In this document: positions 1 to 64,000 of the stretch, one piece after another
How the letters are laid out: every line of letters starts with the position of its first letter
How positions within the stretch are numbered: the stretch's first letter is position 1
Assembly (NCBI RefSeq): GCF_036711975.1
Contig: NC_091966.1
Location: 5,587,501-5,651,500, forward strand
Direction of reading: 5' to 3'
Length of the DNA: 64,000 nt
Source of the DNA: Onthophagus taurus
Taxonomy: Eukaryota; Arthropoda; Insecta; Coleoptera; Scarabaeidae
The notes under the pieces: generated by a model
Told to the model about the DNA's origin: nothing
The model's input: only the letters and a program-made list of their open reading frames with translations
Database searches by the model: none
Made by a program: the position numbers and the translations under genes

Positions 1-689
1 TATTATGGCCCCTCTGAGCGGTCGAACACCACACATCAAAGGGCACCATTATGCGCAGCTAATTGCGCAGTGGCATGTCCGCACAGTAGATCATCATTGC
101 TTAACCATTTCGGTCGTCAACAGCACCTGTTGCTTACAGTGGTCCATTAGGTGGGCTATCTAGACTATACCACTGTGTGGAAGCAAACATGCTAGCCATC
201 ATCAATGGTGGCCATCATAGCGACCAATCTAGTGGTCCATCATGAGCCATAGTGAAAAGGGGCCATTAAGTATCTTACCAGCGTCAGGTTAAGACATTAA
301 TGCGGCTGAGACATATTTCATCAAATCACTTCATATAAAGTTTATACGTAGGTGATTGATTTCATATTTTATCTCATATTCTGTTTCTAATCTTATATAA
401 GAATAACTCCTAATCGTAATGCGTAGTGCTTCATGGATGGAGGAGTATGTGTTGTCGTGAAGAAGTCTGTTGACAGGACACTACGACAACACACTGAAGA
501 TGCCCGGTGAGATCTTGTCGAAACGTCTGCCCCTTTCCAAAGGGAAGCAACAGGAAGAACGGATCAAATCTCGGACCGACCACAGCAACACATAACTCCT
601 AATTGCTTACAGTTTACTTTCATGGCTTGTAACTGTTCCGAATGAATGTCAGCTACTTCAATATTTCTTCAATATATTACTAATATTAT
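1..689. other. Gene-free left edge with a short inverted repeat
   Basis: No coding region is supported here. Bases 1-290 are GC-richer than what follows and repeat short words such as ggccatcat and ggtccat. Around 449-490 an 11-base word (tgtgttgtcgt) and its exact complement (acgacaacaca) are separated by about 25 bases. Just after, at 492-525, ctgaaga is followed about 20 bases later by gtcgaaacg. This resembles the degenerate hammerhead-like motifs known from Penelope-like retroelements and compares with the clearer copy at 12372. Confidence 0.35.
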
Positions 690-1010
690 CTCCAAATGCA
701 TCCCAAAAGCTTCAATAGATTTTTAATTGTTAAAAAAAACTGGTTGAAATTACATCCAATAATTAACCAACTGATTCCTATAAATGTTATTCGGCACTTT
801 AGGGTCTTCGCTGACTTTGCAATTTGCCTCCATTTGCTGCGGTCCAACATTACCTCCCCTAGTCGTTCGATATTTAGAATTCTTAGCAGCCGCCTTCCCT
901 CTAAGAATTCTTTCCATACCAACTTGGCGACACGTTTGTCTTGTCTCCTAACATGGCCAGCTTCAATCTTTCTGACTTTATACTATATCTGGCAGGTTAT
1001 ATAGCTCTTC
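690..1010 (-). mobile_element. Fragment of a non-LTR retrotransposon (3' end of the RT ORF)
   Basis: Read on the minus strand, about 105 codons give a C-terminal tail typical of LINE polyproteins: an H-x-R-R-Q-D-K-R-V-A-K-type segment, a basic G-R-R stretch, then L-D-R-S-K-W-R ending in A-K-S-A-K. The arrangement (small basic linker, then DRxxWR) is seen at the end of many arthropod jockey/RTE-like ORF2 proteins. No catalytic motifs remain, so this is a dead 5'-truncated piece. Confidence 0.55.
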
Positions 1011-1761
1011 CAGTTCTCTATTAGTCCTCATCTATACTGCTGTGTGATGTTGTCCTTAACTGGTTTGTATATCGAAATGATCCTATCTTTGTATGGCAGG
1101 ATAAATTATTCGATTTCATTCCCCGTATTCTGTTTTCAATATTTTGTGTTATGTTGTTATCAGGAATGGAATATTTAAACTGATAAACCCTTTCAAAATT
1201 CTATTGGTCCATTATCACGTTCTGTCCTATTTTGTCTCATCGTTCTGTTCTTGTTGCAATCATATATTTTCTTTCATATTCCTTGTTCGTTGATTCACTG
1301 CTTACAAATTAATATTTATCCAACAATAACAATAATTTAGCCACATAATTTAATATTTTTCACTTTCAAAACACGCGCAATAACCGGGGTTAAATCAAAA
1401 CTGAAAATAAAATAAGATTCTGACAAATTTCGAGACTTTGCCTCAACCCAATTTTTTAGAAAGAGTTTATATAAATGTTAAGACTTTATATGAATGATTA
1501 TCGACTAATTTATTCATAGTCATTTACAATATACACGATACATTTGCACCAAATGAATAGAGACTTGGAGAATTCTAAAGTGAATCTAAATTTACCACAA
1601 CCAGAAATAGGTCTCTAATGTGACCGCATATTTCATATATCAAATCGGAGAATAAACCACTTAGAACTTTATCCAAACGTGATTAAAATAGAAACAATAT
1701 TTTATCGTTTAAAAATAACAAAAGTCAAAGAACTTAAACTGATTGATCACTTTTGTTACAG
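1011..1761. other. Intronic/intergenic DNA upstream of the GPCR exon
   Basis: AT-rich DNA without a supportable gene. Its end is a polypyrimidine-poor but usable acceptor (ttttgttacag, ending at 1761), so at least the right part is the last intron of the + strand GPCR gene. It must also belong to, or lie beyond, the intron that follows the SMG1 exon on the opposite strand. Confidence 0.5.
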
Positions 1762-2181
1762 GTTGTACTTTTGGTGTTGGGTTGTTTCTCGGTGTGTTGG
1801 TTGCCGTATTTCATAATGATAACGTGCTACAAATTATTGGGCGACATTCCGTTTTTGGTCTACGAAATCACGTTTATTTTGGCGATGGCGAATTCGTGCA
1901 TGAACCCGTTGATTTACGCGTGGAAAAATTCGAATTACCGAGAAGCTTTCTTGTCAATGCTCAAATGCAAATCACCGAATTCAATCGGTTCGCAATTCCA
2001 CGAGTACGTCACCGATCATACGCCGACCGGAACTAATAGTCGCGAACCAAACAAACCGGATAAAACCGTTGCCGTTATTGAGAATGGATTAAAACCGCCA
2101 ATTAAGTCATTGGAAGAGGAAATTACAATTATGGAGAAAAATACTAAAGATATCGACTGGGACGCTACTTTACCCAGATAA
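1762..2181 (+). CDS. Class A (rhodopsin-family) G-protein coupled receptor, last exon only
   Basis: This exon encodes the last 139 residues of a seven-transmembrane receptor; the earlier exons lie outside the window. It opens inside transmembrane helix 6 with the C-W-L-P motif (CWLPYF), continues through a short extracellular loop, and shows helix 7 with N-S-C-M-N-P-L-I-Y, the NPxxY switch of class A receptors, followed by helix 8 (N-Y-R-E-A-F). A roughly 75-residue charged cytoplasmic tail ends in D-W-D-A-T-L-P-R. The reading frame enters after an acag acceptor at 1761, and the frame before that is intronic. The ligand cannot be told from this part; amine, adenosine or orphan receptors are all possible. 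AATAAA at 2233 fits its polyadenylation. It is convergent with SMG1. Confidence 0.85.
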   Translation, partial: VVLLVLGCFSVCWLPYFIMITCYKLLGDIPFLVYEITFILAMANSCMNPLIYAWKNSNYREAFLSMLKCKSPNSIGSQFHEYVTDHTPTGTNSREPNKPDKTVAVIENGLKPPIKSLEEEITIMEKNTKDIDWDATLPR

Positions 2182-2232
2182 AAAAGAAATATTTTAACTT
2201 TTAAAACATTCCATATTTTGTGTTGTGTGTTT

Positions 2233-2238
2233 AATAAA
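2233..2238 (+). promoter_or_regulatory. Polyadenylation signal AATAAA of the GPCR gene
   Basis: Canonical hexamer 52 bases after the GPCR stop codon, followed by an A/T-rich tract. It lies only about 50 bases from the SMG1 splice donor on the other strand. Confidence 0.6.
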
Positions 2239-2286
2239 GTTTAAAAAAAATATTTTTATGTAAATATAATTTAGTTTTTGACTCAC

Positions 2287-5200
2287 CTCAACTCCTGTAA
2301 CTCCCAAAGCATCGCGGATATTCGGTGTTAATCTAAATGGAACTTTTTCTGGTACTCGAAGTGCTTTTCCCTTTTCAAAGCACACATTATAATCGATATG
2401 GACAACATCCCCGCTGGTTAAATCAACCAAAACATTATCTAAATGGCGATCTCCCAATCCAATAATATACCCAATAATACTCATAACCGCCACAGAATAA
2501 GAATATTTTCGCACCATATGCCACCAAGCTGCAGCATTAACAGAATGACACCATAACTCTTTAGCTAATAAATCGCTGGGTGTTTCGTTCATTAGTTCAG
2601 TTAAAACTTTCTTTAACACAACCAAAGGCCATTCTTTTCGATTATCAACATTTTTTACACCATGTTCTTGTAATAACGGATTTAATTTGTTATAGAATAA
2701 TTCGGATGGTCTTAAAACTGAGGTGCTACTACTTGATGATTTCGAAGATTTCGCCGATTCTCTTTGTTGCCATCTTTTGTACAAAGCAAAAACCGGTGTG
2801 GTTCCATCCACCCAACTTATCAAACCGGAACGAGGTCCTAATGGAATAACGGAGTAATATCTCGCGTTATATAATTTTTGTTCTAATCCGTCTTTATTTT
2901 GAGCCATCATGGTGTTGGTAATACTTAAAAATTGCATTATTCTTTCGTCTAAATGAAGATCTTCTAATCCTTTAAACAAATAGGTGTACGTGTGGCCATC
3001 GGAACCATGAAAAACTAATTTCTTCGGTTTCGTTTTCGTCGGTAAAATCGAAACGTGATTAGAAACATGTGATATATTTATTTTGTGTTTAGTAGAAACT
3101 AAACCGGGCATTGCTATCATCGTGTTTTTCATCCCGGCTAAAACCGGGCTAATTTCGGTCATTTTTAACGAATACGATGTTCGTTTATGCGCTTTTTGTT
3201 GGAATTTCGTTTGGAGGTCTTTAAGTAACGCCCAAGATTCTTGTGGTTTATCTGAATTACCAGGGTTTTTTAATTTCGCTAAAGTGTCGATTATTAATTG
3301 GGAATATTGTTCTTGAAATTGTTTTTCGTGCGGAGTTTCCGGCTCACGACTCGTTATATCATTTAATTGTTCTAAAATAAAAATAATCGGCTTGATAATA
3401 ATCCGGTGTTTTTCGGTTATTAAACTTGATTTTTCCTCGTAACTCAAATGAGGGTTTGCGTGGACCTTATCGATTTCAACTTCTAATTGTTGTTGTCTCT
3501 TATTAATTTCGCCGTGGTGTTGGGCTAAAGTACCCAACCACAATTCATCCCACAACAAAATAATTCTTCGCAACTCTTTCACTAAAACTTGCACCTCGTT
3601 AATCGTCTCCGGCGCTTGTTTACTTAAAGTGTCCACCATCGATTTAAAACACGATTGCAAAACGTTTTTAGAATCATCATTCTCGCTATCATAACTGTCT
3701 TCGATTTCGTCTTCGGTGTCGTCGTTATTTTCGTTATTTTGGGACAAACAATCTTTCGGGAGGGAAATTTCGGAGAAATCGAATTTAACCCCACCTTCTA
3801 AAGCACCAACAACCGCGGGAAACATGATGAGATGAGGGGCATCCTCGGCTATTCGACATAATAACTCGGAAACTCTTTGTCTGACGTAGTTTTCGGGGTG
3901 ATTTAATCTCGAAAAAAGTTGCGGGATGATAATTTTCCACGGCTGGGTTGGGGTACTTCTTAAACCCTCCTCTAAAACATCTTGAAGCTCCAAGGCGTGT
4001 TTTACAATTAATCGTAATAATCTTAAAGTTACCGTAACGATGTTTGATTCGGTGCTTTGGGTGAAATACTCATTATTTGTTGTTAAATGGAGATATTTGA
4101 AATAAGCTTCCGCGCTTAATTCGTAATATTCGAAAACTCTTTTATGGATGGTTCTCCATATTTGGACTAAACTTTGGATTTCGTTTTCTGATGCGTTTGA
4201 TAGCACGGGAACGTTTTGTAATTGGCTTTTAATCATTTCGGAGGTGTTTATTTCGTTTGAATCGATGTCTTCTTCGTCTATGAAGACTCTCACTTGAGAT
4301 AGGATCAAATAAATTCTTCTTAAATCGTCGGGTTTTGAATCTGGGGGTAAAACTTGTTGGATTTTCGTTTGGTCTTCTTCGGTTAATATGTTGGATAATT
4401 CCGTGCTGGTCGAATCGACGACTTTTCGCCCCCAACGATAACACCAAGTGCCGTAAGCGTTCCAACTTTTCGCTAACGTTTGATTACATTGTTGGACGCT
4501 GAATTGTAACAATTTCCCGATGGCCATTTCGGTTAGCGGGATTATGTTCATGTATTCCGCAGTTCCAATTTCGGGCAAAACTGTTAAAAATTTTCCTAAG
4601 GGGCTATCAAGCTCTGTAATCGAAACTTGCTCGTTCACTTGCAACCAATTCGCTAATTTCATTAAAATTTTACTACTTATGTATTTTAATTCGCTCCCGC
4701 CGAATCTATCCGCACACTTTGATATCGACGTAGAAGATATTGCACATAAATTGAAAGTTAGGGGTCGATGCTCGGAGTTTACGTACAATAATTTGATCAT
4801 TTCTTGGACTGCTTTCGCTGTATCAAGCGACCACATCGTAAAATCTGGGATTTTTTTAATAAGCGAGTTTGTGATATCGATTAAAATTGAGCCCGAATTT
4901 TCAATTGGAGATACCATATCTTTTTCTTGAAGGAAATGGTACAAATGCCGCACGGCTAAGTTGTAATTCTTTTCTTTGCGGGCTCTTTTAATCACGTTTA
5001 ATCTTAAATTGCTGCAGAACAAGCTAAATCCTTGATTTTGTATTTTCGCGAAATACTCCGACCACCATAAAATCTTCGATAAAACGCACGAATCAACGTT
5101 GTCGATTTCATGCTCGAAATTCTCAGAAACCAACAAAACGTTACTAACCGGGGAGTTATTAACGATATTTTTTAACCCGTGAGTTATGTAGTTTAATAAA

Positions 5201-8200
5201 CAATAATTTTGTAAATACTCCGATGGTAAAGCTAATAATTCGGCTTGCATAACCCAATGAATCTTATTTAAATTCAAATCTAAGATGTTTAATGTTGTTT
5301 CTTTATCGCCCCTTAAAATGTTAAACGCTGTATTATAAACGGCCATTTCCGATTGGCACAAAACATCTTGGCAACTCCAAGTTTTCCACGTTGGGGATTC
5401 CTCCCATGAAGATAATTCGGTTAAAACATTTCCCGTTTCCATTTCGAAGAGCGAAATAAAACAATCGCGCGACCAAGTGCTGTAAGAATGTTTCGGACAT
5501 TGATAATCTTCCCCCAAATAATTCTCAGCTTCATCTTGCCACATCACAATATCATACCAATTATTAATTTGTTTCAAACAAAAAATGATTTGGTCGTAAA
5601 TAAATTGTTTAATAAAATTCGGCAACTCTTTATTGATCGATTTTTTATACCCATCAACGGCTAATTCGTACCTTTGGGACGCTTGATCGACGCAAGCTTT
5701 TATCCAATTAATTTCTTTCCCATTTTTTTTACAAAACACATAAAGTCCTTGTAAGCAATCACTTTCGTGCATATTTAACAAAGATAACGCTGTTAACATA
5801 ACGGTTTGTTCAAATTCCGGCGTTTCAATTTGATTACCATCAACTAAATCCTTAATCAGTATTTGACAATGCCGATAAACAAACGCAGATTGCCCCGCGT
5901 GTAATCCAAGCTGTATAATCGTCGGACGAATCCTCGATAACCACTCTTTACACGTTGATGAATTCGTGTTAAAAAACGTCCGAACGGGTTTCGTCGGCTG
6001 AGGAATCGCAATCGCCGATCCTTCGTAAGCGTTATAAATACTGATTTCTAAATGATCCATGAATTGTAATAATAATCTAACTTGATAAATTTTTGATTCA
6101 TCAACGGCTCCGGGGATAACTTCGTAATCCGCGTTTTCTTTCACCTTAACCAAATCTTTTAGCGTATTTTTTAAGCTTATCTCAAAACTGGTGAACGTTT
6201 CGTTCGGTTTTCCCAACGGCGTTCTTAATTTCGTGTTAACGCAAAATTGAGCCGCTTCCCAGGTGGCCCAACTTTGCAAAACCGATTTCGATTTTAACGC
6301 CAAATCATAAAATTGCGTTGTGTACGGTGAAATTTGATTTTCCGCGTCAATGTACCAACAAATAATAAAGATATCTTCCAACCATTTTTCCGAGGACATT
6401 TCGTTCTTTAAGAGGTAATTCATGAACGATTTTAATTGAAACGGAAGCATTTCGCCGTACATCGAGCCGTAAACGTGTAAATGTTGGGCTAAAACGCAAG
6501 TGTAAACGTTGTAACGACTTATTGAGTTCCCATAAATTTGTTTCGCTTTATCTATGGTGTATAATTTCCCGAATTCTTTTACGGCGATATCCCATGGGAT
6601 GTTTACGGATAACTTGGTGTAATTTTGACGCACTTCTGGGTTGTTTGAGGTCATGTGTAAAACGCAAAGCTCGTTTATGTTGGTTAAAAATGCGTTGGGG
6701 AAAGCTAATCGTTTGTTGCTTAATAATTTGTCTAAGTTTTTGCAAACGGTTAATATTACGTTATCGATTTTTGAGTAGCCGCTTTTAAGAGTGATTTCGA
6801 CTAGTTGTCTAAATTCGTTGGTGTCGTAAAAGACTTCTAAGTAAGGTTCGGCGTAAATTAAAACATCCTCGAACCAATTTAGGAGTAAAAGAATGGTTTC
6901 GGTGCAAGGTTTTGTTAATAATGTTTTGTATAAAACGTTTAAAACGATGGGGAAATGCCCCGAATTCGGTGATTTTCCAACGTCGTCTATTGTAAAAGTT
7001 TCGGGTAATCCCAAATGGCCGATTATGTTGAATTTATCGGTAACTAAGCTTGAATTTGAGATAAAGTAGTTGTAGCATCTGCAGTGTGAGAATAATAGGT
7101 ATAATAGGCTGTATTGGAGAATTGGGTTCGATTTTGACAAATTTTCATTGTATGGTTCAAGGAGGACTCCTAATAATTCTAAAATGCTTGGTCTAAGAGC
7201 CCACATCCCAATTATTGATCCGCTTACGTTCGCTAATTGGGATAAACACTTGAATAGAAATAAAATCATATTTTCAGCTTCCCCAATCGAACAAGATACC
7301 TCCATAAAGGGGTTATTACTACATAAAGGTGATATTGGTACGAAATATTTATAAACAAGTTCTAAATCGCCCAAAATGTATCGATAAGCCTCTTGTAATA
7401 GCGGAATATTTTTCATATTAAGTAATGATTGATAAACGGAAACGATGGCTTCTAAAATATTTTCGCAAGATGATCTTCTTAATTTAACAATTTCCGATTC
7501 GGGTCCTAATAATTTCGGGATAAGTTCAACTGGTAAACTAGCAGAGAGTTCTTTAATAACTTTCGAAATCATCAACATAACCGAGATAATCGTCGCGTCG
7601 GAAAATTCATTAATCATCGACAATTCCAAATCGACGAGTGTTAAGATAGAGTTACACAAATGAATCGGTTTCGTGTAATTCACCGATAATAACAACCCGA
7701 TACTTTCATTTCCCGCGATTGTTAAATTATCGAGTGAAAAAGTCGCCGGGGTTAGCGCTTTAATTAAAGTTGCGACGATTTTTTCTAAACAATCGGTGAC
7801 GAATTTTGTTGTGATGTTCTCGTTTTTTGGATTAAACACGTCTTGTCCGAGCGATTTCAAAACGGTGTTTAAGGCGAGCACAAAGACCGTTAAGTGATCT
7901 ATGGCGGAGATGGTATCCGAATCTTTTTCAATTTTTAATTGGTTACTATAAGTTTCGATATCTTCCATGAAATGTAAAAGTAACGTGACCGAAAAATCGA
8001 TGTTTAATTGGAAATATTTCGAAAATTTTTGCATCGATTTCGAGATAAACTCTATGTTTGATAATAATTGGGTATGGTCCACGTGCCAACCGATCACTAT
8101 ATCTGTGGTGTCCCTAAATAACGGATAAAAATCATCGGGGTACAACTCGACTAAGTTTACCAAGACTTCAAGGCCCGTTTTAAAAACGTCGATGTTATCG

Positions 8201-9033
8201 GTATTTTCAATGGTTGAAACGATTTTTTTCATTAACGACGCTGAATGTTTTTGCAAAACGGGTTTTTTCTTTTCGAGTGATAACGTTTCTAAAAATGCTT
8301 TCATGAATAAGTAAGTTAAATTGTCTGAATTGGTGGGAATTTTAGAAAATAACCAAGTTTGGAATCTTTCAAAATCGATTTCTTGCCCCATAATGTAACC
8401 CATTCGACCTAAAGCCCTTGCAGCTTGACATTTCGCTGTTGGACCGGGGGCGACTCTCAATATATCCAACATAGATTCACATAATATATGGAAAGCCTTT
8501 TTAACATAAATAGAATTATCAGGGATTAATAAAACTTCTAAAAGCTTCTTTGAAATAACAAGGGAATTATCTGGATCCTCTTCGATATTTAACCTTCTCA
8601 ATAATTTTGATATTCTTGTATCCTCAGGCAAATTAAATTTAATTTCTTTCTTGTCATTTTCATAATATTTTGAAGGATGATACGTACCACTGTTTCTATT
8701 CAACGCATCTTGATATTTCCTTCCAATAATATAAACACCTTCATTATAATCGCGTTCACCTCTCCTCGATGGTGTCGAACCACCTCTTCCTCCCCTAATA
8801 AAATTCCTTCTTTCCGTGCTACGGTTATTATTTTGTCTGGTTTTGATGCCTCTGTACCGACCATCTCGACCATTATTATAGACCTGATATCTACGATTAG
8901 CGTCCCCGGATGGGGCCGCGTCACCATCCACGCTTTCGTCTTCTACAACATCGTCCACCTGATGATTGTTATCCTGAAAACTGGAACTCTTCGAAGTTTT
9001 CAACTTGTAAGACTGCGAACTATTCGATATCAT
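2287..9033 (-). CDS. SMG1: SMG1, PI3K-related kinase of nonsense-mediated mRNA decay (C-terminal part missing)
   Basis: SMG1 phosphorylates UPF1 on stalled termination complexes and so drives nonsense-mediated decay. A single coding exon of 2249 codons runs from the ATG at 9033 (in-frame stop 60 bases upstream, no other ATG between) to a gtgagt donor at 2286-2281; reading on would add only intron sequence. Residues about 60-95 form an Arg/Gly-rich patch, then HEAT-like helices and a FAT region follow. The kinase domain shows G-D-R-H-L-D-N (catalytic Asp about 2195, Asn about 2200) and H-I-D-Y-N (metal Asp about 2214) in place of the usual DFG, then V-C-F-E-K-G-K typical of SMG1. Vertebrate SMG1 has about 3660 residues, so a long insert and the FATC domain are expected in later exons that I cannot find to the left. 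A 6.7-kb uninterrupted exon contrasts with the short exons of neighbouring genes. Confidence 0.93.
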
Positions 9034-9987
9034 CGTTCGGTTTACATATCGGCAATGTAACCCTGAACATGTGTGTTTTCGTGTGCGTCCGTTTCACACG
9101 TTCCCCTTTTACGGAAATGGCGTAATTTTTAACACGACAACTGGCGCACACGATTCACAAAAACAATACGTATCTGACATTTATAATCTCTCGCACAACC
9201 AACCTAGTCAATTCCGAATGTTACGACTTTTTTTTAATACACTTTTTCAGTTTTCAGGGCCTGCAACTCAACACATGTCACTAAAAACTGTTAACGTAAT
9301 CGATATGACACGTATATGGACTCGTGACGTTCTATCTTCTTCTGGAATTCGTTATTTTTCAAGTTGTTGTCTCACTCGAATCAACGAAATCGTGAAACGT
9401 ACACAAATGTAAATGTCATTTATCAACTGAAGTTAGCTTCGATTGTAATTTTGATTTAAAATTTTTTTTAAATTTTAATTTTTTTATTTAATAATTCGAA
9501 ATTTAATTTGAAATATTAATCGGATTGAAAAAGAAGATTTTTCTATTTTATTAACAGTAATATGACAAAACAAAAACATTTCGCGAATGTACATAACCTT
9601 AAACGTCATTGTGAAATTGAAGACAATTTGGGTTGCCTATATTAATTTAATAACTCATAAAATTTGCAAAATCTTTTATAAAATTTCATAAATTACTGTT
9701 TATTCGTCAATAACGCAAATATACATATATAATTGCACCCACCATAACAAAAAGATTAGAAAATGTAAAAAATACTACAATCATTCAAATTATTCTAATC
9801 AGTTAATTGTACAGAATGGTTCAAATTCGATGTCCGAATAGGCTAACTCGGAAACTATAAGAGTTAGAAAAAAAATAGCTTACATGTCATGACCTCGTTT
9901 TTCGAGAAACTGCTAATGCCGAAAACCTCATAGCGCTATCGTCTTTTGTTTTTCGGCTAGAGGCTAAAATTGAAAATATCATAAAAC
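9034..9987. other. Upstream region of SMG1; no gene
   Basis: The first ~390 bases are likely the SMG1 5' UTR and promoter. Around 9600-9655 lies a ~60-base word (gaagacaatttgggttgcct and flanks) that recurs just after the ALG1 stop codon at 19240-19297. The rest is AT-rich with no supportable feature. Confidence 0.4.
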
Positions 9988-10318
9988 CAGCAAGCGCAAT
10001 TATCTTGGTTATTATTATAGCTGGAGTATTATAACTAAGCCATTATATGGACACTTTTTTACAGAGAATTTGATGACGTAGTCAAAAAAATTTTTTCGGT
10101 TTTAGATTTTGAGATGTTATCACAATGTTCGTTTTTTTAAATGGAAACAACCACAGATTATTCGCTTATTAAATTCGTTACTTTTTTCTGATTACAAAAA
10201 TATAGGGTTTGACAGGTCTATTTCTTATTGTTTTAGAAAAAAGCTAAAAATAAACTTTTCTTTTAGCGTCTTCCAAGAAATTAAATTTACAGTTTCCTGT
10301 AAATTACGGTACTATAAT
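9988..10318 (+). repeat. Left copy of a ~320-bp inverted repeat pair
   Basis: This copy starts with accagcaag and ends near a ttacag/ctgtaa hairpin. A diverged copy in reverse orientation lies at about 17178-17523. Matching landmarks include the cattatatggacacttttt block, tttgatgacgtag, ggaaacaaccac and aataagaaatagacc (given in either orientation). Confidence 0.8.
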
Positions 10319-11400
10319 TAAAAATTAAAAAAACTTATTTCTGATATTTGAAACAAATATATTTGTTGGAACTATTTAACTTATATATATATAATTATAC
10401 AAAAGTTGGAATAGATTGCATTATTACACATTTTTTATTACTATTTAATATTATTTTTAAAAGACTTAATAAATTATTGATAGATGGCGCCATATGTTTT
10501 TTTGAATTCAAATAAACATAGCAACATTTGTTTGTATTCAAAAATTTTCTGAAGTGTCACTTTAAAACTCCTGTTTTTAAGATCAATTACGAAATTTTTG
10601 AAAAGTTTAACATGTTAGAATGTTACATATTAAAAAAATTATTTGTTTTTAAATAGCAGAAGTTATCTTCTTATTTAATTGTTAACTTTTTAGATTTTAC
10701 CATTGACTATTTTATACCAGACTGCTAACCGCTACGTAAAAATTGGTAACGCGTAAAGTGTTATTTTTGGATTTGTCCGCTATGGGGCGCTGGTGGATTT
10801 TATAATAATAATGGATATGATTAAGAGATGGCAGCACTATTTTTGATTTATATGCCCCCTCTTATATTTTCTTGTACTAATAATAAAAATTGTTTAGTAT
10901 TTCTTTTTTAATTAATAAATAAAATTTTATTGTATGAAAACATTATACGTTTTCCGTAAAAACCGGTTGTTTCTACCAGTTTATTTTCATTAAAAAATAA
11001 TATTAATTTTTAGAAAATTTTTTTCAATACTTTGAACAATTTTAAGAGTTGTTCTATCTGGTTTTAAGTTAAGTACTTGGGGAAATCCCGAGACAACTGA
11101 CAGGTTGTTTCCACCAGTTTCTACGGAAAAAGTTGGTAAAGGCGGGCTTAACGTCGCAGGCGGAGTTTATTTTAGTTTATTTGCTTTAAATATCTATAAT
11201 TATTATTTAAAACTAGTTATTAAACCTAAAATTATTGGTCTTTAATTGTAAACAAGCTTTATCTTTTATTAATATTTTGAAATAATATAGTAATTAGACA
11301 AGGGGTTAAAAGGCACGGAAACAAAATATATTAAAAGGTCGAGCTTGAGCCGAGAGTAGAGGATTTCCATTAAAGTCCATCCTAAATGAAATATTGAAAC
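10319..11400. other. Gene-free AT-rich DNA
   Basis: No coding region seen. Two partly similar blocks near 10950-10990 and 11100-11130 share a ggttgtttcyaccag word in the same orientation. Nothing further can be supported. Confidence 0.3.
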
Positions 11401-11407
11401 ATTTATT

Positions 11408-11525
11408 ATAGTACTTGAGGTAGAGGTACTTCAGATAGAGATACTTGAGGTAGTGATAGAGGTACTTGAAATAGAGATAGAGGTACTTGAGGTAGGGGTA
11501 CTTGGCTAGAGATACTTCAATGAAG
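11408..11525. repeat. Minisatellite, about 20-base units
   Basis: Degenerate tandem units built on tacttgaggtagaggtact and agagatacttgaggtag run for roughly 115 bases. An ataaataaataaa microsatellite follows near 11655. Confidence 0.75.
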
Positions 11526-12367
11526 TGGCGAACCAGTTCGCGTATCGTGTAGATCTAGCTTTATACAAGCATATGTTGTTTCTTCTAAGAAGAAAACCTT
11601 TCGGAAGAAGAACACATCCCTGGAACAGCTAGAGGTCGAGCTAGAGAGATAAAGATAAATAAATAAATAAACAAACAAAGATAAAATTATTCTTAATTTT
11701 TAAAATGTTATTTTCTTTGAAAAAAGTTAATGTCTTTTTTATGTATGACTCTTTATCCAACTCAACGAGGCCTGCATTTTTGTCTTCCATGGTAACAATA
11801 CGATTTTCTATTTTAATTTTATGTTTCAGATTTTTAATGATGCGAAGAATTAATTTAGTATGGAAAGATTTTATGTTGACGTTCTTATTCCCACTCGTTT
11901 TCCCTCACTCTTTAACCTTTATCATCTGGCGAACGTTCCTTATGACCCTTATGACCTTCAGTCCAATTTCATCCCTCATCATGTTGACTCAAGTTATTTA
12001 ATTTTAAAGGAAATTTTAACGTGTTAATTGTAAGTTTAAAAATTTTCTTTCTTTTTTGATTTCTTATATTTAGTTATTATGGTTCTTTCTCTACAGGTTT
12101 GGTAATTTGTGTTGTCGTTAATTTTTAACATTTATTTTTAAACACTTTGAAAAACGAGATTTACGATGAATAGAAAAACGCCATTTTAATTTTTTGGATT
12201 TTTCAATTTACTCTTCAAGTTTTTTTACATTTGAATTTTTCGTAAACGGAATCTTTTTGAAGAAATACTCTGAAACAATACTCTCTTCACTCTCGATGCT
12301 CCTACACCGACGGTAATTATATATATTTTTTATCTGTGTTTTTGTTATATCTGAATGTTCCTTAGTC
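11526..12367. other. Gene-free stretch before the Penelope-like fragments
   Basis: Open frames exist but show no recognisable domain. The position directly upstream of a hammerhead-like motif and Penelope-like coding fragments suggests that part of this could be untranslated Penelope DNA; that is inference only. Confidence 0.25.
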
Positions 12368-12412
12368 CTGCCTGAAGAAGAACGATAATCGTTCGAAATC
12401 TTCGAAGATAGC
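12368..12412 (+). ncRNA. Degenerate hammerhead ribozyme-like motif
   Basis: The order of elements fits a hammerhead. Core box ctgaaga (12372-12378, CUGANGA) is followed by a 6-bp stem gaacga/tcgttc with a 3-base loop (12380-12394), gaaa (12395-12398), a short self-complementary tctt..aaga stem and ta (12409-12410) at the expected cleavage position. Only about 3 bp of stem I (tgc/gca) flank it, and one extra A sits between the core and stem II, so activity is doubtful. Hammerhead motifs are known in Penelope-like elements, and Penelope-like coding fragments lie about 100 bases downstream. Confidence 0.45.
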
Positions 12413-12489
12413 ACCGAAATAAAATATTTTCATCGTTTATACGACGTTTAATTTTTTTTAGCAGCAAAAAACCATACAACTTACCTGGA

Positions 12490-12600
12490 AAAAAACCACC
12501 AAATCGATAATAGAGGCATCTCCAATAGGCCCCGAGATCAAGAAAACCTTAATCCCTCGGAAAAAATCAAGAAGGTGCCCCAAACTCTATGGTCTGCCCA
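12490..12600 (+). mobile_element. Penelope-like element, reverse transcriptase fragment
   Basis: About 35 codons on the + strand carry C-P-K-L-Y-G-L-P-K-I, the L-Y-G-L-P-K motif of Penelope-type reverse transcriptases, preceded by a basic stretch. The fragment is short and joins directly to a second fragment in the opposite orientation. Confidence 0.6.
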
Positions 12601-12820
12601 AAATCCCCTCCCTCAGGAAGGCTGCTCCGGATCGGGGACGGTGTAGGATCGTTTTCCAAGTGGCTGACAAGTGCAGGGCGTCATCTCTCTTGTTGAAGGT
12701 ACCGTTCTTCTCTATTTCGATGGACTCGCGGATGAGTCTGGTGCTCCAATGTGGAACGTTGGCTATTTCCATATCTGAAGCTGCTAGTTTTCCATATATC
12801 CATATACATAGAATAATCAT
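12590..12820 (-). mobile_element. Penelope-like element, C-terminal fragment in opposite orientation
   Basis: On the minus strand the sequence reads T-R-L-I-R-E-S-I-E-I-E-K-N ... F-N-K-R-D-D ... L-S-A-T-W-K-T-I-L. This matches my knowledge of the C-terminal tail of arthropod Penelope-like proteins (R-E-S-I-E-I ... N-x-x-D-G-x-x-L-S). With the + strand RT piece it forms a head-to-head junction. Confidence 0.5.
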
Positions 12821-12824
12821 GCAA

Positions 12825-13215
12825 AATAATTTGATATTACAATAGTATTATTTAAGTGTTTGCCTAACCTATCCTTTGATATGGACTCCCTCAGCTGATA
12901 GAATGAGAGTCATTCGGCTTGCGCATACTACATATCAATCCTATTATTCCACGTGGAAAATAACCATAATGCTCTGATCTCAATGAGAGTTAGTACTTTC
13001 ATGGAGGCATTGTCGTTAGCGAGGCTTACAAACCCTCCAGCATGCCTATGAAGTGGGTATATTTGCATTATTTATTTGCACCACGTGGAATAATAGGATT
13101 GATATGCTGTATGCCCAAGCTGAATGACTCTCATTCTGTTAGCGGAAGGAGTCGATATCAAAGGATAGGTTCGGCAAACACTTAAATAATACTATTTTAA
13201 TATTCAATTATTTTG
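12825..13215. repeat. Fold-back repeat, copy A (~390 bp, arms ~130 bp)
   Basis: The left arm contains gtgtttgcctaacctatcc, gagagtcattcggcttgcgc and tatcaatcctattattccac. The right arm carries the same words in reverse complement. The arms continue more weakly outward through an attattttgca word. There is no coding capacity. Copies B and C follow at 13556 and 15854. Confidence 0.85.
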
Positions 13216-13324
13216 CACAAATTTTCTATTTATATGTACATATGGTACACTGGCTCAAGATATAGAATTATTCAATATATTTTCCACGAGGAATTATAAT
13301 AAACCACTATACCATTTAAAATAT

Positions 13325-13555
13325 ACCATTTAAATGACTCCACGTATCTACCGACTGGAAGTTTGGCCCCTAGTTAGAAAAAAAATAATTTTGATTAAAT
13401 TCGCTATAACTAAAGAACGGTTTGACCGATTTCAATGTTCTATATCTCAAACGAAAGCTTGCGTCTGGCTGAATAATTATGTGTAAAGCATATTGAACAC
13501 TTCCATATCTGAAGCTGCTAGTTTTCCATATGTATATGTAAATAGAATAATCATG
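13325..13555. repeat. Unit linker of the fold-back array, copy 1
   Basis: Block from atttaaatgactccacgtat through cttgcgtctggctgaataat to tccatatctgaagctgctag. It recurs almost unchanged at 15627-15855, so fold-back copies B and C belong to a larger direct duplication with a period near 790 bases once the Tc1-like element is removed. Confidence 0.8.
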
Positions 13556-13945
13556 CAAAATAATGTGATATTAAAATAGTATTATTTAAGTGTTTGCCTA
13601 ACCTATCCTTTGATGTGGACTCCCCCGCTGATAGAATGAGAGTCATTCAGCTTGCGCACACTACATATCAATCCTATTATTCCACGTGAAAAATAACCAT
13701 GATGCTCTGATCTCAATGAGAGTTAGTACTTTCATGGAGGCATTGTCGTTAGCGAGGCTTCCAAACCCTCCTGCATGCCTATGAAGTGGGCATCATGGTT
13801 ATTTTCCACGTGGAATAATAGGATTGATATGCTGTATACCCAAGCCGAATGACTCTCATTCTGTCAGCGGAAGGAGTCGATATCAAAGGATAGGTTCGGC
13901 AAACACTTAAATAATACTATTTTAATATTCAATTATTTTGCACGA
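13556..13945. repeat. Fold-back repeat, copy B
   Basis: Same structure as copy A, with arms ending at attattccacgtg on both sides of a ~110-base centre that contains gcattgtcgttagcgaggct. The Tc1-like element is inserted only about 20 bases beyond its right arm. Confidence 0.85.
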
Positions 13946-13963
13946 ATTTTCTATTTATATGTA

Positions 13964-15476
13964 CAGCTCTGTTCAGATTTAATGCGAATCGGCCGCTGTT
14001 AGCTCCGACATGCCGCTGGTACTGGAAGAAGACGGAGACATCTTTTGTTTCTATTCAATTCGATTTCTGAGACTAAAGGAAGAGAGTAAAACCCAGGTAA
14101 AACCGTCTCAGTTGGAAGTGGGCCGAAGAATGGAGCACCTTTTTTTAAATGTGTTAATTTTATTTTATTTTAAATCTTTTTTGATATTTTTAAGCACAAC
14201 AAATACACGATTTTTTATATGTTCCTCTAATAAAGTATTTCTATAAATAAAACGTCAGATAAAAGTTATTCATGACCGGGTAGCTGTAAAAAACCCCTAA
14301 TTACGGAGCAATTGGCTACAACACGGTTACGATTTGCCTGTAAATACCTTGAGTATAATTGGGAACCAGTCATCTTCACAGACGAAAAAATCTTCTGTTC
14401 GTCGGACGACCATAAGAAATTACTATGGCGAAGGAATGGAACCCGGTATGATGCTAATCATGTTCAACCCAATACAAGAAGTGGACGCATTTCCTTGGGT
14501 TATTGGGGATTCATGGACCGGGAGAACTGACCGAAATTAAAGGAAGATTTAATTCGATTGAATACATTCGAGTGGTGGAGGATGTTTTGATACCATCAGT
14601 AAGAACCTTGTATCCAGAAGGGATCATCACGATAGTTCAAGACAATTCGCCCGTGCATTCTTCAAGAATTGTTCATGATTGGTTTAACGATCATAATGAG
14701 GTTAGGCGAATACCCTGGCCAGCTTGGTCACCGGATCTAAACCCATTCGAAAATCTATGGGCTTTGGTGGAAAAACAGTTTAATAAAAATACCAACTTTC
14801 TGATAATCTGCGCCGCAACATTACAGTTGTGTGGGAATTGTTTCGCGGTAAGGATGTATGCGAAAGATTAGTAAATTCGATGTCCACCAGATTGCAATGT
14901 TGCGTAGAGAATAATGGATATTATACAAAATACTGATATTTGATGGTATAATGGACTGTATGAAATTCTCCCCAATCAGATTATTATAATATTTATTATA
15001 TTTTATATGTATAATAATATCTTATATTTTTTGTTATATAGGAGTATTATATTTTATTATATTGATTGTTGATTGTTTGATTTTATTACATTAAAATGGT
15101 TTGCGATATATTTCAATATATGTATTGTTTATATATAACTTATTATCAATATATCATTTTCATTTCTTTTGAGGTTCGACTTATCCTTCCACTGTATTAC
15201 CAAAGTAATACAGTAATTATTAGTAATTATTTTCATTTACTACAGGAATTGTGTAAACTAAATGGATTGCTTATACCTATTTATTTTCTTAATTTTTCTT
15301 TGTGATTCAGTCATCTTGGCCATATAAATCACACCACCCCGCTTGCCTGTTCGGAACATTTACAAGACTACAAAGCAGGTAAAACCGAATTGAATGTCTC
15401 GTGAACGTAGGTCGTTTCTAGTACAATTTTATGCCTCTACGAGCGGCTCTTTTCGCATTATATCTGAACAGAACTG
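13964..15476 (+). mobile_element. Tc1-like DNA transposon, inactive, with TA duplication
   Basis: A 1513-bp element bounded by TA at 13962-13963 and 15477-15478. The termini are imperfect inverted repeats of about 35 bases: cagctctgttcagatttaat at the left, and cagttctgttcagatataat as the reverse complement of the right. It carries a broken transposase on the + strand. The target is a gTAcatatggtacac repeat whose uninterrupted paralogue lies at 13228-13260. Confidence 0.92.
14298..14871 (+). pseudogene. Tc1-like transposase remnant, DD35E spacing
   Basis: The DDE transposase part of the enclosing element. The first catalytic Asp sits in V-I-F-T-D-E-K, the second at 14641 in Q-D-N-S-P-V-H, and the Glu at 14749 in S-P-D-L-N-P-F-E-N-L-W. 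The Asp-to-Glu distance leaves 35 residues between them, one more than the classical Tc1 DD34E. A frameshift near 14500-14515 splits the protein, and the N-terminal helix-turn-helix region is not readable, so it is not functional. The A-T-T-R-L-R-F-A start and W-R-R-N-G-T-R-Y motif are family-typical. Confidence 0.88.
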
Positions 15477-15626
15477 TACATATGGTACACTGGCTCAAGA
15501 TATAGAAGTATTCAATATATTTTCCACGAGGAATTATAATAAAAATTGCATATATACGTATAACTAAAATATTCGTGCAAAATAATTTGATATTAAAATA
15601 GTATTATTTAAGTGTTTGCCTAACCT

Positions 15627-15855
15627 ACCATTTAAATGACTCCACGTATCTATCGACTGGAAGTCTGGCCCCTAGTTAGAAAAAAAATAATTTTGATTAA
15701 ATTCGCTATAACTAAAGAACGGTTTGACCGATTTTAATGTTCTATATCTCAAACGAAAGCTTGCGTCTGGCTGAATAATTATGTGTAAAGTATATTGAAC
15801 ACTTCCATATCTGAATCTGCTAGTTTTCCATATGTATATGTAAATGGAATAATCA
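15627..15855. repeat. Unit linker of the fold-back array, copy 2
   Basis: Near-identical duplicate of 13325-13555. It is preceded by a truncated fold-back arm (15570-15626) that ends abruptly at cctaacct. Confidence 0.8.
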
Positions 15856-16245
15856 TGCAAAATAATTTGATATTAAAATAGTATTATTTAAGTGTGTGCC
15901 TAACCTATCCTTTGGTATGGACTCCCTCTGCTGATAGAATGAGAGTCATTCGGCTTGCGCATACTATATATCAATCTTATTATTCCACGTGGAAAATAAC
16001 CATAATGCTCTGATCTCAATGAGAGGTAGTACTTTCATGGAGGCATTGTCGTTAGCGAGGCTTACAAACCCTCCAGCATGCCTATGAAGTGGGTATATCT
16101 GCATCATGATTATTTTCCACGTAGAATAATAGGATTGATATGTAGTATGCGCAAGCCTAATGACTCTCATTCTGTCAGCGGAAGGAGTCGATATCAAAGG
16201 ATAGGTTCGGCAAACACTTAAATAATACTATTTTAATATTAAATA
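15854..16245. repeat. Fold-back repeat, copy C
   Basis: Third copy, with both arms and the gcattgtcgttagcgaggct centre. It ends with the same catatggtacac flank that follows copies A and B. Confidence 0.85.
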
Positions 16246-16329
16246 ATTTTGCACGAATGTTCTATTCATATGTACATATGGTACACTAGCTCAAGATATG
16301 GAAGTATTCAATATATTTTCCACAAGGAA

Positions 16330-17177
16330 TAATATTTTTAATATTTTAATAATAATATTTTATTTCTCCATTTTACAAAAAAGCATAGAGTGCGTCAATT
16401 TAACAATAATTACATTGTGATATAATACAAATTGAATTCAAACATTAAATTGGAAAAACATGTCGTTTTCCTCACCATTACCGTTAATAAGAATTTTTTA
16501 TTTTTATTTTAGTACCTAAATTAGTTTATGTAAGTAGTCGTTATTAGAGTATATGCGATAAGATAATTTATAATAATTAGTATTGTAGCGTCTATGTTCG
16601 AATATATGCCTTAAATATTGTATTTTTTCTTTAATTTATTTAAATAGATTATATTTATTTATTTCTTTCATAATTTGTTTCAGTAGTTGATCCCACGGTT
16701 AGGCACGGAGGCCCTAGCGTTTGCTTTACATAACTTTTATTTTATTTAATTTTTTTTTCTTTAATAGATGCGTGCGCCAATTCACGCCATCAAATCACTA
16801 AACAAGATACACTAAAAGACATTTCCACATTTAAAGATTGTTATTATTTCCTTCAGTAAAATATTTATTAGTCCTACTTCATTTTGGTGCGTTTTTAAGA
16901 TTACTTCTAAGGAGAATTTTAAATAGTAACGATTGTATCTAAGTAACACCAATGAACTTTATGTATTAATTGTTAGCTATCGACCCTTAAACATTAAACC
17001 CTTGAGCAAAGTGAAAGCATTTTATTCCTCGGATAATGAGAGAGATGAAGCAAACTTTTTCAGATCGTCTCTTTTCTTATTATGACTCTATCTCACTTAT
17101 CTACATTTATTCTCTTTTTGAGAATAAACAGTGTATATGGTTAGCAATCTGGAGTAGTATAATCAATGATTTTACCT
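16330..17177. other. Gene-free AT-rich DNA
   Basis: No open frame with a recognisable domain and no clear repeat; AT-rich throughout. Confidence 0.35.
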
Positions 17178-17523
17178 ACCGTCCCGTAACTTACAGGAAA
17201 CTGTAAATTTAATTTCGTCGACGACACTAGATGGAAATTTTATACAAAAAGTTTATTTTTAGCTTTATTCTAAAACAATAAGAAATAGACCTTTCGACGC
17301 CTATATTTTTGTAATTAGAAAAAAATAAAGAATTTAATAAGCGGATAATCAGTGGTTGTTTCCTTTTAAAAAAATGAAAATTGTCATGATATCTCAATAT
17401 CTAAAACCGAAAAATTTTTTTTGTCTACGTCATCAAATTCTCTTTAAAAAAGTGTCCATATAATGTCTTAGTTGTAACACTCCACCTAGAATAATAACGA
17501 AGATAATTGCACTTGCTGGTCTT
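17178..17523 (-). repeat. Right copy of the ~320-bp inverted repeat pair
   Basis: Reverse-complement partner of 9988-10318, with similarity ending at cttgctggt. The two copies are clearly diverged, with substitutions throughout and a small insertion near gtcgtcgacga. No target duplication is evident at the outer ends. Confidence 0.8.
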
Positions 17524-17845
17524 TTTTCACCGAAATGCTTAAATGATTAAAATTAAATATATCAGTGTTGCAACCTAACAAAAAAATATGCACACTCACT
17601 TCTAAACCTTTTTATATACAAAAATAATTAAATTCGTTCACTATTTGTGTAAATCTATTTATTTCCCTAAATCTTAATTTTTTCATATTTACAAATTTTT
17701 ATCTAAACAAAAAGTAAGGTTATGTTCTGTTAAGTTGGGTTTGACAGATGAGTAATTAATCAAATATTTAAGTTTAAAACGATTTAATACGTAAGTTTTA
17801 TCAAAAAAATCTTGTAATATATCAACTTTTAATTATATTTTTAGC

Positions 17846-19239
17846 ATGGCACTTAAAAAGAAAGTTTGTGTGGTTGTTTTGGGCGATATAGGCCGTAGTC
17901 CACGAATGCAATATCATTCAGAATCGTTTGCTGAACAAGGGGATATTGTGGATATAGTTTGTTATAGAGAAACACTCCCGAAATCTACTTTAATAGCCCA
18001 ACCTCTCGTTAGTTTTCATTATTTAGCCCCCTATCCAACATTGATGTTGCCAAAGTTTTTGAATTATGTTTTTAAAACTTTATGGCAAGCGATTAATTTA
18101 TTATTTGTGCTTATAATTACAAGAAAACCGGATATAGTTTTGGTACAAAATCCTCCAGCCGTTCCTGCCCTTCTTGTTTGTTGGGTATTTAGTTTAATTT
18201 GTGGGGCTAAATATGTTATCGATTGGCATAATTACGCTTATAGTATAATGGCTTTAAACGTTGGAAAAAATAACGTTTTGGTGAAAGTTACTAAGAAAAT
18301 TGAAGAGTTTATTGGTAGAAGGGCAACTAATTTATGTGTTACTAAAGAAATGAAGAAGGATTTAATGGAAAATTGGGGAATAAGGTTCATAATTTTATTT
18401 AATTAATAAAAAATTAATTTTTTATTATTTTAGAGCTACTACTTTGTACGATCGACCCTCCGATGTATTTCATTCAATAACTCTTGAAGAAAAACACAGT
18501 TTATTAAAGAAATTATCATCTAAATATGAATGTCTTGGATCTCCCAGTGAGGATGAAACAGTTATCTCGAATCTTGAAGACAACAAAGTAATTTTAAAAG
18601 AAAATAGACCTGGAATTATTATTTCAAGTACTAGCTGGACTGAAGACGAAGATTTTTCTATTTTACTCAAAGCGTTAATAAGTATTTAACATCAAATTAC
18701 TCAAAAATTAACTTTAATTAATTAAAAATGTTATAGATTACGAAAACCACATTAAAGAAGATAACATAAAGCAATTACCAAATTTAATATGTATTATAAC
18801 AGGAAAAGGTCCACTAAAATCTTATTATCTAAACAAAATAAATCAACTTGAATTGAAACACATAAAAATAATAACCCCATGGTTAGAAGCTGAAGATTAT
18901 CCAAAAATAATAGCTTCAGCTGATTTAGGAGTTTCTCTTCATACGAGTTCAAGTGGGCTCGATTTACCAATGAAAGTTGTTGATATGTTTGGTTGTGGAA
19001 TTCCAGTTTGTGCATATGATTTTAAATCTTTATACGAATTAGTTAAACATGAAGAAAACGGCTTTGTATTTAAAGATGCTGAAGAATTAAGCGATCAAAT
19101 TCAAAGTTGGTTTCAGGAATTTCCAAATAATAAAATTCAAAATTATCAAAAAGAAGCTTTTCTAAATGAAATTAATAATTTTAGAGAATTAGGTTGGAGG
19201 GAAAATTGGAATATGATTGCTTCGAGCGTATTTGAATAA
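17846..19239 (+). CDS. ALG1: ALG1, chitobiosyldiphosphodolichol beta-1,4-mannosyltransferase
   Basis: ALG1 adds the first mannose to GlcNAc2-PP-dolichol on the cytosolic face of the ER in N-glycan assembly. The model joins 17846-18384, 18434-18681 and 18737-19239 with tiny introns of 49 and 55 bases; phases close to 429 residues, near the ~460 of the human enzyme. The N-terminus has [15 protein letters not shown], the donor-side glycine loop of the family. Then come hydrophobic stretches around residues 75-130, Q-N-P-P-A-V-P and I-D-W-H-N-Y. The C-terminal GT-B half has [22 protein letters not shown] ttttag directly before the ATG could be the acceptor of a 5' UTR intron. A fragment of its last exon is duplicated at 22137. 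Confidence 0.95.
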
Positions 19240-19291
19240 CTTTAAATGTCAATGTGAGGTTGAAGACAATTTGGGTTGCCTATATTAATTT

Positions 19292-19297
19292 AATAAA
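19292..19297 (+). promoter_or_regulatory. Polyadenylation signal of ALG1, inside a dispersed repeat
   Basis: AATAAA 53 bases after the stop. It lies within a ~60-base repeat (gacaatttgggttgcctata) also present near 9600-9655, so the 3' end signal may have been supplied by repeat DNA. Confidence 0.5.
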
Positions 19298-20100
19298 GAT
19301 TAGAACATTTACAAACTACTACCCTTGTTTATAGATATACATAGTTATTCAACCGATGTTGGTTTGTGCACATGATACCCAGATGGCAGGGTAATTAATG
19401 TGTCGCCATTCATAAAAATTTAAACTCGATAGTGTCCTAACGTATTACTACGAAAAACGTAAAATAAGTTGCATATATTGTAGTATTTCTTGCATAAAAA
19501 GATATCGATAATGTGTCTTTCGAGAATAATACCGAATTGTTGGAGACTATTCGTCGGTAAGTAACGATTTGTAGACGCCAAATTTTTTTATGAACAGATT
19601 TTATGGCAGGAAACCAACTGCGTTGAATCTTTTTAAGACGTTCGTTTAAAAGACTATATTTTATATACCGAGTAAGGCATTCAAATTGAGACTACCTAAT
19701 AACTCATAAAACATCAATTTTATCATAAAAGTTTCAGATAAAACTTCATCGTATAAAGGCGGAAAGTATTCTGAACGACTTTTATTGCATATTAGAAGCG
19801 CCATCAATATTTTTCAATTGTTAAGTATGCTTTTCAAAGGGTACATGTTTTTTGATAAGCATGGTTTTTCGAAAAAAGGGCCAATTGAAAAGTTACCTAT
19901 AATCCCACACAATATATTAACTGCCCAACGTCGTTGGTAATTCATTTCACGTAACCAATAAAAATTTTCTAGTAACCAATAAAGCATACTTGTATCTAAT
20001 AACAAAATGAAATTGGCTTTTGGATATCATTCTCCTAAAGCTCTTGATGCAAAGACGTCTGTCAAGTTGGCACTATATCTTGCGATTTCAATAAAAAAAA
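19298..20100. other. Gene-free AT-rich DNA
   Basis: No supportable coding region or clear repeat; short frames lack any domain. Confidence 0.3.
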
Positions 20101-20104
20101 ACTA

Positions 20105-20330
20105 TTGCATTAATTGTCGTTTAATTAGTTGTAATTTGTCGTAAAGTTTACAAATTTGGCGCTTTCTTTTTTTATAAACAATACTTGAAATATTGCATTT
20201 TTGAGGTAGTGCTAACTTGACAGTGGGAATCTATGGTGAAGAGTGGAGATAACAAAAAACTAATAACGTCATTCATTGTCGCTTAATTTGTTGTAATTTG
20301 TCGTAAAGTTTATAAATTTGTCGCGTCCTT
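20105..20330 (+). repeat. Direct repeat pair, ~75 bp
   Basis: The block cattaattgtcgtttaatt ... gtaatttgtcgtaaagttta recurs with small changes about 170 bases later, at 20105-20180 and 20270-20335. Confidence 0.7.
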
Positions 20331-20562
20331 TTTTAAATATATGGATTATTACGAACAGCAGCTTAAACATTGAATTTCTTGTAGCGCCTTTTTCTCTATT
20401 GAAGATCTTACACAAGATAGGATGTTTCTGTCTAGAAATCTTTGTTCGAATAAATTTTGGGCATAATTAATATCTCTGCCTGCTCCATAAACAAAAGTTA
20501 TTTTAGTTATTTTCATTATGTTCAGTCAACACAATAAAGTCAACCTTAAAAAAGTTCATTAA

Positions 20563-21255
20563 TATACAGGCTATTTCTAAATTGCGATATCAAGACGTGT
20601 ATTTCAGCAAAAATTAAGGAGAGTTTTTCATATAACTTTTTGTTCAAAACCCTTTCCCCACCGAGTTACAGCACTCTAAAGTTAGGGGAAAAAATTGTTT
20701 TTATTTAATAAATTATTTTTTATATAATGAACTTTTGCAGGTAACTGTTGTTAATAAAATGACACTTTTTGACGATTTCTATAACCCGAAAATGTTATTA
20801 CAAGAGGCTGAACAAATCGACCCCATAATAGTTTGCATTAGTACTTTTTAATACGTCTACATTTTTCTATTTAAAAACTTGATTTAAATAGTGGGATTCA
20901 ATACGCAACTTTTTTGTCTTTTGACATTTTCTCCTAAAATTGTTAGTTTGATCACAAAAAAATAAAATAATATACAGGCTCAAGTGAATTAATTCAGAGA
21001 TTGGTTATTATTAGTTAAAGAAATGAAGTTATGTTAAATTGATCTCAGCATTATTTTATTTTTTATGATCAAATTAACAATTTGTTAGTTGTAAAATGTT
21101 AAGAGATAAGAAAATTGCAGATTTTTCCCTTAATTTTAGAGGGCTATAACTTGGAGGAGAAGGGGTTTTGAATAAAAAGTTATATGAAAGACACCCCGTA
21201 ATTTTCGCTGAAAAATCATCCCTTGAAATCTTTCACATCAATTTAGAAACACTCG
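20563..21255. repeat. Fold-back element, ~690 bp with arms of ~140 bp
   Basis: The left arm (20563-20700) has tttcagcaaaaattaaggag and catataactttttgttcaaa. The right arm (about 21105-21255) carries their reverse complements with roughly three quarters identity by eye. A second nested inverted pair built on atcacaaaaaaataaaataa lies inside (20930-20975 against 21045-21090). No coding capacity. Confidence 0.75.
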
Positions 21256-22136
21256 TTAATAAAAGCAGAAATACATACTTCGTTTTTATTTATTTAATTG
21301 ATTCTAATTATTATTTCTTAATTTTCGTATTTGTATTTTAACCAAAGAATTCTCAACGACGAAATAATAAAGAAAGAATTTGTATACGTGAAATCGTTTA
21401 TCCAAACTCGAGTAGTTGCAAAAAAGTTTTGTTTATACTACATACTCGTTTGATATGTGTGATCCATTAAACTGTCGGTCGGCCAATTGCTCAAAGGAAC
21501 GCTCGGCGCTACCACGTCTGGAATTAAGTCTGCAATAAGACGAACAAAAATCAAAACTGACTTTTTGTATTTCCACTACAATTTAAATCGAAAATAATTA
21601 TTGGTTTTTTTTATTTTATCGTAGAAAAGTACTAATTGATTTATTTAATTAGCAAGTCAATTTTTGGTTCTCTGTTATAAAAAAAGGACAGATATTTTTT
21701 AAAATATTTAAATGTAATGCTTAAAGTAATTAAATATTTTATATCTTAAACAATTTCGTGTTCAATCACATAAATTCAATTAATCTTTTATTCTGTGTAT
21801 GCAACTTCTACTACAAGTTGGATTTCCAATTTTATTCAATTCAATCATAAATGATATTTTTGAAATTTAAATGATGAGCAACCCAACTCGATCGGTTGGA
21901 TAACTATGTATATCTATTACTACAATCGTTTAAAATTTAGCAATAATTGTAAATTCGAACCCTATCACAATTAATTGTACTCTGTCCATCCTGAGTATTT
22001 GATGACCATCCAGTGATTAATATAACAGAGATTTATTTACTTCTGGTCTCTTGAACGCTACTCTTCTAATTTCATGCTAAAATAAACCCATATTTCCTAT
22101 ACATCCAATAACATGGATGTTTGCTCCTCTGCAGCT
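21256..22136. other. Gene-free DNA between fold-back and ALG1 fragment
   Basis: No gene, RNA or clear repeat can be supported. Confidence 0.3.
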
Positions 22137-22254
22137 GGCAAATTCAAAATTGGTTTCAGGAATTTTCAAGTAATAAAATTTAAAATAAACAAAAAGAGGC
22201 TCTTATGAATGAAATTAATCATTTTAGAAAATTAGGTTGGAGGGAATATGATTG
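22137..22254 (+). pseudogene. Duplicated fragment of the ALG1 last exon
   Basis: About 118 bases align to ALG1 bases 19108-19222: ggtttcaggaatttt, aaaaagaggctctta and attaggttggagggaa all match with scattered substitutions. A small deletion fuses gggaa to tatgattg. The source frame is broken (aacaaa replaces a tatcaaa stretch). It lies 2.9 kb downstream of the parent in the same orientation, just beyond the 3' end of SNU13. Confidence 0.85.
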
Positions 22255-22336
22255 AAAATTAATATGTACTAAAAAAGCTTATATTTTATATTCAATCTGT
22301 TAATACAAAATAAAAGTGATTCTTAAATTAGTTTAT

Positions 22337-22776
22337 TTACACTAATAATCTTTCGATTTCTTGTTGAATCGTAGTGATTTGCGGTTTTAGTTGTGACCCT
22401 TCATTTATTGTCACACTACACGCAATAACCGATCTTGAAACGCCACAAGCTCTTCCTAAAGCTTGCTTTGACCTAACAAATACATAAGGAACGTTTTTAT
22501 CTTCACATAGTAAAGGTAAATGCAACAAAATTTCCAACGGTTCTGTATCGGCAGCCATTACAATAAACTCCGATATTCCCCGATTCAAAGTTTTCGTGAC
22601 TTCGTTAGCGCCTTTACGGAGTTGTTTATAATTCATCGCTTGTTGAACGAGGTTCAAAATTTTCGTGGTAAGAGTGGCATCAGCCAATGGATACGCTTTT
22701 GGATTTACTTCTTCAACCTACATTAAGTAAAAATTAATTTAATATTTGAGGTTATAATTTAATGTTTTCTTACCAT
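22337..22776 (-). CDS. SNU13: SNU13 / NHP2L1 (15.5K), L7Ae-family RNA-binding protein
   Basis: Binds the kink-turn of U4 snRNA in the tri-snRNP and of box C/D snoRNAs, so it acts in both splicing and rRNA methylation. The model joins 22774-22776 and 22337-22717: exon 1 contributes only the ATG, immediately before a gtaag donor, and exon 2 continues [14 protein letters not shown]. The product is 127 residues, against 128 in human, and almost invariant ([32 protein letters not shown]). An AATAAA on this strand overlaps the stop codon (22337-22332), implying a very short 3' UTR. It converges with ALG1 and diverges from CSN1. Confidence 0.96.
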
Positions 22777-23094
22777 TTTTGAAAACGTGCCAAGTCGGGA
22801 ATGTTAAAAAACGATTAATTAATGTCAAAAGCAACCTCTCGGCGTTAATGCGCTTCACTGAGGAGCAAATTAACCGAGCTTTTAAGAGAACACGTGCAAT
22901 CGAAAAACGCGGTTCGAAAAGTTAGGTTATGCGTCAATTATAAACGTAAGAACAACGCTTTTTATAGCGACATCTATTATAAAAAGTAATAACTCTTATT
23001 AAGTGATGCTACGATCAAGTTGTAAGGCCTTATTATTGTTTCAAAGGGTTGAATTAATTTATTGGGGTGTGTTGGGTTGAGTTAGAGAAAATAA

Positions 23095-23275
23095 AATAAA
23101 AATTAGATAAATATTTGAAGAAACATTTTATTTTTATGAGATTGCGCCATCTATTGAAAATAAATCGTAATAACAATTAAGTTTGAAGTTAGAATTGTTG
23201 ATCAAAATCTCAATCAAGATAATTTTATTTATATTATTATAATGCTGTTTAATAAGGAGTGATAATTACAGTAAT
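23095..23275 (+). repeat. Direct repeat copy 1 (~180 bp)
   Basis: Shares gcgccatctattga, taaatcgtaataacaattaag and ttataatgctgtttaataa with 25150-25340 in the same order and orientation. A shorter related block lies at 25552-25605. It may be a dispersed element or a local duplication. Confidence 0.75.
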
Positions 23276-23329
23276 AATATTTAGTAATAACACACAATAA
23301 CTATAACTGTTAACAGCATACTGGAAAGT

Positions 23330-23760
23330 TGCAGATCATATTGCCAAATTCAGAAAAACAACTTAACGATGTTAACTCTTAAAGTTCTTCGACAAACTAC
23401 TGCACACTTTCAAAACAACAATTACAGCCGTACAAACAGGAAAAGTACAAGACAGTAAGGAACTACAAAAAATTCATGGATGTCAGAAGAAATCTTAGAA
23501 CTGATGAAAACTCGAAAATCTTACAAAACGAAAAATAAAGCGAAATATAAAGAAACGCAGAGAATCATCAGAAGGCACATCAGGAAAGCGAAAGAAGAGA
23601 TGGATGAGATGGATGAACAGCAGATGTGGGAAATTGGAGGACTTAGTAAGAAAACATGACCACTTCAATACATAGAAAAAGGTAAAGGAAGTTACTAATA
23701 TGAAGAAATACTTCACTACAATGACTCTATACTCTATTTTGTAATACGGAGGAGTAAAAT
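23330..23760 (+). mobile_element. Non-LTR retrotransposon fragment (linker before the RT domain)
   Basis: A + strand frame from about 23475 reads S-E-E-I-L-E-L-M-K-T-R-K-S-Y-K ... N-K-A-K-Y-K-E-T-Q-R-I-I-R-R-H-I-R-K-A-K-E-E. This is the basic linker between endonuclease and reverse transcriptase in many arthropod LINEs. It stops at codon level soon after R-K-H-D-H-F-N. Confidence 0.65.
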
Positions 23761-23892
23761 GAAAAGTCACGTTTACATTTGTTTCTCATAAAATGCAACA
23801 TGTCAATATAATTTGACATTGCACTAAAACCTCGATATAACGGATTAATACGGGGAAGCTCAATACAATAATCTAGCGCTGAATAACAAATC

Positions 23893-24395
23893 ATACTAGA
23901 CTAATACTAGTATTAAAACTAACACTAGAACTAGAAACATTCCGTTTAGCTGTACCTCTCTTAAGACGGCTGGTAGGTAGCGCTAGTTCTAGTTAACATT
24001 AATATATTAATGTTAACGATATTTTATAAAATATCACTATATTGCATAGTTATATTGAACTAAAACTATCACAAGTCCTAGAACTAGAATCATTCGGGTT
24101 TAGCCGTCTTGAGAGACGTGCGGCTAAACCCGAATGTTTCTAGTTCTCGGTCTAGTGTTAGTTCTAGTTTTACACTAGCCCTATCATTAGAACTAACAGA
24201 AGACCTAGAACTAGAATCATTCGGGTTTAGCCGTCTTGAGAGACGTACGGCTAAATGCGAATGTTTCTAGTTCTCGGGCTAGTGTTAGTTCTAGTGGCAG
24301 TGTAGGTAGCGCTAGTTAGCATAAGATATTACTATGTATGTTGTATATTTTTATTGAACTAAAACTAGAGCTAACACTAGACCTAGAATTAGATT
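23893..24395. repeat. Palindromic hairpin family, copies between LINE fragments
   Basis: At least two palindromic units with the cattcgggtttagccgtctt core, plus flanks carrying gtaggtagcgctagttagc and tttttattgaactaaaacta. They sit between the LINE linker (23330-23760) and a LINE C-terminal fragment (24400-24740). Confidence 0.85.
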
Positions 24396-24399
24396 TGTG

Positions 24400-24985
24400 A
24401 AAACGTACATCTGTTGAGTATTGTTATGCGGAGTAGAAGCATGGACTCTTGGAAATAATGGTATGAACGGATAGAAGCTTTTGAAATGTGGGTTTTCCGA
24501 AGAATGCTGAATATCCCTTGGACGGAGCACGTCACCAATGATGAGGTGCTAAGAAAGATGGGAACTAACAACGATTTCTTAAATATGGTAAAAATCCGGA
24601 AAATAAGTTATCTAAGGCATATTTATAGAGGCAAAAATTTTCTACGACTCATAATGGAAAGAGAAAATGCTCGTGGTTAAAGAATGGAAGAAACTGGACA
24701 GGCATGGACATAGAGAGCACTTTGCTGAAATTATCGCGTAATGGAGAAGGTACCTTAAGAAGAAGAGAATAGCCTAATCTCAGATTATCACCTTGGATTC
24801 AAGCAAATGCACTCAGCAATAAACCAAAAGCATAGAATAAACGACACCGTTGAATGGGCCTTGGAAGAAAACAAAGTCTGCTCGGCAGTCTTCCAAGACA
24901 TTGCACAAGCTTTTGACATAGTTTGGCTTGATACACAAACTAGACAAAATACTCTCAAACCAATACGTAGGAATTTGTGTGTAAA
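24400..24985 (+). mobile_element. Non-LTR retrotransposon fragments (C-terminal and RT pieces)
   Basis: 24400-24740 reads ...E-A-F-E-M-W-V-F-R-R-M-L-N-I-P-W-T-E-H-V-T-N-D-E-V-L, the common post-RT region of arthropod LINEs. 24795-24985 reads ...D-T-V-E-W-A-L-E-E-N-K-V-C-S-A-V-F-Q-D-I-A-Q-A-F-D, an early RT motif of jockey-like elements. Because the order is reversed relative to an intact protein, these are two separate insertions. Confidence 0.75.
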
Positions 24986-25657
24986 TTAATACATAATCTC
25001 TTCAGTTTTTTGTTCTCTTTACAGCATATTTCTTGCACTTAAACTTCTTTCCAATCTTAGTTCATTCTACACAACCTCATTTTTATATTGCATGCTCCAT
25101 GTATAAATTAATACATAGATAACTAACCTCGGATGAATAAATGTTACATAGCATGAAAATTAGATAAATATTTGAAAATAAACTTAATTTTTTTAATTTT
25201 TATGACATTGCGCCATCTATTGAATATAAATCGTAATAACAATTAAGTTTGAATTTAGAGTTATTAAACGAAAATATCAGTTAAGATAATTATTATAATT
25301 ATTCATATTATTATAATGCTGTTTAATAAAGAGTGATAATTATTAAAGTTTTAATTAGATAAAAAATAAAATTCTGTCAAATTAAATGGCGGGAAATTTT
25401 GAATCTTTCTTGTTAAATGATACATGTTATTATTACACATATATTATCTTATAAACTATAATTTATATAAAACTTAGAATGAAATCAATTATTTAATAAA
25501 ATTGCATAAAAACTATGTATTACATAACACGAAATCCATTAAATTTATTTTTATGTCATCTGAGAGTTGTGCCCTCTACTCAAAATAAATCGCACTACCA
25601 ATTAATCCGGTAAAATATTTTCCACCGGGAACAAGAAATTAAAAATAGAAGATAATT
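24986..25657 (+). other. Upstream region of CSN1 with direct repeat copy 2
   Basis: Contains the second copy (25150-25340) of the ~180-bp repeat at 23095 and a partial third near 25552-25605. The final ~60 bases are the likely CSN1 5' UTR. No other gene. Confidence 0.5.
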
Positions 25658-28600
25658 ATGCCACAATCCGTTCCAAACGTGATGTTTCAAGTAAGACCTA
25701 ACTTAAATTATATTGAAAAACCCGGAAAAATTATAATTTCCTTCTTAAACACTAAAATTCTGTCAGCTGTCATAGTTCTTTCATGAAAGCACATTAATTA
25801 AAAACGAAATTTAGTGAAAATAATAAAATATGCGTTATTTTCAGAACGCGGTAGAACCGATGCAGGTTGATGCCCCTCCTGAAGACAATGACAATAACGA
25901 AGAAGAGACCTATATTGTTGAAAATCCAACGTTAGATTTGGAAGTGTATGCAAATAGTTATGTGGGGTTAGCAAAATTATACAGACTCATTTACATCATT
26001 GATCATTGCCCATCATTAAGACTTGAAGCTTTAAAAATGGCAATATCATATGTTATGACAACCTTTAATGTAACAATGTATCAAGTACTTCATCAAAAAT
26101 TAGCTGAGGTAACGAGCACAAATGCTTTACCCGATGTTGCGGCCCAATCTACATCTCAAGATATCCCAGTAATGGATACAATGTGGATTGATAATAAATC
26201 AAAAAAGGCTGCTTTAAAATTAGAGAAGTTAGACAATGATTTAAAGAATTCGAAATCAAATTCAATTAAAGAAAGCATCAGAAGAGGTCATGACGATTTA
26301 GGTGATCATTATTTAGATTATGGAGATTTATCGAACGCCCTTAAATGTTATTCCCGATCAAGGGATTATTGTACGAGTGGAAAACATGTTGTAAATATGT
26401 GTTTGAATGTGATTAAAGTATCAGTTTATTTACAAAATTGGTCGCATGTGCTTAGTTATGTTTCTAAAGCTGAAAATACACCAGATTTTTTGGAACCTTC
26501 AACAAAAGATTCTAATCTAATGATTTTGACAAAACTTAAATGTGCAGCGGGATTAGCTGAATTAGCTACAAAAAAATATAAATCGGCCGCAAAACATTTT
26601 TTACAAGCCAATTTAGATCATTGTGATTTCCACGAATTGATGTCCCCAAATAATATCGCAATGTACGGCGGTTTATGTGCTTTAGCAACATTCGATAGAC
26701 ACGAATTACAAAAAAACGTCATCTTTAGTAGTTCATTCAAATTATTTTTGGAATTAGAGCCTCAATTGAGAGATATAATATTTAAATTTTACGAATCAAA
26801 ATACGCTTCATGTTTAAAACTTTTGGATGAAATTAAAGATAATTTATTATTGGATATGTATATCGCCCCTCACGTTAACACTTTGTATACTCAAATAAGA
26901 AACAGGGCTTTAATACAATATTTTAGTCCGTATTTATCGGCGGATATGCGGAAAATGGCCACGGCTTTTAATCGAACCGTTCCTGCTTTAGAAGATGAAT
27001 TAATGCAACTTATTTTGGATGGGCAAATTCAAGCGAGAATCGATTCTCATAATAAGATTTTATTTGCTAAAGATGTCGATCAGAGGAGTACTACTTTCGA
27101 GAAGAGCTTACAAATGGGGAAGGAGTATCAAAGAAGGACGCGTATGTTGATTCTAAGAGCTGCAGTTTTAAAGAATAAAATTCATGTTAAGGTAATTTTT
27201 AAATTAGTTATTACTAGGGCAACCAAAAATATGCTCAAAAAATAATAGTTTAAGCGCTTAAAAAATGCTGTATAAAAATCAAAATATGCTGTTTAAACAT
27301 GAAAATATGCTCTATAAAAAAGAGTCTTTTCCAAATATTCCTATCAAATTTAAAATGTAGTTGTCTTTTAAATCTGTAGGCGAAGTTAAACAAAATAAAG
27401 TAGAAATGATTTCTATTTATATCTCGAGACATTTATTAGTTTGACATGTTTAAACTAAAAGACAATTAGAAAATATTGAACAATATACAAAAGACAAATA
27501 GAAAGAAATAGATAATAAAACAAATACAGATTCAACTTAAATTTTGATTACAATAAATGACAAACATCTCACCTAAATTATCAAAAAGGAAGCTTTGTCT
27601 GTTTGCATGTAAAACATTCTTGTACATTGAAAAACTTCGTTCCACTTCCACTGAAGTTATAGGTGCAAACTTAAATGCTAGTATTTCACTAACAGTGTAT
27701 TTATTGTTTTTATTTCTGTAGATCCTGTACTTAAACATGTAGAAATTTCTTTCAAAATAGAAAAACCATGATTTTTTGAAATACACATATCCATTTTTTT
27801 CTTTACTGGCTTAGCAATTTCACTGTTTATTCCATTAATTAAGTCCTGAGCTTTTGTCACTATATCAACCTGTGCAGAAAGCGAAAGCCCAGTTGTTTCC
27901 AATGTTTTTGTTGACGCACAAAGGAAGCCATAATTTGATGCAATGAAAATCAAATCTGATTTTATTGTATTGTCATTTAGTAAGGCCTTTGAAATTTTGA
28001 TTGACGCAGCGTCCTCTTCGTCTAATGCATCAAACACATTCCTAATTGTTTCGAAATTAGTTGCATAGTACTTTGCCGCTTCAATCCATGTTCCCCAGCG
28101 AGTAGTTACCGGTTGTGGAGGAAGAACAATACTAGGCGCTATTTCCTTAAAAATTGCTACTCTTGATGGCGCTTTTAAAAATACTTTTTTCACATTGGTC
28201 GATGTTAGTGTATGTACCTCGAATTTGCTCACAAACTCTATGAAGTCCGTGTGCAGCACAAGTCAAGTGTGTCACTTTTGGATAAAACGTTTGTATCGCC
28301 TTTGCTGCTTTTACCATATAGGGAGCAGCATCTGATACAAAGAGTAAAATCATATCTCTGTTGAAAGTCTCACCCAAAATCTTAACAGAATCATCGAAAT
28401 GTCTTGCAATAGTGCTATGATTCGCTTTATCAAGCACTGCTGTATTTAACAAAAATTTTTGTTTCGCAATCGACTCATCATTATCCAAAATACCAATGAT
28501 GACATTTGCCACATATCTTCCTGTTGCATCTGTGGTTTCGTCAATTGAGAGCCACAAGAAGCGACCGTTGATACATTTTCGTATGTGTTCTATGGTATTT

Positions 28601-31600
28601 TGGTAAAGTTCCTTAACATACTTTGTGCGAAGAGTAGTTTCAGATGGTACTTTGTACTCTGTGTATGACTCTAGGAACGATACTAATTTTTTGTTACGCA
28701 TTTTATATAGAGGTATATTAGCTGAAATTAGTGCGCTACATAGATCTTCTGCAAATTGAATATCTTTTGATTTGGATGTGGAACATTCAGCAAAAAAAGG
28801 CTGAGTAGTTTTCTTCTCATTATTCTTTTTCTCTAATTCTTGTGTTTTAAACTTGCTAGATGCTGTTTTACCGAGAATATTTTTTCGGCTGACACAGATT
28901 TGTTGCACACTTTGCAAAAAAGTACCTTACCATCAGTTTTGAATACAGGATATTCACGCACATATTGGGATAACTTTCCTGAACTTTTCGAATGTCGATA
29001 ATTTAATATTCTTTAAAGAATTGAATAACTTTATGGTAACTTTATATCAAATTGCAAAATAAAATTTTGAAAATATGCATTAAAAATATTCATTTATTTC
29101 CAAAAATGTTATATAATTTGAAAATATGCAATGTATGCTCGTATAGATAAAATAAGCAAAAATATGCTCTAACAAATACGGCTCAAAATTCATAGATTGG
29201 TTTGAAACAAATTTCTATCTAGTCCATTTTATTCTGGAGGCTATGAAAAAAAAATATACGTTTGCATATTTTTGGTTGCCCTAGTTATTACTAGAGTTTT
29301 TATTGTTAATTAAAAGTTTACAATTTTCTGTACAATACATGACAAACCAAACTTAACTTCCCTTTCATCCCCATTTCCTGTATTCCCTCGCCCCAACCAC
29401 CACCCAAGGTTTATATGTTAAAGGTTGTCTAAGTTCCTATGCTGCAATACTTTGATTTTAGTTTGTGGGCGAGGGGCAAGAACAGGAGTGTTTCGTGACG
29501 TATAGTTCATTTTTTTTCTATAATACCTGCCAAATTGTTGTAAAGTTGGCAAAATTACCAGGGAGTTTTATTTTATCATGTTTTGAAGTAAATATGTTTG
29601 AGCTTTCGTTATTCAAAATTGCATAAAAAATGTTGTGGGGTGTTTATTTGCCATTTATTTACCTAGAAAAGGTGTTTTGTTCTATTTAATTACTTTGTAG
29701 CACGTTTTTACAACAAACATGTACTTCGTTAAAATCGTATTTATCTAAAAATTTATTAGTATTTTAACCTCAACTATTTAGTTACTGAAAATGTTACTAA
29801 AATCAGGAAAACAACATAAATTTTATAAGGGTCTTAGATAATACCAACAGAAACCCTAAAAAATTTACATTGACAAGTATTATAGAAAAAAAACGAACTA
29901 TAAGTAGGGATGCAACATCGCTCATAAAAACATCGATGTTTTCCAAAAGTGAAACATCGATGTCGAAAACATCGACGTATTATACCGATACATCGATGTT
30001 TAAAAAAAATATTCAGTGGCTGAATTTTTATTATCATAATAATCAATAATATTTGGACCGCGTTCTGCATCACTTGGCTAAGCGACAAATAATAATAATA
30101 ATAACTTTATTATCATAAATTTAATCACTAAAACTAGAATGATGACGATTTGTGTAAAAATTTTTGAAGAAAATAATCTAGAGTTTGATTTTGTACTTTT
30201 AAACTGGTTTTTATTTTATATAGAATTTCAGTCTAATTTTACAAATAGATTAACATCTCTCATCTTATCCATTTTACAAACAAGTTTCTTAATATTACTT
30301 TTTGTTTTGTTAAAAAAGATCACATATTAATGTCGAAATCAGATTATTAGTTACTAATTTACAAAATTAAAGTTTAAAAAGTTGTAAAATGAAACTAAGG
30401 ACGAAGTGTTACAAGTTTACAGATTAAAATTTAAGAACGCTCTTTTTTAACGAAGGAGATATTAAGAAACTTGGGAAAAATTCAAGAATCATCATATGGC
30501 TTAAAAATCGACGACTTTTTTTTAATCAATGTGAAATGACCCAAAAAACACGTTAAAAATATAAAGAAAGTGCGGAAAAGTGACTAACACTAGATTAACT
30601 TCAGTTATAAAACTTCTATTACATGATAATTAAGTTCAGGTTTAAAATGTCAACCTCACTTTTGACATATTTGTAATCTTCATTAAAAATCCTTTAAAAT
30701 GAGTGCAAACACGACATATTTATCTTCAATATTAATGAAGTTATGGTCAACTTCCGGTTAAGAATGTCAATTTTGACATATTTGTAATCGTCGTGAAAAA
30801 TCCTTTAAAATGAGTCCAAACATGTTATATTTAATTGCAATATTAATCGAGATATAAGCAACTTCCGCTTGGAAATGTCAATGTCATTTTGACATATTCA
30901 TAATTTTTATAAAATGTCTTAATATTTGTCACAAAAACAAAAGTATAATAAAAAATTAAGGTTGGTATTAATATTTAAAAATTAAATTACTATCTTTATT
31001 GTTGCTAACTTAGGGTTTAATGTTTTTTATTCTAACTTTTTTGTTTTTTTAGATAAGTGCGTCATCTTTGGACTCATTTTAAAGGTTTTTTAAGGAAGAT
31101 GACAAAGATGTCAAAATTGAAGTTGACGTTTCAAACCGGAAGTGATTACATTTCCATTAATATTAAAGTTAAATATGTCGAGTTTGGACTCATTTTAAAG
31201 GATTTTTTATGAAGTTGACAATTATGTCAAAATTGAAAGTTCGAATTTTTTGGTTTTTTGAGATAAATGTGTCATGTTTGGACTCACTTTAAACGTAATA
31301 ATAAAATTAAAGTTGACATTGACAACTGAAAGTTTTTTTCACGACTAAACCCGAATGTTTCTAGTTCTCATTCTAGTTTTAGTTCAATAAAAACATACAA
31401 CATAGTAATATCTTATGCTAATTAGCGCTACCTACCACTACCATACCAACCATAACTCGAAAACTGTCAATGTTATCAAAATTTTCAAAGAATAAAAGTT
31501 TCTAAAATAAATTTCTATTAAATAGTACAAAAATAAATGTAGGGTTACGAGCGAACAAAAAAGTTATGTACTTTTGTGTGAAATTGAGGTTTATTGCTTT

Positions 31601-32046
31601 AAATATCAACTTTATCTAGGTTGTTCATTAAACATTATATTCTGTAAAGTTAAATTATATACCGTGATTATCTGCACCTTCTCTCCCTCGAGCTTGATTT
31701 GCCTTTTTACCTTCCCTTTCTGTCTCCATCTCCTCTCCGTATTGCTCTCCTCCATAACTCCCCTTGCTATTGCTGGTTTAATACCCCCGTCCCCTCAGCC
31801 CTCTCCCTCACAGTCGGTTATCCGCTCCCTCCCTTTCAACCCTCTCCCCATGTTCTCATAATTAATGCTGCTCTTCAGCAACTGTGCCGCTATCTGGTAT
31901 TCCCCATAGTTTCTAATTAAATTAATTATTATTAAGTGTGTAATTAAATTTTTAATTTTTAGAGCCCACAAAGAGATACGACAAGTCAAAGTACCGATTT
32001 AGCTGTAGCTTCAGGTACAACTTCAGTTATTTCAGCGAGGAATTAA
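25658..32046 (+). CDS. CSN1: CSN1 / GPS1, COP9 signalosome subunit 1
   Basis: A scaffold subunit of the COP9 signalosome, which removes NEDD8 from cullins. The model joins 25658-25690, 25845-27191 and 31963-32046, giving 487 residues (human about 490). Exon 1 gives [11 protein letters not shown]; exon 2 opens after ttattttcag with N-A-V-E-P-M-Q-V-D, a start shared with fly CSN1b, so the in-frame ATG at 25830 is intronic. The middle is helical-repeat ([15 protein letters not shown]), and the PCI domain is at roughly residues 270-430 ([12 protein letters not shown] ... [14 protein letters not shown]). The last exon supplies S-P-Q-R-D ... S-A-R-N, matching the conserved S-P-P-R-E tail. Intron 2 is 4.8 kb and full of inserted elements. 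Confidence 0.94.
27215..29283 (-). mobile_element. hAT transposon in CSN1 intron 2 with perfect 8-bp duplication
   Basis: A 2069-bp element flanked by gttattac on both sides (27207-27214 and 29284-29291). The termini are inverted repeats starting tagggcaaccaaaaatatgc. It begins only 23 bases after the CSN1 splice donor. Its transposase runs on the minus strand, antisense to CSN1. Confidence 0.95.
27532..28990 (-). pseudogene. hAT transposase, CGGBP1/ZBED-like, frameshifted
   Basis: Read on the minus strand the protein begins with a zinc-finger [12 protein letters not shown]. It continues through [16 protein letters not shown] and [12 protein letters not shown], both conserved in hAT catalytic domains. 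It ends with the dimerisation motif [14 protein letters not shown] near 27640. The frame shifts near 28920, 28200 and 27730, so it is not translatable as one protein. CGGBP1-type proteins in animals descend from this transposase type. Confidence 0.88.
29284..29900. other. CSN1 intron 2, no feature
   Basis: AT-rich intronic DNA after the hAT element; nothing recognisable. Confidence 0.35.
29903..30010. repeat. Cluster of acatcgatgt palindromes (hAT-like end)
   Basis: Starts with tagggatgcaacatcg, a hAT-like terminus, followed by four boxes of the palindrome acatcgatgt or one-base variants at about 29930, 29953, 29969 and 29989. No matching opposite end is seen within the intron, so this looks like a solitary transposon end with subterminal binding sites. 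Confidence 0.55.
30011..30630. other. CSN1 intron 2, no clear feature
   Basis: AT-rich with a short aat trinucleotide run near 30090; no gene or clear repeat. Confidence 0.3.
30635..31315. repeat. Inverted array of a ~120-bp unit in CSN1 intron 2
   Basis: Two to three direct copies of a unit containing ttttgacatatttgtaat, aaatcctttaaaatgagt and aacttccg lie at 30640-30900. Reverse-complement copies (tttggactcattttaaagg, aattttgacat types) lie at 31060-31310. The transcript of this intron would fold back over roughly 250 bases per arm, with imperfect pairing. Confidence 0.8.
31343..31448. repeat. Half copy of the palindromic hairpin family
   Basis: Contains aacccgaatgtttctagttctc and, in reverse orientation, the acatagtaatatcttatgct and agcgctacctac flanks seen at 24300 and 58030. 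Confidence 0.8.
31680..31860. other. Pyrimidine-rich, GC-richer tract
   Basis: About 180 bases are strongly C/T-rich, unlike the surrounding intron. Its complement is purine-rich like the LINE at 34350-35907, so it could be an antisense fragment of that family; I cannot identify a domain. Confidence 0.3.
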
Positions 32047-32168
32047 ATGAGTGTATTTTTTCCAAGTTTATTTTTTGTTTGAATTTAACGTTTATGTTAA
32101 GGAGAAATGATTAATTAAAAGACGTTTTCTTTGATAATACCTTGTATTATTATTACTGTAAAATCAAC

Positions 32169-32174
32169 AATAAA
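32169..32174 (+). promoter_or_regulatory. Polyadenylation signal of CSN1
   Basis: AATAAA about 120 bases after the stop codon, in the 363-bp gap between the convergent CSN1 and TMF1 genes. Confidence 0.6.
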
Positions 32175-32409
32175 ATCATTTTTTTATACATTTAACCAAC
32201 GATAGGATTACTAATAATGTACAACTATGTACAATGTAGCGCTTTTTCTCTTCCACAATTTTTCTGTAACGATTCGTATCACAGTGTATTAAATACAAAA
32301 TAATCCAATAAAATTTAACTTAAATAAAAAACGTGATTTAGACATTCCGAGTGCCCAAAAAACATATAAACCTTTAATAATTTACTTTTTAATGATAAGG
32401 AAATAAAAC

Positions 32410-35400
32410 TTATTTCTCCTTTTGCTGATTTAACAAATCATCTATTTGAGATTTATACATTTCTTTAATATCTACCAAATCTAATTTCAATTCTTCCGTT
32501 TCCTCAACCTTTTCCCCATACAATTGACATAATGTTTCGTACTGTTGCGTTAATTCATCGAATTGCGTTTGCAACGAATCGTGTTTTATTACTTTCCCCT
32601 CTAATTGTTCAACTTTTGATATTAAACTAGATATTTCTTTATTGAGAAGCGTCCTTTCGTGTTCTCGCCTCTTTAACTCCCAATGTAACTGTTGAACTTC
32701 GCCGTCTTTTTGTTTCAAACTCGTTTGAATGTATTGCATTTCTAACATATTCGTACATCGACTTGACGTTGATGTTTCAAACACATCATCCTAAATCAAA
32801 TTAATTAAATTATTTAAATAATCTAAATACAACAATTTCTTTAACACTTACAGGTAACCATAAAGAACTTGAAATCGATTCCGATATCGACATACTTGGA
32901 GATAAACTACGAGGTGGAACGATTTGACTTGCCGCTTGCTTTTCCTCTTGAATCGTTTCAGATTTTTCATCATCATTTGAAATTCGATCAATTTGTTGCA
33001 AATTGTTTTGAAGCGATGAAATTTCTTTTCGAAGATTTTCAACGAGCTCCCTTTCGGTTTTAAGAGTTGTTTGAAAAATATCGATTTCGCTACGAAAAAG
33101 GATTTGATTAATACATTTTGAATAAGAAAGTGGGAAATTTACTTCTTTAATTTTTGCTGATTTAATATGTACTCAGTTTCCTTTTGGTCGAATTGGACGG
33201 CGGCCAAATCTTTTTCACGCTTTATATCTGATAATTTTAATTCTGCTTCGGTTAATCTAGCTTTGAATGATACAGAATCTTCGCGCGCTATTCGTTCTAA
33301 ATCTGTTAATGTTCTTAGTTTGGTTTGTAAATCATCTAAAAAATTAATTAATTAATTAAGTATGAAGGTTTTCACGACTCGTGTTAATTAAACTAAAACT
33401 AACACTAACTCTAGACGTGGAACTAGAAACATTCGGCTAAACCTAAATGATTCTAGTTCTAAGACTAGTATTAGTTCTACTATTAGTTCAATAAAAATGA
33501 ACCACAATCTAGTATTGAATAACAGGTAAAACTAGAACTAACACTAGACCTCGAACTAGAAAGTTTCGGGTTTAGCCGTCTTAAGAGACGTGCGGCTAAA
33601 TCCGAATGTTTCTAGTTCTAGGTCTAGTGTTAGTTCTAGTTTTGCACTATCACTAGAACTAACACAAAAGCTAAAACTAGAATCATTCGGGTTTAGCCGT
33701 CTTGAGAGACGTGCGGCTAAATCCAAATGTTTCTAGTTCTCGGTTTAGTGTTAGTTCTAGTTTTACACTATCACTAGAACTAACACAAAACCTAGAACTA
33801 GAATCATTCGGGTTTAGCCGTCTTGAGAGACGTGCGGCTAAACCCGAATGTTTCTAGTTCTAGGTTAGCGGTTCTCAAACTTATATCCTTGCGTACCACT
33901 AAGGCTATTTTAAAAATCAGGTAAGTACCACTGAACAAAAAAAAACAATAATGATAATGCAAATATAAACTGTTTTGCGTACCACTTGAGAACTTCTCGC
34001 GTACCATCAGTGGTACGCGTACCATAGTTTGATAACCACTGTTCTAGGTCTTGTGGTAGTTCTAGTGATAGTGTTAGTTTAAAACTAGACCTAGAACTAG
34101 AATCATTCGGGTTTAGCCGTCTTGAGAGACGTGCGGCTAAATCCGAATGTGTCTAGTTCTCGGTCTAGTGTTAGTTCTAGTTTTGCACTATCACTAGAAC
34201 TAACACAAAACCTAGAACTAGAATCATTCGGGTTTAGCCGTCTTGAGAGACGTGCGGCTAAACCCGAATGTTTCTAGTTCTAGGTATAGTGTTAGTTCTA
34301 GTTTTACACTAGCACTGTTACTAGTACTAACATTAGACCTAGAATTAGAAACATTCCTACTAGACTCGGCATACAAGGTATACACGAAGATACTGCTGGG
34401 AAGACTGGAAGAGGAGATGGAGTGGGGGGGGAATTTTGCCGGATGGACAGGCAGGCTTTCAGAAGGGAAGGGGAGCAATCGACAACGTGTACGTGTTGAA
34501 GCATCTGGCAGATAGAGAGCTGGATAAGAAGGGAGGGAAATTGTACGCCCTGTTTATAGATTTGAAGGCGGCTTTTGATAAGGTGGATAGGGGGAAGTTG
34601 TGGGAGGAGGGGGATCACGGAACACCTAATTACGAGAGTGAAGGAAATATACATGGAGACTATGGCTAGGATAAAAGTGGAAGATAAGTTGAGCGACGTG
34701 TTCTGGACGACGAAGGGACTGAGGCAGGGATGTCCGCTGAGCCCAAGTCTATTTGCACTGTATTCGGCGGACCTGGAAGATAGATTGGGGAAGGGGCAGA
34801 TGGGAGGGTTGGTGGTGGGAGGTAGAAAGGTGCATATGTTAGCATACGCGGATGACATCGTGGTCATGGCGAGAGAAGCGGCGGAGATGAAGGATATGAT
34901 AAAGACATTGGAAAGATATTTTAGGGGGAAGGGGCTGGAAGTGAATGTGGGGAAGACAAGGATGATGAAGTTTTGTAAGGGTGGGAGAAAAAGAACAGAA
35001 AACTGGAGATGGGAAGGAAAAGAGATCGAGGAGGTTAGGGAGTATACTTACTTGGGGTATGTGTTTAGGGAGGACAACAGGGAGGGGTCGCATGTGATAG
35101 CTATGGCAAAAAAGGCGAATAAGGTGATGGGACAAGTATGGGGTTGGGGGAAGAGAGTCTTTGGAAGGAATGTGGCAGCGAGGAAGATTATGTTTGAAGG
35201 TCTGGTTAGCAGTGTGATGATGTATGGGGATGGAGAGAGCAGGGAATGGTGGAGGACGTGCAAACTAGATATTGGAGATGGGTGCTTGGGGTGGCGAGAG
35301 AAACACCGGGGTATATAATGAGGGAAGAGGTAAAGGTGGATAAGGTCAGAGTGGAGGCAGGCAGGAGGGCAGTGAAATATGAAGAAAGAATAGAAGGGAG

Positions 35401-38400
35401 ACCAAACTGCGGGATCTTGGAGGAGTGTTGGAGGGAAATTAGAGAGGGAAAAGTCAGATATGGGAAAGGAGACAGAGACAACTATTATAGACGAGCGGGC
35501 TACTCAGTAACTGAGATAAACAGTAGACGAAGGGAGATGTGGAGGGAGTTGAGAGATAGGGATCGAGATGTGCAGAGGCAGGAAAGAAGGACACAAATAA
35601 AAGAGGGAAGGTATAACGAAAGGTACAGGGACATAATTACGGAGGGGCTGCCTAGATACTTATTATTGGAAGGAGATGAGCAAGGAAAGAAGTTGGTGAC
35701 TAAGTTCCGTTGTGGAAACGAGGAGAGAGCTAACAGAAACTGGATGGCCGATGAGGAGAGGTGGTGTAGGCTATGCAGGGAGGAATGGGTGAATGGGCAG
35801 TGAGTTGAGGGAGGAGGAGTTGGACCCAGGGCAGATCTTAGGAGAGGGGGGAGAGGGGAAACGATGGATCAGAATGGTTGTGGAGGTGAGGAGACAAAGG
35901 GAATAACAACTAAAACTGGAACTAACACTAGCATTACAATTAACACTAGACCTAGAACTAGAAACATTCGGGTTTAGTTGTCTTAAGAGACGCATGGCTA
36001 AACCCGAATGTTTCTAGTTCTATATTTAGTGTTAGTTCTAGTTCTAACGTTAGTTCTAGTTTTATTTGAATAAATTCTTATTTAATGAATTAATTAACGT
36101 ACTAATTTTAACGATAGAATTTTGTTCCATCTGTTCAAAATTGGCAATTTTAACATTATAAGTCGCTTGTAACGATTCAAGTTGTCGCACCAAAGGTTTC
36201 CCAACTTCCATAACCGATTGCGCAAGTTCTTCATTTCTTCTTTCAGCGTCCTCTAATCGCCTCAATAATTCGTTAATTTCAGTTCTCATAGTATGTTCTT
36301 TCCTTAAAAAATTTTCTTCGCCATCGCGTAATTTACTCCTTAAATCTTCTAATTGACCGATAATCTCTTCGTTTTGACTCTCTGTCATACGCTTTTCATT
36401 TTCTAAACTTTGTAAAAGTTGTTCGCGCGCAATTAATTCGTTGCTAGTACGATTTTTGTCGCCTAATTCCTTTTTGGCTGCGTCCAAAGATTTTTTAACC
36501 GTATCAAATTTTTGATTTAAATCGTCGAAATTATCTTTGGTTGTTTCTAATTCGGTTTCTAACTTTTTGTTTTTTGTTGTTAGTTGATGTACGGCTTCGA
36601 TTTGACTACGTTCGACTTCTTCTTTAGCTGTTAAAGATCGTTTTAATCGATCAACTTCGCCGGTTAAATCCTCAACGGTTTCTTTAAAATATTTTATTGA
36701 ATTTTCGTGTTCTTTTTCTTTAGCACGTAGTTTTTTGATTATGTTTGAATGTTGTAATTGTTGTTTGGATAATTTTTCGCCTTCCTCTCGCAACTCTTTA
36801 ATTATTTCATCTTTCTCCGCTACTAACGTATCGATTTCGCTTTTTGTTAATCGCGAAGTGGCATCTTTTTTACATTCATCTAATTGCTTCCGTAACGAAT
36901 CTTTTTCTCTTATCGCTTGTTGGAATTTCTTTTCTAAAGCTGATAAACGCCGCGCGTATTCATCTGTTACTTGGGATAAATCTAAACATTCTAATTGTTT
37001 CGTATGAATTGTATCTAATTGCGAGCGTAATTCTTCGTTTGATTCTTGTAATTCAGCATTTTTCCTACTAACCTCGATTAATTTTGCTTCTCGTGATTCT
37101 AAAATTTCGGTTACTTCCGATATTCGTCTCGCTAATCTTTCCATTTCGGAGTCTTCGCTGATACTTGATGCTTCAGAAAGCTCCCGATTGTGGCCTTTGT
37201 TTCTTTTAAAAGTCATTTTTCCTAGAAGTGAGTCTACATTTGGTTCTACTGATTTTCCTTTAACACATATTAATTTTGCTGGACTATGTCTGCTGTGGGT
37301 GCTACTTGAATCACCACCATTTGGACTCGAAATTATTTCTATATCTGAAGAGGTTGTTGTTTCTAATTCGTCTCCAGAAGTGTGACCGGATGCTTGATCT
37401 GAACCGATTTTTACCATATCCGATCGTTCAGAACTTAATGGGGATAACTCTCGAGTTGAAACCTAAAGAAAAAATTAACAGATTATAAAAAACATTTTAA
37501 AACATCATAATTTGGGTTGCATATCCGCTTAACACGTTCGCTACCGGCGCGGAGTCCAGTCTAATAGACGGAAAGGTTTTTCGTGGTGAGCCGCGTTCAA
37601 TTTACTCGACGCGTCTAATGACGACGCGTCCTAATGTATTTAAATTTGGTTATAAATAAATTCGATTTTTTCGAATTTATATTCGAAATTTTAGAATAAA
37701 TTCAGTTATTTGGCTGACTTATCACAACGATTCGGGCCCTTCTACTGATGATGAAATAAACTCAAATGGTTCTACACCTCCTGCTACAGCAGCTTTGCAG
37801 TCTGAATCTGATAATGAGTCGGATTGATTCACTGGCGAATACGCCTTAAATTTAGGCAGTATGTTGTAAACAAGAGGCATAAGTAAAGAATAAAGCTGTA
37901 TGAGCTTACCCCATTTGATGGTTTTGTTTTGAATATACTTGTCTGTACTGGAAAAGGCACTATAATTGACAATGATCAAGAGCATTCCCATACGTTTACA
38001 GTCATAACAGAGTTACTAAAAGATTATTTGGGTAAAGGGCATGAAATATACCTTGATAATTATTACACTAGTAAAATATTTGTTCAAAAGGAAGACGAAA
38101 CTTGTAGGAATTTTGCGAAAATTTAGAAAGGGAAATCCGAAACAATTATTTCAAGAAAAATTAAGAAAGAGAAGCTGTATGGGAAAAAAAAGGTCCAGTG
38201 TTTGTTACACACTGGAAGGACAAGAGATTGGTGACTATGTTTTCTACAATACATAAACACCGAATGGCAACGAATAGAACAGGAAAACAAGTAATAAAAC
38301 CATACTGCGTTCTCGCCTACAATAAGTACATACATGTTCGGAATAGACAGATCAGACCAGATGATGGGATACTACTCATCGCCAAGAAAAACCATAAGAT

Positions 38401-41400
38401 GGTAAAGAAAAGTGTTTTTTCATCTTATAGATGTTGCAATGTGGAATGCCTATTACATATACAGAGTGGTTCAGTTTTTAATCGGGAAACGTTACTAGGA
38501 TGTAGAACTTGCCAAAATAACTCAATTTTTTTATATAAACATAGAGCCGCAACTCTTTTGTTTTCGAGCTATGATCTGTCAAAGTTGAGCCAAAAATTTA
38601 CAATTTATTTTTTATTTCGGCTGTAAGTAAGCCGTAGAATTTGAAACTTTGTATGTATTTACTACTGGTTAAGACCTTATTTTCAAGCATACCTTAAACT
38701 TCCCTAGCGGCCTCTAAGGGGATGAAGTTCACCACCCCCTCGATTTTTTTTATAATAATTTTTTAACGCTATGGAATATTAACATAAAAAAAATATGGGT
38801 TGTAAAGCTCATTATTTAGTGGTACTTTTTTGTCTCTTTAGTATTTTCCTTAAAGGTAATAGTTTCCTAGTATGTTTAGCTAAAATTATTCTAAAAGTTG
38901 ACTCTGAGAACTTGTAAGTTTCATTTAGGTTGAATCCTCATAATTGTTGATGATTATTAATAATTTTTGACTCTTATTAAGCAAGAGTATCAATTTTTTA
39001 ATATTGTTTAAAACAACGTAATTTATTCAGATAGACATTCATCTTATTAATGGTTTTTCTTATGAAAATCACAATTAATTAGTGTTATTTAGTTAGTACT
39101 AGATCCTAGCAAGTGCACAAGTTCCATAGCCAGCTATAAAGAAAAGTTTGTTTTAATAATCGCTGAGCTTTACAGTACAATGTAGCATATTTTATTTCTT
39201 TACGCCAAAACTATTATCTTTAAGGAAAAAACTAAAGAGGCAAAAAAGCACCAGTAATGAATATTCTTTACAACCCATACTTAAGTATGTTAATATTCCA
39301 TGGCGTTAAAAAGTTGTTATAAAAAAATCAAAAGGGTTGTGAATTTCGTCCCCTTAGAGGGTGTTAGGGAAGTTTAAGGTATGGTTTAATTAAATTTTCA
39401 AATTCTACGGTTTACTTATACTCGAAATAAAAGATAAAATGTAAATTTTTGGCTTAACTTTGACAGCTCATAGCTCGAAAAAAAAAAGAATTGCGACCCT
39501 ATGTTTATATAAAAAGCTTGTGTTATTTTGGCAAGTACTACGTCCTAGTAAAGTTTCCCGATTAAAAACTGAACCACCCTGTATATGTAATAGGCATTCC
39601 ACATTGCAACATCTATAAGATGAAAGAACACTTTTCTGTACCATCATATAATAAATGCCTTTATTAGAAAATAAGCTTATTTGTACAATAAAAAACATAC
39701 AAAAGGAAATAGAGTACAAGCGAGTCCAGCTTGTACTAGTTAGTACAGCTCTTCATTTTTAGCACTTAAAAAGTGAAATAGTAGGCTTTGGCTTTTCTAA
39801 GAAAAATATGACTCTTTGTCCGAAGGTAAAGTTTTTTATGGTCTACAATGCAAAAAAAAATTTGTCGCAATCGGGTAATAAATACAGATTTTACGAGGGT
39901 GCTCCGCTTTCAAATGGGTCAAACTGTATATATATATACAGTGTGTTCACGGATTGTGTCCCCGTAAGGTATAATTGACGATAAATTTTTGAATTCAAAT
40001 TCCATCTTTTGCAATTAAAGTCTGGATGTCATAAAACGAAATATAACCAAGTTTTACGTCAAATATCCTCAAAGTACCAAAGTTAACGCATGAAGTTTGT
40101 TAACCGTTACAGGTAAAGTAGTCTTTCTGAGCAATGTACAACAAAAGTTGATTAAGATAAAATGTTTGTTATGTTAAATTATAGCGATATGTCGAATTTT
40201 ATTAATTTAGCATATAACACGTATAATATAGTGAGTAGCTCTTATTCGTCATAGGTCGACAGCTAAAACACTTATGATTTGATTTATCAAACGAGCAGTG
40301 TGTATCTAGCGCCCTCTACTAGCAATAACGAAACAAGTTTCAAATTCGTATTTCTCATGTTCGAAATCATAAAACTGCCAAATTTTATGTTAATAGTACA
40401 CAAACCTTCAAAATTATCAAGAAATTTCGAAATAAGAATTTAACTTTCAACACCCTGTGCCTCGAAAACCACCGACATTTGTATAAGAGATATTAGGTTA
40501 AATCATCATATTTTGGTGTCTAGTATCTCCGGTATTCGGATTTCCCATTCTTTCTGACTCACCCTGTATATAAAACCGCATGGCAATCCCGAAAGATTGG
40601 AAAAATAACATCATCTTACCAATACATAATAAAAGGAAGCTACTCGAACTGTGAAAATTACAGAATCATATGCCTATCATCTACAAGTTACAAATTATAC
40701 ATAAAGATAATAGAAAAAAGGTTAAGAAGAGTAGAGGAAAATAAACTAGAAGATGAACAAGCAGCATACAGAGCCGAAATATCATTGAAAGGAAAATAGA
40801 GACGGGTAATGAACTATTCCTAATATTCTTGGACCTAAGAGCAGCTTTTGACATATAAGAACAGAGTGACAAAAAATACAACAAGTACAAATAAATATCA
40901 AACAGTAATAGGTTATGAAAGTTTGGAACCAGTAAAAATAGATAATTTACTATATGCTGACGACATAGTGCTGATAGCTGAGAACCATAAAAAGGTAAGG
41001 ATGTTGGTTGAAATATGGACGGAAAAAATTGAAAACAAGCATAAGGAAAACAAACAGCGTATATCATACTCTAAACATAACAATTTTTGGGAAGGAGATA
41101 GATAAAAACATAAATGAAAAGTGTACAACTCGGTGGCAGTCCCAATATTAACATATGCCAATGAATCATGGACACTCCAAGACAAACAAGAAGGAAAGAT
41201 GACAGCAATGAAAATGCAATTTTTACGGAAAATAGTGGAGAAGACGAAGTGGGATAGGATAAAGAATGAGGAAATAAGACGAGGAGAATCAAGAGGAGAT
41301 AATCAGCAAAATAGAGAGAAAGCAACTAAACTGATACGCCCACATAATTAGAATCGAACATAACACAATAGTAAAAAAGGTATTTGAAGCACAGAATAAG

Positions 41401-43680
41401 GATAAGAAAAAGAGGGGAAGACCTAGGAAGAAGTGGTAGGAAAGAATAGCAGAAATTGGGAAGAAGACTCTAACAGATATAAAGGAATTAGCCAGGAACG
41501 AGAGGAAGTGGAAAGAGGAATAGGAAAATAGTATATTAAAAAACAAGTTTCGTAAGACACGCTTGAAATGCACGAATTCAAGTTGAAAAACGAGTGGCGA
41601 AGCCACGAGTTATTTAATGAATGAATGCTTTAAGTCTTATGAAACGTGTTTTTTATGCTATTTTTTGTAATTCGCGTTTTTATCCTTTTTTTTAACAAAA
41701 ATAAAATAAATTTTGACATAGGTATGCAGCAGTTGGTAACACCGTAACACTTGAAAATAGAAATTTGAATTGACAATTAGAAACTGTCAAAATACAAAAT
41801 GTATTCACCTGAAAAAAATGTTTCATGTACACCTCCCAAAACAAGAGAAATTGCTCAGTGTTCAATGTCCTCATCATTGTGGACCTTGCATTCGATGCTA
41901 AGAACGTGTTTAAACATCCATAGACAAAAATTGTCACATTGACAACTAGAAAAATTAATGATCCAATGTCACCAACTTGAACTGCTTCCATAAAATGTTA
42001 CTAAAATCTCATTACAGCATCGGATGCTGTAAGGAGTCTCATTACAGCACCCGTTTGAGTACTGTTAGAGCTTTCGTTACCGTCGCGAATTACAAAAAGA
42101 TTTATACGACGTCATCAGGCATAAGGATTAGAAGAAAAGTAATTTGGGTTGCATACCCGCTTAATAAAAATTATTTAAAATAAATTATAGCAACATTTTC
42201 AAAAATTACCATTGGTAAAATAACCGCATCTGAATAATTCCCCCCATCTTCTTTACTTTGAACTTCTTGATGACTAAAATCGTGTTCACAATGCGATTTT
42301 TCAACCATCGCATCAGCAAGCATATGCTTTAAATAAGTCGAAGTGTAATTACTTTCGCTCGTATCCGTTCCACTGTCTCCAACGTCGCTTGCAATCAACG
42401 TTTTATCCGATTGCGAGCTATCGTCGACCCCGGAACTCTCCAAATCGGTCGGAATATCGATTATATTCGATGTTAACATTAAATCGTTAACGTCCTCCTT
42501 AATGCTTTGAGGTTGCGTGCTTATTGTTTGTGGTAATGGTAAATGTAGGGCTGTTCTGCTTGGAGGTCGAGTTATTGGAATGTCTGGAGTGTCTTTTGAA
42601 TGGGATTTTTGGTAATTTAAAGGTTGTAACATTTGGGCTGAATCTAAAACAGTCGCTGCTGTACTTTCGGAGATTGAAGTGTATGAAATTGTATCTTCTG
42701 CAATGCTGGTGTCTTCTTGTTCTTCTTGGATAACTTGAACACTTTCTGGACTTGATCTTTCAGCAACTCTAATCAATAATTTTTTTTTAGATTAATTAAA
42801 TTTTAATTAATTTTACTTACTCTTCTTCAATTCCTGGTGAATCATCTGGTGATAAAAATTCATTTGTATGTGGAGATAAATGTTTGCTATTTGAACTATC
42901 AGAATCTAACTGCTCTATTGAACTGGGACTTGTTAAACTGTCGGGAAGTACTTCTACAGATTCAGTTGTTTGGCGAATTCCTAAAAATCAATTTTTACAT
43001 TAAAAAAAAATTTAAATTATTGTTTTAAAACAACCTGAACTAGTTGTTGTAATTGATTGATGTGAAACCATTTCCGAATCAGGAGAAGTAGTACACTCGG
43101 TATTACTTAAAACCTCAACGCTATCACTACTTTTTTTATCACTTTCATTACTCACAATAGATAACCTATTCAATGCGTTAACCTCCCCAATTTCTTTCAA
43201 ATTCATTCCATCATAACAATCTTTACCTTCATCGTCCAAAACACCGGTTTCCTCAACAGATAAAGATCTTTTCATACTATCGCCATCATCACTATGTTGG
43301 ACAACAAGTTTACTTTCTTTAAAATCTAAGTCGGCAGAATCATCCAAACTTTCAATAGAATCCTTACTTTTTTGACCTTTTTCTTGGGCATTCTCAAAAA
43401 ACGAACCGGTAAACGACCCCCATATACTAGAAACAACTTTTTGGGATTTAACCGGGCTTTTTGTAACCACATCAGAGGGACTATTTTTGTTTGAATTAAC
43501 CGTGTTCAAACCCCATGATTGGAAAAATTCGTCTTGATTAACATCGATGGGGGTGTTAGATGGGACTACAGCGTTTGGGTCATCGTCTCGGATATCCAAA
43601 GCTTTATCTATCGTTCTTTGAGCTTCCTTTAAAGCTGATTTTGCTATGTTGGCGAAACTTGCTGTATCGAACCAACTCAT
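32410..43680 (-). CDS. TMF1: TMF1, TATA-element modulatory factor (Golgi coiled-coil tether)
   Basis: A Rab6-binding golgin-like coiled-coil protein of the Golgi. Seven exons in reading order: 43680-43035, 42980-42821, 42768-42210, 37462-36103, 33335-33143, 33089-32852 and 32790-32410. All phases close, giving 1178 residues (human about 1093). The start M-S-W-F-D-T-A-S-F-A-N-I-A-K-S-A-L is diagnostic. Residues 25-450 are acidic, Ser-rich and probably disordered, followed by S-G-H-T-S-G-D-E-L-E-T-T-T-S-S-D-I-E-I-I-S. From about residue 550 a long coiled coil extends to the conserved end L-Y-G-E-K-V-E-E-T-E-E-L-K-L-D-L-V-D-I-K-E-M-Y. The 2.8-kb and 4.7-kb introns between exons 3, 4 and 5 carry nearly all the inserted elements; the others are about 50-60 bases. 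Confidence 0.95.
33385..34350. repeat. Palindromic hairpin family, cluster in a TMF1 intron
   Basis: About five palindromic units with the tttagccgtcttgagagacg centre and ctagaactaacac-type arms, interrupted by a 176-bp hAT MITE. It lies immediately left of a LINE fragment. Confidence 0.88.
33866..34041. mobile_element. Non-autonomous hAT MITE with 8-bp target duplication
   Basis: 176 bases bounded by ttctaggt on both sides (33858-33865 and 34042-34049). The ends tagcggttctcaaact and, reversed, cagtggttatcaaact are the familiar hAT terminal sequence. The interior repeats gcgtaccact and has no coding capacity. It is inserted in an arm of the palindromic family, so it is younger than that copy. 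Confidence 0.93.
34350..35907 (+). mobile_element. Non-LTR retrotransposon, 5'-truncated reverse transcriptase
   Basis: Reads R-M-D-R-Q-A-G-F-Q-K-G-R-G-A-I-D-N, then L-F-I-D-L-K-A-A-F-D-K-V-D, G-C-P-L-S-P-S-L-F and the catalytic A-Y-A-D-D-I-V-V-M, then a long arginine-rich C-terminal region ending near R-W-C-R-L-C. Frameshifts near 34610 and 35245 break it. The DNA is purine- and G-rich, unlike everything around it, which suggests a relatively young or compositionally distinct family. Palindromic repeats border it on both sides. Confidence 0.88.
35908..36062. repeat. Palindromic hairpin family, right flank of the LINE
   Basis: One full unit; its right end reaches 41 bases short of the TMF1 splice donor at 36102. 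Confidence 0.85.
37529..38455 (+). mobile_element. piggyBac-like transposon remnant
   Basis: Begins at a TTAA (37529-37532) followed by cacgttcgctaccggcgc, a piggyBac-type end. The decayed transposase on the + strand shows Y-L-D-N-Y-Y-T-S, H-W-K-D-K-R-L-V-T-M-F-S-T, then D-R-S-D-Q-M-M-G-Y-Y-S-S-P-R-K-T-I-R-W in a third frame, and K-V-F-F-H-L-I-D-V-A-M-W-N-A-Y-Y. At least two frameshifts and a stop break it. The 37508-37528 flank (aatttgggttgcatatccgc) has a similar uninterrupted copy at 42142. The right end is lost in a fold-back. Confidence 0.85.
38392..39652. repeat. Large inverted repeat, arms ~480 bp
   Basis: 38392-38890 and 39170-39652 are reverse complements with scattered differences, around a ~280-base spacer. 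The outer ~65 bases of both arms are piggyBac transposase coding sequence; the inner parts start with tacag-g-gtggttcag and are non-coding. Because the host coding sequence itself is duplicated in inverse, this is an inverted duplication and not simply a transposon with long terminal repeats. Confidence 0.85.
39939..40566. mobile_element. Non-autonomous TA-flanked element with cagkgtg ends
   Basis: About 628 bases between TA dinucleotides; the ends cagtgtg... and ...tcaccctg are short inverted repeats like those of mariner-type MITEs. The interior is AT-rich and non-coding. The exact limits are uncertain because the left TA lies in a ta run. Confidence 0.45.
40585..41525 (+). mobile_element. 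Decayed non-LTR retrotransposon in a TMF1 intron
   Basis: Scattered frames give N-Y-R-I-I-C-L-S-S-T-S-Y-K, L-Y-A-D-D-I-V-L-I-A-E-N (catalytic motif near 40955), L-T-Y-A-N-E-S-W-T-L-Q and a basic K-K-R-G-R-P-R-K-K-W tail. The order is that of an intact RT, but many stops and shifts are present. Orientation is antisense to TMF1. Confidence 0.8.
41692..41991 (-). other. Unassigned 99-codon frame with hydrophobic segments
   Basis: An open frame in a TMF1 intron encoding two hydrophobic stretches (G-S-L-I-F-L-V-V-N-V-T-I-F-V-Y-G). I do not recognise a family. It may be a chance frame in AT-rich DNA or a remnant of an inserted gene. Confidence 0.15.
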
Positions 43681-44381
43681 TACCGATTTTTTTTTAAAGC
43701 CGTTTTTGATTACTTAATATCACATATACCGTGTAACACCTCTAATCGATTAAGAGTGTTAATTATTCGTTTTAAAAATACATTTTTCGGTTGTGTTTAT
43801 AACTATTTTGACAATCAGTAGGTGAAACGTCACAACAAATTTTTAATTGACATATTATGTCAATTGTCAATAAATATAAATTTAAAACGTGGAAATTATA
43901 ATAGGTTTTGTATTCACTTTGTTTAATAAGTATAAAAAAGGTTTTTATAGAAAAAATTAATAAAGAAAATATTTAATTTAATAAAAAAAAGCATTAATTT
44001 TGATTCGAATATCGACGAATAGGGGGCAGCATATTCGGTGTAAATTTGGTTAATTTTAGTGTTTCCTTTAATTTAACAATAATATCTAATTATACTTGAT
44101 AATAATTGCTATAAAAAAAGAAGTTAAAAAGTGTTCATTAAAATTTTGAGTTTAATTTAAGATATATTTATTTGATCTGAAGTTGGATGCGTGTCAGTTT
44201 AGTTATCTTTAAAAAAATTATTGTCATCGCTATTAAGTACAATTCAATCGTTTTAAGATTCAATTTGGTTATATTGGAATGTAAAAAATTATAACTAAAT
44301 TTATTTAAAGTAATATAAGGGGTTATTGTGGTGCGAATCTTTCGTATGTTAAGAAATGCGTGATATAAGTGTAACATCAAG
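43681..44381. other. TMF1 upstream region
   Basis: The first ~150 bases probably hold the TMF1 promoter and 5' UTR. No other gene until the tRNA. Confidence 0.4.
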
Positions 44382-44473
44382 GCTCTAGTGGCGCAATTGG
44401 TTAGCGCACGGTACTTATAAGACAGTAGTCGTGAGCAATGCCGGGGTTGTGAGTTCGAGCCTCACCTAGAGCA
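44382..44473 (+). tRNA. tRNA-Ile(UAU) with an 18-nt intron
   Basis: Acceptor stem gctctag/ctagagc with discriminator a, A box tggcgcaattgg, B box ggttcgagcc-type (gagttcgagcctc). The anticodon stem cggta/tgccg encloses loop ct-tat-a-a with anticodon TAT at 44416-44418. An 18-base intron follows the base after the anticodon (44420-44437), the canonical site. The sequence is close to the animal tRNA-Ile-TAT genes, which also carry introns at this position. Confidence 0.95.
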
Positions 44474-44475
44474 TA

Positions 44476-44484
44476 TTTTTTTTT
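44476..44484 (+). terminator. RNA polymerase III terminator
   Basis: Run of nine T residues starting 3 bases after the mature tRNA end. Confidence 0.85.
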
Positions 44485-45090
44485 ATCGCTTATTATCAAA
44501 TTTATCACATAATATAATTACTATTTAGAAGAAAGATAAGATAAATCACTTCAGTATTATCATTTTAATGGTAGAATTATAAAATGTATGAATTTTTATT
44601 TCTCTTTGGGTTGATTACCTTTTTTTCTATATATTCTGATAGATTAGATACAAGACATAGAGAATAGTCTGTGTCTTGTATAGTCAGGTAAAAGACACGG
44701 AGAACAGTCTCATCTGATTGACAAACAACTTACAAAAAGCTTATAGTAGAAAGGCAAATGAAATTGAAAAACTGGTTGTTTCCCTCCAAATTCCTATTCT
44801 TCTGGTTTCTAAAAATACTTCTATCAGAAAAAAGGAAAAAAATGGCAAGAAAGAAGTCAAAACGAGGTCACAAAGAATGCCAGAAAAATGTTAATATCTG
44901 AATATAAAGATGGTGTTGAAAGAAAAAGTAAATATTTGTGGCGTTCTTCTGACATGATAGTGAACATGGATGGGCATAACATAGACTTGGAGGTGCATCT
45001 CAAAAGAGATATGAAAATGCGGTCATACGACAAAGACATTTACATATACTAAACGTAAAAGTATTGTCAGTAAGGCTACAATAGAGTTTA
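44485..45090. other. Between tRNA and satellite
   Basis: Includes a near-duplicated word (agacayrgagaayagtct, about 44655-44710). Otherwise no gene can be supported. Confidence 0.3.
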
Positions 45091-47965
45091 GTAAATGATT
45101 TTTTGAGGTTATAAAAGAATAAGGTCTAAGAAAATGAAAGATGAGGTTCGTTTTCTCCTAAACCGCTCTAGATTACGCAATGAAACTTTATCCTGTTATT
45201 AAAGACTGTTTGATGTTGTGGTATGCCAAATTTAAACTTTCCAGTGTGGGCAGCTTTTTTAATAAAGATTTTAAAAGATGAGTAATTTTTGACATTTCTA
45301 AAAATGAGGTTAAAGTAAAACATCATTTTCTCTTAAACTGTTCTAGATTGAGCAATGAAACTTTGTCCTGATATTAAAGACTGTTTGATGTTGTGGTATG
45401 CCAAATTTAAACTTTCCAGTATGAGCAGCTTTCTTAATAAAAATTTTATAACATGAGTAATTTTTGACATTTCTAAAAATTCGGTTTCAGAAAAAGATCA
45501 TTTACTCTTAATCTGTTCTAAATAACCAATGAAACTTTGTCCTGTTATTAAAGACTGTTTGATATTGTGGTATGCCAAATTTAAAGTTTCCTGTATGAGC
45601 GGCTTTTTTAATAAAGATTTTAAAAGATGAGTTATTTTTAACATTTCTAAAAATGAGGTTAAAGAAAAATATCATTTTCTCCTAAACTGTTCCAGATTAA
45701 GCAATGAAACTTTGCCCTGTTATTAAAGACTGTTTGATGTTGTGGTATGCCAAATTTAAACTTTCCAGTATGAGCAGCTTTTTTAATAAAGATTTTAAAA
45801 GATCAGTAATTTTTGACATTTCTAAAAATGAGGTTAAAGAAAATCATAATTTTCTCCTAAACTGTTCTAGATTAAGAAATAAAATTTTGTCCTGTTTTTA
45901 AGGACTGTTTGATGTTGGGGTACGCCAAATTTAAAATTTCCAGTATGAGCAGCTTTTTTAATAAAGATTTTAAAAGATGAGTCTTTTTTGACATTTCTAA
46001 AAATGAGGTTAAAGAAAAACATCATTTTCTCCTAAACTGTTCTAGATTAAGCAATGAAACTTTGCCCTGTTATTAAAGACTGTTTGATGTTGTGGTATGC
46101 CAAATTTAAAGTTTCCAGTATGAGCAGCTTTTTTAATAAAAATTTTAAAAGATGAGTAATTTTTGACATTTCTAAAAATGAGCTTAAAGAAAAAGATCAT
46201 TTTCTCCTAAACTATTCTAGATTAAGCATTGAAACTTTGCCCTGTTATTAAAGACTGTTTGATATTGTGGTATGCCAAATTTAAACTTTCCAGTATGAGC
46301 AGCTTTTTTAATAAGGATTTTAAAAGATGAGTAATTTTTAACATTCATTTCTAAAAATGAGCTTAAAGAAAAATATCATTTTCTCCTAAACTGTTCTAGA
46401 TTAAGTAATGAAACTTTGCCCTGTTATTAAAGACTGTTTGATGTTGTGGTATGCCAAATTTAAAGTTTCCAGTATAAGCAGGTTTTTTAATAAAGATTTT
46501 AAAAGATGAGTTATTTGTGACATTTCTAAAAATGAGGTTAAAGAAAAACATCATTTTCTCCTAAACTGTTCTAGATTAAGCAATGAAACTTTGCCCTGTT
46601 ATTAAAGACTGTTTATGTTGTGGTATGCCAAATTTAAACTTTCCAGTATGAGCAGCTTTTTTAATAAAGATTTTAAAAGATGAGTAATTTTTGACATTTC
46701 TAAAAATGAGGTTAAAGAAAAACATCATTTTCTCCTAAACTATTCTCGATTAAGCAATGAAACTTTGCCCTGTTATTAAAGACTGTTTGATGTTGTGGTA
46801 TGCCAAATTTAAACTTTCCAGTATGAGCAGCTTTTTTAATAAAGATTTTAAAAGATGAGTTATTTTTGACATTTCTAAAAATGAGGTTAAAGAAAAACAT
46901 CATTTTCTCCTAAACTGTTCTACACTAAGCAATGAAACTTTGCCCTGTTATTAAAGACTGTTTGATGTTGGGGTATGCCAAATTTAAAGTTTCCAGTATG
47001 AGCAGCTTTTTTAATAAAGATTTTAAAAAATGAGTAATTTTTGACATTTCTAAAAATGAGGTTAAAGAAAAATATCATTTTCTCCTAAACTGTTCTAGAT
47101 TAAGCAATGAAAGTTTGCCCTGTTATTAAAGACTGTTTGATGTTGTGGTATGCCAAATTTAAAGTTTCCAGTATGAGCAGCTTTTTTAATAAAGATTTTA
47201 AAAAATGAGTAATTTTTGACATTTCTAAAAATTAGGTTAAAGAAAAACATCATTTTCTCCTAAACTGTTCTAGAATAAGCAATGAAACTTTGTCCCGTTA
47301 TTAAAGACGGTTTGATGTTGAGGTATGCCAAATTTAAAGCTTCCAGTATACAGCAGCTTTTTAATAAAGATTTTAAACGATTAGTACTTTTTGACATTTC
47401 TAAAAATGAGGTTTAATAAAAAGATCATTTTCTCCTAAACTGTTCTAGATTAATAAATGAAACTTCGTGTTGTTATAAAAAAGTGTTTGATGTTGGGGTA
47501 TACCAAATTTAAAATTTCTAATGTAGATAGTTTTTTTAATAAAGATTTTAAAAGGTGACTAATATTTGACATTTCTGAAAATGAGGGTCAAGAAAATAAT
47601 CATTTTCTCCTAAACTGTTCTAGATTAAGAAACAAAACTTAGACCTGTTATAAAAGACTTATTGAAGTTAGGATATACCAACTTTGAAGTTTCCAATGTA
47701 AACAGTTTATTCAATAAAGGTTTTAAAACATTATGAAGTTCAAGAAAATAATAATTTTCTCCTAAACTGTTCTAGATCAAACAATGAAACTTTGTCCTAG
47801 TATAAAAGAGTGGTTGATGTTTTAGTATACCAAATTGACAGTTTCCAGTGTGTAATTTCTGACGATTCTAAAAAAGTCATTTTCTCCTAAACTGTTTTAA
47901 AGTAATACATTAAAATTTGTCCTATTCTATTACAAAAGAGTCTTCAAAATTAGGGTACCAACTTT
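45091..47965. repeat. 175-bp tandem satellite, about 16 monomers
   Basis: The landmark ctagatta recurs at about 45171, 45346, 45521, 45695, 45870, 46045, 46220, 46399, 46574, 46748, 46923, 47098, 47273, 47448, 47623 and 47775. That is a period of 174-175 bases, with one 179 and one 152. Monomers contain gcaatgaaactttgccctgt, ggtatgccaaatttaaa and gagcagcttttttaataaa. Central monomers are the most alike; both ends are decayed, as expected of unequal exchange. Confidence 0.96.
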
Positions 47966-48631
47966 CAGGGTAAACAGTTCATTTAATAAAAAGTTTTTAA
48001 ATTAACCAAAATTAATGACTTTTCAAACTACATAATATACTAAATTCAATTTATTAGATTACAAATTCATAACCACTCTGTATACTACATCGTTTAGATA
48101 ATTATAATCGGGATCAATTAATCTCCGTTTAATAATATTAATCATAATTCATAAAACGCCAAATTAAATGTATACTAAGCGCCAGATTGGCGCCGTACTG
48201 TTTATGTATGTTAACTGTGATAACCAAACGATAATTATTATTGGAATTTAGAGTGTGAAAGATTTATGTCGCGACTTTAAAAAAACACACACATAAGGCT
48301 TTAAATAGACGCACGTTTATTTTTATCTTATTACAAAGAGAATATTAAAATACAAAGGTATCAACAAGATTATTTCTTTTTAATTCTTAATTAATTCAAT
48401 TTAATTTTAATTTTTTTTTGGAAGATTTATACAATGCACACATTATTACACAATCACGTAAAAATTAGAGTGGGGTAAGTAGACGTTAAAGGAATAATAT
48501 TTTTTTTTTGTAAAGTAAAAAATAAATAAGCATCTTATTTAAAAAACTAATAAGAAGAACCATATTGTCTTATATTATATTGTTATGTACAATCACAATG
48601 TTCGTGCTATTTGTTTCCCTTTATTTTATTT
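47966..48631. other. Between satellite and SMOC
   Basis: AT-rich; contains the likely SMOC 3' UTR on the minus strand (AATAAA-type words lie just after the stop codon, about 48618-48628). No other gene. Confidence 0.4.
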
Positions 48632-51600
48632 TTAATCTTCTCGCAAGATTTCCATAAAAGCTGGATCTCTTCTTTGAAGACATTCCAACCACTCCGTCAT
48701 TGTAATCCCTCGATCGTTGTTTTTATCACAATATCTAGGTAATTTTTTTCCGCATCTTCTAAGACTCCGAACGGCCGCTATGGTATCTTTAAAAAACTTC
48801 CACTCGTGTTTTTCAAATATCTTATTTTTGTTTTTATCGAATATTACGAAACTCCAAGACGCTACTTGTTCTTCTTTCGTTGTATTCCAAGCCGGTCTGT
48901 TTGCACTAAAATTATTTAAATGAAAAATATAGTGAATTTTACTTAAAATGCAATATACAAAAATATATTTATATAGAAACCAGGTACGCTCGGGTTACTT
49001 ACTTTGTAACACATAAAATGACAACAAACATATCTGAATGTTTCTAGTTCTAGGTCTAGTGTTAGTTCTAGTTTTGCACTATCACTAGAACTAACACAAG
49101 ACCTAGAACTAGAATCATTCGGGTTTAGCCGTTTGAGAGATGTGTGGCTAAATTTGAATGTTTCTAGTTTTCGGTTTAGTGTTAGTTCTAGTTGTACACT
49201 AGCACTAGAACTAACACAAGACCTAGAACTAGAAACATTCGGGTTTAGCCGCACGTCTCTCAAGACGGCTAAACCCGAATGATTCTAGTTCTAGGTCTTG
49301 TGGTAGTTCTAGTGATAGTGCTAGTTTAAAACTGGTAGTTCTAGTGATAGTGCTAGTTTAAAACTAGAACTAACACTAGACCTAGAACTAGAATCATTCG
49401 GGTTTAGCCGTCTTGAGAGACGTGCGGCTAAATCCGAATGTTTCTAGTTCTCGGTCTAGTGTTAGTTCTAGTTTTGCGCGATCACTAGAACTAACACAAG
49501 ACCTAGAACTAGAATCATTCGGGTTTAGCCGTCTTGAGAGACGTGCGGCTAAATCCGAATGTTTCTAGTTCTCGGTCTAGTGTTAGTTCTAGTTTTGCGC
49601 GATCACTAGAACTAACACAAGACCTAGAACTAGAATCATTCGGGTTTAGCCCTCTTGAGAGACGTGCGGCTAAATACGAATGTTTCTAGTTCTCGGTCTA
49701 GTGTTAGTTCTAGTTTTACACTATCACTAGAACTAACACAAGACCTAGAACTAGAATCATTCGGCTTTAGCCGTCTTAAGAGACGTGCGGCTAAATCCGA
49801 ATGTTTCTAGTTCTCGTCTAGTGTTAGTTCTAGTTTTGCACTATCACTAATACTAACACAAGACCAAGAACTAGAATCATTCGGGTTTAGCCGTCTTGAG
49901 AGACGTGCGGCTAAATCCGAATGTTTCTAGTTCTCGGTCTAGTGTTAGTTCTAGTTTTGCGGGATCACTAGAACTAACACAAGACCTAGAACTAGAATCA
50001 TTCGGGTTTAGCCGTCTTGAGAGACGTGCGGCTAAATCCGAATGTTTCTAGTTCTCGGTCTAGTGTTAGTTCTAGTTTTGCGGGATCACTAGAACTACCA
50101 CAAGACCTAGAACTAGAATCATTCGAGTTTAGCCCTCTTGAGAGACGTGCGGCTAAATGCGAATGTTTCTAGTTCTCGGTCTAGTGTTAGTTCTAGTTTT
50201 ACACTATCACTAGAACCAACACAAGACCTAGAACTAGAATCATTCGGGTTTAGCCGTCTTGGGAGACGTGTGGCTAAATCCGAATGTTTCTAGTTCTCGG
50301 TCTAGTGTTAGTTCTAGTTTTGCGGGATCACTAGAACTACCACAAGACCTAGAACTAGAATCATTCGGGTTTAGCCCTCTTGAGAGACGTGCGGCTAAAT
50401 ACGAATGTTTCTAGTTCTCGATCTAGTGTTAGTTCTAGTTTTACACTATCACTAGAACTAACACAAGACCTAGAACTAGAATCATTCGGGTTTAGCCGTC
50501 TTGAGAGGCGTGCGGCTAAACCCGAATGTTTCTAGTTCTAGGTCTTGTGGTAGATCTAGTGATAGTGCTAGTTTAAAACTAGAACTAATACTAGACCTAG
50601 AACTAAAATCATTCGGGTTTAGCCGTCTTGAGAGACGTGCGGCTAAATCCGAATGTTTCTAGTTCTCGGTCTAGTGTTAGTTCTAGTTTTGCGGGATCAC
50701 TAGAACTAACACAAGACCTAGAACTAGAATCATTCGGGTTTAGCCGTCTTGAGAGACGTGTGGCTAAATTCGAATGTTTCTAGTTTTCGGTCTAGTGTTA
50801 GTTCTAGTTTTACACTAGCACTAGAACTAACACAAGACCTAGAACTAGAATCATTCGGGTTTAGCTGTCTTGAGAGACGTGCGGCTAAATCCGAATGTTT
50901 CTAGTTCTCGGTCTAGTGTTAGTTCTAGTTTTGCGGGATCACTAGAACCAACACAAGACCTAGAACTAGAATCATTCGGGTTTAGCCGTCTTGAGAGACG
51001 TGCGGCTAAACCCGAATGTTTCTAGTTCTAAGTCTTGTGGTAGTTCTAGTGATAGTGCTAGTTAAAAACTAGAACTAACACTAGACATAGAACTAGAATC
51101 ATTCGGGTTTAGCCGTCTTGAGAGACGTGCGGCTAAATCCGAATGTTTCTAGTTCTCGGTCTAGTGTTAGTTCTAGTTTTGCGGGATCACTAGAACTAAC
51201 ACAAGACCTAGAACTAGAATCATTCGGGTTTAGCCGTCTTGAGAGACGTGTGGCTAAATTCGAATGTTTCTAGTTTTCGGTCTAGTGTTAGTCCTAGTTT
51301 TACACTAGCACTAGAACTAACACAAGACCTAGAACTAGAATCATTCGGGTTTAGCCCTCTTGAGAGACGTGCGGCTAAATCCGAATGTTCCTAGTTCTCG
51401 GTCTAGTGTTAGTTCTAGTTTTGCGGGATTACTAGAACTAACACAAAACCTAGAACTAGAAACATTCGGGTTTAGCCGTCTTGAGAGACGTGCAGCTAAA
51501 TCCGAATGTTTCTAGTTCTCGGTCTAGTGTTAGTTCTAGTTTTGCGGGATCACTAGAACTAACACAAGACCTAGAACTAGAAACATTCGGGTTTAGCCGC

Positions 51601-53302
51601 ACGTCTCTCAAGACGGCTAAACCCGAATGATTCTAGTTCTAGGTCTTGTGGTAGTTCTAGTGATAGTGCTAGTTTAAAACTAGAACTAACACTAGACCTA
51701 GAACTAGAATTAATAAAGACCACTAGAGGTCGAGAGGGATGCGATAAGCGGCAATAAAAAAACTACAAATACTCGCCAAATAATAAAATAAAGAGAAATT
51801 AAAAGTAATTACCTTGCTATACTTGATCCGTTTAATTCTCGATCCATTTTATCGTGAAGAAACCGAATTAACCCCCTTAAAAATTCTTTTTTTCGATCTT
51901 CCGGGCATCCTTTAAGAATACCAATAGGAGGCGCGATTTGATCGCATTTTGGGGTTGCGTTTAAAACTGTCGTTCCAGCAATAGTTTTTCCAGTATCTTC
52001 ATGGACACACCAACAGTAACCGGTCGATTTGTAACATTGTATTTTTTGATACCTCCCATCGCTCGTACATTCAGGAACGTACAAATCATTTTTGCTGTGT
52101 TCGTTGCTCATTTCGCTTAATGCCGTTTGACGATCGCTTCTACAATCGACGGCATCTTCATCGGAAGGTTCTGAAGATTCTTCATCTGGTATAAATGGCT
52201 TTAAAACTGTTTGTAAAAAAAAGAAATGATTACATAACGTGTTAGGTGTTATAATTAAGATTGGTACCACTTAAATTTAGATTTAATTACCGTATGGTGG
52301 TGTTAAAGTAGAAGAAGGTGTTGTGATGAGATCTTCTCTGTCGCTATCTCCCGAGGATGTGTTATCGGATCCTGGACTGCCGTCTACCCGCAGCAACAAG
52401 AACAGACGCAAAAAAACTATTTAAGTTCAAAACATGGTAAAAGCGTGCATTGGGCCAAGTTAAAGAAATATTAATTTAATCGCAACCACACACCAAGAAA
52501 AAAGAGAAAAAAAAGGTGACCAATATCGTCAAAGAAAAAACGTTTACCACTTACCGTCTCTTCCATCCTTAGTAAGACAATCAGCCCATTCTTCTCTCCC
52601 AATAAGTTGATCCCGATTCATATCACAAGCTTTAGCAAAACTTTTAGCACAACGTTTCGGCTTGACGGCTTTCTTAACGATTTTTTTCAAATCCCTGTAT
52701 TCGGTTTTATCTAATTGGTCATCGTTATTCCGATCCATTTGTTTAAATTTCCAATCTAAAACCGTTCTAAAATCGTCATCCGTCGACGACGACGACGTCG
52801 ACGTTCCTTTTCCTCCATCTCGATTCCACTCCGTTTGGAAGATTTTAATCAAATTCAAATTAAACTTGGCTTTATCCTCCCGTTTACACGGTTGATTCAA
52901 TCTCCTTCCGTTCCTCGACGACGATCTCCGTTTGTTGTTCTTCTTCTTTCGGGCGCATGTTTGTTTTTGTTCCGGCGAATATTGAGACATCGTATAATCT
53001 AATGGGACCCCGTGACTGTTTACGCACCAACAATAACCCAAAATGCTGCTGCATTGTCCAGATGCGTAGTTTCCATCGGCCCGACAATGCGGATTTAATA
53101 TACTATTCGGGGAGGTTTTATTGTATTCTGTACATGGAGTATGTGTGCGACATGGCCCTTTATTTAATTGTGTTAACGTTTTGTCGTAACATTGTGCTAA
53201 TTGTAATATGCACTTATTTGGATATGTAAAGCTGTCTGATCCGCATACTGGTCTTACACTTTGTATACTTGCTCGACATGAATCCGCCGTACATCCAAAA
53301 CC
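48632..53302 (-). CDS. SMOC / pentagone-type secreted modular calcium-binding protein, 5' exon(s) missing
   Basis: A matricellular protein; insect relatives (magu/pentagone) bind glypicans and modulate BMP spread. Exons in reading order: 53302-52555, 52383-52291, 52206-51813 and 48905-48632; phases close over 502 codons plus stop. Domains: Kazal-like (P-V-C-G-S-D-S-F-T-Y-P-N-K-C), thyroglobulin type-1 (H-C-R-A-D-G-N-Y ... G-Y-C-W-C-V), an EF-hand-like pair (D-R-N-N-D-D-Q-L-D and D-M-N-R-D-Q-L-I), a second thyroglobulin type-1 (C-T-S-D-G-R-Y ... G-Y-C-W-C-V), and a SPARC-type EC domain with EF loops (D-K-N-K-N-K-I-F, D-K-N-N-D-R-G-I-T). The first visible exon starts after ttctcaag at 53303; the signal peptide exon was not found. 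The extra EF-like pair between the two thyroglobulin domains is unusual for SMOC. Confidence 0.9.
49022..51712. repeat. Tandem array of ~120-bp palindromes in a SMOC intron, about 22 units
   Basis: Each unit is an imperfect palindrome. The outer arms are actagaactaacac/gtgttagttctagt, the middle arms are ctagaactagaa/tttctagttct, the inner arms are cattcgggtttagccg/cggctaaatccgaatg, and a gtct-tgag-agac tip closes it. The period is 119-121 bases across 2.7 kb (for example 49484 and 49605). Most units share one orientation, but those near 49228 and 51590 are flipped. A shared flank (gtggtagttctagtgatagtgctagtttaaaac) appears near both ends and inside. Confidence 0.95.
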
Positions 53303-53479
53303 CTTGAGAAAAAAAAAAGATTTTATTATTTTATGATTTCATGAACTTTGAAGAGAAGATAGTTTCATTATTAGAAACTCTTCTTTAACAATAAGAGTTC
53401 AGAAAGAGATTTTTTTTCTGTAATAATAATTGTTAAGGTCATATTTTTAATGTTTCTGTTGGTATTAGTTAGATTCTTA
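53303..53479. other. Intron upstream of the first visible SMOC exon
   Basis: Starts (on the minus strand, ends) with a polypyrimidine run and AAG acceptor. No feature. Confidence 0.4.
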
Positions 53480-53890
53480 ATAAAATGTACCTAAGAGATA
53501 AGATACGCAAGAATTTTCATGGAAAGTCGAGCCAAAATAGTGAATGCCGAGATTGGAAGAAAAATAATAAACTGGGAAGCTATAAATTCCAGAATTATTA
53601 CCATAAGCCTGGAAATACAAGAAAAACTATGACTAATACAGATATATGCTCTAACAGAAGATGCAGCTGTGAGAAATAAGAATAAATTTTACGAGAATTT
53701 GCAAATAGCAATGAAAAAATCCAAAATGGAACATCTAATGATAACAAGAGCATGGAATGCTCGACCCGCATGGAATGAAGAGGATGGATGTGGAACATTG
53801 AGGAAGTTTGAAGGAGAACTGTGTTATAAATCAGCTCTTAATAGGCAACTCCTTCTACTATCAATAACACAGTGTATCCGTATCGGTAAG
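53480..53890 (+). mobile_element. Non-LTR retrotransposon fragment (endonuclease region)
   Basis: The + strand shows D-F-x-A-R/W-N-A-R-P-A-W-N ... D-G-C-G-T, then an E-L-C-Y-K-S-A-L-N-R-Q-L-L-L segment, resembling the G-D-F-N-A ... N-G-x-x-L-L part of LINE endonucleases, in broken frames. It is heavily decayed. Confidence 0.5.
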
Positions 53891-54157
53891 TTATGAGTCT
53901 ATGATAGCTATACAATGAACATATCAATGACATTAATTATTTAAAACAGAGAATCATAAACGTTATTATATGCGTAGGGCTACACTGGATCTTGCTTTCA
54001 TGCTTTCCTGTGACCGGTCAAAAATGCACCATGACTTTATGGACACACTGTAAACTATATAACATACACAAGAGCAATTAGATATACAAGTACAAGACAT
54101 TAAGTCACTAGAAGACCAGAGTTAAATACAAATCAGAGACTAATATATCGTTTAGAA

Positions 54158-55490
54158 CGAACGAACCCAAACTTATTATGGCTACGAACCCCTTCTTAAG
54201 CCAAAATGTGATCGTGGACCCCCTAGTCAGTGCCGTGCTACTAAAACTATGTTTACCGGATGCCGCACTAAATCTACGTTCCATTAACTACGAAGACGAA
54301 AAAGCTATTAAAAACTTTTCCGCAGTGTCCTATACTTCGGGATACAAAGTTGGTATCTGTTTTTGTAACCAACATTTTTCATATTCGTCAACAAACATTG
54401 GTTTTAATTCATCGTTTGTACTTAGCTCGATAAGTTGCTAATGAATAAACACAGAGCTAGTTGATTTGTATGTAAAAGGGTCCAACGCCCAATCGGTAAT
54501 AACCAAATGAAGAATGTCTTCAAATCTTTTTTTGAAATCTAAGTGAAGTGTCCCCAAGTGCTGACAATATACAAGCAAATCAACATCACGATTTTGTAAC
54601 TAAAAAGGTTTTGGAAATTAAGAGAATTCTCCTCTTCCCAACTTTTCTCTATAAAAAAAAGTTTTTTTACGAATGCAGATATTACCCTTTTTGTTTTTAT
54701 TTAATTCAACCGATCGCCTTGCAGCTTCAAATTGATTTCGTTAAATTTGGCAAACATATCATTTCTTGAATGAAATAAATTAAGTCGCAGATCATTGTCT
54801 TCAGTTTCAAAGAATTCTAATCAAAAAGTGAGTAAAATCTATTCAAACATGCACTTCTAGACAACCAACGTATTTCTGTGTTCAGTAGCAAACGATTGTA
54901 ACCTTCATCATTCTCCAGGCAAAGTTGAGCAAATAATCTCTCATTTAAGACATTCTTTTTGATTTTATTAACTGCTCTAATCATATAATTCAGTGAACGA
55001 TGTAAGATTTTTTGCTACTAAATGTTGTCGATGAATGATACAATGTACTGTTATATTCTATTATACTATTCGGTACTGCTTGTTTTAAATATGCCAGAAA
55101 ACCTCGATGGCGTCCTACCATTGCCGGAGGACCATCAGTAGCAAAGCAGATGATATTACACAAAGGAATAGCTTTTGCTTCAAAAAAATATTTAATTCCT
55201 TAAATATAATTTCATCTTTTGTATCAGTTTCCAAACATTTCACAAATCATAATTCTTGAAATATTTTTTTGTCCTTTACAAATCTTACATACGCTATACT
55301 ATCTTACAAATTTAGTTCTTAATACACTTCACAGACTTACATATACTACAACAACTGACTACTGTTCTTACTTTTTGCGGACCCCCCAACACTAGCTACG
55401 AACCCCCGAATTAATTTTATTTTGCTACGGACCCCCTGAGAACTTACAGGGACCCCAAGGGGTCCGTAGGAACCACTTTGGGAACCACTG
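54158..55490 (-). mobile_element. Degenerate hAT transposon (ZBED5-like) with 8-bp duplication
   Basis: A 1333-bp block flanked by gtttagaa (54150-54157 and 55491-55498). The right end, reversed, starts cagtggttcccaaag; the left end is a diverged version (cccaaact). On the minus strand at 55190-55090 the remnant reads C-F-A-T-D-G-P-P-A-M-V-G-R-H-R-G-F, then near 55040 H-R-Q-H-L-V-A-K-N, motifs of ZBED5/SCAND3-type hAT transposases. Many stops. ggacccc-rich words near both ends are subterminal repeats. Confidence 0.85.
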
Positions 55491-55522
55491 GTTTAGAAGA
55501 TCAAAACTACAAACCTCATATA

Positions 55523-57652
55523 CAGGTGTTTCATAATATATGCGCAGGACTTCAGGATGTGATGCAAAAATTTAAAAAAAAGTTTCTATTAACTTACCCT
55601 CTAAAATGCACCATTTTTAGTTTATCGTACAGAAAACAGCTTTTGTAAGCATTTTCTACTCATAATATCCTAAGTTTTGTGCGAGAGAAAAATTTTTTAA
55701 AGTCATAATTGGTGAAGATTTTGAAGCGGTAGTGGTTGTTTTTCTCCCCAACTTCTACGCCACCGGAAAAAGTACGGTTTTGAGACACCCATTTGAACCG
55801 CCAATATTTTTTACACAAAAAAGGTACTAAAGGTCATGAGCTCTAAAGTTGACCGTTTTAACTTTTATGTTGAAACATGGTCAATTTTTTTATTTTATTT
55901 TACTAAAACGTTAGAACAAATAACTTCATAATTGCATAATTAAAAAAAAACAATTACAAATCATACACAGTTAAATTAAATGTTGGAAATGTCCGCCGTT
56001 AGCTTCAATGCACGCAGCAATTCTTCAACGCATTGACTGTCTAACACGCATGAAAATTCCCGGAGTGTTCTGAACTATGTCGCAACATACAACAATGCGC
56101 TCTCTTACTTGGTCAACATTTTCAACTGGAGTAGCGTAGACTAGGGTTTTCAGATGGAACCAAAAGAAAAAATCTAAATAATTAAGTTCCTGAAATCGCG
56201 GTGGTCAAGGTTGCGGACCTCCTCGACCGATCCAACGGTCTAGGTGTTCGTCGTCCAAGTATTGGCGAGCATCCAACTAAAGTGGGCTGAAGCTCTATCA
56301 TGCATTTGTCTGACTTGAAGCAGTACATCTTCCAGCAGTTCCGACTTCTAGAAATTGTCGATAATCTGCACCATTACCGTTTAATCTGTTCGGTAAAAAA
56401 TGTGGGCCTATCAAATGATCACCGATAATGGCAGCCCAAACATTTACGGAAAATTGTTGCTGATGATGGGCTTCAGCAATTTCATTTGGATTTTCTTTTG
56501 CCCATATGTGGTTATTGTGAAAATTGAAAATACCGTCCTTCGAGAAAGATGATTTGAGGATTTTGAGCTATTTTGTTTTGCATCCATGTACAAAAAGCCA
56601 ATCTTGGCAGAAAATCTTTTGGCAATAAGGCTTTGTACTCTTTAGATATGGTAGGGATACAAAAGTTGCCTTTTCAAAATTCTCCAAACCGTCAAGTGAG
56701 ATAGATTTAAGTTGTGAGCAATTTTTCTGGTACTTGTGGTCGGATTTTCATCAATTTCGTTGAGGACAGCCTGTTCTACTTGGAAATTTGCAACTTCCAT
56801 AGGCCGCCCATTATCAGCAGTATTCCTTTTAAAACTTCCATTTTACCATAGTCGTTGGGCGATCTGGATATCTTTCTTGATACAACCCCGCCTTGCTGCT
56901 GCCGAATTACCGCACGCCATTTCGTAAAGGTAATGCATTTCGCACATTTCAGCGTTTGTGTAATTCATTTTTAATTTTGTAATACAAGTTTACTTTTTGC
57001 AGGTACAAACTAATTGCTATTTTGACAGGAGGCAGCTTTTGTTATAAAATTTAAAGCCTACTTGTAAAAAATAAATTATATTATTTTTACACAAACGCTG
57101 AAATGTTACCTTTACGGTTTGGAGAATTTTGAAAAGACAACTTTTGTATAATTTTTTCATTTTTTTTATTTTGCAATTATGAAGTTAACGCTTTCTTTTG
57201 TTTCTTGATCTAACGTTTACATACTATTTGTTTAATTGTAAATAAAATTTTTATTTCAAAAAATTGACCATGTTTTTCAACATAAAAGTTGATTTTTCTA
57301 GAAATCGGTCAACTTTAGAGCTCATGACCTACAGTACCTTTTTTGTGTAGAAAATATTGGCGGTTTAAATGGGCATCTCCAAACCGTACTTTTTCCGGTG
57401 GCGTAGAAGTTGGGGAGAAAAAGAACCACTACCCCTAGCTTATTATGAGTAGAAAATGTTTACAAACGCTAATTTCTGTACGATAAACGGTTCCGAAGAT
57501 ATTCGCAAAAAACGATTTTTTTCATTAAATTTCAACACCCTGTATCTCGAAAATGGTGCATTTTAGAAGGTAAGTTGATAGAAACATTTTTTCAAAATTT
57601 TGGACAAGCGGTTACATCCTGAAATCCTGCGCATATATTATGAAACACCCTG
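55523..57652 (-). mobile_element. Mariner-superfamily transposon with ~380-bp terminal inverted repeats
   Basis: A 2130-bp element between TA dinucleotides (55521-55522 and 57653-57654). The ends cag-g-gtgtttcataatata and their complement extend into arms of roughly 380 bases containing tccggtggcgtagaagttgg and gtcatgagctctaaagttga (given in either orientation). The minus strand between them holds a broken transposase. Confidence 0.9.
55985..56975 (-). pseudogene. Mariner-superfamily transposase remnant (HTH, DDE type)
   Basis: Starts near 56970 with M-N-Y-T-N-A-E-M-C-E-M-H-Y-L-Y, the helix-turn-helix start of a widespread insect family, followed by R-Y-P-D-R-P. The middle part shows K-D-G-I-F-N-F-H-N-N-H-I-W-A and F-S-V-N-V-W-A-A-I-I-G-D-H-L-I-G-P. 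The end reads N-T-P-G-I-F-M-R-V-R-Q-S-M-R and I-E-A-N-G-G-H-F-Q-H-L-I. Frameshifts and a deletion in the catalytic centre remove activity. Confidence 0.85.
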
Positions 57653-57659
57653 TATAATA

Positions 57660-57825
57660 AATTATAATATTGCAAAAATGTCGTATTTCAAAATGATATA
57701 TCAATATAAAATAAAAATGAAAACTAGGGCGTACCTACTTAATTTGTCTCACATAATATGCAACGTGTCTGAAGTTAAAACGTTAGTGTTGTATATTGCA
57801 TATTTTTATTGAACGATACATTAAG
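57660..57825. other. Spacer between the mariner-like element and palindromic repeats
   Basis: AT-rich, no feature. Confidence 0.3.
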
Positions 57826-58455
57826 GTTTAGCCGTGCGTCATCAGACTGCTAAACCCAATACTTTCTAGTTCTAGGTCTAGTGTTAGTTCTAGTTTTACA
57901 CTAGCACTATCACTAGAACTAACCCAAGACCTAGAACTAAAATCATTCGGGTTTAGCCGTCTTAAGAGACGTGCGGCTAAACCCGAATGTTTCTAGTTCT
58001 AAGTCTAATTTTAGTTCTAGTGACAGTGGTAAGTAGCGCTAGTTAGCATAAGATATCACCATGTTGCATATTTTTATTGCACTAAAACTAGAACTATCAA
58101 AAGAACAAACACAATACCTATAACTAGAATTATTCGGGTTTAGCCGTCTTGAGAGACGTGTGGCTAAATCCGAATGTTTCTAGTTCTCGGTCTAGTGTTA
58201 GTTTTAGTATTGCGCTAGCACTATCTTTAGAACTAATACAAGACCTAGAACTAGAATCATTCGGGCTTAGTCGTCTTGAGAGACGTGCAGCTAATCCCGA
58301 ATTCTTCTAATTTCAAGTCTAGTGTTAGTTCAAGTTTTAATTGTTATTCAACGTTAGGTTGTGATATATTTTTATGGAACGAAAAGTTGAACTAACACTA
58401 GACTTAGTTCCAGAAACATTCGGGTTTAGTGGTAGGTCTCTTAAAACGGCCGAAA
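57826..58455. repeat. Palindromic hairpin family, right-hand cluster
   Basis: Three palindromic units separated by flanks gtagcgctagttagcataag and attgttattcaacgttaggtt, the latter also present in part near 33515 and 23890. These flanks suggest that the palindrome is the core of a longer element. Confidence 0.85.
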
Positions 58456-58534
58456 ACTCAGGGTTATCATAAGGTCACCTTTTTCCAAGCAAAACTTTTC
58501 CTTTGCAAAACTACCCAATGCTTGTAGTATTAAG

Positions 58535-59676
58535 CAGAGCTGGGCAATAGTTAACTACAAAAGTAGTTAACTACTTTTTGTGTAAAAGTAATTGTATTCT
58601 AATTACTTTCGTTCTATTAGCAGTTATACTCGATTATTTTATGCTGGCATAAAATATTCACAGAAAGTAGTTAACTCCTCATTGTTAACTACTATACTTT
58701 AGGTATTCTAACTATTTTTGTTTATTTTAATTCCTTTGAAGTAATTTAACTACTTTTTAAGACAGTTTAAGTACTTCCAAATATCTAGTATGTACAGTCA
58801 GAAAAAAAAGATATGCGTCGACTTTCGTTCGCATAGGCTGTATATGGGATTTTGTGTAATTTGGACGGCCTATACGAAAAAACGTCGATGAATCTCTTTT
58901 TTTTTCTGGCTGTACTTAAGTACACATTTCATTCAACACACTAAACCTAAATAAAATTATGCACTAGGCAAGACACGTCTCCGTCTCCGAGTTGACCAAT
59001 AAGAATTATGATAAATAGAATTATGATAAATACAAAAAACCATCCGAATCAGAAAAAGATGTAGTAAGAAATAAATCGGAGTTAGAGTTATTACAGTACT
59101 TGGAACATAGAAGAACTAATAAAGAAATGCTCCATGATTATAAGTTAATTAAGCAAGTATTTATAAAATACAACACCAACTTACCATCATCAGCTTCAGT
59201 TGAACGGATGTTCAATTTTGCAACCTTGCTTAATTCATCAAGAAGACATGCTATCACTGACAATCTTTTGGAGTAATTGTTTTTTTAACAGCAAACTTAA
59301 CTTAAATTGAAAGTCGCTTTCAAAGTTACAAGATTCTACGTTTATTTGTTTATTATATTTTATATTTTTTAAACAACTTAAAGTTTTTAAATAATCTTAA
59401 TACCTACCTCATAAGTTTCAATTTTATGTTTTTGTACCAAATGAATCTGACTTTTAAACATAATTTATGTATACATTTATGCAGTTATATACTATAACTG
59501 CATTTTTGCAGTTATAGTTAAAAAAGTAGTTAGATATTTAACTACTAACTACTTGGGAGTTAGTAATCTCAGTACCATATTTAAAAAATAGTTTAACTAC
59601 CAAGTAGTTAAACTACTTTTTCGTGAAAGTAGTTAGTAGTTATACTCCACTACTTTTTTCAAGTTGCCCAGCTCTG
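58535..59676 (+). mobile_element. hAT transposon remnant with cagagctgggcaa ends
   Basis: A 1142-bp element with perfect 13-base terminal inverted repeats (cagagctgggcaa) and near-identical 8-bp flanks gtattaag/ctattaag. Subterminal regions repeat gtagttaactac-type words many times. Near 59140-59275 the + strand reads N-T-N-L-P-S-S-A-S-V-E-R-M-F-N-F-A, the C-terminal dimerisation motif of hAT transposases; the catalytic part has been deleted. A mariner-type MITE is nested inside. Confidence 0.92.
58795..58912. mobile_element. 118-bp mariner-type MITE nested in the hAT element
   Basis: Flanked by TA (58793-58794 and 58913-58914). The arms cagtcagaaaaaaaagatat ... and the reverse complement of ...agagattcatcgacgtt-type sequence pair along almost the whole length. 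No coding capacity. Confidence 0.88.
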
Positions 59677-59955
59677 CTATTAAGCTATGTTGCATTTTAT
59701 GTGGGACAGTGCAAGTTCATACTAGTTTCGTAACTATGGTTACTGCATTCATATATTGCGAGTTATATGAAATTCCCGGTATAAATGATATTAGGAGTAA
59801 AATTATGAGTTTAAGAACTTTTGTTCCACGATGTAAATTAATTAATCAAAATTAAATGAAATTTTTTAGGTACTAAAAAAAAATAAGAAAAAATGCTAAG
59901 ACTGTGAGGAGGGGAGAAGAAGTAAAGAAAACAAAAATAAAATAGGGCCTCCCCG
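59677..59955. other. Gene-free DNA
   Basis: No supportable feature. Confidence 0.3.
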
Positions 59956-60235
59956 TTGACCACTTGAGTTTTCTTTTTACTTTTTTTGAAGAGAATACAA
60001 AACGGCGTATCGCCGTGAAAAAAGAGGCATTATACCGGGGAACGGGCGTGCAACAAAACGATGGCACAGGTGTGAAACGGCAAAAACACAATGGGGAGTA
60101 CGGGGGAGGACTGCACACCTGTTCGATCTTCTCACTTGACAATGGCGATAGGAATGCAGCCGGGGTCTGGTCCCAGTTCGGGCCGATGCCGGTGCGGTGT
60201 CAGCCACAACAGAACCGTAACCCAAATATTTTACA
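59956..60235. other. GC-richer patch, possible unassigned exon or promoter
   Basis: About 280 bases with many CG dinucleotides stand out from AT-rich surroundings. Open frames exist on both strands without a recognisable domain or signal peptide. It lies upstream of the minus-strand SMOC gene, so a 5' UTR exon is conceivable but unproven. Confidence 0.25.
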
Positions 60236-60543
60236 ACCATTTTTATTAATTAATTTTTTACATACACTCTATAATTTAACGTGTTTTGGATACACCTTCA
60301 TTTTCTAGTAGTTAGTCGACCTTCAGTAGTTGTAATTTAATCAAATTAAAATTAATTACTCTAGGTTTCAAATCGTTTCAGCAATTTACTAAATTCATAT
60401 GGTTATAAGTGGAATTTTTTAATTATAGTTTATATATTTTTTTTAGTGTATACTCAATTACTATTTTTCGAGAAATCGTTTATTGATAAAAACATTTATT
60501 GAGAATTCCCTCCTTTATAGTTGATTATCATCATTTTTCATAT

Positions 60544-60648
60544 GGTTCAAGAGTTCTGCAGCTCCGAACAGTTCTAAACCTTTCTGCGCATACGTATAAT
60601 AAGCGAAATGTATGCGGAGACTGTTGGGAACTACAGAACTCTTGAACC
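60544..60648. repeat. 105-base hairpin with 29-base arms
   Basis: Outer arms ggttcaagagttctgcagct... (60544-60572) and 60620-60648 match at 26 of 29 positions. An inner stem ctgcgcatac/gtatgcggag adds 9 of 10, leaving an asymmetric internal loop and a ~16-base tip. It could be a MITE or a hairpin RNA; no flanking duplication was established. Confidence 0.75.
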
Positions 60649-60984
60649 AAAACAGGCCTATACAAATTTTACTTAATGTGAAAAAAAAACCAATTTATTA
60701 TAGTCTATGGTGATTCAGTTACTTCCAAGATCATTTCAAAAACACACTCAATCTAGCTACACTTACTGATTCATAAATGTAGCTTTATATTTAGTATTTC
60801 TTTCCAGAATAGATATTCGACTAAAAGCATCCATTTAAAGCAGATCAAGTGAAAGTGCAGCTTTGTTAATAATCTGGAACTACTTTATACATAATCTCTT
60901 TTAAAGGACAAAATTTTTGATCCAACCTTCATTTCAATTTTTCTGTATTTTTGTGCACTGTTCCAGTACATGCATGTGGAAGCC

Positions 60985-61165
60985 ATAAATATGTTTTCCA
61001 AAAGTAGTTACAATGTTCTGGAAGTACTGGGTAATGATAAGAAAACAACTTTTATTGCTTGAAACATCTTGTCTTTGAATGGCAAAGCAATTATTTAAAG
61101 TATGTCTGTAGTTAATCATCTACATCCTGCAATGTCTTTGTGCTTACCGTAATGGTGACATGAAA
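60985..61165 (-). pseudogene. Decayed exon-like sequence, copy 1
   Basis: On the minus strand, frames give I-I-A-L-P-F-K-D-K-M-F-Q-A-I-K ... L-S-L-P-S-T-S-R-T-L with stops. It parallels a better preserved copy at 62318-62480. I do not recognise the protein. Confidence 0.4.
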
Positions 61166-61599
61166 CTATAGCATGATGTACAGAATTATTGAAAGTACGT
61201 TATTATTGCTCATTGATTTAAATTTAATCCAAACATTATCCACATCAGTTCGACTTTGCTTCCAAAATTTGTTGCTGTTTTAACAACGGCAAAAAGAATT
61301 AACTTATTTAACAAATTATTTAAAACATTGCGGATGTAATTGAAGATTGTATTTAAACTTTCATTAGGTTAATCTTTAATATTCAATAAATGTACTTGAA
61401 TTCTGCCCCTTATTGGTTATTGTCACCTATTATTGCACTTGTGTATCTAACTTCAGTTAAATCAGAATTGTTTGATGAGTGTAAGATTCTAAAATATTTT
61501 TTTAATGTTATAGTTATTATTATAGCAAGTAAGAAGTTTTCCTTTCACATTCTTTATCTAATTGTTATAGTTTTTGTTCCATACTCCTTCCTCCTTTAA
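61166..61599. other. Gene-free DNA
   Basis: No supportable feature. Confidence 0.3.
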
Positions 61600-62200
61600 T
61601 TTTTGCTTCCTACATCTCTATTTTTTGCTTCTCTCTACCAATTCCTACAGCCTAGCATTTCTTTTGCATCAATATCAATCGTCTCTTTTAATCTTTTCCG
61701 TGGCCTTCGTTTCAGTCTCACTCCTTGCATTTTTCTGTTTATTAACACTCTAAGGAGTCTTTCTTTTATCATCCTCAAAACATATTTCAGTTCTGCTTTA
61801 AAGCATGATGATAGTTTTTATTTTTTCCTTATTAATTCTTTCATTATTTGATATGTTTCCTCTGCATCTTTTAATGTTCTGCTCATAATGTAGATTCCAT
61901 CTGCATAAACAATCAATTGATCCCTCTCCTTGTATTACAAGCATATCTTGTGCTTATTAGAGTGGATTTTATTGATTTTACTTGTTTTGAAGATTTGTTA
62001 AATTCTTTAAGGACGTCAAACAGTTGCTCTATTGCAGGAAGCTATTATGTCATAATACATTCCTTCCAAATATTTTTAAATTCTTCGATGTCACCAATTT
62101 TTTGACCTTCGTGTGTCTGTGTGGCGAGGCTTAAAATTCCTGTCTGTGCATTTCTTATAAAGTAGTTCAAAACATGTTATCCCTGCATTATTTGTTGAAC
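61600..62200 (-). mobile_element. Non-LTR retrotransposon fragment
   Basis: The minus strand reads (from 61930 down) V-Y-A-D-G-I-Y-I-M-S-R-T-L-K-D-A-E-E-T-Y-Q, the catalytic Y-A-D-D region of a LINE with the second Asp changed to Gly. Further on come R-R-P-R-K-R-L-K-E-T-I-D and the tail C-R-N-W. Stops interrupt it. Confidence 0.75.
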
Positions 62201-62317
62201 CTCGGTTTTGCTTTTCTTTTCTTTTTGTTGCCACTTTCCAGATTTTTTTGGTAGTAGTGATTGTAGCTGCTTTAATTCAATTCTGTATCAATTCTATTCC
62301 AGGTTGTGCAATAATAG

Positions 62318-62480
62318 ATGCTAACTATTAGCATTTGCTTTGTTCTGGGAGTACTGGTTAACGATACCAAGTCATCTATTATTCCTTCAAACATCTTGTC
62401 ATTGAATGACAAAGCATTTATTTCAAATGTATCTGTAATGAATCGTCTACATTCTTCAATGCATTACCGTAAAGGTGGCA
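62318..62480 (-). pseudogene. Exon-like sequence, copy 2
   Basis: An open minus-strand frame of about 45 codons: C-I-E-E-C-R-R-F-I-T-D-T-F-E-I-N-A-L, then F-N-D-K-M-F-E-G-I-I-D-D-L-V-S-L-T-S-T-P-R-T. It parallels 60985-61165, 1.3 kb away. It may be a coding fragment of an unidentified gene or element; function unknown. Confidence 0.35.
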
Positions 62481-63282
62481 AATAATAAAGTAAAGGTGGT
62501 TCAATAATATAGCACATGAACTTCACGTTTTAACGCGTTCTGATTGTTTTGTGGTTAACCATACGTAATCTTTCGAAAAGTGATAGTTTTTTAGCAAAAA
62601 TCGACGAAAGATATTAGAGAGGATAATCAAGACATCCTCAAGAAATGTTTAAGTTAATCATATTATTATTTTTGATTATAGAGGCTGCTGGATGGATTAG
62701 ATTATGCTGCTTCTTTAAGTGATTGCTGATCTGATTCTTTCCTGTTATGGAGGCGTAATGTCTATAAGATTTGTTTGGATTTTTAATCATTAATATTATC
62801 AGTTATGGTAGCAGCTTTGCTTGGACATTTACATTTCCCGAAATCAAGAGTCCAGGATGATATTTTCGGCATTGTTAAGTTAATGTTCTGCCAAAATAAC
62901 AGCATTCAATTTCTTATGAAAGCATCTACAGTCTTTTATGGAGCAAATTAAATATTTGGGGAACGAATTTTGCATTCACTAATCGCAGTCTTTAAGATCA
63001 ACTCTTTTGATCTTTTAATTAACGCATTCCATGATTACTTTTTTAGCCATATTGCTATGTTGTAGTCGCCCAGACCACGCTAATCTTCTATTTGAGGTTC
63101 AGAAAAACTACTTTTGTGTAATTGTCAGCTATTATTACATTATTTCGTTTGTTAACATTTCCAAATATCTATTATCAGTTAAATTAGTTAATCCAATCAA
63201 ACCATACAAAAGATTAAAACCAAATCGAACCTGATTGACCAAATATAGTTTTCAATTAATGTCAAAAAATGATCGTATCAAA
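62481..63282. other. Gene-free DNA
   Basis: AT-rich, no supportable feature. Confidence 0.3.
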
Positions 63283-63438
63283 AGATGGATTCACAAGCTC
63301 GTTATGGTATATCAAGAGCATCTCGCAAAGCTTGTGCAGCTGAGAGTACAAACCAAATCGTGTTGAGAAAGTTACTTGGATGTGGCAAAGGCAGAGAATT
63401 CGCATATGATGTAATTGAACAGTTATGTCATATGTAGA
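63283..63438 (+). other. Unassigned 51-codon frame
   Basis: Starts M-D-S-Q-A-R-Y-G-I-S-R-A-S-R-K-A and ends at tag at 63436. Its codon composition is more protein-like than that of neighbouring DNA, but I recognise no family and see no partner exon. Confidence 0.15.
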
Positions 63439-63699
63439 ATGAATCAAAAATTGTACATAAAGAAAGAGCTAACCAAGAAATAGAGATGTTATCTAATTGA
63501 TTGGTCTTTGTCATGCTACGTTTGGATGTAAAGGTTTAAAATCGTTTCTGCCAACTTTTGATTCATTGTCAGAAATGACAAATAGATAAGGTTTTGAAAC
63601 ACCAGACTTGGAATAACTAAGGAATATGTCAAATCGTCAGAATTAGGAATTGATAAATTTTTTTGAGAAATAATTTTTGAATACGGTTCTGTATTAGAT

Positions 63700-64000
63700 C
63701 GCTATCGTTACGGGGTTTCTTGTGAAACACCTGGTCCATAGACGACGAGGTGTGTTCGAGTGAGAGAGGTAAAATCGTGAAAGGAGCAAGACAAAGAAGA
63801 AGGTTCCCGACGGCCGGTCTGGGTCATCCCGGGTCGGGAGACAGCTTGGCGACATGCAGTCGACGTTTGTAAACGTTGGTGGGGCCCTAACGCCCCGTGC
63901 ACGTCTTTACGAAGACGTAACCGACGACGCACACACGCACATACACGCCACTTTAAGTTTCCATCGAACGATGTAAAGTCTTCGGAAACCGTGCGCTTTT
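63700..64000. other. CpG-richer right edge, candidate promoter or 5' exon
   Basis: About 300 bases are clearly GC-richer, with many CG dinucleotides (cgacggccggtctggg, cgacgcacacacgc), unlike the flanking AT-rich DNA. A 5' UTR or promoter is plausible, for SMOC on the minus strand or for a gene beyond the edge. No signal peptide or conserved domain is visible. Confidence 0.35.

Follow-up and report, generated by a model that had tools for sequence, protein, structure and literature searches.

How did a regular run of palindromes come to fill most of an intron of a SMOC-type gene in Onthophagus taurus, and is it peculiar to that gene? The question arises in a 64,000-nucleotide stretch of contig NC_091966.1 (hereafter the window), in which an earlier reading of the sequence alone (the sequence-only reading) had described about 22 near-perfect palindromic units in tandem, regularly spaced at 119–121 bases and unusual in that regularity. 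Our analysis indicates that the array is very probably a transposon-borne dispersed satellite, the unit of which would have been captured, amplified and spread by MITE-like carriers.

Structure of the SMOC array

The coding stretches that flank the array on the minus strand contain SPARC_Ca_bdg (48632–48994) and Thyroglobulin_1 (51809–52270) domains, and an additional coding stretch (52544–53338) has Kazal, thyroglobulin and SPARC domains, a combination that fits a gene of the SMOC type. The intronic position that had been proposed for the array agrees with these flanking domains and with splice sites at 51812 (GT) and 48906 (AG), the reading phase being judged by eye (Table 1). A second, unrelated tandem array lies beside a SMOC coding stretch (45151–47728; 175-bp unit, 14.7 copies).

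Table 1. Positions in the window of the SMOC intron, the palindromic array, its flanks and other copies of the unit
Feature	Position	Strand	Remarks
Unit cluster	23903..24393	.	C-type left end at 23730
Unit fragment	31341..31385	.	same ~121-bp unit as SMOC array
Two unit clusters	33395..34356	.	33395–33865 and 34041–34356
Single unit	35935..36043	+	past non-LTR retrotransposon fragment
Downstream SMOC exon sequence, SPARC_Ca_bdg	48632..48905	-	low end is ORF end, exon end unmapped
SMOC intron	48906..51812	-	2,907 bp; array is 92.5%; splice sites and phase judged from the sequence
Left terminal inverted repeat, family B	48930..48957	+	2 mismatches; TA just before; 23 bp upstream of acceptor
Left arm of family B transposon to array junction	48930..49034	+	similar copies genome-wide
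Near-palindromic array	49022..51712	.	21 complete ~121-bp units and partial units at ends
Flipped unit, left array end	49203..49333	-	131 bp, identical to 51551–51681
32-bp tandem duplication within array	49301..49365	.	lies within the 159-bp step
Higher-order repeat, two 490-bp blocks of four units each	50578..51557	+	460/490 positions identical
Flipped unit, right array end	51551..51681	-	131 bp, identical to 49203–49333
Different, lower-copy repeat right of array	51736..51808	+	35 matches including itself
Upstream SMOC exon sequence, Thyroglobulin_1	51813..52270	-	high end is ORF end, exon start unmapped
Unit cluster in family B/D element	57815..58450	.	B arm from 57690, D arm to 59779

The extent of the array and its organization in tandem palindromic units were as described earlier, with 21 complete units and partial ones at its ends in place of the approximately 22 counted. 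Nineteen of the complete palindrome cores are forward and two, the second (49241–49276) and the last (51589–51624), are reversed, in line with the observation that some units are flipped. Tandem Repeats Finder reported a period of 121 with 19.3 copies at 49363–51710 and a separate call at 49035–49251. The spacing is less even than had been stated: the 20 core-to-core steps measure 121 bp in 15 cases and 120 bp in two, but also 127 bp (two) and 159 bp (one). Expansion of the array is visible in its higher-order period of 490 bp and in the identical 131-bp blocks at its two ends.

Tandem palindromes are difficult to assemble, and the sequence-only reading had itself named an assembly artefact as grounds for refutation. 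Judged on the assembly only, the differences between units, the higher-order pattern and comparable arrays at many other sites all speak against an artefact, which we consider scarcely credible. The number of units assembled in the SMOC intron may be off even if the array is real.

Palindrome quality and folding

Near-perfect palindromes, as previously described, were not found: the 58-base arms of each unit are only 71–88% identical (mean 80%), with 44–53 pairs per unit. The consensus stem comprises three successive helices (14, 5 and 10 pairs) and a final stretch toward the tip, with single mismatches between. With complementarity between the arms of only about 80%, and with mismatches regularly placed, the persistence of such long palindromes, presented earlier as a puzzle, is a weaker one than claimed. 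The capacity to form hairpins on either strand was confirmed. RNA folds of four units gave z scores of −13.2, −13.0, −14.8 and −11.5, corresponding to long hairpins, and two DNA folds gave −13.8 and −14.1, none of 200 shuffles being as good in any of the six cases.

Left arms compared across units of the SMOC array are 91% alike, in contrast to the 80% identity of the two arms within a unit, which indicates that the arms diverged more than the units did. Arm-to-arm identity was 0.803 inside a unit and 0.800 across different units; the two arms of a unit thus resemble each other no more than they resemble those of other units, which argues against ongoing arm-to-arm conversion inside units. Covariation was calculated from 295 full-length units of 41 sources (the window, L009–L028 and L041–L060), loci L029–L040 and units with fewer than 100 aligned positions having been dropped. 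Cells changed on both sides of a pair numbered 69 (53.2 expected) and one-sided changes 1,246, and 31 compensated double changes were counted (mean of 200 shuffles 19.7, sd 4.1, maximum 31; slid controls 9–22). Compensatory change was weakly above chance, and this slight excess may stem from relatedness among the units alone. Maintenance of the hairpin by selection was not accepted, given the weakness of the compensated excess in these 295 units.

Dispersal of the unit through the genome

A genome-wide search with the unit sequence, a check that the sequence-only reading had suggested, revealed a dispersed repeat family. With at most 3 mismatches, a 24-base core had 15,297 matches in the 291-Mb genome (7,632 and 7,665 by strand), and a 30-mer from the unit had 11,348 with at most 2 mismatches; the reversed-pattern controls gave 0 for both. 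The array in the SMOC intron is one copy among thousands and no special locus, contrary to the view of it as an unusual one-off. Unit clusters were present in all 20 of the fetched 8-kb loci, with main clusters of 0.3–2.9 kb; since these loci were chosen as best matches, they are no random sample and provide no estimate of the usual array size. For comparison with classical satellite DNA, which forms heterochromatic arrays of many kilobases, the arrays in these loci, drawn without regard to heterochromatin, measure at most 2.9 kb. Another 20 loci of 1 kb, chosen by exact core match, each contained one to several units, and the same ~121-bp unit occurs at six further sites within the window (Table 1). 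An exact 22-base core had 0 matches in viral contigs, a result that says nothing on animal genomes. Six consecutive copies of TCAGG, the tenebrionid-type telomere repeat, likewise had 0 matches.

This dispersal bears on the proposal that the locus encodes hairpin RNA, in which Dicer would make siRNAs from the intronic hairpins, acting on the repeat family or on a gene. The strong, tandemly arranged hairpins of a single predicted transcript would suit such a function, transcription being inferred solely from the position in the SMOC intron, and a precedent is given by the tandem hairpins of hp-CG4068 in Drosophila (PMC10317233). However, a single locus or a few would be expected rather than 15,297 core matches; with thousands of dispersed copies, the SMOC array has no special claim to be a hairpin-RNA locus, and the weak covariation also weighs against this explanation, which we regard as quite improbable. 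A role of the array in hairpin-derived small RNAs or RNA editing, as had been suggested, is possible, the single indirect indication, from compensatory change, being weak.

Some copies have a more complex setting. At one locus (L022, 6363–8001), palindromic units lie within a larger repeat that recurs at about 700 bp, with nearly identical flanks. In the window, a 175-bp non-palindromic stretch with near-inverted ends of its own (seen by eye) lies between two clusters at 33866–34040, and a non-LTR retrotransposon fragment (RVT_1; 34360–35900) separates palindrome clusters. The family of this fragment is a high-copy one (734 candidates, 40 scored); targeting of the repeats by the non-LTR element was rejected, palindromes being found near only two (L034 and L036) of its 11 other copies (L030–L040).

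Carrier transposons

Transposons were identified as carriers of the unit from terminal repeats and from joints. Convincing terminal-repeat pairs were found in six of the 29 array stretches tested (L010, L011, L017, L018, L024 and L025), and the carriers with paired ends are non-autonomous DNA transposons, their terminal inverted repeats enclosing the array. In four of them, which belong to family C (ends TACTCTATTTTTTAATTCGGAGGAGT), matching terminal repeats of 23–30 bp occur on both sides; these elements measure about 3.1 kb (L011), 3.0 kb (L017), 1.4 kb (L024) and 2.9 kb (L025) and differ in their number of units. The array is central in C elements, and the short terminal repeats lie outside it, without recognised unit sequence. 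Terminal repeats unrelated to those of C were present in L018 (43 bp) and L010 (about 159 bp). The remaining 23 stretches, including the SMOC array, had no convincing pair (≤700 bp), 20 having none and three weak AT-rich ones; arrays lacking recognisable ends therefore form the majority of the tested sample.

The architecture of the C elements is informative about another potential vehicle, a Foldback or Helentron element that holds its repeats in long terminal inverted repeats, as in Tetris, or at its centre, as in Cg_HINE. Both are known to spread tandem arrays (PMC4079207, PMC7492417). Nevertheless, the central arrays of family C, with terminal repeats of only 23–30 bp outside them, contradict a Foldback structure for that family, and the pairing of those terminal inverted repeats speaks against a Helitron or Helentron. 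Helitron-type elements, Helentrons included, are not known to have paired terminal inverted repeats, and such repeats on the present carriers set them apart from Cg_HINE. We consider an origin of this kind very improbable overall; the contradiction applies to family C, and bare arrays may still have such an origin.

Other recurrent ends adjoin the arrays. Family A is defined by a pogo-like end (CAGTAAAACCTCGATATAACGG; for example, L041, L055 and L058), with a degenerate left partner end seen only by eye in L058. Family B has the end CAGTGAATTTCACTTAAAATGCAATATA, to which a candidate partner end, D, was paired by eye; an element in the window (57690–59779) carries one arm of each. The dinucleotide TA, a candidate target-site duplication, was present immediately outside A ends in 7 of 8 cases, B ends in 4 of 5, C ends in 4 of 9 and D ends in 1 of 3, and on both sides of L025. 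Genes of the pogo-type DDE_1 class are plentiful (1,691 candidates, 150 scored). Ends A, B, C and D were sought at two fetched DDE_1 loci (L067 and L068) and none was found; a tie between pogo-type transposase and the carriers was accordingly not supported. The window also includes a DDE_3 transposase-domain remnant (14458–14871), around which long inverted repeats occur within 3 kb of sequence, and two minus-strand reading frames resembling a broken hAT-type transposase (27678–28926), one with a DUF659 domain and the other with no Pfam match.

The joint between the B arm and the array had 225 matches genome-wide (122 and 103 by strand) and that between the C arm and the array 108 (57 and 51), with 0 in the controls. 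Such identical joints between carrier and array at approximately 225 and 108 places imply that the arrays move as cargo, and since the B and C joints lie at different points of the unit, each would reflect a separate acquisition event or rearrangement. On contig C4 of G000 (1946635–2507346), the B joint is matched exactly eight times on one strand, at intervals of about 55–150 kb, which suggests a large repeated segment there.

The SMOC array itself is joined on its left to a family B arm. A search with this arm gave 631 candidates, of which 40 were scored and all 40 matched, the best at 82–86% identity. On the right flank, where the array stops at 51710, a B or D right end was looked for and none was recognised; about half of the alignments of the different repeat that follows (Table 1) begin at its query base 32. 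We read the SMOC copy as an old, right-truncated B element in which the array expanded in place.

An apparent pool of units common to several carriers

To compare units among carriers, 118 units from 21 loci were labelled by the analyst (A 6, B 37, C 55, E 8 and F 12), leaving 177 of the 295 unlabelled, in a sample biased by the choice of loci. Distances between units were 0.089 for the same carrier and 0.092 for different carriers, a difference reached by 139 of 500 label permutations, and the nearest unit from another locus shared the carrier in 11 of 118 cases as against 30.5 expected. Units do not sort by carrier, and the carriers therefore appear to have a single repeat pool in common. 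Either the arrays were exchanged among carriers, or they spread so recently and quickly that no carrier signal was left.

Three or more recurrent kinds of end sequence, and two others, adjoin the same unit. These five or more kinds of end, together with the absence of clustering by carrier, would also be consistent with a palindromic unit that is a miniature transposon itself, inserted independently and then amplified, with the carriers merely its landing sites; the unit is, moreover, a long inverted repeat, and lone or few units adjoin varied sequence. On the other hand, inspection of the 20 one-kilobase loci and of array ends, made without statistics, found no constant unit edge, and the many copies of B and C joints at distinct points of the unit better fit single captures followed by movement of the carrier. 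We therefore consider independent insertion of the unit unlikely. The variety of ends and the lack of grouping by carrier would likewise fit an array that is a portable cassette: through cruciform extrusion and breakage it may recombine with arrays elsewhere and thereby move among unrelated transposon families, an idea that we put forward as speculative and rather doubtful.

Origin of the SMOC array

Under the transposon-borne satellite explanation, the near-palindromic unit of about 121 bp would have been captured by small non-autonomous MITE-like DNA transposons with short terminal inverted repeats, several of which have TA at their flanks, in the manner of the Tc1/mariner/pogo group. Tandem amplification within the carriers would have proceeded via unequal exchange and conversion, and transposition of the carriers, presumably driven by a transposase, would have scattered the arrays through the genome. 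The SMOC copy would have arrived with a family B element, and later growth of its array would have come to occupy most of the intron. Weighing against this account are the 23 of 29 tested stretches without a convincing terminal-repeat pair, the failure to recognise a right end of the SMOC copy, the presence of TA at only 4 of 9 C ends, and the absence of carrier ends from both fetched DDE_1 loci.

Comparison with known systems

The nearest known kind of element is the MITE with tandem repeats that seed dispersed satellites, of which the present family would be a variant with a near-palindromic monomer and several inverted-repeat families. In Xenopus, miDNA4 is a Tc1/mariner MITE with a captured satellite (Scalvenzi and Pollet 2014; PMC12628747); much as we propose here, a small TA-type transposon carries a captured tandem repeat, either a single monomer or an array whose length varies, and arrays without ends can arise from the carrier (PMC12628747). 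The present monomer differs from that of miDNA4 in being near-palindromic and in its occurrence in three or more carrier families, the ends of which differ. Short, satellite-like dispersed arrays are also the central cargo of Cg_HINE Helentrons of Crassostrea gigas (PMC7492417), and one array type occurs across different Helitron elements (PMC12628747). In Drosophila virilis, tandem repeats inside the transposon Tetris seed satellites, and partial or bare arrays occur alongside complete elements, as in our sample; however, the repeats of Tetris, of about 220 bp, sit in long terminal inverted repeats, whereas short repeats bracket a central array here, and the term "palindrom" was not found in that paper (PMC4079207).

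The hairpin locus hp-CG4068, of which D. melanogaster has 20 tandem copies and D. simulans 9, resembles the SMOC array in having several hairpins in tandem per transcript, its copy number being labile (PMC10317233). Unlike that single locus, with its Dicer-2-dependent siRNAs (PMC10317233), the present repeat is dispersed and known here from DNA. In molluscs, satellites have been described as meeting other sequence abruptly, in one case always inside a palindrome (PMC5139131). Our search of the literature on palindromic and transposon-borne satellites and on MITEs, to which subscription papers were mostly external, recognised no description of this unit family.

Implications

By default, we ascribe no host function to the array and regard the hairpin as a by-product. 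If the transposon-borne explanation is right, insertion and growth of the array would have placed an extended stretch of double-stranded RNA structure in the SMOC intron, beside the splice acceptor, and the shared cassette would make up at least about 1.8 Mb of the genome (15,297 × 121 bp, one unit per core being assumed). Should arrays also pass among carriers as a cassette, each transposon family would gain a new interior and the array many vehicles. Under the transposon-borne explanation, the family would offer a tractable case of satellite DNA spreading in euchromatin and introns; its many scattered, imperfect palindromes would serve as a natural set with which to study how such structures are tolerated by a genome.
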